DNA of 64,000 nucleotides, taken from positions 1 to 64,000 of the forward strand of contig JAFXCE010000088.1 of assembly GCA_017521565.1 (NCBI GenBank). The letters are read 5' to 3'. The position numbers were made by a program, and so were the translations under genes. The DNA is from Clostridia bacterium (GTDB lineage: Bacteria; Bacillota; Clostridia; Christensenellales; Aristaeellaceae). Position 1 is the first letter of the stretch. Each line of letters starts with the position of its first letter. Positions 1-64,000 of this stretch are shown piece by piece. A model generated the notes under the pieces. The model did not search any database. It had not been told where the DNA came from and saw nothing but the letters and a program-made list of their open reading frames with translations.

Positions 1-774
1 ATTGCCCGCCTGCACAGCGCGTGCCTTTCCTATGCGCGCGATTTCATGATCGACCGCGGCTTCACCTACTGTATCCCGCCGTACATGATCCGCTCCAACG
101 TCGTGACCGGCGTCATGTCCTTTGCGGAGATGGAGAACATGATGTACAAGATCGAGGGCGAGGATCTGTATCTGATCGGTACCTCCGAGCATTCCATGAT
201 CGGCAAGTTCATCGACACCATCCTCACCGAGGACGAGCTGCCGCAGACCCTGACCAGCTATTCCCCCTGCTTCCGCAAGGAGGTTGGCGCGCATGGCATC
301 GAGGAGCGCGGCGTGTACCGTATCCATCAGTTCGAAAAGCAGGAGATGATCGTCGTCTGCAAGCCGGAGGATTCCATGCATTGGTATAACCAGCTCTGGC
401 AGAACACCGTCGACTTCTTCCGTACGCTGGATGTTCCGGTCCGTACGCTGGAGTGCTGCTCCGGCGACCTGGCGGATCTGAAGGTCAAGAGCTGCGACGT
501 GGAGGCGTGGTCCCCGCGCCAGAAGAAGTACTTCGAGGTCGGTTCCTGCTCCACGCTGGGCGATGCGCAGGCCCGCCGTCTGGGCATCCGCGTCAAGGGC
601 GATGACGGCCGTAAGTACTTTGCGCATACGCTCAACAACACCTGCGTTGCGCCGCCGCGCATGCTGATTGCGTTCCTTGAGAACAACCTCAACGAGGATG
701 GCTCCGTGCGCATCCCGGAGGCGCTGCGTCCGTACATGGGCGGCAAGGACGTCATCAAGCCGGCGACGAAGTAA
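1..774 (+). CDS. serS: Seryl-tRNA synthetase, C-terminal part (5' end outside window)
   Basis: Class II aminoacyl-tRNA synthetase that charges tRNA-Ser with serine. The frame is open from base 1, so the N-terminal coiled-coil arm and part of the core lie upstream. The visible 257 residues hold motif 2 (FRKEVGAHG ... HQFEKQEM) and motif 3 (LNNTCVAPPRMLIAFLENN). The segment EVGSCSTLGDAQARRLGIR matches the conserved 'E-SCS---D-QARR' block of the family. Motif 3 begins LNNT and lacks the common bacterial LNGSGLAVGR form, so this is a divergent subtype closer in pattern to archaeal-like bacterial-type SerRS. A hairpin terminator follows the stop codon. Confidence 0.9.
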   Translation: MARLHSACLSYARDFMIDRGFTYCIPPYMIRSNVVTGVMSFAEMENMMYKIEGEDLYLIGTSEHSMIGKFIDTILTEDELPQTLTSYSPCFRKEVGAHGIEERGVYRIHQFEKQEMIVVCKPEDSMHWYNQLWQNTVDFFRTLDVPVRTLECCSGDLADLKVKSCDVEAWSPRQKKYFEVGSCSTLGDAQARRLGIRVKGDDGRKYFAHTLNNTCVAPPRMLIAFLENNLNEDGSVRIPEALRPYMGGKDVIKPATK

Positions 775-786
775 GCCAAGCAATCA

Positions 787-816
787 GGCCTCCTGCCCGC
801 AGGGCGGGGGGCTTTT
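787..816 (+). terminator. Intrinsic terminator after serS
   Basis: A GC-rich stem (GCCTCCTGCCC / GGCGGGGGGC with a GCAG loop) runs straight into five T residues. Only about 20 bases separate it from the dipeptidase start and I see no separate promoter there, so some read-through into the next gene is likely. Confidence 0.75.
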
Positions 817-837
817 TGCATACAGAATGGAGGAAGC

Positions 838-1746
838 ATGATGATCATCTGCGATACACATTGCGATACGCTGAATATGCGCGCGCTTCATAAGGACGAA
901 ACGCCGTGCGTGACGATGGAGAACATGGTCAGGGGCGGCGTGAGCCTGCAGACCTGCGCGCTCTTTGCCGGCAGCAAGGGCATGGCGGATCATCCCTATG
1001 AGCGGGCGATGGCGCAGTATCATGAGTTTGAGCGTCTGTGCCGCGAGGAAGGCTGGCAGAAGGTGCATTCTCCGCTGGAGGCGGAAGCGGGCAAGGTCAA
1101 AATCCTTCTGTCTGTCGAGGGCGGCGAGATTTTCGAGGGCAAGGCCGAGCGCGTGGATGAGTTCTATGGCTATGGCGTGCGCATGTCCGGCATTACCTGG
1201 AACAATGAAAATGAAATGGGTCATCCCGCCAAATACGGCAGCACGGAGGGCATCAAGCCCCGGGGCTGGGAGCTGCTGCGCCGCATGGCGGAACTGAAGA
1301 TCGCCGTGGATACCAGCCACCTCAACGAGGCCGGCTTCTGGGATCTGATCGACAAGCACAGCCAGCCGCCGCTGGCGTCCCATTCCTGCGCAAAAAAGCT
1401 GAGAAATCACTTCCGCAACCTGACTGATGATCAGATCCGTGCGCTGGTTAACCGCGGCGGCTGGATCGGCGTGAATTTCTATCCGTGGTTCCTCGGGGAC
1501 ACGGGAACGGCAGTCGCCGAGGACATCGTGACCCATATTGACTATATGTGCCAGCTTGGCGCGCACAAGCATGTCGGATTCGGCAGCGACTTTGACGGCA
1601 TTGAGGTCTGGCCGGATGACTGCGAAAACCCGTCGAAGGTGCCGCTGGTGATCGAGGGTCTCAGGAAGCGCGGCTACAGCGACGAGGCGATTGAAGATAT
1701 CGCCGGAAGGAATTTTCTGAATTATTACCGCCGGCTGGGCTGGTGA
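838..1746 (+). CDS. Membrane dipeptidase, peptidase family M19
   Basis: Predicted zinc-dependent dipeptidase (renal dipeptidase fold, TIM barrel) that hydrolyses dipeptides. The N-terminus has the metal-binding D-T-H-C-D-T pattern at residues 6-11. Later motifs are the SHSCAKKLR segment, in place of the usual HSN-R, and the C-terminal GFGSDFDGIE metal/substrate motif. At 302 residues it has the usual bacterial length. There is no signal peptide, so it is probably cytoplasmic. Two adjacent ATG codons (838 and 841) follow a GGAGG at 829-833; 841 has the more usual spacing, so the true start could be either. It probably shares transcription with serS. Confidence 0.88.
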   Translation: MMIICDTHCDTLNMRALHKDETPCVTMENMVRGGVSLQTCALFAGSKGMADHPYERAMAQYHEFERLCREEGWQKVHSPLEAEAGKVKILLSVEGGEIFEGKAERVDEFYGYGVRMSGITWNNENEMGHPAKYGSTEGIKPRGWELLRRMAELKIAVDTSHLNEAGFWDLIDKHSQPPLASHSCAKKLRNHFRNLTDDQIRALVNRGGWIGVNFYPWFLGDTGTAVAEDIVTHIDYMCQLGAHKHVGFGSDFDGIEVWPDDCENPSKVPLVIEGLRKRGYSDEAIEDIAGRNFLNYYRRLGW

Positions 1747-1754
1747 ATACAAAG

Positions 1755-1793
1755 GCGCCGCATACGGAGCAGATCCGTATGCGGCGCTTGCTT
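1755..1793. terminator. Bidirectional terminator between convergent genes
   Basis: A perfect 14-bp stem (GCGCCGCATACGGA / TCCGTATGCGGCGC, loop GCAGA) sits between the dipeptidase and the convergent XRE regulator. The T-rich tail is better on the plus side (TTGCTT); on the minus side it reads CTTTG. Confidence 0.75.
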
Positions 1794-1799
1794 ATGGGA

Positions 1800-2171
1800 T
1801 TAATCGTTGTCCGGGAGCTTTTCATGGGCGGCGACGGCCTGACACAGCGCGCGCATCAGCTTGCGCGACTTGGGCGAGCAGCCGCTGGCCATTTTGGCGA
1901 CGGCTTCACCGAGCGCCTGCGCGCTTTCATCCGGCTCGCGGGAAAAGCTTTCTTCCATCACACAGCCGTCGAGCAGGGAAGCCAGCGGCACGCCGAGCGC
2001 CTGCGCGATCTGCGCAATCTGCTCCAGGGAAGCGGGACGTTCGCCGCGCTCCAGACGGCCAAAGTGCAGCTGAGACATCTTGAGCTTTTCGGCAATTTGC
2101 TCCTGCGTATACTTCGCTTCCCTGCGGGCGGCGCGGATATTCAGACCGATGGCCTTGTAGGAAACGAGCAT
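1800..2171 (-). CDS. XRE-family helix-turn-helix regulator
   Basis: A 123-residue protein with an N-terminal HTH_3 (Cro/CI-like) domain at about residues 8-65. The helix pattern is typical: NIRAARREAKYTQEQIAEKL, then the recognition-helix region MSQLHFGRLERGERPASLE and the closing IAQALGVPLASLL. The C-terminal 55 residues are alpha-helical by composition and match no domain I recognise. A GGAGGG ribosome site precedes the ATG. The gene is monocistronic and converges on the dipeptidase. The target is unknown; autoregulation is common in this family but no clear operator is visible. Confidence 0.8.
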   Translation of the reverse strand: MLVSYKAIGLNIRAARREAKYTQEQIAEKLKMSQLHFGRLERGERPASLEQIAQIAQALGVPLASLLDGCVMEESFSREPDESAQALGEAVAKMASGCSPKSRKLMRALCQAVAAHEKLPDND

Positions 2172-2260
2172 GGCGATCCCTCCGTGGATTCAAGAATACG
2201 ATCATGATATCCCGAATTCACGAAAAATAACATTGCCAAATAAGATGTAAATATCAAAAT

Positions 2261-2273
2261 GGGATGCCATCCC
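2261..2273. promoter_or_regulatory. Short inverted repeat GGGAT-GCC-ATCCC
   Basis: A 5-bp perfect inverted repeat lies in the AT-rich gap between the XRE gene and the LysR gene, both on the minus strand. On the minus strand it is followed by ATTTTGATATTTAC, so it could be a weak terminator for the LysR gene or an operator for the XRE gene. I cannot decide which. Confidence 0.35.
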
Positions 2274-2336
2274 TAAAATAATGTGTTTTGGAATGAAAAT
2301 CAGGCAGGATATGGAGGACAGCGCGCAAATCCGGGG

Positions 2337-3257
2337 TTAAATCCGGTAGGAAGTCATCGCGCGGAACCGGTTGGAAATCTGCGTGAAAAGCGTTTCGGCA
2401 TAGGGGGCGAGCGGCTGTTCCTTGGGATGAACGAGATAAAACGGCGGATAGTATGCGTCCGTCCCCAGGTGGTAATGGGCGAGCTTCTGCATGCTGGCGC
2501 TGTCGCACAGCAGAGAGATGAACGGGCAGAGCATGACCAGATCGGAATTGGCGCAGGCTCGCTTGGCGGTTTCGATGTTGTCGCAGAAAATGACGGTGTT
2601 GGGCTTGAAGCTGCACCGGCTGAGCAGCTCGTCGAGATAGCCTCTGCGGGGGATATCTTCCGTTGGAAGGACGAACCGCTCCCCTTCCGCTTCGCGCAGG
2701 CCGACGGTCGAGCCGGAGGGGATGCGGCGGGCCAGCGCGGTGCGCTTTCCGGCCAGCAGAACGATCTCCTCGGACGCGATCTGGCGGTACTCGAGCTTGG
2801 GATGGTGGTTTTCGCTGGGGAGCAGCGCCATGTCCAGCTCGCTGCGCAGGAGCATCTGCTCCAGCGCGGAGGCGGAGGCCTCGCGGATCTCCAGACACAC
2901 GTCGGGATACGCGGCGAGGAAATCGGACAGGATCTGCGGCAGAAGCTCCCCGGAGCGATGGAACGTCACGCCGATGCGCAGCGTACCCTCCGCGTGACCA
3001 TGCAGCATGCTCAGCGCTTCTTTGAGCTGCGTTTCCGTCTGGATGAATTTTCTTGCCGCTGCGACGTAGAGCTCGCCCGCAGGCGTCAGCTGGATGGCGG
3101 AATGGCTGCGCACAAAAATCGACTCGCCCAGCTGCGCCTCAATCTGGCGGACGGTCTGCGAGAGTGTCGGCTGGGTGATGTGCATTGCTTTGGCGGCGGC
3201 GGTGAAGCTGCCCTCACGAATGATGGTGAGGATGAGGCGGGCATGGCGGGTGTTCAT
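2337..3257 (-). CDS. LysR-family transcriptional regulator
   Basis: A 306-residue LTTR. The N-terminal winged HTH covers residues 1-60 (EGSFTAAAKAMHITQPTLSQ ... LGESIFVR) and the rest is the periplasmic-binding-like co-inducer domain (about residues 88-295). I start it at the ATG at 3257, because AGGAG at 3270-3266 is 8 bases upstream; a TTG two codons earlier lies too close to that ribosome site. It is divergent from the aminopeptidase P gene across a 170-base gap, so pepP and the regulator itself are the obvious candidate targets. The ligand is unknown. Confidence 0.85.
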   Translation of the reverse strand: MNTRHARLILTIIREGSFTAAAKAMHITQPTLSQTVRQIEAQLGESIFVRSHSAIQLTPAGELYVAAARKFIQTETQLKEALSMLHGHAEGTLRIGVTFHRSGELLPQILSDFLAAYPDVCLEIREASASALEQMLLRSELDMALLPSENHHPKLEYRQIASEEIVLLAGKRTALARRIPSGSTVGLREAEGERFVLPTEDIPRRGYLDELLSRCSFKPNTVIFCDNIETAKRACANSDLVMLCPFISLLCDSASMQKLAHYHLGTDAYYPPFYLVHPKEQPLAPYAETLFTQISNRFRAMTSYRI

Positions 3258-3367
3258 GGTCAACGCTCCTTGCGGATATGATATAGATACAGATCACAGA
3301 AGGGATAGGTCTGACTCTATTTTAGTGGAACGAAGTGTTTTTGTCCATGGAAAAATCATGCGGGGGA

Positions 3368-3397
3368 TTGAGATGCTGCTGCGTATGATGCTATAAT
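3368..3397 (+). promoter_or_regulatory. Sigma-A promoter for aminopeptidase P
   Basis: TTGAGA (3368-3373), an 18-base spacer and TATAAT (3392-3397), about 33 bases before the gene's ATG. Confidence 0.75.
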
Positions 3398-3429
3398 ACA
3401 GATCAGATACATCAAAGGAGAGTTTCATC

Positions 3430-5223
3430 ATGCAGATTACCGATAGACTCAGCGCATTCCGCGCGCGGATGCAGGAAGAAAATATGGCGGTGGTGATCGT
3501 CCCGACGGCGGACGCCCACGCTTCTGAATATCTGGCTGACCACTTCAAGACCCGCCAGTGGCTGTGCGGCTTCACCGGTTCTGCCGGTACGCTTGTCGTG
3601 GGCATGGAGGAAGCGGCGCTCTTTACCGATGGCCGTTACTTCATTCAGGCGGAGCGCCAGCTTGAGGGCACGGGCGTGACGCTCATGCGCATGGGTACGG
3701 TTGGCGTGCCGACCGTAGAGCAGTATGTGATGGGCCTTGCGAAGCCGGGCGAGTCCTGCGGCATTGATTTTTCCGTGATCAGCTCGCATTTTGCCGCCGA
3801 CCTGAGCGATCAGCTTGCGGGGCGCGAAATCGCGCTGCGCGACACGGGCGACTGGTTTGATGCGCTCTGGACGGATCGTCCGGCGATGCCCAAGGACAAG
3901 GTCTATCTGCTTGAAAGCGCCTATACCGGCATGACCGTGACGGAAAAGCTTGCCAAAATCCGCGAGGTGATGGAAAAAGCGGGCGCGAGCATCCATGTGA
4001 CCAATGTGCTTGACGACATCGCGTGGACGCTCAACGTCCGCGGCAGCGACGTGCACTGCACGCCGGTGGTGATGAGCTATCTGCTCATCACGCAGGAGAA
4101 GGCAATCTGGTTTGTGGACGGCGATAAGATCGACGATTCCGTGCAGGAGGCGCTGCTCGCCGAGGGCGTGTACCTGCGCGGCTACGATGATATCGGGGCC
4201 GTGCTCGAGGAAATCGAAGCGGGTACGGGCGTGATGCTTGACGGTAATAAGCTCACGGCGCGCCTTTGCGCTGCGCTGGCGGATGTCAACATCATCCAGC
4301 ATGAGAATCCGGCGTTCAGGATCAAGGCGATCAAAAACAGCGTGGAGCTTGATAACCTGCGCAGAGCGCATATCAAGGATGGCCTGGCTGTGACGCGCCT
4401 GATGTACTGGCTCAAGCAGAACGCGGGCAAGATTGAGATGGATGAGATCAGCGTAAGCGAGCGCCTGCTCGCCTTGCGTGCCGCGCAGGAGCATTTCATC
4501 TCTCCGAGCTTTGACACGATCTGCGCTTACCGTGAAAATGCCGCGATGATGCACTATAAGGCGACGGAAGATTCCTGCGCGAAGATCGAGGCGAAGGATC
4601 TGCTGCTGATTGACTCCGGCGCGCAGTATCTGGAGGGCACCACCGACATCACCCGCACGTTTGCCATGGGCGCGGTTGAAGAGGAGCAGAAGATGCACTT
4701 CACTGCCGTCCTCTGCGGCATGCTGAATCTGCAGAATGCAAAGTTCCTGCATGGCTGCACGGGCATCGGTCTGGACATCCTCGCGCGCGGGCCGATGTGG
4801 GATATGGGCATCGATTACCGCTGCGGCACCGGCCATGGCGTGGGCTATCTGCTCAGCGTCCATGAAGGCCCCAACGCCTTCCGTTGGTATAAGTCTGCCA
4901 CCCGCAACGAGGATACTGTGCTGGAAGCGGGCATGGTCACCACCGACGAGCCGGGCATCTACATCGAGGGCAGCCACGGCATCCGTATTGAGAACGAGCT
5001 GGTCTGCCATGAGCTGGAGAACAACGAGTATGGTCAGTTCATGGGCTTTGAGGCGATCACCTGCGCGCCGATTGATCTGGATGCGGTGATTCCGGAGCAG
5101 ATGACCGCGCGCCAGCGCCAGTGGCTCAACGATTATCATGCGTTCGTGTATGAAAAGCTCGCTTCCCTGATGGATAACGAGGATGAGCGCGCATGGCTTG
5201 CGCATGCGACCCGGAAAATTTAA
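3430..5223 (+). CDS. pepP: Xaa-Pro aminopeptidase (aminopeptidase P), family M24B
   Basis: A dinuclear-metal peptidase that removes the N-terminal residue from peptides with proline in second place. At 597 residues it is the long three-domain form: two creatinase N-terminal domains (about 5-135 and 155-305) and a C-terminal pita-bread catalytic domain (about 310-530). Metal ligands are visible in LIDSGAQYLEGTTDITRTF (two Asp), GTGHGVGYLLSVHEGP (His) and DEPGIYIEGSHGIRIENEL (two Glu). A C-terminal extension follows, ending in YEKLASLMDNEDERAWLAH. There is no signal peptide, so it is cytoplasmic. An AAAGGAG ribosome site lies 9 bases upstream. It likely supports peptide catabolism alongside the M19 dipeptidase and the P1 peptidase in this window. 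Confidence 0.93.
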   Translation: MQITDRLSAFRARMQEENMAVVIVPTADAHASEYLADHFKTRQWLCGFTGSAGTLVVGMEEAALFTDGRYFIQAERQLEGTGVTLMRMGTVGVPTVEQYVMGLAKPGESCGIDFSVISSHFAADLSDQLAGREIALRDTGDWFDALWTDRPAMPKDKVYLLESAYTGMTVTEKLAKIREVMEKAGASIHVTNVLDDIAWTLNVRGSDVHCTPVVMSYLLITQEKAIWFVDGDKIDDSVQEALLAEGVYLRGYDDIGAVLEEIEAGTGVMLDGNKLTARLCAALADVNIIQHENPAFRIKAIKNSVELDNLRRAHIKDGLAVTRLMYWLKQNAGKIEMDEISVSERLLALRAAQEHFISPSFDTICAYRENAAMMHYKATEDSCAKIEAKDLLLIDSGAQYLEGTTDITRTFAMGAVEEEQKMHFTAVLCGMLNLQNAKFLHGCTGIGLDILARGPMWDMGIDYRCGTGHGVGYLLSVHEGPNAFRWYKSATRNEDTVLEAGMVTTDEPGIYIEGSHGIRIENELVCHELENNEYGQFMGFEAITCAPIDLDAVIPEQMTARQRQWLNDYHAFVYEKLASLMDNEDERAWLAHATRKI

Positions 5224-5318
5224 AAGCGAATCAAAAGGCGTCTGCTGTGCGGACGTCTTTTCATTTGCGGCAAATTGCACCAATGATCGAGCAGCGGGCG
5301 GCACATACTGCATTTTGG

Positions 5319-5380
5319 GTATACACAACGTATGCAATGACAGACAGAGTATAGACAACGAAATGTATAGATGGTAGAAT
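5319..5380 (+). promoter_or_regulatory. Promoter with 12-bp direct repeats upstream of the large secreted protein
   Basis: GTATACACAACG (5319-5330) recurs as GTATAGACAACG (5349-5360), exactly 30 bases apart (about three helical turns). The second copy overlaps a -35-like TAGACA (5352-5357), which is 17 bases before TAGAAT (5375-5380). The arrangement suggests a regulator binding two direct repeats at a weak promoter. Just upstream, an imperfect hairpin with TTTT at about 5232-5260 may end the pepP transcript. Confidence 0.5.
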
Positions 5381-5441
5381 TTGGTTGATTTAAATGGTTT
5401 ATGTGAGGAGCAATGCTGTATCCTGAAAGGAAGAAATCCTT

Positions 5442-8400
5442 ATGAAGAGACTGATAGCCTGTGCGGTATTTCTGGCGATGGTGTGCGCTTGTGCGATGGG
5501 CATGGCGGAGCAGGCGCTCTCGCTCGAACTGCCCAAAGAGCTGAAGGTGATCGGCGAGCGTGCGTTCAGCGGGACGCCATCTATTCAGACGGTCGTGGTG
5601 CCCGATGGCGCGGAGCGCATCGAAAGCCGCGCTTTTGCGGAAAGCGGCGTGCGGGAGGCATATATTCCGGCTTCTGTTTCCTACATTGCGCCGGATGCTT
5701 TTGATGGCTGTGAGGATCTCAGGGTATTTGTGCCGAGGAACAGCTATGCGCACGAATGGCTTGCGTTCAGCGATCTTACGTATCAGCTGATTGAACCGGA
5801 AGAGACGGTTGCGGTCTATGCGGTCGCGGGCGTTTCGCTGACGGAGGAGACGGATGAAAGCGGCGCGCTTGTGCGCAATGTGGAGGCGCAGGTTACGGCC
5901 TCGGAAGATTGTACGCTGCTGATGCATATGCTTGACGAGGCGGAAAGCATCCTGCATACCGTGCGCGTGCCGGTTGCGGCGCCCGTGCAGGAGGAATACC
6001 TGAGCGGCGTGCTGGAGGCCGTTCCGCCGGAGCACTATATCCTTGAGGCTGTGCTGGTCGACGATGCAGGCAAGCAGCTCTGCTTGCCGTGCAGGAGCAT
6101 GCGCTTTACGCAGGAGTATGCGCAGTTTGAGAGCAGCACCATGGCGGATTATCCCGAAGAGAAGGTGCTTGACTTCGGTTCCTCGGGCTTTGCCGTGCTG
6201 GCGGACGGCGTGATTCCGCTGGCTGCGCCTGCGCAGGAAGACAGCGGCAGCTATACGTTCACGACGGGTGCGGCGCTCAGCCGGGGCGACGTCGTCCTGC
6301 TTGATGTTGACGGCGTTGATGTCATCATCAAGGCCGGTTCGATCCGGCAGAACGGGGACGGCACGGTGACGGTTGCGCCCGATCCGGATATCTATCTTGA
6401 CGAGATGTACGACGCGGTGAAGATCAGCGCGGATGTGCAGGGCGCTTCGATGCAGCAGGCCCGTTCCGGCGACAGCAAGCTGTTTACCGTCAAGCACAGC
6501 ATCGGCTTTGGCCCGGTGGATGTGACCAGCGAAGTGGCGGCGGATATTCACATTGATTTCAAGTATGACAAGAATATCCTCAAGGATTACGAACTGAAGG
6601 TCACGATGGATACCGAGGGCGAGATAGAGGCAGTGCTCGGCGCGGCCTATGATACCGTGAAGGAGGAACTGCTCAGCGGAGAACCGGCGCCAGCGATTCA
6701 GCTGTATAACAATGTGATCATCATTCCCGGCATCCATGCGCCTGCGTTCCTCAATGTGTGTGCTCCGCTCCATGTGGTTGCGGAAGCCGGCGGAAGCGCG
6801 TTGATCGGCTTTGAAAACCATCATGAGTATATTTTCAGCGGGAAAAATGGCACTTCCCACAAAAAGGATGGAACCAGCACCGCAAAGGCGGAGATCAAGG
6901 GCGAATTTGAGCTGAGGACCGGTCTGGAAGCGTCGGTAACGGTTGCGCTCTTCGGCGTACTCAATGCGAAGATCGCCGGAAACTTTGGTCCGAAACTGAC
7001 GGGCAAGGAATACGCGCCGGACTATGGCGGATCGACCAAGGAAGACAGCATTCACGGCTGCACGGATTGTCTGGATCTGGATCTGTATTTGACTGCGGAC
7101 GTTCGCGGCACGCTGATGTATAAGATTACCAAGCTGATTTCCGGCTCGCTGCTGGATGTGAAGCTCACAGCCTTTGAACACAAGCTGAAAGATGCATATT
7201 TCTCAGTGTATAACGAAGAGGACAGCCTCTATGGCGGCAGAGAGAGCTTTGGTTGGGGCGAATGCAAGAATTTCAAGCATCGCGTGACTGCCAGCGCAAT
7301 TGACCGCTATGGCAAGAATGCACCGGGCACGCCTATTACGATCACGAAGCCTGTGGGCGGCGTGCAGCCGGAGCCGGGGGTAAGTCCGTATAAGCTGTAT
7401 CTGTACAACGGCCATTACGACGCGGAGGCGGATTTCGGAAACGGTATTTTGGCCGTGGACTTCTTTGAGGTGGAGGATGCGCCGGTCGACGTCAAGCTCT
7501 ACGAGCCTGCGGTGTCCGTCAGCGGCTGCGTGAAGGATTACACCACGGGCCTGCCTATCGCCGGTGCGACGGTCAGCCTCATGCCGCCCAATGGTTTGGA
7601 AGAGATGTGCATCACCGACGAAAACGGCTGCTATGCGCTTAATATGCTGCCGGCGGGCGAGTATACCTTCTCGGCTTCGGCGAAGGGATATCTGGACGCG
7701 GCGGACATGAAAAAGACGCTTTCGGCGGATGCGGAGAACCGGGTGGATATCGAACTGTATCCGGAAGGACAGCGGGCGTATGAGGAGCCGTATATCTTCG
7801 CAGAGGCGTGGGTGATGGATGAGCCGATCAAGATGAGCGGCAAGACATATGACGACGCCGTCGCCTTCACGATGGGATATACCGGATACACATCCACTGG
7901 GTATATGGCGGAGGTGGCCTATAACCTCAAAGGCAAGTATCGCTCCATGTCCTTCGACGTCGGCTATGTCAGCGGCAAGAAGAAAAATGTCAAGCTGACG
8001 GTCATCGCGGACGGCGCGACGCGGATTGACGAGCAGGTCATCTACTATGATGCCGCGCCCCAGCGGATCACTCTGCCGGTGGAGGGTGTGAATCAGCTGA
8101 TTATCCACTTTGACGGAACGGGATATGACAAGGCGCGGTATGCCATCGGCGATATCGAACTGACGGGATCCTTCTCGCTGCCGGACAGGGCGCGTGTATC
8201 GGACAGCGATTTTGAAGACTATATCCTGGAAAAGAAGTGGACGACCGTGAAGGATAAGCAGTTCAGCATGGGCGGCTACAACTATCTCGGCGGACTGATG
8301 ATGAATCCGGGCTATAATGGAACGAATAAGCCGGATGCATATGTGGTTTTTGAGCCCAAGGAGGGCTGCAGCATGCTGACGTTTGATCTGGTGCGCTGCC

Positions 8401-8618
8401 CGGGCTCGGGCAGCGAGGAGTCCCTGCGCGCGGGCTATCTGACCATTGAGGTCGACGGCTCTGTGGTTGCGGGATATAACGAAACGGAGCTTCTGTGGAA
8501 CGACCTGCCGCGCGAGATTCTGGTGGGCATCTACGGCGCGTCGGAGGTCAAGATCAACATCAAATCCGATGGAGCCAGATTTGTGCAGTGGGGCATGGGC
8601 AACATCCAGATGCGGTGA
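5442..8618 (+). CDS. Large secreted multidomain protein (LRR, carboxypeptidase-regulatory and NPCBM-like domains)
   Basis: A 1058-residue protein with a signal peptide (about residues 1-22, MKRLIACAVFLAMVCACAMG). Residues about 25-110 are BspA-like LRR_5 repeats (IGERAFSGTPSIQTVVVP; IESRAFAESGVREAYIP). Residues about 110-680 are a long beta-rich region that I do not recognise. Residues about 690-770 form a carboxypeptidase regulatory-like / CnaB-type beta sandwich (GCVKDYTTGLPIAGATVSLM ... ENGCYALNMLPAGEYTFSA). Residues about 785-905 and 925-1058 resemble two NPCBM carbohydrate-binding modules (YNLKGKYRSMSFDVGYVSG). There is no LPxTG or SLH anchor. It may be a soluble or loosely attached surface adhesin or glycan-binding protein. 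The substrate is unknown. Confidence 0.75.
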   Translation: MKRLIACAVFLAMVCACAMGMAEQALSLELPKELKVIGERAFSGTPSIQTVVVPDGAERIESRAFAESGVREAYIPASVSYIAPDAFDGCEDLRVFVPRNSYAHEWLAFSDLTYQLIEPEETVAVYAVAGVSLTEETDESGALVRNVEAQVTASEDCTLLMHMLDEAESILHTVRVPVAAPVQEEYLSGVLEAVPPEHYILEAVLVDDAGKQLCLPCRSMRFTQEYAQFESSTMADYPEEKVLDFGSSGFAVLADGVIPLAAPAQEDSGSYTFTTGAALSRGDVVLLDVDGVDVIIKAGSIRQNGDGTVTVAPDPDIYLDEMYDAVKISADVQGASMQQARSGDSKLFTVKHSIGFGPVDVTSEVAADIHIDFKYDKNILKDYELKVTMDTEGEIEAVLGAAYDTVKEELLSGEPAPAIQLYNNVIIIPGIHAPAFLNVCAPLHVVAEAGGSALIGFENHHEYIFSGKNGTSHKKDGTSTAKAEIKGEFELRTGLEASVTVALFGVLNAKIAGNFGPKLTGKEYAPDYGGSTKEDSIHGCTDCLDLDLYLTADVRGTLMYKITKLISGSLLDVKLTAFEHKLKDAYFSVYNEEDSLYGGRESFGWGECKNFKHRVTASAIDRYGKNAPGTPITITKPVGGVQPEPGVSPYKLYLYNGHYDAEADFGNGILAVDFFEVEDAPVDVKLYEPAVSVSGCVKDYTTGLPIAGATVSLMPPNGLEEMCITDENGCYALNMLPAGEYTFSASAKGYLDAADMKKTLSADAENRVDIELYPEGQRAYEEPYIFAEAWVMDEPIKMSGKTYDDAVAFTMGYTGYTSTGYMAEVAYNLKGKYRSMSFDVGYVSGKKKNVKLTVIADGATRIDEQVIYYDAAPQRITLPVEGVNQLIIHFDGTGYDKARYAIGDIELTGSFSLPDRARVSDSDFEDYILEKKWTTVKDKQFSMGGYNYLGGLMMNPGYNGTNKPDAYVVFEPKEGCSMLTFDLVRCPGSGSEESLRAGYLTIEVDGSVVAGYNETELLWNDLPREILVGIYGASEVKINIKSDGARFVQWGMGNIQMR

Positions 8619-8646
8619 TACTGTCCTGAGTGGAAAAAGCATAGTT

Positions 8647-8678
8647 AAAGAGCGCTTGCGATCTGCAGGCGCTCTTTA
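8647..8678 (+). terminator. Terminator after the large secreted protein
   Basis: An AGAGCGC ... GCGCTCTTT stem with a 13-base loop, ending in TTTAT. It separates this gene from the darA promoter. Confidence 0.65.
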
Positions 8679-8714
8679 TGCTTCGCGGGATTGATATCCA
8701 TCTGTATGAAACAC

Positions 8715-8743
8715 TGGATTTTTTGCATGGCTTCCTGTATAAT
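8715..8743 (+). promoter_or_regulatory. Promoter for darA-holB-ricT
   Basis: TATAAT at 8738-8743 with a weak -35 (TGGATT, 8715-8720) at 17 bases. It lies about 80 bases before the darA ATG, leaving a structured leader. Confidence 0.55.
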
Positions 8744-8755
8744 GAACATAGACCT

Positions 8756-8803
8756 AACTGTGCCGGGAGGGCACAGCGGTACTTCCATGGCGCTTGCGCC
8801 AAA
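8756..8803 (+). promoter_or_regulatory. Two hairpins in the darA 5' leader
   Basis: CTGTGCC-GGGA-GGGCACAG (about 8757-8775) and TGGCGC-TT-GCGCCA (about 8790-8803) stand side by side between the promoter and the GGAGG ribosome site of darA. Neither has a T tract. They may stabilise the leader or bind a regulator; no known riboswitch is recognised. Confidence 0.4.
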
Positions 8804-8825
8804 GTGAATGGAGGAAATAGATATT

Positions 8826-9161
8826 ATGAAGATGATCGTTGCGATTGTGCAGGACGAGGACGCGGGCCGTCTCGTATCCGCACTGATGGATAAGGGCTTC
8901 GGCGTAACGAAGCTGGCCACCACCGGCGGCTTTCTGCGCGCCGGTAACTCCACGCTCCTGAGCGGCGTGGAGGACGACAAGCTCGATGAAGCGCTTGGCG
9001 TGATCGAGAAGGTCTGCAAGAGCCGCGAGCAGATCACGGCTTCCACCGCGCCCATGGGCGGCGGCGCTGCGGGCGGCGTGTATGTGCCGTATCCGATCCG
9101 CGTCACCGTTGGCGGCGCGACCGTTTTTGTGCTGGAGGTTGCCCAGTTCCTGAAGGTGTAA
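8826..9161 (+). CDS. darA: PII-like cyclic-di-AMP receptor (DarA/PstA, YaaQ family)
   Basis: A 111-residue PII-like trimeric signal protein that binds cyclic-di-AMP. The sequence follows the family closely: KMIVAIVQDEDAGRLVSAL, then DKGFGVTKLATTGGFLRAGN, LLSGVEDDKLDEALGVIEK, CKSREQ, and a C-terminal VTVGGATVFVLEVAQF strand. I place the start at 8826. An in-frame ATG at 8808 lies inside the ribosome site (GGAGG, 8811-8815) and would give an atypical extension. It is first in the darA-holB-ricT order, which matches yaaQ, holB and yaaT in Bacillus (there yaaR intervenes). The stop is 1 base from holB. Confidence 0.92.
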   Translation: MKMIVAIVQDEDAGRLVSALMDKGFGVTKLATTGGFLRAGNSTLLSGVEDDKLDEALGVIEKVCKSREQITASTAPMGGGAAGGVYVPYPIRVTVGGATVFVLEVAQFLKV

Positions 9162-9162
9162 T

Positions 9163-10149
9163 ATGCTCGCTTTTGAGGATTTCAGGGGGCAGTCTGCGCA
9201 TATCGGGCAGCTGAAGCATGATTTTTCGGCGCATACGTTTGTCCATGCGTATCTGATATCCGGGCCGCGCGGTACGGGCAAGAAGTCCGTCGCGCGGCTT
9301 TGCACGATGGCTGCGCTGTGCCGCGGCGAAGGGGAGAAACCCTGCGGGCAGTGCGGACCGTGCCGCCGCGTGCTGTCGGATACCCATCCCGACGTGCATA
9401 CGATTGTACAAGAGAAGGGCAAACAGACCATCGGCGTGGGCGTGCTGCGCGATGCGCTTGCCGAGGTGGGCGTCAAGTCCTTTGAGGGGACGACCAAGGC
9501 GCTCATTTTCCCGGAGGCGGAGCGGATGACGCCCGCCGCGCAGAACTGCCTGCTCAAGACCCTTGAGGAACCGCCGCAGGATACGGTGTTTTTCCTGATC
9601 ACCGATCAGCCGGGCGCGCTGCTGCCGACGATCGTATCCCGCTGCCGCGTGATCCGGTTCCACCCGCTGAGCGCGGAGGAGGCGGAGCGCCGCCTGATTG
9701 CCCTGGGGGAAACGCCGCAGGCGGCCCGCAGGAAGGCGCGCATGGCGGAGGGCTGCGTCGGGCAGGCGCTTGAAATTGACGAGGAGCGGCTGCAGCTGCT
9801 TGAGGAGCTGACGGGCGATGTGTTTTCTGTGCATTGCCCCGGGGATGTGCTGCCTGTTGTAAATAAATATAAGGACGACAAGGAACGCCAGCGGCAGGTG
9901 ATGGATCTGCTGGAGTGTGCGGTGCGCGATGTGCTGGTTGCGCAGGCGGGCGGGCAGACGCTGGAAGGCAGCGGCTATGCGCCGCAGGCCGAGCGCTATG
10001 CCAAAGCGGCGCCGCTTTCAGGCGGACTTGCGCTTTCGGCGCAGATCACCAAAGCGCGCATGATGATGGCGAGCAATGTGGCATTCGCCTCGGCGTTTGA
10101 GAGCGTCCTGATGACAATATCGGAGGAATATGCCAAATGGCCATGGTAG
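9163..10149 (+). CDS. holB: DNA polymerase III delta-prime subunit
   Basis: The 328-residue clamp-loader subunit delta'. It has an AAA+ fold with a P-loop-like SGPRGTGKKSVARL (about residues 29-42), a zinc-binding module (CRGEGEKPCGQCGPCRRVL, about residues 51-69), sensor-like KTLEEPPQDTVFFLI and SRC (IVSRCRVIRF). These match DnaX-type and delta' clamp-loader subunits; the short length and lack of a DnaX C-terminal domain favour HolB. The gene overlaps the downstream ricT by 13 bases, implying translational coupling. Confidence 0.9.
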   Translation: MLAFEDFRGQSAHIGQLKHDFSAHTFVHAYLISGPRGTGKKSVARLCTMAALCRGEGEKPCGQCGPCRRVLSDTHPDVHTIVQEKGKQTIGVGVLRDALAEVGVKSFEGTTKALIFPEAERMTPAAQNCLLKTLEEPPQDTVFFLITDQPGALLPTIVSRCRVIRFHPLSAEEAERRLIALGETPQAARRKARMAEGCVGQALEIDEERLQLLEELTGDVFSVHCPGDVLPVVNKYKDDKERQRQVMDLLECAVRDVLVAQAGGQTLEGSGYAPQAERYAKAAPLSGGLALSAQITKARMMMASNVAFASAFESVLMTISEEYAKWPW

Positions 10150-11600
10150 TCAGGGTGCGCTTTAAGCGCACCAGCAAGCTGTACGATTTTGATCCGGCGG
10201 GGCTGGATCTTCATACCGGCATGCATGTTGTGACGGAGACCTCGCGCGGCGTGGAACTGGGCGAGTGCATGTCCGGCGTGCTGGAAGTGCCGGAGGAGCG
10301 TGTGATTGCGCCGCTCAAGCCGATCATCCGCATTGCGACTGAACAGGATATGATCACCCAGAAGCGCAACGAAGAGGCGGAGAAGGAAGCGTTTGATATC
10401 GCCGTTGAGCGCATCGCCGAGCATGAGCTCGAGATGAAGCTGGTGGATGTGGAATACGCGTTTGATCATTCGAAGATCATCTTCTATTTCACGGCGAACG
10501 GCCGTGTGGATTTCCGTATGCTGGTCAAGAATCTGGCGAGCATCTTCAAGACCCGCATCGAGCTGCGTCAGATCGGCGTGCGCGACGAGGCGAAGATGCT
10601 GGGTGGCATCGGCCCGTGCGGACGGCCGATCTGCTGCCGTACCTTCCTGGGCGATTTTACGCCGGTGTCCATCAAGATGGCCAAGGAACAGAATCTCTCT
10701 CTTAATCCGGCGAAGATTTCCGGCCTTTGTGACAGACTGATGTGCTGCCTCAAGTATGAGCAGGATCAGTATGAAGCGACCCGAAAGCGCATGCCGCGCG
10801 TGGGCCGCGAAATCATCACCCCCGACGGTACGGGCACGATCAATGCGATCAATGTGCTTGAAGAGACGGTAAAGGTGCGCATTGCTGTAGGCGACGCGTT
10901 TGAACTGCGAGAATACCCCATCGATGATTGCCAGCGTCCGGAGGGAACGCCGGCGCCCAAGGCCGAAAAGACGGAGAAGGCCGAAAAGACGGAGAAGGCC
11001 GAAAAGTGGGAGAAGCCTGAAAAGACTGAAACGCATGAAGCGACTGAGAACGGCGGTAACCCGGAAACCGGCGACAAGCCTGAGAAGGGAGAGCGCCGCG
11101 AGAAGCAGGAGCGCCCGGAGCGCGGCGACAAGCCCGAGAGGGGAGAACGCCGCGAGAAGCAGGAGCGTCCGGAGCGCGGCGACAAGCCCGAGAAGGGGGA
11201 ACACCGCGAGAAGCAGGAGCGTCCGGAGCGCGGCGACAAGCCCGAGAAGGGGGAACGCCGCGAGAAGCAGGAGCGTCCGGAGCACGGCGAAAAACCGGAA
11301 AAGGGCGAACGCGCCAGAAACGATAAGCAGCGGCGCGACAAGCAGGAACGCCCCGAGCGCGGGGACAGGCCTGAGAAGGGGGAACGCCGCGAGAAGCAGG
11401 AGCGCTTCGAACGCGCAGACAAGCCGGAAAAGGGCGAGCAGCGGCGCGATAAGCGCCCGCAGCAGGGAGACAGGCAGAATCCCGTGAAGCAGGACAAAGA
11501 GGTTGTTCAGGAAAAGCGCGCGGAGCCTATCCGAAAGCTTGAGATGGAAGAGGATGCGCTGCAGATCGTCGCGGACAGCGGCGCACAGGATCTTCTGTAA
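10137..11600 (+). CDS. ricT: PSP1-domain protein RicT (YaaT) with a long charged repeat tail
   Basis: Residues 1-265 are a RicT/YaaT protein. The PSP1 domain includes GVRDEAKMLGGIGPCGRPIC, with conserved cysteines (GPCGRPICC; CDRLMCCLKYE) that in Bacillus RicT help ligate Fe-S clusters of the RicAFT complex, which controls RNase Y, sporulation and competence. Residues about 270-487 are an added low-complexity Lys/Glu/Arg tail. Four near-identical 54-base repeats (unit roughly GDKPEKGERREKQERPER) are followed by degenerate copies. Typical RicT has about 275-300 residues, so the tail nearly doubles it. It starts inside holB. The following gene has its own promoter. Confidence 0.9.
   Translation: MAMVVRVRFKRTSKLYDFDPAGLDLHTGMHVVTETSRGVELGECMSGVLEVPEERVIAPLKPIIRIATEQDMITQKRNEEAEKEAFDIAVERIAEHELEMKLVDVEYAFDHSKIIFYFTANGRVDFRMLVKNLASIFKTRIELRQIGVRDEAKMLGGIGPCGRPICCRTFLGDFTPVSIKMAKEQNLSLNPAKISGLCDRLMCCLKYEQDQYEATRKRMPRVGREIITPDGTGTINAINVLEETVKVRIAVGDAFELREYPIDDCQRPEGTPAPKAEKTEKAEKTEKAEKWEKPEKTETHEATENGGNPETGDKPEKGERREKQERPERGDKPERGERREKQERPERGDKPEKGEHREKQERPERGDKPEKGERREKQERPEHGEKPEKGERARNDKQRRDKQERPERGDRPEKGERREKQERFERADKPEKGEQRRDKRPQQGDRQNPVKQDKEVVQEKRAEPIRKLEMEEDALQIVADSGAQDLL
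11070..11460 (+). repeat. In-frame 54-base tandem repeats in ricT
   Basis: Copies start at 11070, 11124, 11178 and 11232 and are nearly identical. After 11286 the repeat degenerates but keeps the same 18-residue charged pattern. Multiples of three keep the frame open through copy-number change. Confidence 0.85.
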
Positions 11601-11687
11601 TGAAGGCTGCGATAAAAAAGTTTGTCATAACTAACATATAAGTTCCTTGATACAGGGGCGAAATATGATGGAAATTGACAAAATGTC

Positions 11688-11716
11688 TTGCAATTTGACG
11701 CGTGGCGTGATAAAAT
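11688..11716 (+). promoter_or_regulatory. Promoter for the small ferredoxin
   Basis: TTGCAA (11688-11693), a 17-base spacer and TAAAAT (11711-11716), about 43 bases before the ATG. A GGAGGT ribosome site is at 11746-11751. Confidence 0.75.
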
Positions 11717-11758
11717 ACACTCAACAAAAAACCAATCATATTTCGGAGGTATACGATT

Positions 11759-11929
11759 ATGGCATACGTTATTAACGATGATTGCATCTCCTGCGGCGTC
11801 TGCGCCGGCAACTGCCCGGTCAGCGCGATCAGCGAAGGCGACGGCAAGTACGTGATCGACGCGGATTCCTGCATCGACTGCGGCGCGTGCGCCGAGAACT
11901 GCCCGGTGGCGGCTCCGGTTCAGGGCTAA
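11759..11929 (+). CDS. 2[4Fe-4S] ferredoxin
   Basis: A 56-residue clostridial-type ferredoxin and low-potential electron carrier. Two cysteine clusters are complete: CISCGVCAGNCPVSAI and CIDCGACAENCPVAAP, each CxxCxxCxxxCP, ligating two [4Fe-4S] clusters. It starts MAYVINDDC like classical clostridial ferredoxins. The gene is monocistronic with its own promoter and terminator, and its codon choice suggests high expression. It would couple pyruvate or other oxidoreductases to hydrogenase or Rnf-type enzymes in an anaerobe. Confidence 0.95.
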   Translation: MAYVINDDCISCGVCAGNCPVSAISEGDGKYVIDADSCIDCGACAENCPVAAPVQG

Positions 11930-11943
11930 TTCTTGCAAATGAA

Positions 11944-11977
11944 GGTGCGTTCGGCTCGGCCGGACGCATCTTTTTTG
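11944..11977 (+). terminator. Terminator after ferredoxin
   Basis: A ten-pair stem (TGCGTTCGGC / GCCGGACGCA, one G-U pair) followed by TCTTTTTT. Confidence 0.85.
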
Positions 11978-12057
11978 CTCTATATTCAGGATATTGCGCA
12001 AAAATGCGTGCTGCGAGCAGAGAAACCCCTGTTTTTGTAAAGTGGTTTGGAAGTGGG

Positions 12058-12080
12058 AGCGGCCATTGGCTGCTTTTTAA
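12058..12080 (+). terminator. Hairpin with T tract in the gap before the CapA-like gene
   Basis: AGCGGCC-ATT-GGCTGCT followed by TTTT. No reading frame lies between the ferredoxin terminator and this hairpin, so it may end a short RNA or act as an attenuator for the next gene. The rest of the 11978-12168 gap shows nothing else recognisable. Confidence 0.4.
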
Positions 12081-12168
12081 CTCAGAGGTTGTGTGAGGAC
12101 TGTGCTGTGGTTACGGCAGGTCTTCATAAGGCAGAATAATGCTGGGCATGACGAAAGGACGTGAAGCA

Positions 12169-13482
12169 ATGGCCGGAAAAAAAAGACGCCTCCGCGTATC
12201 ACTGGGGACGATCTTTATGCTTGCGCTGACAGCGCTGGTGCTGGCGGGCTGTGTGGCTTTGCTGTCCATGATGGTGGGCGACGAACTGTATGAAAAGACG
12301 GGCGCGCTCATCCGCACGCTGACAGAGCAGGGGCTCAATGAACCCGTACCGCAGGAGAGCGATGCGCCTGCAGCCGCGGCGGTGTTTGCGCTGCCGGCGG
12401 AGGAGACGCCGGTGATTTCGCCTGCGCCTACGCTGACGCCTGTGCCGCAGCCAAGCGAGATCCATATCGCAGCGGCGGGAACGATTTACGCGCCAAAGGC
12501 GGTGCGCGAGAGCGTGCAGGAGGGCGGCGGATTTGATTTTTCGCCCGTGTTTGAAGGGCTGGGCGATACGCTTTTGTCTGCCGATCTGGCGATTGCCACG
12601 CTGGAGACAATGGCTGCCGGGAAGGATAAGGGCTTTAGCAGCTACAACACCGCGCCGGAGATTCTCGATGCGCTGCGTGAATATGGCATTGACTTGCTCT
12701 CGCTGGCGACCGAGCGCGCGCTGGATAAGGGCTATGACGGCCTTGATCTGACCATCAGCGAACTGACGGCGCGCGCGCTGGCGTATGCGGGCGTAAACCC
12801 TGAAGGGACCGGCAGCCGCGCGACGATGCTGCGTGTAAATGGTGTGCAGGTGGCCGTGCTGGCGTATACCTATGGCCTCAGCGGAGAGGGCGAGGACAAG
12901 ACAGGCGGCGACCGGCGCGGCGTGGTGTCCATGATCAAGACGCAGCGCATGGAGGAGGATATCCGTCAGGCGCGCGTGGATGGCGCAAATCTTGTGATCG
13001 TCCTGCCGCACTGGGGAACGAAGAACAAGCCGGAGGTGGCGGATTATCTGCGCAGCACGGCGCGTGCGCTGGCGCAGGCCGGCGCGGATGTGATCATCGG
13101 CACGCATCCCAATGTGGCGCAGGAGACGGAGCGGATTACAGTGACCCGCGCGGATGGGCTTCAATACGATGCGGTGGTCTGCTATTCGCTTGGAACGCTG
13201 CTGACGGATGCACACACGCGGGAGAATACCGCGGGCATGGTCGCTCATGTGACGGCGATTTATGATCCCGTATCCCGGAGGACGACGCTGGGTGAGATGT
13301 ACTGCACGCCGGTGTATGTCGCGCGGCAAAAAGAGGAAAGCAGTATGCAGTATCGCATCGTGGATGCGGAGAGTGAAAGTGCGCTTTCGCTGCTTGATGA
13401 GACGGAGCGGGAGAATGCGCGCAAAGCGGTAGAGATGATCAGAGATGTGACCATGACGGAAGGCCAGGAGGGACAGGGATGA
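12169..13482 (+). CDS. CapA-family protein (PGA_cap metallophosphatase-like), membrane anchored
   Basis: A 437-residue protein with one N-terminal membrane segment (about residues 8-36, TIFMLALTALVLAGCVALLS), a Pro-rich linker, then a PGA_cap domain (about 100-400). Family landmarks are an N-terminal ATLETM in the NLE position, LPHWGTKNKPEV (the HWG motif) and VIIGTHPNVAQ (GxHPHVxQ type). Proteins of this family include CapA/PgsA of poly-gamma-glutamate synthesis, but there are no capB or capC genes here, so the role is open. I prefer the ATG at 12169 (AAAGGA 9 bases upstream) over one at 12139. The stop overlaps the next start by 4 bases (ATGA). Confidence 0.75.
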   Translation: MAGKKRRLRVSLGTIFMLALTALVLAGCVALLSMMVGDELYEKTGALIRTLTEQGLNEPVPQESDAPAAAAVFALPAEETPVISPAPTLTPVPQPSEIHIAAAGTIYAPKAVRESVQEGGGFDFSPVFEGLGDTLLSADLAIATLETMAAGKDKGFSSYNTAPEILDALREYGIDLLSLATERALDKGYDGLDLTISELTARALAYAGVNPEGTGSRATMLRVNGVQVAVLAYTYGLSGEGEDKTGGDRRGVVSMIKTQRMEEDIRQARVDGANLVIVLPHWGTKNKPEVADYLRSTARALAQAGADVIIGTHPNVAQETERITVTRADGLQYDAVVCYSLGTLLTDAHTRENTAGMVAHVTAIYDPVSRRTTLGEMYCTPVYVARQKEESSMQYRIVDAESESALSLLDETERENARKAVEMIRDVTMTEGQEGQG

Positions 13483-14516
13483 GCAGAATTGCGGATTTTG
13501 GCGTTCGCGTGGGCCGGATGGAGCGCGGTGCACTGAATAAAATCACGGACGTGCCGGGCGTGCGCGTGGGCCACGCGACGATCCATGATGAAAAGCACCA
13601 CACGGGCGTGACGGTCATTCTGCCGTGTGCAGATAACATTTTCAAGAATAAGATGACAGCGGCGTCATATGTGCTCAATGGCTTTGGCAAGACGCAGGGG
13701 CTGGTGCAGATTGACGAACTGGGCACGCTGGAAACGCCCATCGCGCTGACCAACACGCTCAACGTAGGCAAGGTGCATGACGCGCTGGTTGAATACATGG
13801 CGCGCCGCTGCGAGGCGGATAAGGTCGTCATGCGCTCGATCAATCCGGTGGTCGGCGAGTGCAACGATGCAGCGTTCAATACGATTGTCGACCGCCCGGT
13901 GACGCAGGCGCATGTGATGCAGGCCATTGAAAGCGCCTGCGAGGACTTTGAAGAGGGCTGTGTCGGCGCGGGCGCAGGCACAAGCTGCCATGGCCTCAAG
14001 GGCGGCATCGGCTCGGCATCCCGTATCCTGGAGATCGCCGGCGGCCGCTATACGCTGGGCGTTCTGGTGCAGAGCAACCACGGCACGCTTGAAGAGCTGC
14101 ATGTGATGGAACGTCCGCTGGGCCGGGAGATCATCGCGGCGCGAAGGGCGCAGGAGCAGACGGAACCGAATGACCGCGGCTCAATCATGATGATTGTGGC
14201 GACCGATCTGCCGGTTTCTGATCGCCAGCTGCGCCGCATTCTCAAGCGCTGCGCTGTCGGTCTGGCGCGCAATGGCTCCTACTTTGGCCACGGCAGCGGT
14301 GATGTGATGGTCGGTTTCACGACAGCGAACCGCATGCCGCACGGCGGTATGGGCCGCGTGCTCTCGCATCAGGTGATCACGGAATTCTCACTGGAGAGCG
14401 CGTTCCGCGCCGCGGCGGAGGCGACGCAGGAGGCTGTGCTCAATTCCATGACGGCTGCGGTGGAAATGACCGCGCTCGACGGTACAGTGAAGGAGAGCAT
14501 CACCAAATATCTGTAA
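13479..14516 (+). CDS. P1 family peptidase (DmpA-like, family S58)
   Basis: A 345-residue N-terminal-nucleophile hydrolase of the DmpA/BapA aminopeptidase group, which self-cleaves before a serine. The conserved opening ITDVPGVRVGHATI, the GGIGSASR glycine-rich stretch and the probable autoprocessing site in NDRGSIMMIVATD (Gly-Ser) are present. There is no signal peptide. It is translationally coupled to the upstream CapA-like gene by a 4-base overlap, so the two probably act together, perhaps on D-amino-acid or beta-peptide linkages, but this is inference. Confidence 0.88.
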   Translation: MSRIADFGVRVGRMERGALNKITDVPGVRVGHATIHDEKHHTGVTVILPCADNIFKNKMTAASYVLNGFGKTQGLVQIDELGTLETPIALTNTLNVGKVHDALVEYMARRCEADKVVMRSINPVVGECNDAAFNTIVDRPVTQAHVMQAIESACEDFEEGCVGAGAGTSCHGLKGGIGSASRILEIAGGRYTLGVLVQSNHGTLEELHVMERPLGREIIAARRAQEQTEPNDRGSIMMIVATDLPVSDRQLRRILKRCAVGLARNGSYFGHGSGDVMVGFTTANRMPHGGMGRVLSHQVITEFSLESAFRAAAEATQEAVLNSMTAAVEMTALDGTVKESITKYL

Positions 14517-14525
14517 AGCAGCAGG

Positions 14526-14557
14526 AGCTGCCGGCGATTGCCGGCAGCTCAACTTTT
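14526..14557. terminator. Bidirectional terminator
   Basis: GAGCTGCCGGC-GATT-GCCGGCAGCTC, an 11-bp perfect stem followed by AACTTTT on the plus strand. It lies between the P1 peptidase and the convergent glycosyltransferase. Confidence 0.8.
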
Positions 14558-14573
14558 GTATTTGGGAAAGAAA

Positions 14574-15740
14574 TCAGCGGGAGATTCGCTGGATGATAAA
14601 ACTGGCTGCTTGCTTCGCGCCGCCGCAGCGGGCGAAATCGGTGGCAATCGCCTGCGCCTTTCTGCGGTACTGGGGATTTGACAATACCGCTTCAAGCGCG
14701 CTGCGGATGGCGCGTACAGACATGCCCTTCAGCCTCCGGCCTGCGCCCAACTCGGCAACGCGGCCGGCGACGGCTTCCTCCTCGCTGTGCTGGGGGAAAA
14801 GGACCATGGGTACGCCGGTAAGCAGGCTTTCCGATACGCTGTTCATGCCGCAGTGCGTGAGAAAAACGTCGGCTTGTGACAGGACTTCGAGCTGATTGAC
14901 GCGGGGAAAGACCTGTACATTGGCTGGAAGGGGCTCAAGCGACGCGGGGGAGACCGAATTGCCGATGGAGAGGATTGCGCGGCAGTCCATGTCTTTGAGC
15001 GCGGCGATGCAGCGCCTGTAGAATCCGGGCGCGTTGTGCAGCACGGTGCCCAGCGAGATATAGACAAGCGGACGATCCTGCGTGATGCGCGGATAGCGCC
15101 TTGGGACGGAGGGACCGACGAAGGCATAGTTTTCGCCGAAGGTTTCAGCGTCCGGCTGGAAGAGCCGCGAGGTATAAACGATGGTATCGGTGTATTCATC
15201 GTTTTGGATGATATCGATCAGGCTGTTTACGGGATAGCCGTGGCTGCGCAGGCGCTGCATGCGCTTTTCGATGCGCGGCATCCCCAGAAGCATGCGCAGG
15301 ATTTCGCCCGGGCGCTGCTTCATGCGCTTTGCCGTGTGCCGGTTGAAGGCGAGCGTCGTCGTCGAGCAGACGAAGGGAATATCGTATTTGCGCGCAAACA
15401 GCTTGCCCCAGAAACAGACGGAATCGCCGACGATCAGCGCGGGCTGATATGCCCGGATATCCTGCGCGATGCGCGCATCTAAGGCGATGGCCGTGTCCGA
15501 TACCATCTCAATCAGCGAGGCAAAATCCTTGCCTGCGACCTGATCAATGTTTTCCGGCGCGGGCGGCATATAGGGCTCGATGGAGATGAATTCTGCGCCG
15601 GCAGCTTCGATCTTTTCTCGGAATTCCTCCGTTTCGTAGTAGACGACCCGATGCCCTCGGGCGGTCAGCTCGCAAACGAGCGGAAGGGTGGGATTGACAT
15701 GCCCATGCGCCGGGATGGAGAAAAAGAAGATGCATGCCAT
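14574..15740 (-). CDS. MGT-type glycosyltransferase (GT1 family)
   Basis: A 388-residue GT-B fold transferase of the macrolide glycosyltransferase type, which moves a sugar from a nucleotide-sugar donor to a small-molecule acceptor. The N-terminus IFFFSIPAHGHVNPTLPLV and the donor-binding signature THCGMNSVSESLLTGVPMV, followed by FPQHSEEEAVAGRVAELGAG, are typical. I start at the ATG at 15740, because the upstream in-frame extension lies inside the neighbouring gene and looks unnatural. It is 5 bases after the ribbon-helix-helix gene and probably belongs to the SPFH operon. The acceptor is unknown (lipid, antibiotic or steroid are all possible). Confidence 0.85.
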   Translation of the reverse strand: MACIFFFSIPAHGHVNPTLPLVCELTARGHRVVYYETEEFREKIEAAGAEFISIEPYMPPAPENIDQVAGKDFASLIEMVSDTAIALDARIAQDIRAYQPALIVGDSVCFWGKLFARKYDIPFVCSTTTLAFNRHTAKRMKQRPGEILRMLLGMPRIEKRMQRLRSHGYPVNSLIDIIQNDEYTDTIVYTSRLFQPDAETFGENYAFVGPSVPRRYPRITQDRPLVYISLGTVLHNAPGFYRRCIAALKDMDCRAILSIGNSVSPASLEPLPANVQVFPRVNQLEVLSQADVFLTHCGMNSVSESLLTGVPMVLFPQHSEEEAVAGRVAELGAGRRLKGMSVRAIRSALEAVLSNPQYRRKAQAIATDFARCGGAKQAASFIIQRISR

Positions 15741-15745
15741 GATGA

Positions 15746-16015
15746 TCACTTTCCCTTCTTGCGGTTGCGGACAGCTTCGGTCAAAAGGTATTCGATCTGC
15801 GCGTTGATGGATCTGAAATCGTCCTCGGCCCAGGCGGCGATCTCGTCCCATAGCGAAGGCGCAAGGCGGAGAAGCACCTGCTTCTTCGCCCTTTCTTTTT
15901 CCTTGAGCGCCTTTTCTCTTTTGAGAACCTGTGCTTCAAGGTCTGCAATGCGGGTAAGCCGCGCGGCGAGCTGCTCTTCCTTGATAGCGAGCCTCTGGAG
16001 TTGTTCCTCGTTCAT
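15746..16015 (-). CDS. Small coiled-coil plus ribbon-helix-helix (Arc-like) protein
   Basis: An 89-residue protein. Residues 1-45 are a strongly charged heptad-like helix (LAIKEEQLAARLTRIADL, then QVLKREKALKEKERA). Residues 45-85 have the ribbon-helix-helix pattern: a strand QVLLRLAPSL, helix A DEIAAWAEDDF and helix B SINAQIEYLLTEAV. This suggests a dimeric DNA-binding repressor with an oligomerising arm. It lies between the SPFH gene (15-base gap) and the glycosyltransferase. An operator made of two 8-bp palindromes one helical turn apart overlaps the operon's -10 element, so autoregulation is the natural hypothesis. Confidence 0.7.
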   Translation of the reverse strand: MNEEQLQRLAIKEEQLAARLTRIADLEAQVLKREKALKEKERAKKQVLLRLAPSLWDEIAAWAEDDFRSINAQIEYLLTEAVRNRKKGK

Positions 16016-16030
16016 GGGGACGCCTCCTGC

Positions 16031-17044
16031 TTAGTAGATGCTGCCGCTGTTGACGATGGGCTGCGCATCCTTGCTGCCGCAAAGGACGACAAGAAGGTTA
16101 GAGACCATGGCGGCCTTGCGCTCTTCGTCAAGGACGACGACTTCTTCCTCGCCAAGCTGGTCGATGGCCATCTTGACCATGCCGACCGCGCCCTCGACGA
16201 TCTTCTGGCGTGCGGCGATGATGGCGGTGGCCTGCTGGCGCTGGAGCATAGCGGCGGCGATTTCATCGGAATAGGCGAGCGTGGTGATGCGCACATCCTC
16301 GATGACAATGCCCGCATCCTTGACGCGTGCGGCGAGTTCCTGCTGCATGATTTCGGAAACCTCGCTGCTGGAGCCGCGCAGGGTCTTTTCATCCGCATCG
16401 CCTTCCATGGTGTCGTAGGGATACAGGCGCGCGATATTGCGGATGGTGGAGTCGCACTGGATGGAGAGGTATTCCTCAAAGTTTTCCACGGTGAATACAG
16501 CGGCGGTGGGATCATCGACGCGCCAGATGACGACAGAGCCGATGATGATCGGATTGCCCATTGCGTCGTTGACCTTCTGGGTGCGGTTGTCAAGCGTGCG
16601 GGTCTTGAGCGAGATCTTCTTGGGCTTGCCGGAGGTGTAGGTATAGCCGCCGGTCTTTTCGTTTTTCGTGACCGTTGCCCCGGTGGCCTCGCCGTTCATC
16701 ACAGCGGGGGCGTTTGCTGTCACAAAGGGATTGACGAAATAGAAGCCCGATTTCTTGAGCGTGCCGTAGTACTTGCCAAAGAGCGTAAAGACATAGGCCT
16801 GATTCGGCGCGAGGACTTTAAAGCCGGCAAAAAGAACGCACAGCACCGTGATGCCCACAAGACCTGTGGTCAGCAGGGCACCGCCGGGCAGGGACATGCC
16901 TCTGTCCAGCAGGATGATGCCGTAAACAAAGCAGCAGATCGAGGCGATCATGCCGATGAGCATGGAGAGCAGGACGAGGAAGCCGTTTTGATGCGCAGCG
17001 GTTTTTTCCTGCGGAACAGAGGACGGGATGCGTTTGTTTTCCAT
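16031..17044 (-). CDS. SPFH / band 7 domain membrane protein
   Basis: A 337-residue protein with two N-terminal membrane segments (about residues 21-47 and 54-74) and then an SPFH/band 7 domain (about 75-290). Landmarks are VLAPNQAYVFTLFGKYYGTL, KISLKTRTLDNRTQKVNDAM, VVIWRVDDPTAAVF and the helical EIAAAMLQRQQATAIIAARQ stretch. Such proteins form large membrane-associated oligomers and organise membrane microdomains. It is the first gene of a three-gene minus-strand operon (SPFH, RHH protein, glycosyltransferase) behind a near-consensus promoter, hinting at an envelope-stress function. Confidence 0.88.
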   Translation of the reverse strand: MENKRIPSSVPQEKTAAHQNGFLVLLSMLIGMIASICCFVYGIILLDRGMSLPGGALLTTGLVGITVLCVLFAGFKVLAPNQAYVFTLFGKYYGTLKKSGFYFVNPFVTANAPAVMNGEATGATVTKNEKTGGYTYTSGKPKKISLKTRTLDNRTQKVNDAMGNPIIIGSVVIWRVDDPTAAVFTVENFEEYLSIQCDSTIRNIARLYPYDTMEGDADEKTLRGSSSEVSEIMQQELAARVKDAGIVIEDVRITTLAYSDEIAAAMLQRQQATAIIAARQKIVEGAVGMVKMAIDQLGEEEVVVLDEERKAAMVSNLLVVLCGSKDAQPIVNSGSIY

Positions 17045-17060
17045 AAGGAGTCTCCCTTCT

Positions 17061-17091
17061 TGATAATGATATCAAATTGATATCATTATCA
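17061..17091 (-). promoter_or_regulatory. Symmetric operator upstream of the SPFH operon
   Basis: A perfect inverted repeat with 14-base arms and a 3-base centre. Inside it, TGATATCA occurs at 17067-17074 and again at 17078-17085, 11 bases centre to centre, with outer TGATAA and TTATCA. It overlaps the -10 (17088-17093) and covers the likely transcription start. Two short palindromes on one face of the helix suit an RHH repressor such as the one in the operon. The outer arms also resemble a Fur-type box. Confidence 0.8.
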
Positions 17092-17116
17092 TATGCATGG
17101 GCGCGATTTGTGTCAA
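17088..17116 (-). promoter_or_regulatory. Strong promoter for the SPFH operon
   Basis: Reading the minus strand: TTGACA (17116-17111), a 17-base spacer and TATGAT (17093-17088). Confidence 0.85.
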
Positions 17117-17153
17117 GTACTTGGACGAAAAAAGTGGAAAAAGCGCCTTTTCA

Positions 17154-17182
17154 TTGCCTTGCGGCGCACGGAGTGCTATAAT
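17154..17182 (+). promoter_or_regulatory. Promoter for the cytoplasmic LRR protein
   Basis: TTGCCT (17154-17159), a 17-base spacer and an extended -10 TGCTATAAT (TATAAT at 17177-17182), about 40 bases from the ATG. Confidence 0.8.
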
Positions 17183-17221
17183 AAATCCAAATGTGATGAA
17201 ATACGAAGGATGGAGAAACAC

Positions 17222-18502
17222 ATGCTGTCAAGGAGATTCAGGCGCGAAGGCGAGCGGGAAAACAAGACGATCGGGCAGGATGGCTTCAGCGCGTCTGTTC
17301 CGGCCGTTTCCCCGCGCCCGTGGCATGGACAGGATGGCGCTCTGTCCGATTCGCCGGAGCATAATGCGCACGCTGCGGCTGCTGCGCGGTATGCTCCGGT
17401 TATGCACGCCGCACAGGTCGCACCTGCCGCACAGGTCGCACCTGCCGCACAGGCTGCGCCTGCCCGAATATCGGCGCAGAGTTATGCGGCGTATGCGATG
17501 GTGGGCCGCCGGGTGATCGACTTTGCCGACAATGGAGACGGAACGCTGACGGCGGTGCGCTGCATTGATCCTGCGGCGGATGATCTGGATATCCAGTTTG
17601 AGGCGGGGGCATGCCCTGTGACGGCAATTGCGCCGAAGGCGTTTGAGGGTTGTACGGCGCTGCGGCGCGTGGTGATCCCGCCGACGGTTCGCCAGATTGG
17701 CGAGATGGCGTTTTCCGGCTGCGCACATCTGATGCGTGTGGTGATTCCGGGCAGCGTGGCGCGTGTGGGAACGCTGGCGTTTGCCAAATGCGCATCGCTT
17801 GAGCGTGTGCGCATCGAACCGGGCGTGCAGGCGCTGGGGCCGTCGTGCTTTTCCAAGTGCACGAGCCTTGTGCGCGTGGATGTTCCCGCGAGCCTGATCT
17901 CCTTTGGCGGCGGCGTATTCTTTGGCTGCGGGCGTCAGGTCTGCCTCTTTGGCGCGGAGGGCGCGCCTGCGCAGCAGTATGCGAAGATCAACGGCCTGAA
18001 GTATGATTCGCAGAGCTGGAAAGAGGACGAAGAGCTGATTTTTGAAGAGCTGGAAAACGGCGATCTGGTGGTCGTCGCGCCGAGGCGGGAAGCGCCGGAG
18101 CGCATTGAGATTCCCAGCGAGCTGTGCGGCAGGAAGATCGTGGCAGTTGCGCCGAAGGCATTCTTTACCTGCCATTCGCTGCTGCAGCTGAGCGTGGGCG
18201 CAAATGTGCGCGAGATTGGCGAAAATGCGTTTTTCGGCTGTCATTCACTGATGGGCGTTGCGTTTGAACGCGGGCTCGAGCGTGTGGAGGGCGGCGCATT
18301 TGCAGGCTGCGAGAATCTTTCGCAGGTGACGCTGCCGTGGGGAACGGCTGCGGTGGGCAGGATGGCGTTCTTTGGCTGCGCAAGGCTGGCGTTTGTGAAG
18401 ATGCCGGCGACGACGCGCGTGGCGGATCTTGCGTTTGACGGCTGTGCGCCCAACCTGCGGGTGTTTGGCGGCGTGAGCGCAGAGAGAATGCGGACGGTGT
18501 GA
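17222..18502 (+). CDS. BspA-type leucine-rich repeat (LRR_5) protein without signal peptide
   Basis: A 426-residue protein. Residues 1-90 are low complexity and Ala/Pro-rich; an 18-base unit encoding AQVAPA is repeated about three times at 17410-17460. From about residue 110 there are two blocks of LRR_5 repeats of about 23 residues (PKAFEGCTALRRVVIPPTV, MAFSGCAHLMRVVIPGSV, LAFAKCASLERVRIEPGV and, after a linker, NAFFGCHSLMGVAFERGL). BspA-like LRR proteins are usually exported, but this N-terminus is basic (MLSRRFRREGERE) with no hydrophobic stretch. It is therefore probably intracellular or exported by a non-classical route. I start at 17222; GGAG lies 5-6 bases upstream. Function unknown. 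Confidence 0.75.
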   Translation: MLSRRFRREGERENKTIGQDGFSASVPAVSPRPWHGQDGALSDSPEHNAHAAAAARYAPVMHAAQVAPAAQVAPAAQAAPARISAQSYAAYAMVGRRVIDFADNGDGTLTAVRCIDPAADDLDIQFEAGACPVTAIAPKAFEGCTALRRVVIPPTVRQIGEMAFSGCAHLMRVVIPGSVARVGTLAFAKCASLERVRIEPGVQALGPSCFSKCTSLVRVDVPASLISFGGGVFFGCGRQVCLFGAEGAPAQQYAKINGLKYDSQSWKEDEELIFEELENGDLVVVAPRREAPERIEIPSELCGRKIVAVAPKAFFTCHSLLQLSVGANVREIGENAFFGCHSLMGVAFERGLERVEGGAFAGCENLSQVTLPWGTAAVGRMAFFGCARLAFVKMPATTRVADLAFDGCAPNLRVFGGVSAERMRTV

Positions 18503-18518
18503 AATATACGTCTGCGGC

Positions 18519-18547
18519 TTGAAAGTGCAGGCGGATTTTGATATACT
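18519..18547 (+). promoter_or_regulatory. Promoter for the DUF1846 gene
   Basis: TTGAAA (18519-18524), a 17-base spacer and TATACT (18542-18547). Confidence 0.8.
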
Positions 18548-18610
18548 ATTCCAGTGTTTTTGGGGAAATACTGATTGCGGAAGCGTACGATAGAGGATGG
18601 GAGTGGGCAT

Positions 18611-20095
18611 ATGAAGAAGATCGGTTTTGACAGTGCGAAGTATATTCGTCTGCAGTCCGAGCATATTCGCGAGCGTATCGACCAGTTCGGCGGCAAGCTG
18701 TATCTGGAATTCGGCGGCAAGCTGTTTGACGATTTCCATGCGTCCCGGGTGCTTCCGGGCTTTGAGCCGGATAACAAGATCAGGATGCTGCTTGAGCTCA
18801 AGGATCAGGCGGAAATCGTGATTGCCATCGGCGCGGGTGATATCGAAAAGAACAAGCGCCGCGGCGATCTGGGCATCACCTATGACACTGATGTGATGCG
18901 CCTGATCGACATCTTCCGCGGCTTTGGGCTGTATGTCGGCTCCATCGTGCTTACGCAGTATGCGGAGCAGCCGTCTGCGATCACGTTTGAAAAGCGCATG
19001 ACGGCGCTGGGGCTGAAGGTCTACCGCCATTATCATATTCCGAATTATCCGTCCGATCTCAAGCTGGTCGTCAGCGAGGATGGCTTTGGCCGCAACGACT
19101 ATATCGAGACGACGCGGTCGCTGGTCGTCGTGACGGCGCCCGGCCCGGGCAGCGGTAAGATGGCGACCTGTCTTTCTCAGCTGTATCATGAGCATAAGCG
19201 CGGCGTTCAGGCTGGCTATGCCAAGTTTGAGACGTTCCCAGTCTGGAATCTGCCGCTCAAGCATCCGGTGAACCTCGCCTATGAGGCGGCGACGGCGGAT
19301 CTCAACGACGTCAACATGATCGATCCGTTCCATCTGGAAGCATACGGCCAGACGACGGTCAACTATAACCGCGACATCGAGATCTTCCCGGTGCTCCGCA
19401 CGATGTTTGAGCGCATCTACGGCGAATGCCCCTACAAGAGCCCAACGGATATGGGCGTGAATATGGTCGGTAATTCGATCATGGACGACGAGGCATGCTG
19501 CGAGGCGTCCAAACAGGAGATCATCCGCCGCTACTTCAAGGCAGCCTGTCAGGTGAGGCAGGGCCTCTCCTCCGGCGAGGATGTCGGCAAGATCGAGCTG
19601 CTGATGAGCGCGCTGAAGATCGAACCGGAGACGCGCGCTGTGGTGCCTGCCGCGCTGCAGGTCTATCACAAAACGGGTAAGCCTGCGGCGGCGATTGAGC
19701 TGTCTGACGGCAGAATCGTTACGGGCAGGACGACCGATCTTTTCGGCCCGGTGTCTGCGGCGATGCTCAACGCGCTCAAGGCGCTGGCGGAGATTCCGGA
19801 CGAGATCAAGCTGATTTCTCCGGAGGTCATCGGCACGATTCAGACGCTCAAGACCGATTACATGAAGAGCCAGAACCCGCGCCTGCATACCGACGAGATG
19901 CTCGTCGCGCTGGCCATCAGCGCCGCGAGCGATCCCAACGCGATGAAGGCGATGCAGAAGATCGATGCACTGTCGGGCTGCGATATCCATTCCACGGTCA
20001 TCCTCTCCACGGTCGACGACGGCGTATTCAAGCGCCTGAACATGCAGCTGACCTGCGAGCCGACCTACGAGAAGAACAACCTGTATCATAAGTAA
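18611..20095 (+). CDS. DUF1846 family protein
   Basis: A 494-residue cytoplasmic protein that matches the DUF1846 family over its full length: FDSAKYIRLQSEHIRERI, LYLEFGGKLFDDFHASRVLP, GFEPDNKIRMLLELKD, then APGPGSGKMATCLSQLYHE (a P-loop-like Gly-rich segment at about residues 179-197) and the conserved NPLKHPVN-type block (here NLPLKHPVNLAYEAATAD). The family is common in Firmicutes and anaerobes, and its biochemical role is not established to my knowledge; a nucleotide- or metal-dependent enzyme fold is likely. I start at the ATG at 18611, because the upstream in-frame extension lacks a ribosome site. It is monocistronic, with its own promoter and terminator. Confidence 0.88.
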   Translation: MKKIGFDSAKYIRLQSEHIRERIDQFGGKLYLEFGGKLFDDFHASRVLPGFEPDNKIRMLLELKDQAEIVIAIGAGDIEKNKRRGDLGITYDTDVMRLIDIFRGFGLYVGSIVLTQYAEQPSAITFEKRMTALGLKVYRHYHIPNYPSDLKLVVSEDGFGRNDYIETTRSLVVVTAPGPGSGKMATCLSQLYHEHKRGVQAGYAKFETFPVWNLPLKHPVNLAYEAATADLNDVNMIDPFHLEAYGQTTVNYNRDIEIFPVLRTMFERIYGECPYKSPTDMGVNMVGNSIMDDEACCEASKQEIIRRYFKAACQVRQGLSSGEDVGKIELLMSALKIEPETRAVVPAALQVYHKTGKPAAAIELSDGRIVTGRTTDLFGPVSAAMLNALKALAEIPDEIKLISPEVIGTIQTLKTDYMKSQNPRLHTDEMLVALAISAASDPNAMKAMQKIDALSGCDIHSTVILSTVDDGVFKRLNMQLTCEPTYEKNNLYHK

Positions 20096-20114
20096 AGGCA
20101 AAAAGGATATGAGA

Positions 20115-20142
20115 GAAGGAACCTCGCGGGGTTCCTTTTTTG
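20115..20142 (+). terminator. Terminator after DUF1846 gene
   Basis: AAGGAACC ... GGTTCC stem (loop TCGCGG) followed by six T residues. Confidence 0.85.
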
Positions 20143-20171
20143 CATGCGTGCTATGGAGAGCGGCGGGAAGC

Positions 20172-20201
20172 GCAAAAAAGCGGGCAGCAGCCGCTGCCCG
20201 C
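20172..20201 (-). terminator. Terminator of the SH3b/PDZ protein gene
   Basis: On the minus strand a GCGGGCAGC ... GCTGCCCGC stem is followed by TTTTTTGC, 10 bases after the stop codon. Confidence 0.85.
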
Positions 20202-20210
20202 ACAAGAGGA

Positions 20211-22091
20211 TTATTCGTTTTCCTCAGGTCGAAGAATCTCGGTTTCGTAGTATGCGCCGTCGCGCCAGAAGATAAGCTTTGCGCTTTCGCCCGGGGCGAT
20301 TGAGGCGCGCGCCTTGCGCAGCGTCGCGTCGCCGAGGACTGTGATGTCGCCGATGCCGGCGATGATGTCGCCGCGCCGCAGGCCCGCGTCCTCCGCAGGC
20401 GAGTTCGGTTCGACTTCGCTGATCCAAGCGCCCTGCGGCAGATTATAGTGGCTCTGATAGACGGGCAGCACATAGCGTGTCACAAAGCCCATCTCCCATT
20501 TTGCGGCTTCTGCGCGCTCCGCATCGGTGATTTCAATGGGAAGCGTGCGGATCAGGTCTTCTCCTGCGCCGTTGTCCACGTTGATGAAGACATACTGGTC
20601 GTCGTCCACATAGACGTTGCGTCCGCCGGAGCGGTACCAGCTGACGGCAATCTGCGCGCCGGAGAAATAGACGTCCCGGCTGACCTGGAAGTGATGCGGA
20701 TAGAACACGTCGGTATAGGTTTCCGGCGGGCCAAAGATCTCGATCCATTCATCGCTGATGAATTCGCTGCCGGGAATGTCCTCCCAGCTGTCGTAATCCC
20801 CCTCCTCGGGGACATAGAAATCCGAATAAGAGCGACCGTCTGCAATGGAAATCTCATCTACGGAATACTGACGCTCGATTTCTTCCTCGAAGGTTTCGGC
20901 CATGTATGCGGGCGTGCCGTCGGCGTAATAGGGGATGATCTTGAGGCCGAAGGCGGTCAGTTTGCTGCCGGTATTGTTGCGCACGGATACCTGCACGCTG
21001 CCGCAGAAGCTGAAAGACGAAGTCTCTGCGCGCTGAATCCACATGTCGGATTCCTTGCTGTTTTCGAGGTATTTGACCTCCTGCTCGCTGCCCTCGCGCG
21101 CCAGCGTGCGGTCGTCAAAGAGCATGGCCTGCGTATGCGGGTCGGCTTCGCCGGTGACGGGCAGGCCGTTGTCCTGCTGGAATTTGCGGATGACGTCGGA
21201 GGTGGATTCGGTGTAGTTGGAATTGTCGTTGCGCTTGCGGAAATAGCCCAGATCATAGAGCCTGCGCTTGACCTTGAGCACATCCTCGCTTCGGTCGCCG
21301 GGGCGCAGGGTATGATACTGCGCGAGTTCTTCATCCGTATAAGAGAAGGGCTCCAGCGCCTGAATATCGGCAATCGGATCGCAGGCAAGCACCGGATACC
21401 GATCAAGCACGGCCTGCGCGGAAACCGGCGTCAGCTCCGCCGGGCGGATGAGGCGGATCAGCTCGGCGAGCATATAGCCCTCCGCGCCGTCATCCATCTC
21501 AACGACATACCACAATTTGCCGTCGACGGTGATTTCTCCCTTGATGGTTGCGCGCTCGTTGCCGGAATAGGTATCAAGGCGTGCGCCGCCCGCAGATTTG
21601 CGCAGGTTGGACGGCTTGAGTGTGCGGCCGATGTTCGGCTCTTCGTAGTAAAGCGGCGTCGGTTCCGGCGTGGGCGAGGGAGTAGGCGCCTTGGTGGGCT
21701 TGGGGGTTGGCGTGGGGGTAGGCACTGGAGTAGGTGTGGGCACCGGCGTGGGCGAAGGTGTCGGCGTGGGTGAAGGGACGGGCTCCAGCAGGTCGGTCAT
21801 GATATAGCCCTTCCGTCCGGTCTTGAACACGCGGACATAGGCCCAGCCGCCCTCGACGGTGTCGAGCACCTCCACGAGTGTATCGCCCTTCAGCTGATCG
21901 ATCATGCCGCTTTTCTTGTCGGGGAGCTTGCGCAGATTTGCCGGTTTTCCGGTTTGCAGGCAGCCGGCTTTATAGCTGTCTTCCAGCATCGCATTCACGC
22001 TGGTATCGCAAAGCGCATGTGGCGCGGCAGCGAAGAGAAGCGCGGAAACGGCGAGCGCAGCGGCGCAGCATCTCGTCAGTTGTTTCAACAT
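20211..22091 (-). CDS. Secreted SH3b - PG-binding - PDZ protein
   Basis: A 626-residue exported protein with a signal peptide (about 1-28, [19 protein letters not shown]). Domains in order are an SH3b-like domain (about 45-104, [20 protein letters not shown]), a Pro-Thr linker (about 105-147, (S/T)PTP repeats), a second SH3b (about 155-215, [17 protein letters not shown]), a PG_binding_1 domain (about 262-330, [20 protein letters not shown]), an unrecognised beta-rich region (about 350-540), and a C-terminal PDZ domain (about 548-620, [20 protein letters not shown]). No protease domain is visible. It probably sits in the cell wall and presents peptides or client proteins; a scaffold role is inference. 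It is monocistronic. Confidence 0.8.
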
Positions 22092-22221
22092 AAATGGAAC
22101 GATCCTTTCAAAATGATCTTTTCATGCGGGGTATGTAATGCCGAAAAAATCGTGCTGTGAATGCCAGACGGCGCAGAACCGATCAGGCATCTGGCGGTCG
22201 CAAAACGCTGTCCGTCCGTCT

Positions 22222-22250
22222 ATTATATCAGTTTCGTCTGCAAGGGGCAA
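22222..22250 (-). promoter_or_regulatory. Promoter for the SH3b/PDZ gene
   Basis: Minus strand: TTGCCC (22250-22245), a 17-base spacer and TATAAT (22227-22222), leaving a leader of about 125 bases. The 22092-22580 gap holds this promoter and the next one, with no supported gene. Confidence 0.7.
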
Positions 22251-22431
22251 CTGCTTTTTCGTCTGCAGGTTTCTGCTGGAAAACAAATCCAAAGCGGCTT
22301 GAGATTCTGCGCAGGCGGAGATGGAAGAAAAAGGAATGAGGTTACAAATTACGGAGAAAAAGGGGCGTTTGCATGTGTGATTTGCGCGAAAAATGAAAGA
22401 AACGGAATTGTTTATTTTTTCTCAAAAGGGC

Positions 22432-22462
22432 TTGTTTCTCAACCGGCTTGAGGGTATATAAT
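22432..22462 (+). promoter_or_regulatory. Probable promoter for secreted flavoprotein 1
   Basis: TATAAT at 22457-22462 with TTGTTT (22432-22437) at 19 bases, longer than ideal. An AGGAGGAGG run at 22471-22479 precedes a GTG (22482) that is in frame with the flavoprotein, so a longer N-terminus or a short leader is possible. Confidence 0.5.
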
Positions 22463-22580
22463 GCAATAAGAGGAGGAGGCTGTGAAGCGATTTGTCATAT
22501 ACATGACAAGCAAAACGGCGCCTCCGACGGTGCGTTTACTGAAAACAGAAGGACGCAAGAAGAAAGGAAGGAAAATGATC

Positions 22581-24497
22581 ATGAAGAAATGGCTTTGCCT
22601 GCTTCTGACCCTGGTGCTGACCCTGGCGATCGCCGCCGGCGCCTGCGCGAAGGAAGATTGGGTGACCCCGGTTCAGGAGATTGAGAACTGGGATCGCGAA
22701 GTGGATTTCCTCGTCGTCGGCTACGGCCTTGCCGGCGCTGCGGCTGCCGTTGAGGCGTACGACATCGACCCGACCGCGGAGATCCTCGTTCTGGAGAAGA
22801 TGCCGCGCGCGCTTGCCGGCGGTAACTCCATCGCTTCCGGCCAGACGTTCCTCGTTCCGGCGCAGAGCGCTGTCGAGACCGTCAAGACCTACCTGTACAA
22901 CTGCAACCTGCCGAACCCGATTCCGGACGAGTATCTGACCTGGCTGTGCCAGGGCTTTGCGGATCAGCTGCCGTGGATCGAGTCCATCGCTGCGGGCGTC
23001 GGCTATGAGGCCGGCTACGTTGGCGGCGGCGAGCTGAAGTGGGGCTCCATGGTCGTCGAGTTTGACTCCTTCGAGGGCTCTACCTTTGACGGCTGCTCTG
23101 CTCACCTGCGCAAGATCGGCTCCACCTTCGAGAACGGCGGCGTGTGGCGCTGCTTCGATCTGGCCTGCACCGCTCGCGGCATCGAAGTTGCGTACGAGAC
23201 TCCGGCTGTCTCCCTGATTCAGGATCCGTTCACCAAGGAAGTCTTCGGCGTCATCGCCCGTCAGGCGGACGGCACCGAGATTGCCATCAAGTCCAAGAAG
23301 GGCACCCTGCTGGCCTGCGGCGGCTACGAGAACGACCTGCAGATGCAGCGTGACTTCCACGGTATGGACATCGTCTACACCGCGGGCACCCCGGGCAACA
23401 CCGGCGACGGCATCAAGATGCTGATGGAAGCCGGCGCTCAGATCTGGCACATGAAGAACCAGACCCAGTCTGGCGGCTTCTGGCTGGGCATCAAGGTTCC
23501 GGAGCATGAGGCGACCTTCATGCGCAACTTCACCATGGCCGGCAACTCCTGGATTGAGATCAGCGCTGACGGCACCCGCTTCTACGACGAGGCGACCGGC
23601 TATCATCGCCAGCATATGAAGTACCTCGAGTACGGCCGCTATGTTGACCTGCCGCACGAGAAGGCGCTCCCGGTTGACGTAATCTTCGACGAGAAGACCC
23701 GTGAGGCGGGCTCCATCGCTTCCCAGTGGCTGAGCTGGCCGACCACCACCGAGGGCTACATGTGGACCAGCGACAACCTCGCTGAGATCGAAAAGGGCTG
23801 GATCATCAAGGCTGACACCATCGAAGAGCTTGCTGAGAAGATCGGCCGCGATCCGGAGCAGCTGAAGGCGACCATCGAAAAGTGGAACGCTGACTGCGCT
23901 GCGGGCGTTGACTCTGAGTTCGGCCGCAACCCGGAGAAGATGGCTCCGATCGATACCGCTCCGTACTACGCTGTTTCCATCACCCCGACTCTGGTCGGCA
24001 CCACCGGCGGCGCCAAGCGCGACACCGCTGGCCGCGTCCTCGACTGGAACGACGAGCCGATCCCGGGCCTGTATGAGGCTGGCGAGCTGGGCTCCTACTT
24101 CTCCAATCTCTATCAGAACGGTACTTTCCTCTCCGAGGCGATGCTCTCCGGCCGCGCTGCTGCGCAGACCGCTTTCGGCGGCGTTTCCGAGATCAAGGTC
24201 TTTGAGAAGGCTGAAAACAATGGTCCGGCCTGGGCTGGCGCTGCTGACGGCGATTACTCCGCCATGTGCCAGGGCCTCCACGATCCGTTCGAGGTCATCT
24301 TCACTGTCAAGGACGGCAAGCTCGTTGAAGCGAAGCTGGGCGAGGGCCGTGAGAACATGTTCATGACCGAGGAGCAGTTCGCTGCGTACACCGGCGCGAT
24401 CATCGCTGCTCAGGATCAGAATGTGGATATCGTCGCGGGCGCGACCGTTGACTGCCAGGCCATTGGTACCGGCATCAACGAGGCGTTTGCGAAGTAA
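22581..24497 (+). CDS. Secreted FAD-dependent reductase-like flavoprotein with C-terminal flavinylation motif
   Basis: A 638-residue protein. It has a signal peptide (about 1-23, ending ACA), an FAD_binding_2 domain of the fumarate reductase/urocanate reductase superfamily (GYGLAG dinucleotide motif at residues 47-52, then ILVLEKMP; C-terminal FAD motif GLYEAGELGSYFSNLYQNG), and a short FMN-bind-like tail with DIVAGAT at residues 616-622. In this family ApbE attaches FMN to the Thr (T622). I choose the ATG at 22581 because AAGGAAGG lies about 9 bases upstream and a clean signal peptide follows. The substrate is unknown; the active-site region is not that of classical fumarate reductase. Codon use suggests high expression. 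Confidence 0.85.
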   Translation: MKKWLCLLLTLVLTLAIAAGACAKEDWVTPVQEIENWDREVDFLVVGYGLAGAAAAVEAYDIDPTAEILVLEKMPRALAGGNSIASGQTFLVPAQSAVETVKTYLYNCNLPNPIPDEYLTWLCQGFADQLPWIESIAAGVGYEAGYVGGGELKWGSMVVEFDSFEGSTFDGCSAHLRKIGSTFENGGVWRCFDLACTARGIEVAYETPAVSLIQDPFTKEVFGVIARQADGTEIAIKSKKGTLLACGGYENDLQMQRDFHGMDIVYTAGTPGNTGDGIKMLMEAGAQIWHMKNQTQSGGFWLGIKVPEHEATFMRNFTMAGNSWIEISADGTRFYDEATGYHRQHMKYLEYGRYVDLPHEKALPVDVIFDEKTREAGSIASQWLSWPTTTEGYMWTSDNLAEIEKGWIIKADTIEELAEKIGRDPEQLKATIEKWNADCAAGVDSEFGRNPEKMAPIDTAPYYAVSITPTLVGTTGGAKRDTAGRVLDWNDEPIPGLYEAGELGSYFSNLYQNGTFLSEAMLSGRAAAQTAFGGVSEIKVFEKAENNGPAWAGAADGDYSAMCQGLHDPFEVIFTVKDGKLVEAKLGEGRENMFMTEEQFAAYTGAIIAAQDQNVDIVAGATVDCQAIGTGINEAFAK

Positions 24498-24544
24498 TCT
24501 CCATACCCCGTAGATCCCCAAGCGCATCTGATATTTGGATGTGA

Positions 24545-24576
24545 CCGGGCGCACGGTCATGTGCGCCCGGTTTTTT
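24545..24576 (+). terminator. Terminator after flavoprotein 1
   Basis: CCGGGCGCAC-GGTCAT-GTGCGCCCGG, a 10-bp perfect stem, then TTTTTT. Confidence 0.9.
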
Positions 24577-24646
24577 CTCCTTATTAGATGTCGGGGGCAC
24601 AGGAAGAATGTTCCTGATAAAAATACAGTACATCAAGGGGAAACGC

Positions 24647-24691
24647 TTGCTATCGATTCCTCTTGCATGATACAATAAGTTATCCCATAAC
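24647..24691 (+). promoter_or_regulatory. Promoter with inverted repeat for flavoproteins 2 and 3
   Basis: TTGCTA (24647-24652), an 18-base spacer and TACAAT (24671-24676). Directly after the -10 is GTTAT-CCC-ATAAC (24679-24691), an inverted repeat well placed for a repressor. The left arm, ATAAGTTA, is the same half-site as in the palindrome upstream of the LysR gene at 30808-30822. Confidence 0.7.
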
Positions 24692-24723
24692 GGGGTACAA
24701 ATAAGAAGAAGGAGAGATTACCT

Positions 24724-26637
24724 ATGAACAAGCTGATTTCTCTGCTGCTGGCCATGGCCATGCTGCTGTCCAGCTTCGTGGTTCCGGCGTTTGCCGAGAG
24801 CGCCGCGGATGCGGACGTGATCGTCATCGGCGCCGGCGGCGGCGGCCTGTCTGCTGCGCTGGAGGCTGCGGCCCAGGGCGCTCAGAAGGTTATCGTGCTG
24901 GAAATGACCGCTAAGACCGGCGGCGCGCTGAACTACACCAGCGGCTCTATGTCTGCTGCGGGCACCATCATCCAGAAGGAAGAGGGCGTTGAGGACAGCG
25001 TCGACGCTTATGTTGCGGACATCCTGCGTATCGGCGGCGACCTCGGCGGCCAGCCGAACGAGGCGCTCGTGCGCGTGTACGCCAACGAGGCGACCGCTGT
25101 GTTTGACTGGCTGTATGAGGCTGGTCTGAAGGACAACGCTTACTCTGTTGACCGTGCGACCGGCAACCGCGCCGTGTTCGCGCCGGAGCATGCGCTGTTC
25201 ACCATCCAGCGTACCTACAAGCCGAGCCCGGACGACAAGGCGAACTACAAGTCCGCTGCGCATGAGGTGCTCGACAGCCTGATCGCTCAGGACGAGCGCA
25301 TCGAAGTGAAGCTGAACACCAAGGCCGTTGAGCTCGTCGCCAACGACAAGGGTCAGGTTCTGTCCGTTGTGACTGCGGACGGCGAGAAGCTCACCGCTTC
25401 CAAGGGTATCATTGTCACCACCGGCGGCTACTCCGCCAACGGCAAGCTGATGGCGCAGTTCGTGCCGTACGGCAACTACTATCTGGCCGGCGGCGCTGCG
25501 GGCGCGGACGGCAACGGCATCCAGATGATGCAGAAGGTTGGCGCCGGCGTGACCGCTATGGACGCCATTCCGACCTTCCCGATGGGTCTGATCAGCAAGG
25601 ATAACCCGAAGACCGGCGCGATCGCCAACACCTATACCTGGAAGGCTGGCGGCATCGTCATCAACCAGAACGGCGAGCGCTTCTGCAACGAGACCGAGAC
25701 CAACCCGGCCGTGCGCGAGGTTGCCCTTGAGGGTCAGCCGGAAGCCATCCAGTACGACATCTTCACCGATAAGATCATTGAGGATCTGCGTGCTGCTGGT
25801 CAGGCATACTTCTACGATGCTTACTTTGCTGCCGAGGGTCAGCCGGGCTGGCATGTCGTGAACACTGCGGCGACCCTGGAAGAGCTGGCTGCGAAGATCA
25901 ACGTTCCGGCGGAGAACCTCCTCAAGACCGTTGAGACCTACAACGCGGCTGTTGAAGCCGGCGCGTCCGACGAGTTTGGCCGCCTCTATGATGGCACCAT
26001 GAATGCTTACAACGTAGCCGTCAACAAGATCGAGGGCGAAAAGTTCTACGCCATCCCGCTCAAGGCGCTGTGCGTCATGACCCTGGGCGGCGTCACCGCC
26101 AATGAGAACATGCAGGTCCTCGACGAGGCCGGCAATGTGATCCCGGGCCTGTATGCGGCTGGCGAAACCGTCGGCGGCGTGTGGGGCAAGTTCGTTTCCT
26201 CCGGCACCGGCGTTATGGGCCCGATCGTCTTTGGTAAGGTCGCTGCCCGCAATGCCATGACCCTGGAGCTTGCTGAGGGCTATGAGGTCAAGGCTGCGCA
26301 GAACCTGCTCGCGGACGAGCTGTTCGTGAAGGAAGCGGCTGCCGGCGCTGAGTTCGACATGACCGCTGCCCTCGCCGATGGCGAGTACACCGCGACTGTC
26401 GACGGCCAGGAGGGCCCGATGACTGTCAAGACCGTGATCGCCGATGGCAAGATCGCGTCTGTTGAGGTCGTGGAGAACCACGAGACCCCGTCTATCGCTG
26501 GCGCTGCGATCGAGTCCGTTCCGGCCAAGATCGTGGAGACCAATAGCGTGAGCGTCGACGCCGTCGCCGGCGCGACCCTGACCTCTACCCGCATCATGAA
26601 GGCTGTGGCCGAGTGCCTCACCGCTGCTGCGAAGTAA
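24724..26637 (+). CDS. Secreted FAD/FMN flavoprotein reductase-like protein
   Basis: A 637-residue protein. It has a signal peptide (1-24, ending AFA), an FAD_binding_2 domain (about 31-515, GAGGGG at 36-41, VIVLEMTAKTGGALNYTSGS) and a C-terminal FMN-bind domain (about 553-637) ending in SVDAVAGATLTSTRIMKAV, with DAVAGAT at 612-618 and T618 the predicted FMN attachment site. The C-terminal FAD motif reads GLYAAGETVGGVWGKFVSSG, where fumarate reductases carry GGxHGxNRLGG. The catalytic His/Arg of fumarate binding therefore appear replaced, and a different acceptor is likely. It is probably co-transcribed with flavoprotein 3. Confidence 0.87.
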   Translation: MNKLISLLLAMAMLLSSFVVPAFAESAADADVIVIGAGGGGLSAALEAAAQGAQKVIVLEMTAKTGGALNYTSGSMSAAGTIIQKEEGVEDSVDAYVADILRIGGDLGGQPNEALVRVYANEATAVFDWLYEAGLKDNAYSVDRATGNRAVFAPEHALFTIQRTYKPSPDDKANYKSAAHEVLDSLIAQDERIEVKLNTKAVELVANDKGQVLSVVTADGEKLTASKGIIVTTGGYSANGKLMAQFVPYGNYYLAGGAAGADGNGIQMMQKVGAGVTAMDAIPTFPMGLISKDNPKTGAIANTYTWKAGGIVINQNGERFCNETETNPAVREVALEGQPEAIQYDIFTDKIIEDLRAAGQAYFYDAYFAAEGQPGWHVVNTAATLEELAAKINVPAENLLKTVETYNAAVEAGASDEFGRLYDGTMNAYNVAVNKIEGEKFYAIPLKALCVMTLGGVTANENMQVLDEAGNVIPGLYAAGETVGGVWGKFVSSGTGVMGPIVFGKVAARNAMTLELAEGYEVKAAQNLLADELFVKEAAAGAEFDMTAALADGEYTATVDGQEGPMTVKTVIADGKIASVEVVENHETPSIAGAAIESVPAKIVETNSVSVDAVAGATLTSTRIMKAVAECLTAAAK

Positions 26638-26651
26638 TTCAACCAATCTGC

Positions 26652-26680
26652 TCCCGGTTCCTTAAGCAGGGACTGGGAGT
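26652..26680 (+). promoter_or_regulatory. Intercistronic hairpin between flavoproteins 2 and 3
   Basis: CTCCCGGTTCC-TTAAGCA-GGGACTGGGAG, 11 pairs with two G-U pairs and no T tract. It is likely an mRNA stabiliser or expression-balancing element rather than a terminator. Confidence 0.5.
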
Positions 26681-26708
26681 TTGACAACATGAAAAGAGGA
26701 AATGGACC

Positions 26709-27836
26709 ATGAAGAAGATTTTTGCCTTGATGCTTGCACTTGCGCTGGTGTTCAGCATGACTGCGTTCGCTGAGGAAACCTTCTCTGCGGAGTATGAGAT
26801 GAAGGGCACCACCTCTGCGGGAAAGCCCAAGAATGATACGTTTATCTTTGAGGGTAAGACTGTGGACGGTGTGATCACTGAGCTGAACTTTGACATCATC
26901 CGCAACAAGGGCGCGGAGGGTGAGTACTCCAAAAAGGGCATCATGGGCTACATGATGAACGTGTCCGATGCGGCTGTGGAGAAGACCGAGACGGGTTACA
27001 AGCTTTCCCAGATGACTGCGTACGGTTATGATCCGAAGTTTGATTCCGGCATGTATGCGCAGTTCATGGTCAGCGCTTCTGCGGAGAACCTGACCGAGGA
27101 GCTGACCTTTGGCGAGCTGACCTTCGCGAACATGGCTAAGCCGGGTGAGGCTCTGGCGATGGATAAGGCCATCCTGGCGTTCCAGTATCTGGCCAACGAA
27201 GCCGGCATTACCCTGACCGAGGCGACCCCGGTCAAGGATATCCTGGCGATCCATGGCTTCTACAAGGACGGCGCGTTTGTCGAGGGTACGACCCGCGTGT
27301 CCTTCGCCGGTTATAACGGCGGCCGCAGCTACGGCGAGCAGATCGACGCGATCGTGGCGCATATTCTTGCCAATGGCATGACGCTGGAGCAGGTCTACGA
27401 GATGTTCAAGACCGTCAACCAGGAGAGCGAGCCGATTGAAGAGCGTGACACCGTCTCCGGCGCGACCATCGCGTTTGTCGGCGATTTCCAGCGCATGGTT
27501 TACATGGCGATGTATGGCGAGCTGTATGAGGGTGTTGTCGCGCATACGACTACGGATGGCATTACCAAGGTTCAGGTTGCGACGCAGGGCTTTGCCGGTG
27601 AAATCGAGACCCATGTTTCCTTCGATGCTGAGGGCAAGATCGTTGCCGTCTCTGTGCGCGATGCGCAGGAAACTGAGGGGATCGGCGCGGCTGTGTATGC
27701 CGAGGATTCCGCGTTCTTCAAGGCGATTGTCGAAGGCAATACGGCTGAGGTGGATGCTGTGGCCGGCGCGACCGTGACCTCTGAGGCACTGAAGAAGGCT
27801 GTTCAGATGGCGAAGGATTACGTTGCCGCTCTGTAA
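26709..27836 (+). CDS. Secreted protein with two FMN-bind (flavinylation) motifs
   Basis: A 375-residue protein with a signal peptide (1-21, ending AFA). The C-terminal part is a canonical FMN-bind domain of the RnfG/NqrC type: GFAGEIETHVSFDAEGKI, then DAQETEGIGAAV and DAVAGATVTSEALKKAV, with D349-T355 the attachment motif. A second motif, DTVSGATIAF (D247-T253), ends an N-terminal region that also looks like a degenerate FMN-bind domain. Two covalent flavins in one small exported protein resemble the extracytoplasmic electron carrier PplA. It may relay electrons from the membrane to flavoproteins 1 and 2. No ApbE or membrane donor lies in the window. Confidence 0.85.
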   Translation: MKKIFALMLALALVFSMTAFAEETFSAEYEMKGTTSAGKPKNDTFIFEGKTVDGVITELNFDIIRNKGAEGEYSKKGIMGYMMNVSDAAVEKTETGYKLSQMTAYGYDPKFDSGMYAQFMVSASAENLTEELTFGELTFANMAKPGEALAMDKAILAFQYLANEAGITLTEATPVKDILAIHGFYKDGAFVEGTTRVSFAGYNGGRSYGEQIDAIVAHILANGMTLEQVYEMFKTVNQESEPIEERDTVSGATIAFVGDFQRMVYMAMYGELYEGVVAHTTTDGITKVQVATQGFAGEIETHVSFDAEGKIVAVSVRDAQETEGIGAAVYAEDSAFFKAIVEGNTAEVDAVAGATVTSEALKKAVQMAKDYVAAL

Positions 27837-27852
27837 TGATCGGAAATATACA

Positions 27853-27884
27853 GGACGCCCCGGAGCAATCCGGGGCGTTTTGTT
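27853..27884 (+). terminator. Terminator after flavoprotein 3
   Basis: ACGCCCCGGA-GCAA-TCCGGGGCGT stem followed by TTTGTTG. Confidence 0.8.
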
Positions 27885-27892
27885 GATTATGT

Positions 27893-28022
27893 AACCCTTC
27901 CACCGCTTACGCGGTCCCCCTCCCCTTTCAGGGGAGGCAGAGGTTATTTACAAAACCATGGCTCCCCTGAAAGGGGAGCTGGCGCCGCAGCGCCTGAAGG
28001 GTGAAGTGTGCGAAGCACACTT
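27893..28022. repeat. Extragenic palindromic repeat element
   Basis: About 110 non-coding bases bounded by ACCCTTC (27893) and GAAGGGT (27996-28002). The element contains two strong internal palindromes, CTCCCCTTTCAGGGGAG and CTCCCCTGAAAGGGGAG, plus CCGC-TTAC-GCGG and a GGCGCCGCAGCGCC stretch. A GTGTGC-GAA-GCACAC hairpin with TTTT follows. Terminal inverted repeats and internal hairpins resemble the multi-copy extragenic repeats seen in gut Clostridia; whether it is mobile (MITE-like) cannot be told from one copy. Confidence 0.6.
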
Positions 28023-28119
28023 TTGCGTGCCTGCGGGAAAGCGGAGTGAAGGCGGGCAGGACTTTTGTACGAAACGTCGAATGATTTACAAGATATGAAA
28101 TACGCGGGAGGATACCGGT

Positions 28120-28776
28120 ATGCAGGAGAATGTACAGGGAACACGCTTTGATCTGCTCTATGAGACGATGCCCTGGCACAAGGTCGACGCGGTGGTCTTT
28201 GATATCGGCAATGTCCTGATCCGGTTTGCGCCGGATGATTTTATCAAAAAGCTCTTTCCGGGCGACGAGCGCCTGCAGCAGCACATGATGGATCATGTCT
28301 ATCATGGGCCGTATTGGTTGTGCTTTGATCGCGGAGAGATGACCTATGAACAGGCGGCAAAGCGTCTGGCGCAGGAGCAGGGCGAGAGCGAGGAGGCGTA
28401 TCTGCATGCGCTCTACGGCTGGTTCCAGCTCAAGACGCCGATTGAAGAGGGCTTCCGCGCGGCGCAGCGCTGCAAGCGGGCAGGCAAGAAGCTCTATCTG
28501 CTTTCCAATTATCCGCAGCAGGGCTTTGAGTTCGTGCATAAGCAGTATGCGCATCTGTTTGATCCGCTCTTTGACGGCGGGATCATCTCCTGCTATGAGC
28601 ATGTGATCAAGCCGGACAGGGAGATTTACGAGCTGCTGTGCAGCCGGTATGGGATCAATCCGGACCGCGCAGTATTCATTGACGATACGCTTTGCAACAT
28701 CGAGGGCGCGAATAAAGCGGGCATGCATGGCTTTCATATGCATGAAAGCGGCATGATGGATCGTTTCTTTATCTGA
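28120..28776 (+). CDS. HAD-family hydrolase (subfamily IA)
   Basis: A 218-residue haloacid dehalogenase-like phosphatase. Motif I is VVFDIGNVLIRF (nucleophile Asp, with the DxGN variant typical of YihX-like sugar phosphatases), motif II is LLSN, motif III is the Lys of VIKPDREIY, and motif IV is VFIDD. A helical cap lies between motifs I and II. The substrate is probably a small phosphorylated metabolite such as a sugar phosphate. A GGGAGG ribosome site is 7 bases upstream. The gene stands alone after the repeat element. Confidence 0.88.
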   Translation: MQENVQGTRFDLLYETMPWHKVDAVVFDIGNVLIRFAPDDFIKKLFPGDERLQQHMMDHVYHGPYWLCFDRGEMTYEQAAKRLAQEQGESEEAYLHALYGWFQLKTPIEEGFRAAQRCKRAGKKLYLLSNYPQQGFEFVHKQYAHLFDPLFDGGIISCYEHVIKPDREIYELLCSRYGINPDRAVFIDDTLCNIEGANKAGMHGFHMHESGMMDRFFI

Positions 28777-28820
28777 GATATAATGCCGGAAGCGCTGGCG
28801 AAGGCATAAAGGAGGCATGG

Positions 28821-29813
28821 ATGACCATGAGAAGGTGGATAGGGTTGATGATACTGGCGGCGATGCTGGTGTTTGCTGCCTGCGGCGCGCAGGCCGAGGG
28901 CGTAATGCTTGGCGTGCAGGTAAAGGACACGCCTGCTCCGCAGACACCTGTGCCGCAGACACCTGTGCCGCAGACACCTGTGCCGTCGACACCCGTGCCG
29001 TCGACGCATGCTTCGCATACGCCTGTGCCGGAGGCGGACGAGATGCCGCTGGCGCTGAACGTCATGGATCCGGTTACGCAGGAGCAGATAGCGTCCGCGG
29101 GGCTTGGCGAGCGCATTCTCTGGCGCGGCATGGAGGGCGAGGACGTCCGGCTCATGCAGCAGCGTCTGTATCAGCTGGGCTACTATCTTGGGGAAATCGA
29201 CGGCGTATTCGGATTGGGTACGCGCACGGCGGTATATGGCTTCCAGCGCGCGCATAAGCTCGCGAAAATTGACGGAAAGGTTGGCCCGGAGACCATAGCG
29301 CGGATGTTCGCAGAGGATGCGATTGTGAAGCCGACGCCGACCCCGAGTCCGACGCCGACCCCGACGCCCACGCCGACCCCTGCGCCGACGCCCATTCCCA
29401 CGCCGGTGCCTACGGCAACGCCGAATCTGGCGGATGCGCCGTTTGCGCTTGAGGAGATGGAGGTCTATGTGGACGGCGAGCCATTTGCGCTGGTACTGGG
29501 AAGAGACGATGCGGGAACGCTGCTCTATCCGCTTTGCGGCGTGCTTTCTCATATGGGATATGAGTATGCTTATGCTGCTGGCAGCTGGCAGCTGACAGCG
29601 CGGGAGGACGGCACGGAGCTGGCGCTGATGACCGATGGAAGCGAAGGACTATGCCAGAGCGCGATGGGCTCTGTGGCCGGTGTGATCTTCCTTACGGACG
29701 ACGTCAGGCGCGTCTATGCCTATGATGGGGAAGCCTATGTCACGGCGGAACTGCTTGAGCAGATGGGGCTTGACGTTGTGGTGGTCGGCGGAACGCCGGT
29801 CGTCGATCGATAA
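28821..29813 (+). CDS. Secreted PG-binding and stalk-domain protein
   Basis: A 330-residue exported protein. The signal sequence is residues about 1-25 (IGLMILAAMLVFAACGAQA; a Cys at about 21 makes a lipoprotein possible but the lipobox is poor). Next come a PQTPV/PSTPV linker (about 37-70), a PG_binding_1 domain (about 97-163, GEDVRLMQQRLYQLGYY), a second Pro-Thr linker (about 170-208) and a C-terminal copper-amine-oxidase-like stalk domain (about 212-330, VYVDGEPFALVLGRD). It probably binds the cell wall. There is no catalytic domain. AAAGGAGG lies just upstream, and a TATAAT (28779-28784) could be its promoter. Confidence 0.8.
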   Translation: MTMRRWIGLMILAAMLVFAACGAQAEGVMLGVQVKDTPAPQTPVPQTPVPQTPVPSTPVPSTHASHTPVPEADEMPLALNVMDPVTQEQIASAGLGERILWRGMEGEDVRLMQQRLYQLGYYLGEIDGVFGLGTRTAVYGFQRAHKLAKIDGKVGPETIARMFAEDAIVKPTPTPSPTPTPTPTPTPAPTPIPTPVPTATPNLADAPFALEEMEVYVDGEPFALVLGRDDAGTLLYPLCGVLSHMGYEYAYAAGSWQLTAREDGTELALMTDGSEGLCQSAMGSVAGVIFLTDDVRRVYAYDGEAYVTAELLEQMGLDVVVVGGTPVVDR

Positions 29814-29837
29814 GAATTGCGGCAATGGATTATAAAA

Positions 29838-29872
29838 AACAGCGCACCGGAGCATGGACTTCGGTGCGCTGC
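29838..29872. terminator. Bidirectional terminator
   Basis: CAGCGCACCG ... CGGTGCGCTG stem with a 12-base loop. On the minus strand it is followed by TTTTTTATAA, so it best serves the LysR gene. Confidence 0.8.
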
Positions 29873-29889
29873 TTGCTGTATAGAAGCGC

Positions 29890-30786
29890 TCAACCGATGG
29901 AGAGGCTGCGGAGGAAATGCTGCAGGGCAAGGCTTGTGTCGTTTTTGCGCCATGCAATCAGGATCTCCTCGTTCTCGTTTTCGCCGGCAAGCGGGATGAG
30001 TGTGACGTTTTCCGTGCCGATGTCCCATGGATGGGAATACTCAGGCACGATAGAGATTCCCTCCTCGGCGGCGACCATCATCAGGATGCTTTCGATGTCG
30101 TTGGAGCGCAGGAGAATATTGGGCTGGTATCCGGCCTGCTGATACAGCTGGATGTAGAACGCATCGCCGAAGGAATCACCGGTACCGGAGGGGGACATAA
30201 ACAGGATGTTTTCCTGACTGAGATCCCGCCGTGTCAGCTCTTTGCGCCGGGCGAGCGGATGACCGGCATAGAGCGCCACACGCAGAGGTACACGCTCGAT
30301 GACCTGACAGATCAGGGATTCTTCCTGATGCAGGTTGGTGCTGTCCCAAGTGAAGATGACATCATATGCGCCGCTGAGCAGCCCCGCTGCGAGCATATCG
30401 GTATCACAGCGATAGCAGGAGACACGCACGTTGGGATATTCGCGATGGAAGCTGCGAAGATGACGCGGGAGATCGCTGTGCTCATAGCCTTTCGTATACC
30501 CCAGGCGCAGTTCGCCTTCAAGGCCAGTTGAGGCGTCGCGCGTGCGCTGAAGGGCGGCGTCCATGCGGCTGAGAATCTCTCTGGCTTCTTTGAGCAGCAC
30601 CTTGCCTGCTGGGGTCAGGGAGACGGGACGGGTATTGCGATGAAGGAGGGTCACGCCAACATGCTCCTCGAGCGCATGGATCTGCTGGGTGATGGCAGTC
30701 TGAGAGATATAGTGATTGGCGGCGGCACGGGTAAAGCTTCCGCTTTCTGCAACGGAAACAAAATAACGCAGCTGATTGAGGTTCAT
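29890..30786 (-). CDS. LysR-family regulator divergent from the T-box TRAP operon
   Basis: A 298-residue LTTR with an N-terminal winged HTH (MNLNQLRYFVSVAESGSFTR ... NHYISQTAITQQIHALEEHV) and a C-terminal effector-binding domain. It is divergent from the TRAP-TAXI transporter operon and shares its promoter region, including a palindromic -35 used by both directions. A 15-bp palindrome (30808-30822) with the T-N11-A form of an LTTR box lies just downstream of its own -10, as expected for autorepression. The TRAP operon, and possibly the flavoproteins, are the likely targets; the effector may be the transported acid. Confidence 0.87.
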   Translation of the reverse strand: MNLNQLRYFVSVAESGSFTRAAANHYISQTAITQQIHALEEHVGVTLLHRNTRPVSLTPAGKVLLKEAREILSRMDAALQRTRDASTGLEGELRLGYTKGYEHSDLPRHLRSFHREYPNVRVSCYRCDTDMLAAGLLSGAYDVIFTWDSTNLHQEESLICQVIERVPLRVALYAGHPLARRKELTRRDLSQENILFMSPSGTGDSFGDAFYIQLYQQAGYQPNILLRSNDIESILMMVAAEEGISIVPEYSHPWDIGTENVTLIPLAGENENEEILIAWRKNDTSLALQHFLRSLSIG

Positions 30787-30807
30787 GGGGAGCCATTTCT
30801 CCTATTT

Positions 30808-30822
30808 ATAAGTTAAACTTAT
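30808..30822. promoter_or_regulatory. LTTR-type operator (ATAAGTT-A-AACTTAT)
   Basis: A perfect 15-bp palindrome between the lysR start and its -10. It contains T-N11-A and is a probable LysR recognition site. Confidence 0.7.
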
Positions 30823-30872
30823 TATAATATGCAAATTGCGGACTTGCAATAGTGAAATCTATCGTATATAAT
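30821..30872. promoter_or_regulatory. Divergent promoters sharing one palindromic -35
   Basis: TTGCAA at 30844-30849 is its own reverse complement. On the plus strand, TATAAT at 30867-30872 is 17 bases downstream. On the minus strand, TATAAT (30826-30821) is also exactly 17 bases downstream. One hexamer can therefore act as the -35 of both the T-box operon and lysR. Confidence 0.75.
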
Positions 30873-30965
30873 AAGCACATCTTCTTCGGAAACGCACCCA
30901 ACGTGCTGGATAGAAGAGGATGGAATAAGATGAAATGCGTTTGAGCGGAAAGAGTAGCTGGGAGA

Positions 30966-31234
30966 AAAGCGCCAGAGAGATGCCGGTTGGTGCGAGGCAT
31001 TGGCTATATATCCCTGTGAAGTTCATTCTGTGAGCGGTGCGCTGAAGCCAAGTAGGCGCAACGGGTGCGACCGTTACATCGCTAAGGCTTTTCAACCTGC
31101 TAAAGCGCCGGGAATTATGGATCTGTGTGTGCTGCAGGTGCGAAGCCTGATAAGGCGTATGCCGCAAGGCATAGGTGAAGCAGAGTGGTAACACGAGGTA
31201 TTCGTCCCTGTATGATACATACAGGGCCTTTTTA
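30966..31234 (+). promoter_or_regulatory. T-box riboswitch (probable Phe specifier) ahead of the TRAP-TAXI operon
   Basis: Stem I opens with AGCGCC-AGAGAG and closes with GAGC-GGTGCGCT (31031-31043); its apical part is TGCC-GGTTGGTGCGA-GGCA. The specifier region reads GTGAAGTTCATTCTGTGAGC; by pattern I read the triplet TTC (Phe, 31022-31024) followed by A. The T-box is AGAGTGGTAACACG (31182-31195), a variant of AGGGTGGNACCGCG; its TGGT would pair with a tRNA ending ACCA, consistent with tRNA-Phe. The terminator stem is CCCTGTATG-ATA-CATACAGGG (31206-31226) followed by CCTTTTTATT. Uncharged tRNA would favour the antiterminator and transporter expression. Confidence 0.85.
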
Positions 31235-31404
31235 TTGCAGGGGGAAACCGGCTGCTTGTTCAATGCTTTATAGGTGTCCTGCTGCTGTAAAGAACACGAA
31301 AAATAATACAAACAGATATTGACAAAATGTTGAACTGTATGATACGCTTCTAGGCGTTGTCAAAAGACAAACCGCACAACTATCAGCACCATGGAGGAAT
31401 TTTT

Positions 31405-33402
31405 ATGGCGGAACAGAACAAAATCGGCATGCTAAATGAATTGGATGCAAAAGCGCAGAAGCTGATGGAGGATAAGGATTCCGAAAGCCGGACGAGGATA
31501 TTTGAGGGGACGATGGACAAATTGTTGACCCTTATCCTCGTGATCTGGGCAATCTTTCAGGTCTGGGGCAATACGATCGGCACGCTTGGTGCGGTGAAGC
31601 TGCGTGCGGCGCATATCATGTTTCTGCTTCCGCTGGCGTTTATGCTCTATCCGACGTACAAAAAGGAGCGCCGCCGCCGCAAAGGCATTCCCGTTTGGGA
31701 TGCGGTGCTTGTTGCGGCAACTATCGCCTGCTTTGGCTATATCCTATGGCGCTATGACGCGCTGGCGAGGACGGGCCGCCTGAACAATACAGACGTATGG
31801 GTTGGCGTGCTTTGCCTGATTGTCTCATTTGAAGCGGCGCGGCGCGCGAGCGGAAACCTCGCGGTGATCGCACTGGTATTCCTTTCGTATTTTGCGGTTT
31901 GGGGCCGCTATATTCCCGGCACGTTCGGCACCAGCGCATTTACGCTCAAGCGCGTAATCAAGGCGCTGGTATGGGACACCAACGGTATCCTTGGCACAGG
32001 CGCCGGTGTTTCTGCAACGTACATCTTCGTATTTGTTCTCTTCGGTGCGTTTCTTAAGTATTCTGGCTTCTCTCAGTTCATCAACGACATTGCGCTGACG
32101 CTGGTTGGCCGCTCTCCGGGCGGCCCGGCGAAGGTGGCGGTCATCGCCTCGGCGCTGATGGGCATGATCAATGGCTCAGCCATCGCAAACGTCGCGACGA
32201 CGGGCACGATCACCATTCCGCTGATGAAAAAGACCGGCTACAAGAAGGACTTTGCTGCGGCGGTTGAGGCGGTAGCGTCTACCGGTGGCCAGTTCACGCC
32301 GCCGATCATGGGCGCGGTCGGTTTTGTCATGGCGGAGTTCATGGCGATCAGCTATACCAAGGTCATGCTTGCCGCCGCGATTCCTGCGTTCCTGTATTAC
32401 CTGAGCTTGATCTACTCCGTGCATCTGGAAGCAAAGCGGCTGGGCCTGTCCGGCCTTGCTCCGGAGAATATTCCGAAGGCAGGGGTGGTCTTTAAGGAGC
32501 GGGGCCATCTGCTGATTCCGCTCGTCGTGCTGATGGCCATGATGTTCATGGGCTATACGCCGCTGTTTGCTGCGATCGCTGCGATCTTTGTGACGATTCC
32601 GGTTTCCTGGCTGCGCAAGGATACGCGCATGGATTTGAAGATCATCCTGCAGGCGACCATCGAAGGCAGCCGGAGTGCGATCGGTGTGGGCATCAGCTGC
32701 GTGATCATCGGTGTGGTGATCGGTTCGGTCAACATGACCAGCCTGGGCCTGAACTTCGGCAACCTGATTCTCAAGATTGTGGGCGAGGGGCAGCTGTTCC
32801 TCGGCGGCCTGATGGTTATGATCATGTCGACGATTCTGGGCATGGGCGTTCCGGGCGTGGCAGCATATGTGATCGTGTACGTCGTGGCGGTTCCTGTGCT
32901 TCGTGCAACCGGCGCGACGGAGATGGCGGCCAACATGTTCTGCCTGATCTATGCGTGCCTGTCTAACATCACCCCGCCGGTCGCTATGAGTTCGTATGTG
33001 GCGGCGGGCATCGCAGACAGCAACATGACAAAGACGTCGTTCATTGCCATGAAGCTGGGTATTGCGGGCTTCATTCTCCCGTTCTTCTTCCTCAACAACC
33101 CAGTTCTGCTCTATGGCAGCACGGAGGGTGTGGCGCTCAGCGAAACGATCCGCGCATTTGTGACCTCGTCCGTTGGCGTTCTGGCGCTGGCAGCTGGCCT
33201 TGCGGGCATGCCGGTGCTGCGCTATGGCAAGGCGACGACGGCGCTGCGCCTCGTCTGCCGCGCGATGCTGATTGCGGGCGGCCTGCTGTTCGTCAATCCG
33301 ACGCTGGCGACCGATCTGCTTGGCCTGGCGCTGATTGCCGCTGAGGTGGTCATCGACAAGATGGTGCTGGCGAAGGCAAAGCCAATTGCCCAAGCTGCGT
33401 AA
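31405..33402 (+). CDS. TRAP transporter, fused 4TM/12TM permease (TAXI type)
   Basis: A 665-residue polytopic membrane protein, the fused small and large permease subunits of a TAXI-type TRAP importer, which takes up organic acids or amino acids with Na+ or H+. Many hydrophobic segments follow a charged cytoplasmic N-terminus of about 50 residues. Conserved DctM-like stretches include SGFSQFINDIALTLVGRSPG, SALMGMINGSAIANVATTGT and MSTILGMGVPGVAAYVIVYV. I start at 31405 (GGAGG 7 bases upstream). It is controlled by the T-box leader and followed by its binding protein. Confidence 0.92.
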   Translation: MAEQNKIGMLNELDAKAQKLMEDKDSESRTRIFEGTMDKLLTLILVIWAIFQVWGNTIGTLGAVKLRAAHIMFLLPLAFMLYPTYKKERRRRKGIPVWDAVLVAATIACFGYILWRYDALARTGRLNNTDVWVGVLCLIVSFEAARRASGNLAVIALVFLSYFAVWGRYIPGTFGTSAFTLKRVIKALVWDTNGILGTGAGVSATYIFVFVLFGAFLKYSGFSQFINDIALTLVGRSPGGPAKVAVIASALMGMINGSAIANVATTGTITIPLMKKTGYKKDFAAAVEAVASTGGQFTPPIMGAVGFVMAEFMAISYTKVMLAAAIPAFLYYLSLIYSVHLEAKRLGLSGLAPENIPKAGVVFKERGHLLIPLVVLMAMMFMGYTPLFAAIAAIFVTIPVSWLRKDTRMDLKIILQATIEGSRSAIGVGISCVIIGVVIGSVNMTSLGLNFGNLILKIVGEGQLFLGGLMVMIMSTILGMGVPGVAAYVIVYVVAVPVLRATGATEMAANMFCLIYACLSNITPPVAMSSYVAAGIADSNMTKTSFIAMKLGIAGFILPFFFLNNPVLLYGSTEGVALSETIRAFVTSSVGVLALAAGLAGMPVLRYGKATTALRLVCRAMLIAGGLLFVNPTLATDLLGLALIAAEVVIDKMVLAKAKPIAQAA

Positions 33403-33473
33403 CACTGCATACAGATGCGGCGCGAAGAACGCTGCATCCGGAATATATGTCTCAAAAAGAGAGGAGAGTACCC

Positions 33474-34421
33474 ATGAAAAAGATTCTTGCGACTGCTCTG
33501 TGCCTGTGCCTTCTGCTGACCGCGTCCTGCGCGTTCGCGGCGGACATCAATTTCGTTACCGCCGGTACGGCATCCACCTTCTATCCGATCAGCGCGACTG
33601 TGGTCGGTCTGTGGAACGAGAATATCGAGGGCATGCGCGCCGTGGCGACCCCGTCCGGCGGCGGAATTGATAATCTGAACCAGGCGTACGACGGAGAGGC
33701 GCAGATCGGCATCGCCAATGCGAACCTCGTTTATCAGGCTCAGGAAGGTCTGGCTTCGTTCGAGGGCTACGCCAACGATAACCTGCGCATCTTTGCGGGT
33801 CTGTACATCAACCCGAATCAGGTCGTTGTGACCAAGGATTCCGGCATCAACAGCGTTGCTGATCTGGTGGGCAAGAAGATCTCCATCGGCGCTGCCGGCT
33901 CTACCACGGTTGATGAAGCGATTGTGCATCTTGGTGCGATCGGCAAGACGGTTGACGACATCAAGGCGGAATACATGGACACCTCTGCTGCGGCCGATGC
34001 GATCAGCAACAAGCTGCTTGACGGTGTGTGGATCATGGCCGGCACCCCGAACTCTGCCGTTACCCAGATCATGACCACCACCGATTCTAAGATCATGCCC
34101 ATCACCGCGGAAGAAGTTGAAACGCTGAAGGTGGAGTATCCGTGGTACGCTTCCTGTGAGATCCCGGCTGGCACCTATGCCGGTCAGGACGAGGCGGTTA
34201 TGACTTCCGGCGTGAAGCTCACCCTGTTCATCACGGCGGATGTCGATGAAGAGACCGTCTATCAGATGACGAAGGTCTTCTGGGAGAACTGGGATTACCT
34301 GACGGAAACCCATGCTGCGCTCAAGAAGGCAGATCCGAAGGAAGCCTGCAATGATGTCGCCGGTGTTGAGATTCATCCGGGCGCCGCTCGCTACTACCGC
34401 GAGATCGGCATTATGGAGTAA
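33474..34421 (+). CDS. TAXI-family TRAP substrate-binding protein
   Basis: A 315-residue exported solute-binding protein with a signal peptide (about 1-22, ILATALCLCLLLTASCAFA). It follows the TAXI family: NFVTAGTASTFYPISATVVG (the TAXI-like start of the mature protein), ATPSGGGIDNLNQAYDGEAQ, IGIANANLVYQAQEG, DLVGKKISIGAAGS. It delivers ligand to the fused permease encoded 71 bases upstream. TAXI proteins typically bind glutamate-like or other carboxylates; here the Phe-type T-box suggests an aromatic amino or keto acid, which is inference. A terminator at 34439-34469 ends the unit. Confidence 0.9.
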   Translation: MKKILATALCLCLLLTASCAFAADINFVTAGTASTFYPISATVVGLWNENIEGMRAVATPSGGGIDNLNQAYDGEAQIGIANANLVYQAQEGLASFEGYANDNLRIFAGLYINPNQVVVTKDSGINSVADLVGKKISIGAAGSTTVDEAIVHLGAIGKTVDDIKAEYMDTSAAADAISNKLLDGVWIMAGTPNSAVTQIMTTTDSKIMPITAEEVETLKVEYPWYASCEIPAGTYAGQDEAVMTSGVKLTLFITADVDEETVYQMTKVFWENWDYLTETHAALKKADPKEACNDVAGVEIHPGAARYYREIGIME

Positions 34422-34438
34422 TCCGTACGCATGAAATG

Positions 34439-34471
34439 CGCCGGAGGGCAGTTTCTGCTCTCCGGCTTTTT
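34439..34471 (+). terminator. Terminator after the TAXI gene
   Basis: GCCGGAGGGCAG-TTT-CTGCTCTCCGGC stem followed by TTTTTCT. A second hairpin, GGGCGG ... CCGCCC, lies at about 34496-34514, before the next gene. Confidence 0.8.
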
Positions 34472-34545
34472 CTGCGGGACGTAGGTAAGGATATCGGGCG
34501 GAGCGATGCCGCCCAATGATTATGTATACGGTTGGAGGCATAACC

Positions 34546-35511
34546 ATGAAAAAGATCGGTCTGGTCGGCATCTATTTCCCGGGCGCGTACGAAGCGCTGC
34601 ACGCCAATGTCCCGGAGGGATTTGAACTGGTGGATGTGCTCAGCCCGGAGGCGTATGACAAGCTTGCAGGTTGTGAGTATATGATTTCTCGGCTGAATAT
34701 CGATCCGAACATCATCAACTATGTGCCCAATGTCCGCTTCTGGCAGCGCTGGGGCGCCGGGTATGACCATGTGGATCTGAAGGCATGGGGCGAACGTGGC
34801 ATCCCGATTGCCATCTGCCCGGGGGTCAATTCCGGCATCGTGGCGGAGCTGGCTGTGATGCTGATGCTGGCCGGCTATCGCAATCTCCTGCAGATCAACC
34901 GCGATCTGCGTGCGGGTCATTGGCCGCGCACGGAGTACTTTGGCCGTTCGTTTATGATCAAAGGAAAGACGGTTGGCATTCTCGGCCTTGGTCACATCGG
35001 TAAAAAGGTTGCTGCGCTGGTTTCTGCCTTTGGCGCGAAGGTCATTTACTATGATATCGTGCGCCAGTGGGAGCAGGAAGAGAAGTTCGGCTATGAATTT
35101 GTCGATATGGATACGCTGCTTGAGCAAAGCGATATCTTTACCATCCATTGTCCGCTGGATGATTCGACCCGCGGGATGATCGGCTGGGAGGAACTTGGCA
35201 AAATGAAGCCGACCAGCATGCTCATCAACACGGCGCGCGGCCCGATTGTCGTTGAGGAGGCGCTGATTGACGCGCTGGAGCACGGTAAGATTGCGACAGC
35301 GGGACTGGATACGTACGAGCGTGAGCCGCTGCCCAAGGATCATCCGCTGCTGACCCTTGACAATGTCGTGGCCAGCGCGCACGCCGGCGGCAACACCAAG
35401 GATAACGACATCAACATGGTCAACTATGTGTACAGCAACATCGTCAAATTTGATCAGGGTCTGCCGCTGAATACCGAGCTGGATATTGTCAACGGAGAGT
35501 TCCTTAAATAA
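34546..35511 (+). CDS. D-2-hydroxyacid dehydrogenase
   Basis: A 321-residue NAD-dependent enzyme that reduces 2-keto acids to D-2-hydroxy acids, or the reverse. The Rossmann fingerprint is GILGLGHIGKKVAALVSAFG with the acidic YYD that selects NAD(H). The catalytic triad is visible as Arg in NTARGPIV, Glu in GLDTYEREPL and His in ASAHAGGNT. TTGGAGG lies 8 bases before the chosen ATG (34546). It follows the TRAP-TAXI operon after a terminator, so it may use read-through or an unrecognised promoter. It could act on the imported acid (a phenylpyruvate-type substrate would fit the Phe T-box), but glycerate or 3-phosphoglycerate-like substrates are not excluded. Confidence 0.87.
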   Translation: MKKIGLVGIYFPGAYEALHANVPEGFELVDVLSPEAYDKLAGCEYMISRLNIDPNIINYVPNVRFWQRWGAGYDHVDLKAWGERGIPIAICPGVNSGIVAELAVMLMLAGYRNLLQINRDLRAGHWPRTEYFGRSFMIKGKTVGILGLGHIGKKVAALVSAFGAKVIYYDIVRQWEQEEKFGYEFVDMDTLLEQSDIFTIHCPLDDSTRGMIGWEELGKMKPTSMLINTARGPIVVEEALIDALEHGKIATAGLDTYEREPLPKDHPLLTLDNVVASAHAGGNTKDNDINMVNYVYSNIVKFDQGLPLNTELDIVNGEFLK

Positions 35512-35523
35512 ACTGAAGAATAT

Positions 35524-35562
35524 GCCGCTTCCGGACGATTATGCGCCGGAGCGGTTTTTGCT
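35524..35562 (+). terminator. Terminator after the hydroxyacid dehydrogenase
   Basis: CCGCTTCCGG ... CCGGAGCGG stem (one bulged T) followed by TTTTTGC. Confidence 0.75.
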
Positions 35563-35702
35563 TCAGAGAAATCTGCGCGGGATACTGCGCTGAAGCGGCA
35601 AATCGCTTGATTCCGTCAAGGATACTTGCCAATGGGGCAGCTGCTTTTTGTAAATGGGCAAATGACGGTAAAGTTTGTCTGGCCTTCCGGGCGGGGATGG
35701 GA

Positions 35703-35708
35703 TATAAT
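35703..35708 (+). promoter_or_regulatory. -10 element for hprK
   Basis: TATAAT 32 bases before the ATG. A good -35 is not visible at 16-18 bases, so the start may need an activator or lie elsewhere. Confidence 0.4.
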
Positions 35709-35739
35709 AGAAATACCGATACAGGCGGGAGGAGCACGT

Positions 35740-36675
35740 ATGATTACGCCGAAGGAATTTGCTCAGGCGCTCGATCTGGAGGTTATTCTGCCGGAGCAGC
35801 AGCGCAGCATCAACATCAAGAAAGCGGATTTGTGCCGGCCGGGTCTGCAGTTTGCGGGCTATTTCGATATCTTTGCCAACGAACGGCCGCAGGTCATCGG
35901 CAAGACGGAGATGGCGTATCTCAATGATCTGCCGGACGATGTGCGCAGCGCACGCCTGCAGCGCTATTTTTCCTACGAGATGCCCTGCATCGTGATCGCC
36001 CGCGGCATGGATTGCCCGGATGCGCTGCTTGAGCAGGCGAGGATGTACAGCGTGCCGGTATACAGGACGCAGGAGGAAACCAGCGCCTTTACAGGCAAGG
36101 CAATCGCCTATCTGAACGAGGCCATCGCCCCGCGTACGACGCAGCATGGCGTGCTGGTGGATGTGTTCGGCGTAGGCGTGCTGATCACGGGTGAGAGCGG
36201 CGTAGGCAAGAGCGAGTGTGCGCTGGAACTGATCAAGCGCGGCCATCTGCTGGTTGCGGATGATGTGGTCGATATCGCGCGCGTGGGGAATAAGCTGCGC
36301 GGAGAATCACCGGAAATCGTGCGCGACTTCATGGAGCTGCGCGGAATTGGCATTGTGGATATCAAGCTGATCTTTGGTATCGGCGCAGTGCTGCGCAAAA
36401 AGACGGTCGATATGGTCATCCATCTGGAATTCTGGACGCCGGGCAAGGATTATGACCGCCTGGGCGCGAAGGACAAAACCATGGAAATTCTGGGCGTACC
36501 CGTCCCGCTGATCAACGTCCCGGTGCGTTCAGGCCGGAACCTGGCGATGATCGTCGAGATTGCGGCGCGCAACTGGCGGCTCAAGAACGAGGGCTACAAC
36601 GCGGTGTCCGAGCTGGATCGCAGGCTTGAAAACCTGTATGGAAAGCCCCGGCAGACGGACGGCGGAGCGGTTTAA
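35740..36675 (+). CDS. hprK: HPr kinase/phosphorylase
   Basis: A 311-residue bifunctional enzyme that phosphorylates HPr on Ser46 to drive CcpA-type carbon catabolite control. The N-terminal domain (about 1-130) is followed by the kinase domain: Walker A GESGVGKS (151-158), ECALELIKRGHLLVADD and the family signature MELRGIGIVDIKLIFGIGAV (about 197-216). The ATG at 35740 has a GGGAGG ribosome site; the upstream open frame is not needed for the family length. In many Firmicutes hprK precedes lgt; here it precedes a glucokinase gene. Confidence 0.93.
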   Translation: MITPKEFAQALDLEVILPEQQRSINIKKADLCRPGLQFAGYFDIFANERPQVIGKTEMAYLNDLPDDVRSARLQRYFSYEMPCIVIARGMDCPDALLEQARMYSVPVYRTQEETSAFTGKAIAYLNEAIAPRTTQHGVLVDVFGVGVLITGESGVGKSECALELIKRGHLLVADDVVDIARVGNKLRGESPEIVRDFMELRGIGIVDIKLIFGIGAVLRKKTVDMVIHLEFWTPGKDYDRLGAKDKTMEILGVPVPLINVPVRSGRNLAMIVEIAARNWRLKNEGYNAVSELDRRLENLYGKPRQTDGGAV

Positions 36676-36714
36676 GACAAGCAAATATCCCTTTTAAGAA
36701 AGGAAGAAAAATAT

Positions 36715-37662
36715 ATGATGTACATTGGTCTGGATGTAGGCGGCACGACCTTTAAGGCCGGCGTGGTCAATGAAAAGGGCGAGATTCTCTGCAAGGATGC
36801 GATGCCGACGGGCATCGAGCGCCCGTATCAGGAGATCATCGCGGATATGGCGGCGCTTTGCAAAAAGGTTACGGCGGATGCCGGCCTTGAGATGAAGGAC
36901 ATCGCGTCCATCGGCGTGGGCGTCCCGGGCATGTTTGACAACAAGACGGGCCGGATTCCGTTCTGTACCAACCTTGGCTGGCACGATATTCCGTTCGTTG
37001 AGGAGATGAAGAAGCATCTGGATACGAAGGTTGTCGGCGATAACGACGCGACCGTTGCCGGCCTTGCGGAGTATATTGCGGGCGTGAGCGCGGGTATCGA
37101 CTCCAGCGTGTTTATCACGCTCGGCACCGGCGTGGGCGGCGGCATCATCATCAACGGCAAGCCGTACTCCGGCGCGCACGGCGTGGGCAGCGAGATCGGC
37201 CATATCATCCTCAAGATGGACGGAGAGATGTGCACCTGCGGCAACGAGGGTTGCTTTGAGCGCTATGCATCTGCGACTGCGATCATCCGTGAGGCGCGCA
37301 AGGCGCTTGAAAAGCATCCGGAAAGCAGCATGATGGCGGCGTGCGGCGGCGATCTGGAGAAGATCAATGCGAAGATTGTCATTGACAGCGCGAAGGAAGG
37401 CGACGAAACCGCCGTGAAGGTGTTTAACGGCTATGCCCGCGCGCTGGCGCACGGCATCGTGAGCATCATCAACATGATCGATCCGGAAGTGATCGTGCTG
37501 GGCGGCGGCGTGTCTGCCGCGGGCGAGTTCCTGCTGGAGGCGGTGCGCCGCGAGCTTGCTCCGATCATCTTCTTCAAGACCATGCCGTATGCGCGCATTG
37601 AGCTGGCGCAGCTGGGCAATGATGCCGGCATCATCGGCGCTGCCATGCTGGGCAGGAAGTAA
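36715..37662 (+). CDS. glcK: ROK-family glucokinase
   Basis: A 315-residue cytoplasmic sugar kinase. It has the phosphate-binding LDVGGTTFKAGVVN near the N-terminus, the ROK signature with the zinc-binding CTCGNEGCFE (CxCGxxGCxE), and LGTGVGGGIIING. It probably phosphorylates glucose entering by non-PTS transport or released from glycogen or oligosaccharides. It lies 39 bases after hprK and 18 bases before the beta-lactamase-like gene, making a likely three-gene unit. Two adjacent ATG codons (36715 and 36718) leave the start uncertain by one residue. Confidence 0.9.
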   Translation: MMYIGLDVGGTTFKAGVVNEKGEILCKDAMPTGIERPYQEIIADMAALCKKVTADAGLEMKDIASIGVGVPGMFDNKTGRIPFCTNLGWHDIPFVEEMKKHLDTKVVGDNDATVAGLAEYIAGVSAGIDSSVFITLGTGVGGGIIINGKPYSGAHGVGSEIGHIILKMDGEMCTCGNEGCFERYASATAIIREARKALEKHPESSMMAACGGDLEKINAKIVIDSAKEGDETAVKVFNGYARALAHGIVSIINMIDPEVIVLGGGVSAAGEFLLEAVRRELAPIIFFKTMPYARIELAQLGNDAGIIGAAMLGRK

Positions 37663-37680
37663 GCAGGCAGGGAACGGAGC

Positions 37681-38451
37681 ATGAAGATTGCGGAATTCGG
37701 CGCATGGATTGCGCCGCAGCTGGAAGCGCTCGGCGGCGATACCGGCGTATATGTGAAAAACCTCGTGACCGGAGAAACGTGGTCGCGCGGGGAGGATGTG
37801 CCGGTCGTTGCGGCGAGTGTGATCAAGATTCCGGTGATGATCGAGGCATTTGCGAAGAGGGAGCGCGGAGAACTGGATTTTGACGAAATCCATGCGCTGC
37901 GCGATGAGGAACGCCTGCCGTCCTGCGGCACGCTCAAGGCGATGCACACGGGCATCGAGATGACGCTTGAGGATCTGATCAGGCTGATGATCATCGTCAG
38001 CGACAATGCGGCGACGAACATCATGATTCGCCGTGTGGGCATGGACGATGTGAATGAGACGCTGCGCAGCCTTGGCTGCGAAAAGACGACGCTCAATCGC
38101 CTGCTCTTTAACCGCGAGGCCTCCCGAAAGGGAATCAAGAACTACATCACCGCGGGCGAGATGGGCATGCTCCTTGAGCGCCTCTACCATGGTCAGGTGG
38201 TGTCGCCGGATGCGGACAGGGAAATGCTCGATATCCTGCTGGATCAGCGCCTGAACGGCAAGCTGCCCTTCTTCATCGATAGCATGGGCATCGACGTCGC
38301 GCATAAGACCGGCGAGGATGACGGGATCTCGCATGATGTGGGCATTATTTACGCGAAGGAGCCGCTGATCTGCTGCTTTGTTGGTGAGCATGTCGATGTG
38401 CCGCGCTATGAGCGGCTGATGCAGGATGCAGCCAAGGCGCTTTGCGAATGA
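37681..38451 (+). CDS. Class A beta-lactamase-related serine hydrolase
   Basis: A 256-residue serine hydrolase of the beta-lactamase2 family. Catalytic motifs are SxxK in AASVIKIPVM, SDN in IVSDNAATN and KTG in HKTGEDDG. The Glu166 equivalent of true class A enzymes is not visible: the LNRLLFNREASRKGIKNY segment carries Asn/Arg there. There is no signal peptide, so it appears cytoplasmic. It is therefore more likely a peptidase or esterase than a secreted antibiotic-resistance enzyme. It is co-transcribed with the glucokinase gene and ends at a strong terminator. Confidence 0.85.
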   Translation: MKIAEFGAWIAPQLEALGGDTGVYVKNLVTGETWSRGEDVPVVAASVIKIPVMIEAFAKRERGELDFDEIHALRDEERLPSCGTLKAMHTGIEMTLEDLIRLMIIVSDNAATNIMIRRVGMDDVNETLRSLGCEKTTLNRLLFNREASRKGIKNYITAGEMGMLLERLYHGQVVSPDADREMLDILLDQRLNGKLPFFIDSMGIDVAHKTGEDDGISHDVGIIYAKEPLICCFVGEHVDVPRYERLMQDAAKALCE

Positions 38452-38457
38452 GAATCA

Positions 38458-38493
38458 GAAGCCTTCTCCGATACATGGAGAAGGCTTCTTTTG
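38458..38493 (+). terminator. Terminator after the serine hydrolase
   Basis: AGAAGCCTTCTCC-GATACAT-GGAGAAGGCTTCT, a 13-bp perfect stem, then TTTGG. Confidence 0.85.
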
Positions 38494-38498
38494 GACGG

Positions 38499-38562
38499 TA
38501 TTTAGAAAAATATCTAAATACTTGTTGACATGGGGCAGAAATCGGCATATAATCTATTTAGA
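38499..38562 (+). promoter_or_regulatory. Consensus promoter with three SdpR-type half-sites
   Basis: TTGACA (38525-38530), a 17-base spacer and TATAAT (38548-38553). TATTTAGA occurs at 38499-38506 and 38555-38562, and its reverse complement TCTAAATA at 38513-38520. The repeats flank the -35 and abut the -10, as expected for an ArsR-type autorepressor. Confidence 0.85.
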
Positions 38563-38620
38563 AGATCTTCAAAATGGCGAGGAACAAATATGCTAAAAAT
38601 GCTTGGAAAGGGATGCGCAT

Positions 38621-38884
38621 ATGGGATTTGCTGAAACGTTTAAGGCGCTGGGTGATCCTGTGCGCCGCGAGATTCTGCTTTTGCTGAGAAGGGGACAATT
38701 GTCCGCGGGGGAGATCGGCAGCCATTTTGATATGACCGGCGCGACGATTTCCTATCATCTGAGTATTCTGAAAAAGGCGGATCTCGTGTTTGAAACGCGG
38801 GAAAAGAACTATATCTATTACGGGCTGAATACCTCCGTTGTGGAGGAGGTCATGCTCTGGCTTTCTCAGCTTAAGGGGGAGTGA
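38621..38884 (+). CDS. sdpR: SdpR-type ArsR-family autorepressor
   Basis: An 87-residue winged-helix repressor of the ArsR/SdpR type: FAETFKALGDPVRREILLLL, AGEIGSHFDMTGATISYHLS (recognition helix), ILKKADLVFETREKNYIYYG (wing). There are no metal-binding cysteines, consistent with SdpR rather than metal sensors. The stop overlaps an in-frame GTG, and the sdpI ATG is 3 bases on. In Bacillus, SdpI senses the SdpC toxin and sequesters SdpR at the membrane, relieving repression; the same loop is inferred here. Confidence 0.88.
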   Translation: MGFAETFKALGDPVRREILLLLRRGQLSAGEIGSHFDMTGATISYHLSILKKADLVFETREKNYIYYGLNTSVVEEVMLWLSQLKGE

Positions 38885-38886
38885 AT

Positions 38887-39543
38887 ATGAAAAAGAATCT
38901 GAAACAAATCTGGCAGGAGCATAAAATGCTGCTTGTCATCACCAGCTGCGTCATTCTGCTGCAGACGGTTGTGGGGATTGCGGTTTGGGATCAGCTGCCC
39001 GATCCAATCGCTACGCACTTCAACTTCCGCAATGAGCCTGACGGCTGGTCGAGCAAGGCGTTCACGGTCTTTGGCATGCCGCTGATTCTGCTGGCGCTGC
39101 ACTGGATTTGCCTGCTGGCAAGCTGCTCGCCGAATCAGATGAAAATCTACAGCGGAAAGATCAAGTATCTGCTTCTGTTTATGATTCCGACCATCTCGCT
39201 GCTGGTGATGGTGCTCTGCTACGGCTATGCGCTGGGTGCGCCGTTTGATATTGGCCGGATTGTGCTGGTGTTTATCGGTTTGATTTTTGCCGTCACAGGC
39301 AATTATTTGCCCAAAGTCCGCCGTAACTACACGACCGGCATCAAGCTTCCGTGGACTATGGCGGACGATGAAAACTGGAACAAGACGCATCGTATGGCTG
39401 CGCCGGTTTGGGTCGTCTGCGGATTAGCGCTGATCGTCTGTGGGCTGATCGGGTATACCACATGGTTTGCGTTTGCGATCATCCTCGTCATGGTGTTCCT
39501 GCCGACGTTCTATTCGCTTGCGCTGCACCTAAAAAAGAATTAA
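38887..39543 (+). CDS. sdpI: SdpI-family immunity membrane protein
   Basis: A 218-residue membrane protein with a DUF1648 segment (LPDPIATHFNFRNEPDGWSS) and an SdpI domain (VRRNYTTGIKLPWTMADDEN, then W-K-HRMAAP). About six hydrophobic segments are visible. It probably protects against a secreted peptide toxin and acts as the sensor for SdpR. No sdpC-like toxin gene is in the window, so it may provide immunity to neighbours' toxins. I prefer the ATG at 38887 over the GTG at 38881. Confidence 0.87.
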   Translation: MKKNLKQIWQEHKMLLVITSCVILLQTVVGIAVWDQLPDPIATHFNFRNEPDGWSSKAFTVFGMPLILLALHWICLLASCSPNQMKIYSGKIKYLLLFMIPTISLLVMVLCYGYALGAPFDIGRIVLVFIGLIFAVTGNYLPKVRRNYTTGIKLPWTMADDENWNKTHRMAAPVWVVCGLALIVCGLIGYTTWFAFAIILVMVFLPTFYSLALHLKKN

Positions 39544-39648
39544 CATAAAAAGCGGGCAGTGCCGCTTCCACTTCCGAACCGCTTTACAAAACCAAGTTCT
39601 TCCCTGCTCGCAGCACGGGTTTTTGCGCAATTACCTAATAGAGTAAAA

Positions 39649-39680
39649 AAGAAACGCCTCGAATGAGGCGTTTCTTTTAT
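39649..39680. terminator. Bidirectional terminator between sdpI and ABC exporter
   Basis: AAGAAACGCCTC-GAAT-GAGGCGTTTCTT, a 12-bp perfect stem with T runs on both strands. Confidence 0.9.
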
Positions 39681-39778
39681 GCTATGCGTCTTAATACTGC
39701 TGCGAAGCTGAGAAAGGGAGTCTGATGAACAATGTCCCTCAGGTGGGTCTTAGGGCGCGAGCCCTAACGTTTTCCCAG

Positions 39779-41530
39779 TCACTGCGCAAACTGTGCGTGA
39801 TACAGCTCCGAATAGAAGCCGCCCTGCGCGAGCAGCGATGCATGCGTGCCCTGCTCGATGACGCGCCCATCCTTCATGACGAGGATCACATCGGCGTGCC
39901 TGATGGTGGAGAGGCGATGGGCGACGATGAAGCTCGTTCTGCCCTGCATCATCTTCGCGAAAGCATCCTGAATCCTGAGTTCCGTGCGCGTGTCGATGGA
40001 GGAGGTGGCCTCGTCGAGGATCAGTATCGGCGGCAGACAGAGCATCACGCGGGCGATGCACAGCAGCTGCTTCTGGCCCTGGGAGAGGCCTTCGCCGTTC
40101 TCGCGGATGACCGTGTTATAGCCATCCGGCAGACGGCGGATGAAGCCGTGTGCGTGCGCGGCCTTCGCGGCGGCGATGATGTCCGCTTCGGAGGCGTCCG
40201 GCTTGCCCATGGCGATGTTGTCGCGGATTGTGCCGCTGGCGAGCCATGTGTCCTGCAGCACCATGCCGATGTTCCTGCGCAGGCAGCGGCGGGTCAGGAA
40301 GCGTGTTTCATGCCCGTCGACGGAGATCGCGCCGGAATTTACGTCGTAAAAGCGCATCAGCAGGTTGATCATCGTGGTTTTTCCGCAGCCCGTCGGGCCG
40401 ACGATGGCCACGCGCTGGCCGGGCTTTACGCGCAGGGAAAAATCCTCAATCAGAGGGCGCTCCGGCGTGTAGGAGAAGGATACATCGTCGATCACAACTT
40501 CTCCCAGCGCATGTTCAAACGGTTCTGCGTTTTCGGGATCAGGTGTCTGGGCCGGTTCGTCGATCAGCTCAAAGATGCGCGCCGCACAGGCAAGCGCATT
40601 CTGCACCTCGGTGATGACGCCGGAGATTTCATTGAACGGCTTGGTGTACTGGTTGGCATAGGAGAGGAAGCTCGACAGACCGCCAATGGTCAGACTGCCG
40701 GAGGCGGCGGCCAGCGCGCCAGTGAGCGCGACGGCAGCGTAGACCAGCGAATTGACAAAGCGCGTGCAAGGATTGGTCAGCGAGGAGAAGAACACCGCGC
40801 GCAGCGAACAGGCGCGCAGACGCTCGTTGATCTCATCGAACTGCGCAAGCGTTTCATCCTCGCGGGCAAAGGCCTGTACCAGCTTCTGCTCATTCATGGC
40901 CTCGTCAATCAGCGCGGTCTGTTCGCCGCGGGTTTTGGATTGAAGGACGAACATGTCATGCGTGGATTTGGCGATAAAATTGGCGACCAGCAGCGAGATG
41001 GGCGTGACCAGCACGACGACCAGCGTGATCATCGGGCTGAGCGTGACCATGAAGACCAGCGTGCCCAAGATGGTCATCACGCCGGAAAAGAGCTGGGTAA
41101 AGCCCATCAGCAGGCCGTCGGCGAATGTATCGACGTCAGCAATCATGCGCGAAACGGTCTCGCCGGTGGGATGCGCGTCGATGTACTTGAGCGGGAGTTG
41201 CTGAAGATGCGCAAAGGCATCGCGGCGGATATCACGCACAGTGTCGTAGGTGACGCGGTTGTTCAGTTCGCTCTGCGCCCATTGCGCCAGCGCTGTCAGC
41301 GCGATGCACGCGCCAATGGTGATCAGGGTGCTTTTCAGCAGCGCAAAATCAACATGACCGGGGGAGACGATGCAGTCGATCGCGCGGCCAATGAGAATGG
41401 GCACATAGAGCGTAAGCGCAACGGTGACGAGCGCCAGCAGGAGGGAGACGCCCAGCTTGAGCAGATGCGGACGGATATAGCGCATCACGCGCAGGAGCGT
41501 TGCATGCTGAGCGGCGTGATCTTTACGCAT
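39779..41530 (-). CDS. Heterodimeric ABC exporter, catalytically canonical half
   Basis: A 583-residue fused membrane-ATPase protein. Six hydrophobic segments (about 18-310) are followed by an ATPase domain with Walker A GPTGCGKTT, signature LSQGQKQ, Walker B LILDEATSSID (catalytic Glu present) and H-loop VAHRLST. The start overlaps the partner gene's end by 8 bases, implying coupled synthesis as a heterodimer. The class includes multidrug, peptide and lipid exporters; the substrate is unknown. I start at the ATG at 41530 because the longer frame reads through the partner gene out of register. Confidence 0.9.
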   Translation of the reverse strand: MRKDHAAQHATLLRVMRYIRPHLLKLGVSLLLALVTVALTLYVPILIGRAIDCIVSPGHVDFALLKSTLITIGACIALTALAQWAQSELNNRVTYDTVRDIRRDAFAHLQQLPLKYIDAHPTGETVSRMIADVDTFADGLLMGFTQLFSGVMTILGTLVFMVTLSPMITLVVVLVTPISLLVANFIAKSTHDMFVLQSKTRGEQTALIDEAMNEQKLVQAFAREDETLAQFDEINERLRACSLRAVFFSSLTNPCTRFVNSLVYAAVALTGALAAASGSLTIGGLSSFLSYANQYTKPFNEISGVITEVQNALACAARIFELIDEPAQTPDPENAEPFEHALGEVVIDDVSFSYTPERPLIEDFSLRVKPGQRVAIVGPTGCGKTTMINLLMRFYDVNSGAISVDGHETRFLTRRCLRRNIGMVLQDTWLASGTIRDNIAMGKPDASEADIIAAAKAAHAHGFIRRLPDGYNTVIRENGEGLSQGQKQLLCIARVMLCLPPILILDEATSSIDTRTELRIQDAFAKMMQGRTSFIVAHRLSTIRHADVILVMKDGRVIEQGTHASLLAQGGFYSELYHAQFAQ

Positions 41531-43259
41531 GCTGCGCCACCTCCTCTGCTTCGTATTGGGATGCGTAGATTTCCTGATAGACCGGACAGGAAGCGAGCAG
41601 TTCCTCGTGCGTGCCGACGCCGGCAGTGCGTCCGTCCTCCAGGACGATGATGACGTCCGCATAGCGCACGGAGGACGCACGCTGGGAGACGATGAACGTC
41701 GTCGGGCGGTGATCCATCTCCCGGATCGCGCGGCGAAGGGAGGCATCCGTCGCGTAATCCAGCGCGGATGCGCTATCGTCGAGAATCAGAATGTCGGGCC
41801 TTTTGACCAGCGCGCGCGCGATCGTCAGGCGCTGGCGCTGGCCGCCGGAGAAGTTGCGTCCGCCCTGCTCGACAGGCTCATCGAGGCGCCCTGGCTTTGC
41901 GTTGACCACATCGAGCGCCTGCGCAATGCGCAGCGCCTCATGCAGTTCCTCGTCCGTTGCATTGGCGTTGCCCCAGAGCAGATTGCTGCGAATCGTGCCC
42001 TTGAAGAGCACGGCCTTCTGTGGGACGATGGCGATGCGCTCGCGCAGCGCTTCCTTGCGGATGCTGCGCACATCTGTGCCGCCCAGCAGCACGCGGCCTT
42101 CGGTTGCGTCGTAGAAGCGGGGAATGAGCCCGACGAGCGAGGTCTTGCCGCAGCCCGTTCCGCCGATCACGCCGACGGTTTGCCCCGGATGGACAGAGAA
42201 GGTGATGCCGTCGAGCGATTCTGCGCCCGCGCCCTTGTAAAGGAGGGAGACATTGTCAAACTGAACGCTGCCCAGCGGCATATCTGCGGTCGGAACGCAT
42301 GTGCCGTCCTGCTGCGAGGAACGGATATCCAGCACGGAGGCGATGCGATCGCCGCAAGCCCATGCTTTTGTCAGCAGGATGATCAGGTTCGCCATCTTGA
42401 CCAGCTCCACAAGGATCTGGCTCATGTAGTTGTACAGCGCGACAACCTCGCCCTGCGTCAGGCTGCCCATCTCCACGCGCAGGGCGCCGGTATAAATCAG
42501 CAGGATGACAGCGGCGTTGATCACCACATACGTCAGCGGATTCATGGCGGCGGAAACGCGGCCGACGGCGAGCTGCATGCGTGTGAGTATGGAGGTGCGC
42601 TTGTTAAACTTCTCGGCTTCCGCGTCCTCTTTGCAGAAGGCGCGCAGCACGCGAACGCCGTTCAGGTTTTCGCGCGTGGCAGAGGTGACGCTGTCCAGCT
42701 GCCCCTGCACGCGTCTATACATGGGGATTGTCGCCAGCATGATCGAAAAGACAATGATACAGAGCACGGCAATCACGCCGGCAAAGATCAGCGCACAGTC
42801 AAAGTCGATGGTGAAGGCCATCACCATTGCGCCAAAGACGACGAACGGCGAGCGCATGAGCAGGCGCAGACACATGTTTACGCCGGTCTGTACCTGATTT
42901 ACGTCGCTGGTCATGCGGGTAATCAGGGTGGACGTGCCCAGTGTGTCGATCTCGGTATAGGAGAGCGACTGGATGTGCGCCATCAGCACATGGCGCAGGC
43001 GGGCGGAGAAGCCGATGGCGGCTTTTGCGGCGAAATACTGCGCCGTAACCGCGCTGGCAAGGCCCACAAAGCCCAGCGCAGCCATCACCAGCACCATCCT
43101 GACAATGTGCGCCCTGTCCCCGCCGAGGATGCCGCCGTCGATAATGGAGGCGACGACCAGCGGGATGAACAGCTCAAAGGACGCTTCAAGCATCTTAAAC
43201 AGCGGCGCAAGCACGCATTCGCGGCCGTAGCCCTTGAGGTAGACGAAGAGTTTTTTCAA
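41523..43259 (-). CDS. Heterodimeric ABC exporter, degenerate-site half
   Basis: A 578-residue fused membrane-ATPase protein with six predicted membrane segments. Walker A is GGTGCGKTS and the signature FSGGQRQRL. However, Walker B reads LILDDSASALD (Asp for the catalytic Glu) and the H-loop reads VSQRASS (Gln for His). Its own nucleotide site is therefore probably hydrolysis-deficient, as in asymmetric exporters such as TM287/288 and BmrCD. It is transcribed first, with the canonical half downstream and overlapping. Confidence 0.9.
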   Translation of the reverse strand: MKKLFVYLKGYGRECVLAPLFKMLEASFELFIPLVVASIIDGGILGGDRAHIVRMVLVMAALGFVGLASAVTAQYFAAKAAIGFSARLRHVLMAHIQSLSYTEIDTLGTSTLITRMTSDVNQVQTGVNMCLRLLMRSPFVVFGAMVMAFTIDFDCALIFAGVIAVLCIIVFSIMLATIPMYRRVQGQLDSVTSATRENLNGVRVLRAFCKEDAEAEKFNKRTSILTRMQLAVGRVSAAMNPLTYVVINAAVILLIYTGALRVEMGSLTQGEVVALYNYMSQILVELVKMANLIILLTKAWACGDRIASVLDIRSSQQDGTCVPTADMPLGSVQFDNVSLLYKGAGAESLDGITFSVHPGQTVGVIGGTGCGKTSLVGLIPRFYDATEGRVLLGGTDVRSIRKEALRERIAIVPQKAVLFKGTIRSNLLWGNANATDEELHEALRIAQALDVVNAKPGRLDEPVEQGGRNFSGGQRQRLTIARALVKRPDILILDDSASALDYATDASLRRAIREMDHRPTTFIVSQRASSVRYADVIIVLEDGRTAGVGTHEELLASCPVYQEIYASQYEAEEVAQHA

Positions 43260-43288
43260 ACAGATGCACCTACTTTACTTATATCCAT

Positions 43289-43346
43289 TCCGCCGGAAGG
43301 CGGATGCAATCATTTTTATTATAGAAGTTTTATGCCGGTTTTGCAA
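43289..43346 (-). promoter_or_regulatory. Promoter and leader hairpin of the ABC exporter operon
   Basis: Minus strand: TTGCAA (43346-43341), a 17-base spacer and TATAAT (43323-43318). A CCGCC-TTCC-GGCGG inverted repeat (about 43291-43304) lies in the leader just after the start and may be a hairpin or operator. Confidence 0.75.
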
Positions 43347-43391
43347 CGATCTGCGGATGAATTGCGAGGGGTGTACGCCAAAAGATGTTTC

Positions 43392-43461
43392 TGGCATTTG
43401 CCAAAAAACCTTGACAAAGCCTGAATTGGGTGTATAATGAAAATATAAATGGCATATGCCG
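43392..43461 (+). promoter_or_regulatory. Consensus promoter flanked by two TGGCATWTGCC palindromes
   Basis: TTGACA (43411-43416), a 16-base spacer and TATAAT (43433-43438). TGGCATTTGCCA (43392-43403) lies just upstream of the -35 and TGGCATATGCCG (43450-43461) just downstream of the start. The pair looks like a two-site operator, perhaps for the DUF134 domain encoded directly downstream. Confidence 0.8.
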
Positions 43462-43477
43462 GAAATGGAGACGCGAC

Positions 43478-44248
43478 ATGCCCAGACCCAGCAAAAAGCG
43501 GCGCATCTGCGATATGCCGCCCTGCCGGCTGTTTGCGCCGCAGGAAGCTCAGGCGCAGGATATGCCGGTACAGATGACACTTGACGAATATGAAACCGTC
43601 CGATTGATTGACTTTATGGGCCTGACGCAGGAGCAGTGTGCCGCCCAGATGAATGTCGCGCGTGCGACTGCGCAGGCGATCTATGCCTGTGCGCGCGCCA
43701 AAATCGCCAGGGCACTGGTGCGCGGTCAGGCGCTTGAAATTGCGGGCGGTGACATCGCGCTTTGCGAGCGCGACGAGGCATGCGCAGCGTGCATCGGGCG
43801 CGGCAGGACAAAGAATGGGAGGAATACCATCATGAAGATTGCAGCAACGTATGAAAATGGTCAGATTTTTCAGCACTTTGGTCACACGGCGCAGTTCAAG
43901 ATCTATGAGATTGAGGACGGAAAGGTGACCGATAGCAGGATTGTGGATACCAACGGCAGCGGGCATGGCGCATTGGCCGGCTTCCTGATGATGAATGGCG
44001 TGGATGCGGTGATCTGCGGCGGCATTGGCGGCGGCGCACAGATGGCGCTTAAGGGCTTTGGCATCAAGATCCACGGCGGCGTACAGGGCGATGCTGACGC
44101 AGCGGTGGAAGCGCTGCTCTCCGGTGAGCTCGTCGCGAGCGATGCGCCGAACTGCAGCCACCACGACCATCACCATGGAGAAGGCCATACCTGCGGTGAT
44201 CATGGCTGCCACGACCATGGCGAGAACCATGAGTGCCACTGCCACTGA
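43478..44248 (+). CDS. DUF134 - NifX/NifB-like fusion with metal-binding tail
   Basis: A 256-residue protein. Residues about 1-95 are DUF134 (MPRPSKKRRICDMPPCRLF and a sigma-like HTH, GLTQEQCAAQMNVARATAQA). Residues about 119-220 are a dinitrogenase iron-molybdenum cofactor (NifX/NafY-like) domain (MKIAATYENGQIFQHFGHTA ... GGIGGGAQMALKGFGIKIHG). The last 30 residues are His/Cys-rich (HHDHHHGEGHTCGDHGCHDH). An internal ATG at 43832 has a strong GGGAGG site 9 bases upstream, so a 138-residue NifX-only product is likely too. There are no nitrogenase genes nearby; a metal-cluster carrier or sensor role is inferred. It converges on the MBL/radical SAM pair. Confidence 0.85.
   Translation: MPRPSKKRRICDMPPCRLFAPQEAQAQDMPVQMTLDEYETVRLIDFMGLTQEQCAAQMNVARATAQAIYACARAKIARALVRGQALEIAGGDIALCERDEACAACIGRGRTKNGRNTIMKIAATYENGQIFQHFGHTAQFKIYEIEDGKVTDSRIVDTNGSGHGALAGFLMMNGVDAVICGGIGGGAQMALKGFGIKIHGGVQGDADAAVEALLSGELVASDAPNCSHHDHHHGEGHTCGDHGCHDHGENHECHCH
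43817..43834 (+). promoter_or_regulatory. Internal ribosome site and ATG inside the DUF134-NifX gene
   Basis: GGGAGG at 43817-43822 and ATG at 43832-43834, in frame and exactly at the domain boundary (MKIAATYENG). Spacing is 9 bases, better than for many starts in the window. Confidence 0.65.
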
Positions 44249-44272
44249 GCAAAAGAAGCATATTAAATGAGC

Positions 44273-44302
44273 GCTGCGGCATCGCCGCAGCGCTTTTGGT
44301 GT
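44273..44302. terminator. Terminator between NifX fusion and MBL gene
   Basis: GCGCTGCGG-CATCG-CCGCAGCGC stem followed by TTTTGG on the plus strand. Confidence 0.75.
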
Positions 44303-44313
44303 GAATCAAATGA

Positions 44314-45105
44314 TTAAAGCTCGATGAGCGTTCCTGTGTGAATGGACTGCAGGTGGTCCCCCATGAGGCCTTTGAGGAAGGCATAGGGCGCTTCGCCCGT
44401 GCAGTGTCCGGTATAGTAGGTGCAATCCTGCGCCAGCAGCGACGCGGCTGCGGACTCAAGGTATGCGCGGTCTGCGCCTTCGGGATCGAGCTTCATGAAG
44501 TGGAATCCACCGATGAGCACATCGGGCGTGAGCCATCTGACAATGTTCAGAATGCCCTTGTGTGAACATCCGCTGATGACGATACGCCTGCCGTTTTCTT
44601 CGATGATCAGATACTGCTCGTGCTCAAAGCTATCCTGTACGTGGGTTTCTCCGCGCAGAACGGTCATGCCGCGCGCAGAGGCAGGACAATCGGTAATCTG
44701 TGCATTACAGGTACAAAGCTTGAGACCATTTCCCAGCGTCAATGTGTCATCTGTGCAGACGATACGTGGATGATGGGCCAACGCAGGATCGATGCCGATG
44801 TATTTCTCTGTGCCGTTGTAATGTGGCTCAGAAGCGCGGCGGTGCATATAGACCGGCGCATGACGGTTGATTTCAAGAAAGTGCGTCAGCCCGCCGCTGT
44901 GGTCGTAATGCCCATGGGAGAGGATTGCCAGATCCACGGCGGACAGATCGATCCCCAGCTTTTCTGCGTTTTCGGCAAAGGCTTTTGTCTGACCGGCGTC
45001 AAAGAGAATGCGCTTGCCGCAGGCCTCGATGTACAGGCTCAGGCCGTGCTCGGCGATCAGGGATGGGTTTTCTGTGTGGTTTTCCATCAAAACGCGGAGG
45101 ATCAT
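44314..45105 (-). CDS. Metallo-beta-lactamase fold hydrolase
   Basis: A 263-residue MBL-fold protein with the HxHxDH metal motif in ILSHGHYDHSGGL, upstream Asp in ILFDAGQT, and later ligands in SGCSHKGILNIV and GGFHF. The GCSHKGI pattern is typical of the group annotated as methanopterin-type RFAP-synthase-like MBL proteins, which are common beside radical SAM and Fe-S genes. Its start overlaps the stop of the radical SAM gene by 4 bases, so the two are coupled. Substrate unknown. Confidence 0.85.
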   Translation of the reverse strand: MILRVLMENHTENPSLIAEHGLSLYIEACGKRILFDAGQTKAFAENAEKLGIDLSAVDLAILSHGHYDHSGGLTHFLEINRHAPVYMHRRASEPHYNGTEKYIGIDPALAHHPRIVCTDDTLTLGNGLKLCTCNAQITDCPASARGMTVLRGETHVQDSFEHEQYLIIEENGRRIVISGCSHKGILNIVRWLTPDVLIGGFHFMKLDPEGADRAYLESAAASLLAQDCTYYTGHCTGEAPYAFLKGLMGDHLQSIHTGTLIEL

Positions 45106-46226
45106 AGCACGATATCTCCCGGATTATAGCCATAGGGCAAGGGCTCTTCTTCAAGGAAAGCAAAGCTCTCGTCGCTGAGGATCGGCAGAAACGCTTCAAA
45201 CGGCATCCGCGTGAATTCACAGACATAGTCGCTGGAGCCGAAGCAGCCGCCTTCCTTGCCGCGCAGATTGAGCCCGCGGGCGAATTTGGTGTGGTTGGAG
45301 CAGTCATGCACGACGATGGACCAGTTCTCTTCGCCTGCCATCTTCATGAGCTTGAACGTGATTTCGCGGCTCCATGTCGGGGAGACATAGCCAAGGCGCG
45401 CGATGTACATCGGTTCGCCCTCGTAATTGCCAATGTTGTTGGGATTGAGGTGGAGCTCCGCGCAGTTCATGAAGTCGAGTCCTGTTGCGAGGATAGCGTC
45501 CTTTTTCTTCATGAAGCCCTCGTAGAACTCAGGGGTCATCGGCGTTTCGATGCCGACATAGGGGATGTACTTCTTGGCAATACGGATGTTTTCGATCACC
45601 TTGTCATGGCAGCCCGATGCGCCGAGGTTGAAGCGCAGCTCGTCAAGGCCGGCTTCGCCGAGGGCCTTCAGGTTTTCCTCCGTGCACAGCAGGCCGTTGG
45701 TGTACATGTGCTGATGGATGCCCTCCGCGTGGAATCTGGCGATGATGCCGTAGTATTTTTCGATCTCCATGAACGGCTCAAGGTATACGTACGAGATGCC
45801 GGTGGGTTTGTTCTGGATGGAGAGCAGCAGATCGATGTCCTTCTCATAGAACTTCGTGCCGCCAATCTGCCACATTCCCTCACCAATGGGCGGAATGCGG
45901 TCAAGCTCGCCGTAATTATAGCAGAATTTGCACTGGATGTTGCACTTGTTCGTCTTGCGAATTGCGCAGAGGCCGGTTCCCGTCAGGCAGGAGCGGCAGC
46001 CCTTTGAGAATTTTTCCGGATCGCCGACGAAATACGTGCGTCCGCCGAGGCTGTGCAGGTTGGGGATTTCGGCCATCAGTTTTTCGTTGCGCGCGTCGAT
46101 GGCAGCTTCAATCTGTGCAAAGGTCGCAAGCGCGATCTCCTGCTGATTGGTCAGCAGTTCCTCGTCCTCGGGCAGCATGGCGAAAAACTCAAACCACATC
46201 AGCGCGTCCTTTTTGGAAATCTTCAT
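45102..46226 (-). CDS. Radical SAM protein with extra cysteine cluster
   Basis: A 374-residue protein with a radical SAM motif CNIQCKFCYNYG (CxxxCxxC) at about residues 94-105. Just before it are additional cysteines in CRSCLTGTGLCAIRK (about 77-91), and near the C-terminus GGCFGSSDYVCEF, which could bind auxiliary [4Fe-4S] clusters. An unusually long N-terminal region of about 75 residues precedes the core. The pattern is SPASM-like but not a clean match, so I give no product name. AGGAGG precedes the ATG. It is followed by the coupled MBL gene and faces a NifX-like metal-cluster protein, suggesting cofactor or cluster chemistry. Confidence 0.82.
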   Translation of the reverse strand: MKISKKDALMWFEFFAMLPEDEELLTNQQEIALATFAQIEAAIDARNEKLMAEIPNLHSLGGRTYFVGDPEKFSKGCRSCLTGTGLCAIRKTNKCNIQCKFCYNYGELDRIPPIGEGMWQIGGTKFYEKDIDLLLSIQNKPTGISYVYLEPFMEIEKYYGIIARFHAEGIHQHMYTNGLLCTEENLKALGEAGLDELRFNLGASGCHDKVIENIRIAKKYIPYVGIETPMTPEFYEGFMKKKDAILATGLDFMNCAELHLNPNNIGNYEGEPMYIARLGYVSPTWSREITFKLMKMAGEENWSIVVHDCSNHTKFARGLNLRGKEGGCFGSSDYVCEFTRMPFEAFLPILSDESFAFLEEEPLPYGYNPGDIVL

Positions 46227-46373
46227 AATATGTGATCCTCCTGAGATGGGAATAGATGATGACGTATATGGCGATTATACCATGAAACCCGCTGCGGAGC
46301 AAAGGAAACGTGCGGTATCCGGAGAGCGCATCTGCGTCTCTTTTTACATTTTTGTCATATTCGTCAGTATCCC

Positions 46374-46403
46374 TTGATCGACTGTTAGGGATGGGCTTAT
46401 AAT
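46374..46403 (+). promoter_or_regulatory. Promoter for the small secreted protein
   Basis: TTGATC (46374-46379), an 18-base spacer and TATAAT (46398-46403). Confidence 0.7.
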
Positions 46404-46464
46404 ATATCTATTGATTTGTCTCTTATACCCGGGTGGGTATTATAAAATAATGGAGGGAATGCGA

Positions 46465-46932
46465 ATGAAACGACTTGTAACCCTGATGCTTATGCTGCTG
46501 TTTATGGTGGGCGTTGCTTCTGCGGAGGCTATTGACCTCTCCGGCATGAGCTTTGATGAGCTTGTAGCCCTGAGGGAAAAGGTTGATCTTGCGATCTGGA
46601 GCTGCGAGGAATGGCAGGAGGTTAAGGTCCCGCAGGGCGTGTGGGTTATTGGACAGGATATCCCGGCTGGCAAGTGGACGATCAAAGCAGATGATGGAAT
46701 CACCGCTTTGCTGCAGTGGGGCGATATGCTCGATGAAGCCGGCAATGGCATTTCCTGGGACGGAAAGATTTGCGAGACGGAGATGCTGTACAGCGAGACC
46801 TGCCGTTTCTATGAGAAAGGCGACGCTACGGAAGTGACGTGGGACCTGAAGGATGGACAGTATTTTATTGTTGAAGAAGGCATTGTGCAGTTCAGCCCGT
46901 ATTCCGGCAAGCCGAGCCTTGGATTCAAGTGA
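46465..46932 (+). CDS. Small secreted protein of unknown function
   Basis: A 155-residue protein with a clear signal peptide (about 1-20, LVTLMLMLLFMVGVASA). A short helical stretch follows (LSGMSFDELVALREKVDLAI), then a beta-rich domain containing VPQGVWVIGQDIPAGKWTIK, a 'PxGxxxxGxDIPAGxYxI' pattern that recurs in exported Firmicutes proteins of unknown role. GGAGGG lies 7 bases before the chosen ATG. It has its own promoter and terminator. Confidence 0.75.
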   Translation: MKRLVTLMLMLLFMVGVASAEAIDLSGMSFDELVALREKVDLAIWSCEEWQEVKVPQGVWVIGQDIPAGKWTIKADDGITALLQWGDMLDEAGNGISWDGKICETEMLYSETCRFYEKGDATEVTWDLKDGQYFIVEEGIVQFSPYSGKPSLGFK

Positions 46933-46950
46933 GCCAATTGATAAATCTGT

Positions 46951-46976
46951 GGGAAGGCGCTGGGCCTTCCCTTTTT
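46951..46976 (+). terminator. Terminator after the small secreted protein
   Basis: GGGAAGGC-GCTG-GGCCTTCCC stem followed by TTTTTA. Confidence 0.85.
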
Positions 46977-47099
46977 ATATGCCTGGTGAGGCAGGGATTT
47001 TCATGATTTGCCGCAGTAACTGAAGATAACGGGGAGGCGCTGATGCCGTACACGATGCACAGACCATCTCCAATTCGCACATGAAATGCAGATATGCCT

Positions 47100-47127
47100 T
47101 TGATTTTGTATGGATTTATGGTATGAT
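47100..47127 (+). promoter_or_regulatory. Promoter for the PfkB kinase
   Basis: TTGATT (47100-47105), a 16-base spacer and TATGAT (47122-47127). Confidence 0.65.
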
Positions 47128-47175
47128 GGACACATATCAATGTGGAGTATCTGCGTATCAAAGGAGCGATTTCGT

Positions 47176-48108
47176 ATGGGCATTCTGGTGATCGGCGCTG
47201 CATTTGTGGATATCAAGGGATTCCCGCAGGACAACTATATCCCCAACGGACGCAATGTGGGCCGGGTGGAATACATCCATGGCGGCGTGGCGCGCAACGT
47301 TGTGGAGGATATCGCCAATGTGGAGCTAAGGCCAACATATCTGGGCATCGTGGACGATACGCCGATGGGCGACGCCGTGCTCAAGAAGCTGCGCAACCAC
47401 AAGGTAAACTGCGACTATGTGCTGACCATCCCGGACGGCATGGGGACATGGCTGGCCGTGTTTGACAACAACGGCGATGTGGCAGGCTCCATTTCCAAGC
47501 GGCCGAACATGCTGCCGCTGGTCGATCTGATGAATGAAAAGGGCGACGAGATCTTTTCTGATGTCGATTCCGTCGTGCTGGAGTGCGACCTTGACAAGGC
47601 GCTGGTCAAAAAGGTGCTGGAGCTTGCCAAGAAGCACGGCAAGAAGATCTTTGCGCTGGTGTCCAACATGAGCCTTGCCGCAGAGCGCCGCGATCTGCTC
47701 AAGCAGTTTGACTGCTTCATCTGCAACAAGCAGGAAGCTGGCATGTTCTTCTTTGACGACTATATGACCAAGAGCCGCGAGGAGATGCGCGATATCCTCG
47801 CCGAAAAGGTATTGCAGGCGCAGATCCCGTCGATGGTGGTCACCCTTGGCGGCGATGGCGCGGTTTATGCCGATATGCAGGGTGTGAAAGGCCATTGCCC
47901 GGCGATCGAGGTACAGGTCAAGGATACGACCGGCGCGGGAGATGCGTTCTGCGCGGGCGTGTCGATCGGCCTGACCTATGGCAAGAGCCTGCCGGAGGCG
48001 ATCGATATCGGCTCGCAGCTGGCGGCTTCGGTCATCACATCCAGCGAAAATGTCTGCCCGCGTTTCCTGCCCAGAGAATTGGGCCTTGATATCGACGCGC
48101 AGCACTGA
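47176..48108 (+). CDS. PfkB-family carbohydrate kinase
   Basis: A 310-residue sugar or nucleoside kinase of the ribokinase fold. The N-terminal substrate region has GGVARNVVEDIANV and the C-terminal ATP/anion-hole signature is KDTTGAGDAFCAGVSIGL, with the catalytic Asp in GAGD. Pseudouridine kinase and ribokinase-like members share this layout, and I cannot tell the substrate. AAAGGAG lies 9 bases before the ATG at 47176. Monocistronic. Confidence 0.88.
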   Translation: MGILVIGAAFVDIKGFPQDNYIPNGRNVGRVEYIHGGVARNVVEDIANVELRPTYLGIVDDTPMGDAVLKKLRNHKVNCDYVLTIPDGMGTWLAVFDNNGDVAGSISKRPNMLPLVDLMNEKGDEIFSDVDSVVLECDLDKALVKKVLELAKKHGKKIFALVSNMSLAAERRDLLKQFDCFICNKQEAGMFFFDDYMTKSREEMRDILAEKVLQAQIPSMVVTLGGDGAVYADMQGVKGHCPAIEVQVKDTTGAGDAFCAGVSIGLTYGKSLPEAIDIGSQLAASVITSSENVCPRFLPRELGLDIDAQH

Positions 48109-48133
48109 TCGTCTGTACGCAGGAATTCAGCAA

Positions 48134-48162
48134 AAAAGGAGCGGAAAAGACCGCTCCTTTTT
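48134..48162. terminator. Bidirectional terminator
   Basis: AAAGGAGCGG-AAAAGA-CCGCTCCTTT stem with T and A runs on either side, between convergent genes. Confidence 0.85.
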
Positions 48163-48166
48163 GGAA

Positions 48167-48541
48167 TTACAGGATATCGTCTGCGATATAGGTCGACAGG
48201 CGCTTGACGTCCACGCCGCGAGCGAATTCAAAGCGTACCTTGCCCACGCTGGAAAACCACAGGTGCAGCTCGCTGTCCAGATCCACCATGCCGGCGGTTT
48301 CGATGGAGAAGGCCTGCACACGCTTATAAGGCAGGGAGGTATAATCGGTCTTCTTGCCGGTGATGCCCTGTACATTGAAGGCGATGACGCGTTTGTTTGT
48401 GAAGATCACGCCGTCGCGTAGGCCCTTGAAGCAGGCGATCACCTGCTCGCCGGGAATGAGCATCCCCTCGACCTGCTGCGCGCCTTTGCGGGGATCGACC
48501 TCCATGAGTTTCAGATATTCGGCATTCTTGAAATCGATCAT
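48167..48541 (-). CDS. Bacterial PH-domain protein
   Basis: A 124-residue cytoplasmic protein with a bPH-type fold: GMLIPGEQVIACFKGLRDGV, IFTNKRVIAFNVQGITGKKT (the typical 'T-KR-i' strand), YTSLPYKRVQAFSIETAG. Such proteins are small and of unknown function, often stress-linked. I start at 48541 (AGGAGG 7 bases upstream), since the longer frame crosses the promoter. A consensus promoter with an overlapping perfect operator lies upstream, so it is tightly regulated. Confidence 0.82.
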   Translation of the reverse strand: MIDFKNAEYLKLMEVDPRKGAQQVEGMLIPGEQVIACFKGLRDGVIFTNKRVIAFNVQGITGKKTDYTSLPYKRVQAFSIETAGMVDLDSELHLWFSSVGKVRFEFARGVDVKRLSTYIADDIL

Positions 48542-48562
48542 AGGATGACCTCCTGAGCTTGA

Positions 48563-48600
48563 GATACAAACATTGTATCGGTACAGGGATGCACTGTCAA
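48563..48600 (-). promoter_or_regulatory. Near-consensus promoter with overlapping operator for the PH-domain gene
   Basis: Minus strand: TTGACA (48600-48595), a 17-base spacer and TACAAT (48577-48572). GATACAA-ACA-TTGTATC (48563-48579), a perfect 7-base-arm inverted repeat, covers the -10 and the probable start. The repressor is unknown. Confidence 0.8.
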
Positions 48601-48626
48601 GCGCAGTGGACAGACCCAAAGAAAAA

Positions 48627-48655
48627 AGCGCATCTGCCGCATGGCAGATGCGCTT
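48627..48655 (-). terminator. Terminator of the 76-residue protein gene
   Basis: Minus strand: AAGCGCATCTGCC-ATGC-GGCAGATGCGCTT followed by TTTTC. Confidence 0.85.
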
Positions 48656-48666
48656 TGGTATGGCAA

Positions 48667-48897
48667 TTACTTGTTCTCCAGCCACTCGTTCGCCTTCTCG
48701 GCGGACATGCGCTTGATGGTCTCCTTGGCATACACGGACTTCTCGCCGCCAACGCCGTAGATAAAGAACTTGCCGCCCTCGGTCTTGTAGAGGGACTCTT
48801 CGTAGCCGGCCGGGTCACCGAACTCGCCGGAGGTGCGCTTCTCGATCAGCTCGGAAGCCTCGGTATCATACTCGATCTTGCAGATAATCTTCTTCAT
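48667..48897 (-). CDS. Small protein of unknown function (76 residues)
   Basis: A 76-residue acidic protein, IICKIEYDTEASELIEKRTS, then YEESLYKTEGGKFFIYGVGG and a C-terminal helix SAEKANEWLENK. It resembles small Firmicutes proteins with the layout 'YDT-A ... LY-t--G-fFlyg-GG ... A--Wle', which have no assigned function that I know. AAAGGAAA lies 9 bases upstream. Its leader of about 100 bases contains a GAGGGCA-TTC-TGCCCTC hairpin. Monocistronic. Confidence 0.7.
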   Translation of the reverse strand: MKKIICKIEYDTEASELIEKRTSGEFGDPAGYEESLYKTEGGKFFIYGVGGEKSVYAKETIKRMSAEKANEWLENK

Positions 48898-49003
48898 GGT
48901 GGTTGTTTTCCTTTCAATATAGGAGGGCAGAATGCCCTCGAAACATGCTTGATTTTGAATAGACTACGCTTTTGAAACATTCTGCTTCAGAAGCACGAGC
49001 GCT

Positions 49004-49032
49004 ATCATAACACAGAAATTTTAAAATAGCAA
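49004..49032 (-). promoter_or_regulatory. Promoter for the 76-residue protein
   Basis: Minus strand: TTGCTA (49032-49027), a 17-base spacer and TATGAT (49009-49004). The rest of the 48898-49150 gap shows only the leader hairpin at 48926-48942. Confidence 0.75.
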
Positions 49033-49150
49033 CACCTTGAAAAAAGAATGATGAATTCTGGTGCAAAAAACGGAGAGGGTTATGTGAATAAAGCAAAAAA
49101 CTGAGCCTGTTTCTGGAATAAGCGCCTATCATCAGACCAATTGATGGATG

Positions 49151-49181
49151 AAAAAAGCCCCTTCCTATCAGGAAAGGGCTT
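49151..49181 (-). terminator. Terminator of the arabinose operon
   Basis: Minus strand: AAGCCCTTTCCT-GATA-GGAAGGGGCTT followed by TTTTC. Confidence 0.85.
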
Positions 49182-49194
49182 GATATGGGTTGCA

Positions 49195-49890
49195 TCAGCG
49201 CTGGCCGTAATAGGCATTGGGACCGTGCTTGCGCATGTAGTGCTTATTGACCACATGCTGCGGCGCGGGCGCTGCGTTGGGGTTCACCATGCGGGTAAAT
49301 GCCGCCATCTTGGCGACCTCCTCAAGGACGACAGCGTGATACACAGCCTGCGCGGGGCTCTTTCCCCAGGCGAACGGGCCATGGCTGTGGCAGATCACGC
49401 CCGGAACGGCAACAGGATCGAGCTTGCGCTTGGTAAACTCCTCGATAATGACCGTGCCGGTGTTCTTCTCGTAATCTTCGTCAAGCTCCGCCTGCGTCAG
49501 ATGGCGCGCGCAGGGAACGGGACCATAGAAGTAGTCGGCATGCGTGGTGCCGTAGCAGGGGATATCCTCGCCTGCCTGCGCCCAACCGACGGCATAGGGG
49601 CTGTGCGTATGCACGATGCCGCCGAGCGTCGGGAACGCCTTGTACAGCTCGAGATGGGTCTTGGTGTCGGAGGAGGGATTGAGCTTGCCCTCGACCACCT
49701 TGCCGTCAAGGCTCAGGACGACGAGATCATCGACCGTCAGCTCGTCATAGCTGACGCCGGAGGGCTTGATGATCACCAGGCCGCTCTCGCGGTCGATACC
49801 CGACACGTTGCCCCAGGTATAGGTGACCAGACCACGCTGTGGAAGCTCCATATTGGCTTCAAAGACGGCTTTTTTGAGATTCTCCAGCAT
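49195..49890 (-). CDS. araD: L-ribulose-5-phosphate 4-epimerase
   Basis: A 231-residue class II aldolase-fold zinc enzyme that converts L-ribulose 5-phosphate to D-xylulose 5-phosphate, feeding the pentose phosphate pathway. The zinc ligands are in [20 protein letters not shown] and [10 protein letters not shown], and the N-terminal [15 protein letters not shown] and [11 protein letters not shown] bind phosphate. It is the last gene of the arabinose operon, 3 bases after araA, and is followed by the terminator. Confidence 0.95.
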
Positions 49891-49893
49891 GAT

Positions 49894-51372
49894 TTACCTC
49901 AGCTTCCAGGCGAGATCGGCGAGGAAGAGTTCCTTCTCGAGGCTCTCGACGGTGGTATCCTTGGTGATGTGGACGTACTCGATGCCCATCATGGTGGCCC
50001 AGTCCTTCATCTGCTCGGCAGTGACGTCGTAGGACAGGACAGTGTGATGCGCGCCGCCGGCGGTGATCCAGCATTCCACGCCGGTGGTCAGGTTCGGCAT
50101 GGCCTCCCACATGACGCGGGCGGTCGGCAGGTTCGGCATCTCCATGATCGGCTTGACGCACTTGATATCCTGGCAGATCAGACGCAGGCGGCCGCCCATG
50201 TCGATCAGGCTGACGACGATCGCGTCGCCCTCGCGGCCTTCAAAGACCAGACGGGCAGGATCCTTTTCGTTCATGCCGATGCCGAGGTGGTGGGTCTCGA
50301 TGCGCGGACGGTCCGCAGCGACGGATGGGCAAACCTCAAGCATATGCGCGCCCAGGGAGTACATGCTGCCCGGGACGAGGTGATAGGTGTAATCCTCCAT
50401 GAAGGTGGTGCCGCCGGTCTGGCCTTCGGCAATCGCCTTCATGATCGCGGTCATAGCGGAGACCTTCCAGTCGCCCTCGCCGCCATAGCCGTAGCCCTGC
50501 GCCATCAGGTGCTGGCTCGCCAGGCCCGGCAGCTGCTCCATGCCATACAGATCCTGGAACGTGTTCGCAAACGCCATGCAGCCCTCAGCATCGAGCATTT
50601 TCTTCATCGCGATTTCCTCGCGGGCCTGATAGCGGATCGCGGCGGTGTTCTCGGTCTTGAAGTCGTACGCGGCGGCGTATTCGGCCATCTTCGCGTCGAG
50701 CTCTTCCTCGGTCACAGCGTTCATTTCTTTGACCAGATCGCCGACAGCCCAGGTGTTGACCTGCCAGCCGAGCTTGGCCTGCACTTCGACCTTGTCGCCT
50801 TCGGTGACGGCGACTTCGCGCATGTTGTCGCCGAAGCGCATGACCTTGAGCTCCTTGGAGAACGCAGCGCCGACGGCGGAACGCATCCAGCTGCCCAGAC
50901 GCTTCTGGACGGACTCGTCTTTCCAGTAGCCGGCGATGACCTTGCGCGGCATGCGCAGGCGGGCGGCGATGAAGCCATGCTCGCGGTCGCCGTGGGCGGC
51001 CTGGTTGAGGTTCATGAAGTCCATGTCGATCTCTTCGTTCGGGATCTCGAGGTTATACTGCGTGGCGAGGTGGCAGTAGGGCTTCTGCAGGTTGACCAGA
51101 CCGTTGATCCACATCTTGGACGGGGAGAAGGTGTGACACCAGGTGATGATGCCGGCGCACTTCTTGTCGTAGTTCGCTTCTGCCACGATATCGCGGATCT
51201 GCGCGTTGCTCATCGCGGTGACCTTGTAGACGACCTTGCACGGCAGGTTGCCGGAGGCGTTGAGCGCTTCGGCCATTTCGGCGGCACGGACGGCGACGGT
51301 GTCAAGGACTTCCTGTCCATACAGGCTCTGGCTGCCGACCACAAACCAGAATTCATACTGCTTCATGCTCAT
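49894..51372 (-). CDS. araA: L-arabinose isomerase
   Basis: A 492-residue enzyme that converts L-arabinose to L-ribulose. The family pattern is clear: YEFWFVVGSQSLYGQEVL at the N-terminus, GIITWCHTFSPSKMWINGL, MDFMNLNQAAHGDREHGF, and catalytic Glu in GYGYGGEGDWKVSAM and TFMEDYTYHL. AAAGGAG lies 9 bases before the ATG. It lies between araB and araD in the operon. Confidence 0.96.
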   Translation of the reverse strand: MSMKQYEFWFVVGSQSLYGQEVLDTVAVRAAEMAEALNASGNLPCKVVYKVTAMSNAQIRDIVAEANYDKKCAGIITWCHTFSPSKMWINGLVNLQKPYCHLATQYNLEIPNEEIDMDFMNLNQAAHGDREHGFIAARLRMPRKVIAGYWKDESVQKRLGSWMRSAVGAAFSKELKVMRFGDNMREVAVTEGDKVEVQAKLGWQVNTWAVGDLVKEMNAVTEEELDAKMAEYAAAYDFKTENTAAIRYQAREEIAMKKMLDAEGCMAFANTFQDLYGMEQLPGLASQHLMAQGYGYGGEGDWKVSAMTAIMKAIAEGQTGGTTFMEDYTYHLVPGSMYSLGAHMLEVCPSVAADRPRIETHHLGIGMNEKDPARLVFEGREGDAIVVSLIDMGGRLRLICQDIKCVKPIMEMPNLPTARVMWEAMPNLTTGVECWITAGGAHHTVLSYDVTAEQMKDWATMMGIEYVHITKDTTVESLEKELFLADLAWKLR

Positions 51373-51407
51373 GTGATATCGCTCCTTTGCTCAGTGGTTG
51401 TTGTGTC

Positions 51408-53006
51408 TTACTGAATATGCTCGATCGCAGCCTTCTCAGCGGGCAGGGCTGCGACAAACTGACGGGTGTAACGCTCGATGCCCTCGACGTCCGCCTGATC
51501 GGGCGCGACGGTCGAACTCTTGGCTGTGGCAAAGACCTTTTCGTTCAGATACGCTTCCAGCGTCTGGCCTTCGGCCTTGTTCACGCGGTAGGCAGCCAGC
51601 AGCGCCATGCCCCACGGGCCGCCTTCTCCGGCGGTCTCCATGACGGAAATTGGCGTGTTCAGGCTGTCGGCAAGGATCTTCTGGCCGGCGACCGGAGTCT
51701 TGAAATAGCCGCCGTGGCCAAGGAGGGAATCAATCTGCACGTTTTCCTTCGCAAGGATGTCCATGCCCAGCTTCAGGCTGCTCATCGCGCCAGCGACGAG
51801 GCTGCGGGAGAAGTTGGCGAAGGTCAGCGCAGCGTCCGGCGTGCGGATCATCATCGGACGGCCTTCGTTCAGGTCGACGACCGGCTCGCCGGAGAGCAGC
51901 GGCACGTTGATCACGCCGCCGCAGTCCTTGTCGCCCTCAAGCGCGGAGGTGAACATGGCGGTGTAGATATCGCCCATGCTGACAGTCAGGCCGGAAGCCT
52001 TGGCAAAACCAGCCAGCACGCCCGCCCAGGCGTTGATGTCGCTGGTGCAGTTGTTGCAGTGCACCATGGCGACGGGCTTGCCGGTCGGGGTGGTAACCAT
52101 GTCAATCTCCGGATAGACCTTAGAGAGCGGCTTTTCCAGAACGACCATCGCAAAGACGGAAGTGCCGGCGGAAACATTGCCTGTACGCACGGCGACAGCG
52201 TTGGTTGCGGTCATGCCGGTGCCCGCGTCTCCCTCGGGCGGGGCGAACGGCGTACCGGCTTCGAGCGTGCCGGTCGGGTCGAGCAGCCTTGCGCCGTCAG
52301 GCGTCAAGCTGCCTGCATCCTCGCCTGCGTTCAGCACGGCGGGGAGGACGTCCAGCAGCTTCCAGCCGTAGCCCTTTCTGGCGACAGCGTCGTCGAACAG
52401 ACGGGCCATACGCGCGTCATAATTGCAGCTTTCGCTGTCTACGGGGAACATACCAGAGGCTTCGCCCACGCCGAGCACCTGCTTGCCGGTCAGCTTCCAG
52501 TGGACATAGCCTGCGAGGGTGGTCAGATGGGAGAGCTGGGGCAGGTGCGCTTCACCGTTCAGGATCGCCTGATACAGGTGCGCGATGCTCCAGCGCTGGG
52601 GAATATTGAAGTCAAACAGGGTCGTCAAGACTTCAGCGGCCTTGGCCGTCATGGTGTTGCGCCAGGTGCGGAACTCGCAGAGCTGATTGCCGTCCTTGTC
52701 AAAGGGCAGATAGCCGTGCATCATGGCGGAAATGCCAAGGCCCGCGAGCTTTGCGAGCTTCACGCCATAGAGCTCCTCGACATTGCGCGAGAGGGCGGCA
52801 TAGGCGTCCTGGACGCCCGTCCATACGTCGTCAAGGTGATAGGTCCAGACGCCGTTTTCCAGCCGGTTTTCCCAGGTGTGGTCGCCGGAAGCGATCGGTG
52901 CATGATCTTCGCCGATCAGGACGGCTTTGATGCGGGTAGAGCCCAGCTCCACGCCCAACACGGCGCGGCCTTCAGCGATATAGGCAGCAATGGAAGAATT
53001 GTTCAT
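51408..53006 (-). CDS. araB: L-ribulokinase (FGGY family)
   Basis: A 532-residue sugar kinase, predicted to phosphorylate L-ribulose. The FGGY N-terminal domain opens AVLGVELGSTRIKAVLIGED; the phosphate region is TGNVSAGTSVFAMV and the C-terminal domain has LGHGGYFKTPVAGQKILADS and ETAGEGGPWGMALLAAY. It belongs to the FGGY branch distinct from E. coli AraB, and its position beside araA and araD supports ribulokinase over xylulokinase. I use the ATG at 53006, with AAGGAAGG about 9 bases upstream, rather than the one at 53030. Confidence 0.88.
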   Translation of the reverse strand: MNNSSIAAYIAEGRAVLGVELGSTRIKAVLIGEDHAPIASGDHTWENRLENGVWTYHLDDVWTGVQDAYAALSRNVEELYGVKLAKLAGLGISAMMHGYLPFDKDGNQLCEFRTWRNTMTAKAAEVLTTLFDFNIPQRWSIAHLYQAILNGEAHLPQLSHLTTLAGYVHWKLTGKQVLGVGEASGMFPVDSESCNYDARMARLFDDAVARKGYGWKLLDVLPAVLNAGEDAGSLTPDGARLLDPTGTLEAGTPFAPPEGDAGTGMTATNAVAVRTGNVSAGTSVFAMVVLEKPLSKVYPEIDMVTTPTGKPVAMVHCNNCTSDINAWAGVLAGFAKASGLTVSMGDIYTAMFTSALEGDKDCGGVINVPLLSGEPVVDLNEGRPMMIRTPDAALTFANFSRSLVAGAMSSLKLGMDILAKENVQIDSLLGHGGYFKTPVAGQKILADSLNTPISVMETAGEGGPWGMALLAAYRVNKAEGQTLEAYLNEKVFATAKSSTVAPDQADVEGIERYTRQFVAALPAEKAAIEHIQ

Positions 53007-53045
53007 GTGGATATTCCTTCCTTCTCTCATAACGAAAATGATGAC

Positions 53046-53090
53046 GGGAGACTGTGGCGGATCGACTCATCGTTCGCCGGACAGTCTCCC
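53046..53090 (-). promoter_or_regulatory. Intercistronic hairpin between the importer and catabolic genes
   Basis: GGGAGACTGT (53046-53055) pairs with ACAGTCTCCC (53081-53090), with inner GGCG/CGCC. There is no T tract. It may set the ratio of importer to enzyme mRNA. Confidence 0.5.
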
Positions 53091-53111
53091 GCCATGGAAA
53101 GGGATGATGCT

Positions 53112-54191
53112 TTATTCTTTCTTGGTTGCCGGCGCGGTTTTCTTCTTCTTTTTGAAGAGATTGCCGTGCATGACGATCTGCTGCAGGGCGACAAAGAGCA
53201 GCACGAGCAGACCGGTGATGATCTTGCCCCACCAGGAGGAGAGGGTGCCGTTGAAGGTGATCAGGCAGGGGATGACGGCCTTGAGCAGCACGCCGAAGAA
53301 CGTGCCGACCATGTAGCCGACGCCGCCGGAAAGGAGCACGCCGCCGATAACCGCGGCGGAGATGACGTCGAGCTCGCCGCCCTGAAGCGCAAGGTTCCAG
53401 CCGGACTTGACGTAGAGGGAATAGGCGATGCCCGCCAGCGCGGAACAGAAGCCGTTGAAGGCGTAGACCATCATCTTCGTCTTGTCAACCGGCAGGCCCA
53501 TCAGGCGGGCAGACTGCTCGTTGCCGCCGATGGCGTATACGTTGCGGCCGAAGCGGGTCTTCTGCAGGATGTAGGTGCCGATGAGGATCATCACGATGAA
53601 CATCACGACGTTCAGGTTGATGTAGGCGACGGGCTTGATCTTGACCCATTCGCCGTTCTTGAGCGTCATGAAGTACATCTTCCAGCCGGCCATCTTATCG
53701 ATGAGCTCGTTGTCGATGGAGATGGAGTCGCGGCTGATCAGAGAACAGACGCCGCGCGCGAGGAACATACCGGTCAGGGTTGCGACGAACGGCGGAATCT
53801 TGAGGTAGGTGACCAGCGCGCCCATGCCAAGGCCCAGCAGGATGCCGACCAGGATGGAGAACACCATGCAGATCACCGGATGGATGTTCAGCACGGTTGT
53901 GCCATAGGCGATGAACATGCCGGTGAGAGAAGCGACGGCGGCGACGGACAGGTCGATGCCGCCGGTGATCAGCACCATCGTCATGCCGACGGCGGAGATA
54001 CCGATATAGGCGTTATCCACGAAGAGCATGGCGAACGTGCGCAGCTTGGTGAAGCCCTTGTCGCCGTAGAGAATCGCGCCGAAGAGATAGATGGCCAGGA
54101 AGATGCCGATGGTGGCGAGCACCATGATGTACTTGGGATTGGTAACGAAATTGATCAACTTGTTGCTTTTCTTCTTAGCCACGGAGCTCAC
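53112..54191 (-). CDS. yjfF: Sugar ABC permease, YjfF-like
   Basis: A 359-residue inner-membrane permease of the ribose/galactofuranose ABC type (BPD_transp_2). Hydrophobic segments run throughout, with the conserved AVGMTMVLITGGIDLSVAAV and RNVYAIGGNEQSARLMGLPV. The sequence pattern and operon order match E. coli YjfF, partner of YtfT. It overlaps the ytfT-like gene by 17 bases and ends in a short Lys-rich tail (FKKKKKTAPATKKE). With YtfT it forms the transmembrane channel; arabinose, perhaps as the furanose, is the likely cargo. Confidence 0.87.
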   Translation of the reverse strand: MSSVAKKKSNKLINFVTNPKYIMVLATIGIFLAIYLFGAILYGDKGFTKLRTFAMLFVDNAYIGISAVGMTMVLITGGIDLSVAAVASLTGMFIAYGTTVLNIHPVICMVFSILVGILLGLGMGALVTYLKIPPFVATLTGMFLARGVCSLISRDSISIDNELIDKMAGWKMYFMTLKNGEWVKIKPVAYINLNVVMFIVMILIGTYILQKTRFGRNVYAIGGNEQSARLMGLPVDKTKMMVYAFNGFCSALAGIAYSLYVKSGWNLALQGGELDVISAAVIGGVLLSGGVGYMVGTFFGVLLKAVIPCLITFNGTLSSWWGKIITGLLVLLFVALQQIVMHGNLFKKKKKTAPATKKE

Positions 54192-55233
54192 CTGCCTTCT
54201 GCTTGCGCGCGTTGCGGGTAGCCATCCACTTGCCGAACGGTTCGGACTGGATGACGATGACGACGAGAATGATTGCAGCCTTGAAGGCCATGATGGATTC
54301 GGACGTGATGCCGAAGTAATACACCAGTGTGGTGATCGTGCGGATGATGATGGAGCCGACGATCGTACCGGTCAGGGAGAATTTGCCGCCGGTCATGCTC
54401 GTGCCGCCCAGAACGACGGCGAGAATGGCGTCCATTTCGTAGTTTACGCCTGCGTTGTTGGAGTCGCAGGAGGAGATTCGGCTGGAATAGATCAGGCCCG
54501 CGATACCGGAGAGGAAACCGGTGAGCGTGTAGACGATCATGATGATGCGGTCGGACTTGAGGCCCGTCACGCGGGAAGCGTTCGGATTGACGCCGACAGA
54601 TTCAACGAACGTGCCGAATGCCGTCTTGCGTACGAAGATCATCACGCAGACACACACGACGATGGTGATGATGATCGGGAAGGGAAGCGCGAACAGGCTG
54701 CCCTGGCCGATGAAGCGGTACGGCGTATAGCCGGTGGTGAACTGCTTGCCGTTGGTGGCAATCTGCGCGATGCCGCGGCCGGCCACCATCAGAATCAGGG
54801 TCGCGATGATCGGCTGCAGCTTAAACTTGCCAATCAGCACACCATTGAACAGACCCATGAGCGTACAAATGATCAGAGGAACGACGATGACCAGAATGAA
54901 CGGATAGACGGTGTAATCGCCCGGGGTGGGGTACAGGGTTACGTCCCAGCGCAGGAACTTAAGCGCAAACGCGCCGGCAACGGCGACCAATGCGCCGACA
55001 GAGATGTCCGTACCGCCCAGCGCGATGACCATCGTCATGCCCATGGCGATAATGGTGATCTCGGCACTGCGGTTGATGATGTCGATCAGCGAGCCGTAGA
55101 GCATGCCGGTTGTCTGATTGTATTCGATGCTGAAGAAGCCCGGTTCAAGAATACCAGCGACGGCGAGGATCAGCAGTTCGGCGATGACCGCCCAAGTCAG
55201 CTTGTTTTTAAAGATGGATTCCTTGCTCTTCAT
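54175..55233 (-). CDS. ytfT: Sugar ABC permease, YtfT-like
   Basis: A 352-residue permease of the BPD_transp_2 family with the signature AMGMTMVIALGGTDISVGAL and GTFVESVGVNPNASRVTGLK. It pairs with the YjfF-like permease encoded downstream. Its start overlaps the ATPase gene's stop by 4 bases, and its end overlaps yjfF, so all three are translationally coupled. Confidence 0.87.
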   Translation of the reverse strand: MKSKESIFKNKLTWAVIAELLILAVAGILEPGFFSIEYNQTTGMLYGSLIDIINRSAEITIIAMGMTMVIALGGTDISVGALVAVAGAFALKFLRWDVTLYPTPGDYTVYPFILVIVVPLIICTLMGLFNGVLIGKFKLQPIIATLILMVAGRGIAQIATNGKQFTTGYTPYRFIGQGSLFALPFPIIITIVVCVCVMIFVRKTAFGTFVESVGVNPNASRVTGLKSDRIIMIVYTLTGFLSGIAGLIYSSRISSCDSNNAGVNYEMDAILAVVLGGTSMTGGKFSLTGTIVGSIIIRTITTLVYYFGITSESIMAFKAAIILVVIVIQSEPFGKWMATRNARKQKAGELRG

Positions 55234-56744
55234 GCGGTCTCACCTACCTTTTCGCCTGCAATGATGCGCATGATATCAGCCTGCGTGCAGTTCTCGCCAT
55301 TGAGCTCGCCGGCCTTCTTGCCGTCGCGCATGACAATGATGCGGTTGGAGCAGCGGATGATTTCATCCAGTTCGGAGCTGATAAAGATGATGGACATGCC
55401 CTCTTCGCACATCTGCAGCATCAGGCGCTGGATCTCGGCTTTGGCGCCGACGTCGATGCCGCGGGTCGGCTCGTCGAGGATCAGCAGATCCGGATCGGTT
55501 GCCATCCAGCGGGCAAGAATAACCTTCTGCTGATTGCCGCCGGAGAGCTCCTTGATCTTCTTCTCGGCGTCCGGAGTGGCGATGGCGAGAAGCTTGATGT
55601 ACTTGTCGGCCAGTTCGTCCTGCTCCTTGCGGCTCATCGGCTTCATCATGCCGCGGCGTGCCTGCAGGGCAAGCGCAATATTTTCGCGGATGGTCAGATC
55701 GCCGATGATGCCGTCGCGCTTGCGGTCTTCCGGACAGAAGGCGATCTTATGGTTGATGGCGTCCATCGGCTCGCCGATCTTGACGGGGATGCCGGCGATC
55801 TTGAGGTCGCCGTTTGCCATCTTCGTGACGCCGAAGATCATCTCGGCGGTTTCGGTACGGCCGGAGCCGAGCAGGCCGGCAAAGCCGAGCAGCTCGCCCT
55901 TTTTCTGGCCGAAAGAGATATCTTCAACCTTGCCCGGAACGCCGATGTGGTTAGCTTCGAGCATCATGGCGGCGTCTTCCTTCTGTGCGGCGCGCTTGAG
56001 GTCGAAGATCTGATCAAGGTCTTTGCCGATCATGCTGGAAACGAGCTCGAGCTTGGTAATCTCATTGGCATTGTAGATGCCGACGAGCTTGCCGTTGCGC
56101 AGGACCGTCATGCGGTCGCTCATCTCGAAGACCTGATCGAGGAAGTGTGTGATGAAGATGATGCCGATGCCCTGCGCCTTGAGGTCGCGCATGACGTCAA
56201 AGAGCTTCTTGACTTCGTCGCTGTCCAGCGAGGAGGTCGGCTCGTCGAGGATCAGCACCTTGGCGTCAACGTCCACCGCGCGGGCGATGGAGACCATCTG
56301 CTGAATGGCGGTGGAGAACTGGGAGAGCGGACGGGTAACATCGATATGCACGTGGAAACGCTCGAGCAGCTCATTGGAGCGCCTGTTGATTTCCTTCCAG
56401 TCGATCTGGCCGCGCTTCATGGGCTGGCGGCCGATGAAGATGTTCTCGGCAACGGAAAGGTTGTCGCACAGGTTGATCTCCTGGAACACGGTAGAAATGC
56501 CCATGTCCATGGCGTTCTTGGGGTCGGTGGGGCGGATTTCCTTGCCTTCAAGCTCGATCTTGCCAGCGTCCATCTTGTTGACGCCGGTGAGACACTTGAT
56601 CAGCGTGGACTTGCCCGCACCATTTTCGCCCAGAAGCGCGTGGACTTCGCCGCGGCGGAGGGTGAAATCCACGCCGTCGAGCGCCTTGACACCCGGGAAC
56701 TGGATTTCGATTCCTCTCATGGTGAGGATAACATCACGATCCAA
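55230..56744 (-). CDS. ytfR: Sugar ABC ATPase, YtfR-like
   Basis: A 504-residue double ATPase of the ribose/galactofuranose importer class. The first domain has Walker A GENGAGKST, a degenerate signature (FSTAIQQMVS) and Walker B VLILDEPTSS. The second has LLGSGRTETAEMIFG, LSGGNQQK and Walker B LLILDEPTRG. It follows E. coli YtfR closely (FPGVKALDGVDFTLRRGEVH, TVFQEINL). The frame opens at a TTG (56744) with AAGGGA 9 bases upstream and in-frame stops just before it; an ATG nine codons later (56717) is the alternative but would trim conserved sequence little. Confidence 0.88.
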   Translation of the reverse strand: MDRDVILTMRGIEIQFPGVKALDGVDFTLRRGEVHALLGENGAGKSTLIKCLTGVNKMDAGKIELEGKEIRPTDPKNAMDMGISTVFQEINLCDNLSVAENIFIGRQPMKRGQIDWKEINRRSNELLERFHVHIDVTRPLSQFSTAIQQMVSIARAVDVDAKVLILDEPTSSLDSDEVKKLFDVMRDLKAQGIGIIFITHFLDQVFEMSDRMTVLRNGKLVGIYNANEITKLELVSSMIGKDLDQIFDLKRAAQKEDAAMMLEANHIGVPGKVEDISFGQKKGELLGFAGLLGSGRTETAEMIFGVTKMANGDLKIAGIPVKIGEPMDAINHKIAFCPEDRKRDGIIGDLTIRENIALALQARRGMMKPMSRKEQDELADKYIKLLAIATPDAEKKIKELSGGNQQKVILARWMATDPDLLILDEPTRGIDVGAKAEIQRLMLQMCEEGMSIIFISSELDEIIRCSNRIIVMRDGKKAGELNGENCTQADIMRIIAGEKVGETA

Positions 56745-56857
56745 AGTTCATCATCCCTTCGGTAATGGTATTGTGAATCCGGTCATGCTGTCCGGATTGG
56801 ATTTGCTTGATGGTCTCTAGTCAGGTTGGAGGCGAATACCGGAAATTCGACTGAAAA

Positions 56858-56926
56858 GCGGATGGGAGTTTCCTCCCATCCGCTGCAGGGTCAGTTCGTG
56901 TGTATCCGTCAACGGTCAACGGATAC
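56858..56926 (-). promoter_or_regulatory. Two hairpins between the binding-protein and ATPase genes
   Basis: AGCGGATGGGA / TCCCATCCGCT (56858-56883), followed on the minus strand by TTTTCAG, and GTATCCGT / ACGGATAC (56902-56926) directly after the binding-protein stop. The first is terminator-like. Together they probably keep binding-protein mRNA in excess over the rest of the operon. Confidence 0.65.
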
Positions 56927-56938
56927 GTAATGGGTATC

Positions 56939-57916
56939 TTAGTACTTGCGCTCAGCGATGACGTCAGCAGCCTTCACAGAGACCTTGCCCTCGGCGTACT
57001 CGATGCCGCCGTCGATACAGAACGCGCCCTCTTCCGGATGCAGCAGCTCGCGGGAGCCTTCCTCGCCAGCTTCGAGCTTCTTGATCAGCTCGGCAACGGC
57101 GTCGGCGTACAGCGGGTTGCACTCGATGGTGGCGTTCATTTCGCCAGCAACGATCGCGTCGAACGCGGCCTTGACGGAGTCACAGCCAACGATGATGATG
57201 TCCTTGCCCGGAACCTTGCCGGCTGCCTTGATGGCGTCGATGGCGCCCAGAGCCATGTCGTCGTTCTCCGCGAGGAGGACGTCGATGTCTTCGTGAGCCT
57301 TCAGGAAGCTCTCCATGACGGCCTGGCCTTCAGCACGGGTGAAGTTGCCGGTCTGGGAAGCGATGATCTTGTAGTTCGGATAGTCGGCGAGGACTTCCTG
57401 GATACCAGCGGTACGGTCGGTCGCAGCGGCGGCGCCGGTGGTGCCTTCCAGGATGACGACGTTCACGTCTTCAGTGGTGTTCATGTAGTTGACGGTCCAG
57501 CGGGCCATGCGGCGGCCTTCCTCGATGAAGTCGCCACCGAACGCGCCGGCGTACTCGATCTCTTCCATGCAGTCGGGCATACGGTCGATCAGCAGCAGCG
57601 GGATCTCAGCCTCGTTGACTTCCTTGAGGACCTCGTCCCAACCGGTGGTCACAACGCCGGTGAAGAGGATGTAGTCGACGCCCTGGGTGATGAAGTTACG
57701 GAGAGCCTTCACCTGGTTCTCCTGCTTCTGCTGCGCGTCGTCATAGATCATTTCCCAGCCTTCGGCTTCGGCCATGCCGCGCAGGGAGTCGGTGTTGGCG
57801 GTACGCCAGTCAGATTCCTGGCCAACCTGGGAGAAGCCGATGGTCAGCGCGGACGCATTGGCGACGCAGCCGATCACGAGCACGAGGGCGAGAGCGAGAG
57901 TCAGGAACTTCTTCAT
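56939..57916 (-). CDS. ytfQ: Sugar-binding protein, YtfQ-like
   Basis: A 325-residue exported periplasmic-binding-protein-like receptor, first gene of the arabinose operon. The signal sequence (about 1-23) contains a VIGC lipobox at residues 14-17, so it may be a lipoprotein, although cleavage at ASA before LTIGF would match the mature E. coli YtfQ. The mature part tracks YtfQ: LTIGFSQVGQESDWRTANTD, DDAQQKQENQVKALRNFITQ, GVVTTGWDEVLKEVNEAEIP, LEGTTGAAAATDRTAG. YtfQ binds galactofuranose; the operon context here points to L-arabinose. AGGAGG precedes the ATG, and codon use suggests high expression. Confidence 0.9.
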   Translation of the reverse strand: MKKFLTLALALVLVIGCVANASALTIGFSQVGQESDWRTANTDSLRGMAEAEGWEMIYDDAQQKQENQVKALRNFITQGVDYILFTGVVTTGWDEVLKEVNEAEIPLLLIDRMPDCMEEIEYAGAFGGDFIEEGRRMARWTVNYMNTTEDVNVVILEGTTGAAAATDRTAGIQEVLADYPNYKIIASQTGNFTRAEGQAVMESFLKAHEDIDVLLAENDDMALGAIDAIKAAGKVPGKDIIIVGCDSVKAAFDAIVAGEMNATIECNPLYADAVAELIKKLEAGEEGSRELLHPEEGAFCIDGGIEYAEGKVSVKAADVIAERKY

Positions 57917-57983
57917 AGATTTGCCTCCTATTCTGTTTTAGAGTTCCGATCACTGCAGGATACACACCTGCTTCTTAATGAAA

Positions 57984-58012
57984 AGAATATCACAGAATTG
58001 ATAGAATTTCAA
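57984..58012 (-). promoter_or_regulatory. Promoter of the arabinose operon
   Basis: Minus strand: TTGAAA (58012-58007), a 17-base spacer and TATTCT (57989-57984). ATTGA-N7-TCAAT (57998-58014) overlaps the -35 and could be an operator. No araR or araC gene is in the window. The leader is about 65 bases. Confidence 0.65.
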
Positions 58013-58132
58013 TAGCATATTTGCCTTTCGTGAGCAAAAATGCTACGGCGATCGCTTTGAAAATTGTGCATCCGTGACATGAAAGCTATGATGCATGTTC
58101 TATTACACAGAGCGGATAAATATGACGGAAAA

Positions 58133-58164
58133 GGACCGCAGACGCCAAATGCGCTGCGGTCCTG
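58133..58164 (-). terminator. Terminator of glgB
   Basis: Minus strand: AGGACCGCAG ... CTGCGGTCCT with a 12-base loop, then TTTCC. The tail is weak. Confidence 0.65.
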
Positions 58165-58182
58165 TATGGTTATAGAATAGAA

Positions 58183-60303
58183 TTATTTGTCGGCCTTTTC
58201 GGCGGCCTTGGTGCGGCGGGCGCGGGGCTTTTTCTCCGTCGCAGCTGCTTCAGAAGCCGGGGCGGTCTTCTTGGCCGCGGGCTTGCGGGTGGTCTTCTTA
58301 GCGGGCTTCACGTCCTCCGGCAGAATGACCTTCTCTTTGAGGACGACGGCCGTGCGCGCCGGCAGATACAATTCGACATAGTGCTTGCCGTCGAACATCT
58401 TGGTCGGATAGGTGATGTGCTCAATCTGGTTAAAGCCGCCATACTTTTCGTCGTCAGTCGAGAGGGCGACGGTGTATTCGCCCGGCTGATGAACCGGCAC
58501 CAGCACGTTGGTCAGGGACTGAGTCGGATGGAAGTTGAAGGCGAAGAGCAGACCGCGGCGATAGAATACCAGCGTCTTTTCCGGCTGCTTGTTGAGCATC
58601 AGGTCGCCCATCTGCTGGCCGAACATGTCGTTTTCCTTGGTCAGGTGGATCATGTCCTCGTCGAAGTCATTGAGCCACTGATACTTGAGGAAGCCGTTCT
58701 CCTTCAGGCTCCACTGACGGCGGCAGTAGTGGAAGCTCCAGCCGTTGCCCTCGCGCGGGAAGTCGATCCATTCCGGATGACCGAACTCGTTGCCCATGAA
58801 ATTGAGGTAGCCCTCGCCGCCGCCGCCGAGCGTGAACAGGCGGATCATCTTGTGCAGCGCGATGGCGCGGTCGATGACGGGATTGTGGGTGGCCTTGTCC
58901 ATGTCGGTGTACATGGCGGCGTCCGCAAGGCGGAAGATCATGGTCTTGTCGCCGACAAGCGCCTGGTCGTGGCTCTCGACGTAGGCGACGGTGTTCTCGC
59001 CCGGGCGGCGCAGGCACATGTCGCACCACATCTTGAAGATGTCCCAGTCATCGTCGGACTGCTTCACGGCCTTGATCCACATATCCGGCAGGCCCATGCC
59101 CAGACGGTAGTCAAAGCCGATGCCGCCGTCCTCGATGGGCAGGCACATGCCCGGCATGCCGGACATATCCTCGGCGATGGTGATCGCGTTCGGGTTGACC
59201 TCGCGGATCAGCTCGTTGGCCAGCTGCAGGTAGGTGATCGCTTCGGTGTGGGTGTTGTAGGAGAAGTACTTGCTGTTGTCGTTGAAGTCGGTGCCCAGGC
59301 CATGGTCGTGATAGAGCATGGAGGTCACGCCGTCGAAGCGGAAACCGTCGAAGTGATACTCATCCATCCAGAACTTGAGGTTACTGAGCAGGAAGTGCAG
59401 CACGCCGGTCTTGCCGTAGTCGAAGCACTTGGTGCCCCAGGCCGGATGCTCGCCCTTTTCGCCGTCGTGGAAGAACTGCCAGGTTGTGCCGTCGAACATG
59501 TTGATGCCCTCGGCAGTGTTCTTGACAGCATGGGAGTGAACCAGATCGAGCAGGACGCGGATGCCCAGCTTGTGCGCCTTGTTGACCAGATACTTGAGGT
59601 TTTCCGGCTTGCCGAACCAGCTGGAGGCAGCGTAGAAGTTGGAAACCTGATAGCCAAAGGAACCATAATACGGATGCTCCATGATGGCCATGAGCTGAAT
59701 GGTGTTGTAGCCGGCCTTCTTGATGTGCGGAAGCGTCTTGTCGGCGAATTCGCGATAGGTGCCGACCTTGCCCTCCTCCTGCGCCATGCCGACGTGGGCC
59801 TCATAGATATACATGCGCTCTTCGGGCTTGAATTTCTTGTCGGTCCACTTGAAAACCTTCTTGTCGTCGACAACCTCGGCTTCGAAGGAGTTGTTGGTCT
59901 TATTCTGCACGGCGCGGCGGCAGTACAGCGGCAGATGCTCAGTGCGGGTCATGTTCGCGTCCACGACGGTCTTGACCTTGCAGCCGTCCCAGAGCGCTTC
60001 GTCGCCCTCGAGGTAGAGTTCCCAGTTGCCGTCGCCAACGCGCTTGAGCGGATGGCTGGTCGGGTTCCAGTTGTTGAATTCGCCCTCGAGATAGAGCTGG
60101 TGCGCGCTGGGCGCCCATTCGCGGTAATACCATCCGCCATCGACGTGATGGAAGCCATAGTAGTTATGCGCATTGGCAAAATCCTTGAGCGTCTGCCCCT
60201 CGGTGAGCAGGCGATTCTTTGTTGCGCGGTAGAGGAACATGCGCAGGTCGATATCGCCGGCAAAGGGGATCAGCTGAGGATTGAGATCAAGAATACGGTA
60301 CAT
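58183..60303 (-). CDS. glgB: 1,4-alpha-glucan branching enzyme with Lys-rich tail
   Basis: A 706-residue enzyme introducing alpha-1,6 branches into glycogen. The N-terminal CBM48 is at about 50-150 (YYREWAPSAHQLYLEGEFNN) and the GH13 catalytic barrel at about 170-560, with the nucleophile Asp in FDGFRFDGVTSM, Glu in ITIAEDMSGMPG and Asp in VESHDQAL. The pattern is the eukaryote-like GH13_8 form rather than classical bacterial GH13_9. The alpha-amylase C-terminal domain ends at about 660. Residues 667-706 are a Lys/Ala/Arg/Pro-rich tail (AKKTTRKPAAKKTAPAS ... KPRARRTKAAEK) resembling histone H1, unusual for this family. GGAGG lies 8 bases before the ATG. Confidence 0.93.
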   Translation of the reverse strand: MYRILDLNPQLIPFAGDIDLRMFLYRATKNRLLTEGQTLKDFANAHNYYGFHHVDGGWYYREWAPSAHQLYLEGEFNNWNPTSHPLKRVGDGNWELYLEGDEALWDGCKVKTVVDANMTRTEHLPLYCRRAVQNKTNNSFEAEVVDDKKVFKWTDKKFKPEERMYIYEAHVGMAQEEGKVGTYREFADKTLPHIKKAGYNTIQLMAIMEHPYYGSFGYQVSNFYAASSWFGKPENLKYLVNKAHKLGIRVLLDLVHSHAVKNTAEGINMFDGTTWQFFHDGEKGEHPAWGTKCFDYGKTGVLHFLLSNLKFWMDEYHFDGFRFDGVTSMLYHDHGLGTDFNDNSKYFSYNTHTEAITYLQLANELIREVNPNAITIAEDMSGMPGMCLPIEDGGIGFDYRLGMGLPDMWIKAVKQSDDDWDIFKMWCDMCLRRPGENTVAYVESHDQALVGDKTMIFRLADAAMYTDMDKATHNPVIDRAIALHKMIRLFTLGGGGEGYLNFMGNEFGHPEWIDFPREGNGWSFHYCRRQWSLKENGFLKYQWLNDFDEDMIHLTKENDMFGQQMGDLMLNKQPEKTLVFYRRGLLFAFNFHPTQSLTNVLVPVHQPGEYTVALSTDDEKYGGFNQIEHITYPTKMFDGKHYVELYLPARTAVVLKEKVILPEDVKPAKKTTRKPAAKKTAPASEAAATEKKPRARRTKAAEKADK

Positions 60304-60377
60304 CGTTATATCCTCCATTTATGACGTTATTCGCGACAGCAAAACAGAAAGAACAAGGCGTACACAACGCTGTTTTG

Positions 60378-60383
60378 ATTATA
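60378..60383 (-). promoter_or_regulatory. Extended -10 promoter of glgB
   Basis: Minus strand: TGCTATAAT (TATAAT at 60383-60378), about 75 bases before the ATG. The -35 is poor. Confidence 0.5.
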
Positions 60384-60440
60384 GCACATCTTACAGATGG
60401 ACGGGATAGATTTTTTCGAATTCCGGCGGGAAAAGTAAAA

Positions 60441-60476
60441 AAAGGACGCTTCCGAAAAGGAAAGCGTCCGAAAAAA
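60441..60476 (-). terminator. Terminator of the CoA-transferase gene
   Basis: Minus strand: GGACGCTTTCC ... GGAAGCGTCC stem followed by seven T residues. Confidence 0.85.
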
Positions 60477-60483
60477 TACGGCC

Positions 60484-62019
60484 TTAGAAGGGGGAATAGA
60501 TGCCGGAGCCGGTCTCTACGTCGAAGGGCAACAGTTCAAGGACATCCTTGATGGGATCGACGCCGGGATAAACCTCCAGCAGCTTGAGGCCGCGGGCGGT
60601 GAGGATGAACACGCAGCGCTCGGTGATATAGAGCACCTTCTGTCCGTTGTCAATCGCTTTGCGCGCGGAGAAGCTGACGGAGCGCACGGTCTGCACGAAT
60701 TTGGGCACAGAGCCATTTTGCTCGATGGTCACGTTTTCACCATTCTGGCTGACGCTCAGTCCCTTCGTGTTAAACGTGAGGCAGAAGACGACGGTCGGCG
60801 TTTTGGCGGTGATATTGGCGAAGCCGCCGATGCCCGCATAATCGCCGGGACCGCGGTGCGCGTTCACGTTGCCGTAGCGGTCGACCTCCAGCGCGCCCAT
60901 AAAGCAGATATCCAGACCGCCGTTGTTGTACAGATCGAACTGGTTCGCCATATCGTAGACGGCCTGCGCGCCGATCATGCCGCCGAATACCTTGCCGGAG
61001 GCCGGAAAACCGCCGATGCCGCCGGATTCAACCGTCAGCGTAATATGATCGAGCATGCCGCTTTTTCTGGCATACTGGGAGATCATTTCCGGAATGCCGA
61101 TGCCGATGTTGACGATATCCTCCTTGCGCAACTCCTGCGCGGCGCGCCTGCCGATGATATGGCTGGCGAGGCTGCGGCGGCGGCTGCCGGCGGTCGCATT
61201 TTCGAGCTTCTCGGTCCAGTCATGCCAGTTGTCATAGGAAATTTCAAAGCTGCCGGTCAGCGCGGAGAAGGCTTCGTCACGCGGCTCGGGTTCCTTGACG
61301 ACGATGGCGTCCACCAGGCAGCCGGGGATGATCGTGTTGCGCGGGCGGGAGGGCGTATCTACGATGCGGTCAACCTGCACGATGACGATGCCGCTGTTGG
61401 ATTTGACTGCCTGACAGATGGAGAGCGCATCGCCGGACATATACATGTCGTCAAAGGAGATGTTTCCCTTGCGGTCCGCCGCCGTGCCTTTCATCAGCGC
61501 GACTGTGATCTTGGGCAGCTTATAATAGAGGAATTCCTCGTTATCAACGGTGACGACCTTGACAAACGAGCTGTCAGTGGAGATCTGGTTGATGCCGGGG
61601 CCGTCGCGGCGGGGATCGACAAAGATGTCGAGGCCAACCTTGGACAGCGCGCCCGGAATACCGCCCGCCTGCGCGCGGATGGCGTGGGAGATGCACCCGA
61701 GAGGGAGGTTATAGGCCTCAAAATGGTTTTCAAGGATGATCTTCTTGGTGCTGGGCATCGCGCCGAAATGGCCGCAGATCAGGCGATCGACCGCGCCGGC
61801 GCGGATGTAGCCTTCAGCAGCCTTGTTTTCATCCCATACGCCGAAGCCAGCGCTGGAGACAACCGTCAGGTGCTTGGGAGAATGTGTGTGTTCATAGCGG
61901 CGGCCGAGTGCTTCGTGCAGCTCGACAGGGTTTTCAATGCCAACGAAGGAATTGACGCAGATGCAGTCTCCGTCGCGGATCAGGCTGATGGCCTCGTCGG
62001 CGGACATGATACGGTACAT
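60484..62019 (-). CDS. Fused acyl-CoA:carboxylate CoA-transferase (family I)
   Basis: A 511-residue enzyme in which the alpha and beta subunits of a family I CoA-transferase are fused, as in propionate CoA-transferase and YdiF. The N-terminal half has GDCICVNSFVGIENPVELHE and GGIPGALSKVGLDIFVDPRR; the C-terminal half holds the catalytic Glu in TLTVESGGIGGFPASG and the glycine-rich GNVNAHRGPGDYAGIGGF. It moves CoA between short-chain acids, typical of fermentation (acetate, propionate, butyrate or lactate). It is monocistronic with its own promoter. Confidence 0.9.
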   Translation of the reverse strand: MYRIMSADEAISLIRDGDCICVNSFVGIENPVELHEALGRRYEHTHSPKHLTVVSSAGFGVWDENKAAEGYIRAGAVDRLICGHFGAMPSTKKIILENHFEAYNLPLGCISHAIRAQAGGIPGALSKVGLDIFVDPRRDGPGINQISTDSSFVKVVTVDNEEFLYYKLPKITVALMKGTAADRKGNISFDDMYMSGDALSICQAVKSNSGIVIVQVDRIVDTPSRPRNTIIPGCLVDAIVVKEPEPRDEAFSALTGSFEISYDNWHDWTEKLENATAGSRRRSLASHIIGRRAAQELRKEDIVNIGIGIPEMISQYARKSGMLDHITLTVESGGIGGFPASGKVFGGMIGAQAVYDMANQFDLYNNGGLDICFMGALEVDRYGNVNAHRGPGDYAGIGGFANITAKTPTVVFCLTFNTKGLSVSQNGENVTIEQNGSVPKFVQTVRSVSFSARKAIDNGQKVLYITERCVFILTARGLKLLEVYPGVDPIKDVLELLPFDVETGSGIYSPF

Positions 62020-62096
62020 ATTATAAAACAGCCTTTCTGTTGTGGGGTGGATCCATCTGCTTTCCCTTTGGCAGGGAAAAGCGGAAGTTGACAGGC

Positions 62097-62126
62097 ATTA
62101 TACCATATTGCCATGGAAATATGCAA
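62097..62126 (-). promoter_or_regulatory. Promoter of the CoA-transferase gene
   Basis: Minus strand: TTGCAT (62126-62121), an 18-base spacer and TATAAT (62102-62097). A TTTCCC ... GGGAAA hairpin lies in the leader at about 62061-62079. Confidence 0.75.
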
Positions 62127-62168
62127 GTGTGCCAAGTGCCTGATGCATTTCTTTGCGTCAATTCATGG

Positions 62169-62197
62169 TTGCTATCCGATGATGGTACGCGTATAAT
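62169..62197 (+). promoter_or_regulatory. Promoter of the MFS gene
   Basis: TTGCTA (62169-62174), a 17-base spacer and TATAAT (62192-62197). Confidence 0.8.
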
Positions 62198-62230
62198 GGG
62201 CGTATATTCACAGTATACGGAGGCATATCC

Positions 62231-63418
62231 ATGAACCGGATCAAAGAGACATTCAAGGAGGGTTCATCGTTCAGGGCGCTGCTGCTGTCCATTCTGATTA
62301 CGGGCCTGTCCTACGGCCTGTACAAGGGCATGCTGGATAATTATCTGGCGGAAGTGGTGCGCATGGGCGAAATGGACCGCGGCGTTACGGAGTTTTTCAG
62401 GGAGATTCCGGGTATTGCGCTGGTGTTCATCCTTGCTGTATTCTATATGATGTCGGCGGAGACGATGTACAAAGCGGGCGCGGTGATTATGCTCTGCGGT
62501 ATGGGCATGCATGCGCTGCTGCCGCCGCATAAGGTGCTGGTGACGCTGGGTATCTGCGTGTATTCTCTTGGCGAGCATATCCAGCTGGGCATGAAGAGCA
62601 CGCTGATGATGAGCTATGCGCATCCGGGCAAGGGCGGTCAGGCGCTGGGCGTACAGAGCTCGGTCAGCCAGATCGGTACGCTGGCAGGCTATCTGGTGAT
62701 TGTTGGCGCGTTTTCTCTGCTGGCCGCTGAGCCGTATAAGCCGTTTTTCGCCATCGCGGCCATTCTGGCGCTCATCAGCGCGGTGTATTCGCTGCGCATC
62801 AAGGGGCAGAGCCAGGCGGATGCCACCAAGCGCCGCTTCTATTTCCACAGGAAATACGGCAAGTATTACATGCTGGAGATGTTCTACGGCGCGCGCAAGC
62901 AGGTGTTCCTGACCTTCGGCCCGTATGTGCTCATCCTCTTTTACGGCGCCAATGCGGCGACGATCAGCCTGCTGTTTGCCGTTTCGGCGATTGCCTGCTT
63001 CTTCGCTTCGCCCATTGTAGGACGCATCATCGACCGCTTGGGCTATAAGGTGGTCATGGTCAGCGATACGCTGATTCTCGTGATTGTCTGCTTCTTCTAT
63101 GGCTTTGCCCATCATATTTTCCCGCGCGACGCAGCGTTTGTCGTCTGCTGCGTCAATTACGTGCTCGATGCGGTGATTTCGCTGGCGTCGATGGCGTCCA
63201 ATGTCTATGTGAAGGATCTGGCGGACAGCGAGCAGGAGGTCAAGGCGACGATCTCCACCGGCGTGTCGATCAATCATGTGATCACGATCTTCATCGCGCT
63301 CTTTGGCGGCTGGATCTGGGAGACGCTGGGCATCGAGACGCTGTTTATCGCATCGGCCATTCTGGGCCTCTGCAATAGCGCCTATGCGGCAACCATCCAC
63401 ACCGAAAAGACGAGATAA
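62231..63418 (+). CDS. Major facilitator superfamily transporter
   Basis: A 395-residue integral membrane protein with 12 likely membrane segments and a basic central loop (LRIKGQSQADATKRRFYFHR). An MFS-like turn, ASPIVGRIIDRLGYKVVMV, follows segment 8. The subgroup is unclear. The PLP-enzyme gene starts 30 bases after its stop, so the two are one operon; uptake or export of an amino acid handled by that enzyme is a fair guess. GGAGG lies 8 bases before the ATG. Confidence 0.8.
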   Translation: MNRIKETFKEGSSFRALLLSILITGLSYGLYKGMLDNYLAEVVRMGEMDRGVTEFFREIPGIALVFILAVFYMMSAETMYKAGAVIMLCGMGMHALLPPHKVLVTLGICVYSLGEHIQLGMKSTLMMSYAHPGKGGQALGVQSSVSQIGTLAGYLVIVGAFSLLAAEPYKPFFAIAAILALISAVYSLRIKGQSQADATKRRFYFHRKYGKYYMLEMFYGARKQVFLTFGPYVLILFYGANAATISLLFAVSAIACFFASPIVGRIIDRLGYKVVMVSDTLILVIVCFFYGFAHHIFPRDAAFVVCCVNYVLDAVISLASMASNVYVKDLADSEQEVKATISTGVSINHVITIFIALFGGWIWETLGIETLFIASAILGLCNSAYAATIHTEKTR

Positions 63419-63448
63419 GCGAAGGACGGAACGAAAGGAAGGATCGAT

Positions 63449-64000
63449 ATGAAGGCGTTTGAGAAATTGGCGCTGGGCGTTTTCCCCACGCCTGTGCATA
63501 AACTGGAAAACATCAGCAGGCTGCTCGGCACGCAGGTCTACATCAAGCGCGACGACATGACGGGGTTGGGGCTTGGCGGCAATAAGGTCCGAAAGCTCGA
63601 ATACCTGCTTGCGGACGCGAAAGCGAAGGGCGCGCAGGTCGTATTTACCACTGGCGGCGCGCAGTCCAATCATGCGATGCTCACCGCGGCTGCTTGCCGG
63701 AAGCTGGGCATGACGCCTGTTCTGATCCTAAAAAAGCGCGGCGTGACGGCACGGCAGGGCAATCAGCTGCTGGAGCACCTGATGGGTGTGGATGTGCGCC
63801 TGATGGACACGGACAGCTACGAGGACATCTATGCGGAGATGGACCGCGTGGGGCAGGAGATGGGAAAGCCCTATTACAAGATTCCCTGCGGCGGTTCCAA
63901 TGCGCTGGGCACGCTTGGATATGTGGACTGCGTCCGGGAAATTCGCGATCAGGGGATGCAGTTTGATCATATTATCTGTGCGGAGGGCAGCGGCGGCACG
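63449..64000 (+). CDS. D-cysteine desulfhydrase / ACC deaminase family protein (3' end outside window)
   Basis: The first 184 residues of a fold-type II PLP enzyme. The opening FPTPVHKLENISRLLGTQVY, KRDDMTGLGLGGNKVRKLEY (PLP Lys in GGNKVRK) and TTGGAQSNHAMLTAAACRKL are characteristic of D-cysteine desulfhydrase and 1-aminocyclopropane-1-carboxylate deaminase. D-cysteine desulfhydrase, which releases pyruvate, ammonia and sulfide, is the more likely activity in an anaerobe. The reading frame is open to the last base. AAAGGAAGG precedes the ATG. Confidence 0.88.
   Translation, partial: MKAFEKLALGVFPTPVHKLENISRLLGTQVYIKRDDMTGLGLGGNKVRKLEYLLADAKAKGAQVVFTTGGAQSNHAMLTAAACRKLGMTPVLILKKRGVTARQGNQLLEHLMGVDVRLMDTDSYEDIYAEMDRVGQEMGKPYYKIPCGGSNALGTLGYVDCVREIRDQGMQFDHIICAEGSGGT

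Follow-up and report, generated by a model that had tools for sequence, protein, structure and literature searches.

In the window analysed here, a stretch of 64,000 nucleotides from a Clostridia bacterium, three consecutive genes (G1, G2 and G3) probably encode exported redox enzymes with covalently bound flavins and form two adjacent transcription units, one consisting of G1 alone and the other of G2 with a relay protein, G3, that would supply it with electrons. G1 (22581..24497, plus strand; alternative ATG start at 22575) and G2 (24724..26637, plus strand) code for reductase-like proteins of 638 and 637 amino acids, respectively, each composed of a FAD_binding_2 domain and a C-terminal FMN_bind domain. 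G3 (26709..27836, plus strand) codes for a 375-aa protein with two predicted flavin sites, T253 in an N-terminal domain and T355 in a C-terminal FMN_bind domain. All three proteins begin with a Sec-type signal sequence, as judged by eye.

The three proteins contain four flavinylation motifs of the ApbE type, DIVAGAT in G1 (T622), DAVAGAT in G2 (T618), and DTVSGAT (T253) and DAVAGAT (T355) in G3. They are the only 3 of the 51 script-predicted genes in the window that bear such a motif, the chance expectation from composition being 0.002-0.004 motifs per protein. The Pfam scores for FAD_binding_2 are 119.9 bits (G1) and 198.6 bits (G2) vs a gathering score of 20.4, and those for FMN_bind are 54.9 bits (G2), 59.4 bits (C-terminus of G3) and 22.0 bits (G1), the last exactly at the cut-off; the weak FMN domain of G1 is backed by a profile match to the solved FMN domain 8p2b (E 6.8e-7). 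Open reading frames, motifs and Pfam domains were all found as the sequence-only reading had described them when it claimed three adjacent exported proteins with four motifs. Among the matches listed, 12 of 12 relatives of G1 have GAT in the motif; the 21 relatives of G2 have GAT (15), GAS (2), GVT (1) or residues outside the searched pattern (3).

That reading had also suggested searching the rest of the genome for an ApbE and a membrane electron donor, and both are there. Two matches to ApbE were obtained, both above the cut-off and both with signal-like N-termini. RnfC (477.5 vs 246 bits), RnfD (276 vs 207 bits) and RnfG (156 vs 102 bits) exceed their NCBIfam cut-offs, and the RnfG has five FMN_bind matches. 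G1 and G2 combine FAD_binding_2, FMN_bind, a [ST]GA[ST]-like motif and an ApbE in the same genome, as do the extracytosolic flavinylated Fr-like reductases (PF00890 + PF04205), and all three proteins are predicted to be covalently flavinylated. Fifteen FAD- plus FMN-domain reductases were recognised in the genome, a reductase fragment (C149) standing outside this number.

G1 is probably a transcription unit of its own, closed by a strong intrinsic terminator (24543..24576, plus strand; a 13-pair stem and then a T run). Between it and G2 lies a promoter-like site (24647..24676, plus strand; TTGCTA-18-TACAAT, TG-extended, 9/12), which is a consensus match only. Four other G1-G2 pairs were examined; the terminator recurs in two, L090 (strong) and L092 (weaker), and was not found in L025 and L091. 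In the 71-nt gap between G2 and G3 (26638..26708, plus strand) there is a strong hairpin (-23.9 kcal/mol) with UUUGAC after it, and neither of two scans, with our own script and with a terminator tool, found a terminator in this gap. G2 and G3 are probably transcribed together, although the hairpin could attenuate G3. After G3 our script places an intrinsic terminator at 27855..27882 on the plus strand; the tool scan gives this stem on the minus strand only.

In a genome of the same genus, G2 and G3 are found in the same slot (see below) as a single 1019-aa frame, which matches G2 at 82% over positions 38-658 and G3 at 77% over 646-1019, has a short linker in place of the G3 signal peptide and retains three GAT motifs. 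This fusion, one instance in a draft genome, links G3 to G2, and together with the gene arrangement it suggests that G3 supplies G2. A second partner of G3, in L026, is a reductase of another clade at a distance of 27 nt.

It is possible, if rather unlikely, that G3 is a general surface flavin shuttle of the PplA type, which lies beside G2 incidentally and serves many reductases or an extracellular acceptor directly. A reductase is directly upstream of G3 or fused to it in only 4 of 15 assessable loci; in the other 11, G3 is either solitary or preceded by a gene that is unrelated or codes for a flavodoxin, the preceding gene being flavodoxin-like in L048, L050 and L051 (Pfam checked for L051). 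Against the pairing of G2 with G3 in the two-unit reading, G2 occurs mostly without G3, only 3 of the 23 genomes with G2 being among the 9 that have the N-terminal domain of G3. A lipobox pattern, which would suit such a shuttle, is present in five of five complete G3 sequences from records titled as other groups (Holdemania, Anaerorhabdus and others). Against a purely incidental neighbourhood speak the fusion and the two distinct arrangements in which a reductase and G3 are separated by a short gap.

PplA is a lipoprotein with a lipobox. The G3 of the window differs from it in lacking the lipobox, the pattern being found in 6 of 15 aligned G3 rows, and in that no EET-like genes were seen among the neighbours of G3. 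It resembles PplA of Listeria extracellular electron transfer, an exported protein that is flavinylated at two positions (PMC9973259), in being a predicted exported protein with two such motifs. In all 15 aligned rows, window row included, GAT is invariant at both T253 and T355 (the weak rows L033 and L034 were left out of all G3 counts). By sequence the N-terminal domain is no ordinary FMN_bind domain: the T253 region gave no Pfam match even at E <= 1, and profile comparison with FMN_bind aligned 12 columns, at the motif only, with a probability of 3.4. Foldseek with the G3 model yielded no match at E <= 0.001, the best row being RnfG (E 0.043). Unlike RnfG, G3 scores below the TIGR01947 cut-off (43.5 vs 102 bits) and has no rnf neighbours, and we rejected this assignment. 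The full protein was found at E <= 1e-20 in 1 of 396 genomes of the order and its N-terminal domain in 1 of 391 genomes of the class, in both cases the window's own genome.

Throughout the genus, subsets of the array G1-G2-G3-R4-TetR, always in this order, sit in one slot beside an SH3-PDZ gene; in the census the slot was occupied in 12 cases, without these genes in 13 and unresolved in 3. In the window its left edge is the gene for a secreted SH3 / PG_binding_1 / PDZ protein (20211..22091, minus strand), a flank of the array without a redox role. The sequence-only reading had proposed a single respiratory module of three components, with G3 as the electron donor to G1 as well as G2. The three genes are indeed consecutive and on the same strand, their order is kept in a relative about 90% identical (L025 and G617, treated as the same contig because of equal lengths and matches, as were L026 and G588:C280), and ApbE and Rnf are in the genome. 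However, the terminator and the promoter-like site separate G1 from G2, three genomes (G466, G606 and G549) have the G1-G2 pair and no G3 match, a further four (G035, G589, G562 and G430) have a solitary G1 next to a MerR gene, and G1 or G2 occurs singly in many relatives. A single three-gene operon was rejected on the terminator and the slot census, and the module as such is unlikely. Of the shuttle proposal the fusion backs the part that concerns G2; one shuttle feeding both reductases as a single module gained no support.

Alignment bore out that the catalytic columns of the two FAD domains differ from those of fumarate reductase and from each other. At the columns of the carboxylate-binding triad (FccA R402/H504/R544), G1 has Y/V/Y and G2 N/V/V, whereas C69, a paralogue in the same genome used as control, has R/H/R. 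The equivalents of the UrdA triad, given in PMC7921117 as Arg411, His520 and Arg560, are likewise missing from both, and the Arg/His/Arg triad is retained in 3 of the 15 recognised reductases of the genome. Our two active-site alignments, the first of which still included own_C9b, a 584-aa neighbour that is no reductase and was removed for the later alignment and the tree, conflict at cap columns (FccA H365, T377-R381) and agree at R402, H504 and R544. Invariance was assessed on 19 G1 and 22 G2 rows, after exclusion of rows with <58% identity or <=450 aligned residues (including C53-type paralogues and the G2-like protein of L051) and of the partial or duplicate loci L026, L046 and L123. In these rows the two arginine columns are occupied in G1 by invariant tyrosines (Y341, Y511), with an invariant R343 two residues past the catalytic Arg column, and G2 has invariant lysines near the arginine columns (K307, K489); R343, K307 and K489 could still bind an acid. 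In a tree of FAD domains G1 groups with C53 and C9a (1.0), C69 groups with FccA (0.997) and G2 stands apart. The comparison proposed earlier with characterised fumarate, urocanate, methacrylate and cinnamate reductases came out in part: G1 and G2 fall outside the fumarate/urocanate clade of a tree whose references were fumarate and urocanate reductases. Within this scope neither of the two results that the sequence-only reading had named as counting against it was obtained, an ApbE being present and neither FAD domain lying in that clade.

Lacking the Arg/His/Arg triad, neither G1 nor G2 can bind an acceptor exactly as fumarate, urocanate or methacrylate reductase do; fumarate- or urocanate-type chemistry was rejected, and the acceptors are probably not fumarate-like acids. 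With the carboxylate-binding triad gone, the acid panel recommended in the sequence-only reading looks wrong as a first choice. The tyrosines Y341 and Y511 of G1 may be reminiscent of ketosteroid-type enzymes, and the acceptor that we therefore prefer for G1 is a neutral one, similar to an enone or a ketone. G1 scores below the cut-off for 3-ketosteroid dehydrogenase (NF009478, 164.2 vs 789 bits), and both proteins score below that for the vinyl phenol reductase VprA (NF053717, 124.4 bits for G1 and 129.5 for G2 vs 600); the structure model of G1 is poor (mean pLDDT 56.2). That G1 and/or G2 are dehydrogenases which, like ketosteroid dehydrogenases, oxidise an extracellular substrate and send the electrons inward is quite improbable: these enzymes are the best PDB relatives of G1 (E 8.6e-31 and 2.6e-28) and the two tyrosines would fit, but fumarate reductases match G1 almost equally (E 3.9e-26), G1 stays far under the curated family cut-off, and some of the same-genome paralogues (the three mentioned above) keep the reductase triad.

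For the two-unit arrangement, with G2 and G3 co-transcribed, we infer the following path and direction of electrons and class of acceptor. Reduced ferredoxin or NADH would deliver electrons to the Rnf complex with its multi-FMN RnfG, from which they would pass to the FMN(s) of G3, the two-flavin relay, then to the FMN domain of G2 and on to its FAD, which would reduce an acceptor on the outer side of the membrane, one that is unsaturated or can be reduced in some other way. Through its own FMN, G1 would tap the same electron pool. Both G1 and G2 probably pass electrons on to small molecules, in anaerobic respiration.

Multi-flavinylated gene clusters as described by Meheust et al. (2021; PMC8238504) comprise ApbE, Rnf with a multi-FMN RnfG, Fr-like reductases with FMN domains and an extra multi-FMN protein, and the parts list found here is the same as in those with fumarate-reductase-like proteins. 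Three things differ here: the multi-FMN protein is found with differing reductases across genomes, in one case as a fusion; Pfam does not recognise one of the two flavin domains of this protein; and the reductases are without the triad. G1 and G2 resemble UrdA and FccA/FrdA in the FAD_binding_2 fold and predicted export, and would be FMN-bearing as are UrdA and Listeria FrdA, both exported and FMN-bearing in the same source.

A more far-reaching proposal, which we regard as doubtful, is that G2-G3 is a respiratory holoenzyme of a new kind, in which a multi-flavin wire is part of the reductase, encoded by an adjacent gene or fused to it, in a plug-in slot for reductases used throughout the genus; one flavin of the wire would be in a large-insertion domain that is not known as an ApbE substrate, and the active sites, which lack the usual arginines, would serve acceptors other than the known class of acids.

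Gut Clostridia have many exported flavin reductases whose acceptors are unassigned. The fixed-order slot reveals which of these reductases travel together, and the G2-G3 fusion offers a ready donor-enzyme pair for bench work. With the triad in so few of the recognised reductases of this genome, most of the set is worth testing beyond fumarate-like acids.

Three consecutive genes on the forward strand of the window encode exported proteins that carry flavinylation motifs. G1 (22581-24497) and G2 (24724-26637) each combine FAD_binding_2 with a C-terminal FMN_bind domain, and G3 (26709-27836) joins a C-terminal FMN_bind domain to a long N-terminal part without a Pfam match. The four D-x-V-[AS]-G-A-T motifs claimed in the sequence-only reading are indeed present, ending at T622 in G1, T618 in G2 and T253 and T355 in G3, the predicted sites of flavin attachment (signal peptides were called by eye). 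From composition the motif is expected by chance 0.002-0.004 times per protein, and 3 of the 51 window genes predicted with our own script carry it, namely G1, G2 and G3.

The source genome (3.08-Mb draft, 160 contigs, 85% complete) also holds the partners that such a system was expected to have elsewhere in the genome. Two matches to ApbE, the flavin-attaching enzyme, both lie above the cut-off, and an Rnf-like membrane electron donor is indicated by RnfC, RnfD and RnfG, the three subunits concerned, which exceed the NCBIfam cut-offs at the end of contig C7; NQR2/RnfD/RnfE has one match in the genome. The rnfG gene (L005 5984-7782, G000:C7) runs past the contig end and shows five FMN_bind matches, with the canonical GAT in the first and GVT in domains 2-5. 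Across the genome there are 22 FMN_bind matches, and 15 proteins (13 paralogues, G1 and G2) combine a G1-like FAD domain with an FMN domain.

In sections of the work on urocanate reductase (UrdA), Arg411, His520 and Arg560 are described as essential carboxylate contacts conserved throughout the fumarate reductase family (PMC7921117), and methacrylate reductase is reported to have counterparts (PMC4427408). The corresponding residues are Tyr/Val/Tyr in G1 and Asn/Val/Val in G2, which bears out the earlier impression that their catalytic regions differ from fumarate reductase and from each other. The full triad is found in 3 of the 15 genome reductases and is absent as a full set in 12, G1 and G2 included. 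The paralogue C69 retains the whole fumarate reductase residue set and clusters with the fumarate reductase FccA (support 0.997), and C51 and C56b retain the triad and cluster with UrdA (support 0.867), in a tree with fumarate and urocanate reductases as references. The replacements are fixed among relatives, both in G1 (Y341 in 19/19 rows, Y511 in 18/18) and in G2 (F285, V451 and V491, each in 22/22); the catalytic Arg column of G2 (residue 327) is variable. Since H342 and R343, adjoining Y341 in G1, and K307 and K489 in G2 are invariant, either protein may still have an anionic acceptor. Elsewhere in the cap, near FccA H365 and T377-R381, our two alignments disagree. Among the best 25 of 26 NCBIfam families for G1 and the best 25 of 59 for G2, neither protein attains a curated cut-off.

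The best evidence that G3 would work with G2 comes from G619, a draft genome of the same genus, in which a single frame of 1019 residues joins the two. Residues 38-658 correspond to G2 (82% identity) and 646-1019 to G3 (77%); the G3 signal peptide is absent and all three motifs are retained. This is one case. At L026 (apparently G588:C280) G3 lies 27 nt 3' of a reductase from another clade, which clusters with C1a of the window's genome (support 1.0); G3 can therefore adjoin different reductases. Among 17 distinct G3 loci (window, L025-L032, L044, L045, L047-L051, L127) a reductase is directly upstream of or fused to G3 in four (window, L025, L026, L127); 11 show neither arrangement, and the other two (L031, L045) are truncated upstream of G3. 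At L051 9584-12839, L050 9601-12890 and L048 2157-4343 a winged-helix/MarR-like gene and a flavodoxin precede G3; in L051 an old-yellow-enzyme gene stands between them (Pfam, this locus only), and in L050 apparently the same gene is broken into two frames.

In the window a terminator whose 13-pair stem leads into a T run lies 3' of G1, and a promoter-like site lies 5' of G2. The scan found no terminator in the 71-nt gap between G2 and G3, which holds a hairpin (-23.9 kcal/mol, then UUUGAC) that may be an attenuator. Our own script places a terminator 3' of G3; another scan puts the same stem on the minus strand only. In other G1-G2 pairs the intervening terminator is strong at L090 and weaker at L092, and the scan detected none at L025 and L091. 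Taken together these scans are weak evidence, because they gave 5 promoter-like sites versus 1.9 expected and 5 terminator-like sites versus 5.4 expected.

The three genes occupy a variable position, the slot, on the 5' side of an SH3-PDZ gene (20211-22091, minus strand) for which 28 of 29 same-genus genomes show a match. Twelve slots are occupied: by G1-G2-G3 in the window, G1-G2-G3-R4-TetR in G617 (L025), G1-G2 in G466, G606 and G549, G2 alone in G499, G446 and G588, G2-R4-TetR in G539, G3 in G600, the fusion in G619, and G1 followed by the contig end in G514. (R4 is a further fumarate reductase-like protein.) None of these genes was seen in 13 slots (G559, G611, G527, G594, G621, G616, G483, G615, G575, G614, G613, G568, G612); in the last nine the SH3-PDZ gene is just 42-46% identical over its main stretch and may mark another locus. 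A contig end cuts the slot in three genomes (G212, G620, G582). The order G1-G2-G3-R4-TetR is held in every multi-gene slot, and this favours loss from an old array over insertions that recurred.

Several features flank these genes. The palindrome TAGACCGGTCGTCTA lies upstream of R4 at all four distinct recognised R4 loci (L006 4922-4936, L025 9247-9261, L045 9162-9176, L094 6385-6399) and is a likely candidate operator of the linked TetR regulator. An inverted-repeat element with CTCCCCTTTCAGGGGAG arms lies just 3' of G3 (27920-27978), and a 75-78% copy is found in the same genome on contig C102, just before R4-TetR (L006 4710-4776). Since G3 and R4 are adjacent in two relatives (L025, L045), this repeat may be the site of a rearrangement or of an assembly switch. 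A flavin-reductase-like gene immediately follows G2 in two slots (L092 7203-7706, L096 477-977; PF01613 checked in L092), and a barnase-like ribonuclease-barstar pair forms the right flank of several (L025 13703-14524, L044 8081-8946; Pfam checked in L025). Outside the genus, a solitary G1 adjoins a divergent MerR gene in four genomes (L023 8941-9750, L104 2292-3101, L105 10425-11246, L106 11110-11934; Pfam checked in L023), possibly its dedicated regulator.

In family samples of 250 genomes each, the window's genome counted every time, G1 was found in 19 (E <= 1e-90, close paralogues counted too), G2 in 23 (E <= 1e-110) and the G3 N-domain in nine; G1 and G2 co-occur in eight, G2 and G3 in three. 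At class level the window's own genome, 1 of 391 sampled, is the one that gave a hit for the G3 N-domain. Among eight strong G3 loci in the genome collection two (L025, L026) belong to the window's family and six (L027-L032) bear record titles of other groups (Holdemania, Anaerorhabdus, Erysipelotrichales and Oscillospiraceae), a spread that points to horizontal transfer. The lipobox pattern occurs in 5/5 complete loci of these six versus 1/10 rows of the window's family.

Systems of this kind are already known, since Meheust et al. (PMC8238504) describe multi-flavinylated proteins, clusters that encode several fumarate reductase-like domains, and multi-FMN RnfG, which in Christensenellales sometimes includes a multi-heme domain. 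New to us are the G2-G3 pair with its adjacent and fused forms, the slot with its fixed gene order and the active sites that lack the arginine triad, none of which appeared in the results of our searches of open-licence papers. The observations concern gene content, residues and the fusion, and flavinylation, electron transfer and the acceptors are predictions. Most likely, Rnf would deliver electrons outward via the multi-FMN RnfG to G3, from which they would pass to the FMN of G2, its FAD and the acceptor; G1 would be an independent outlet.
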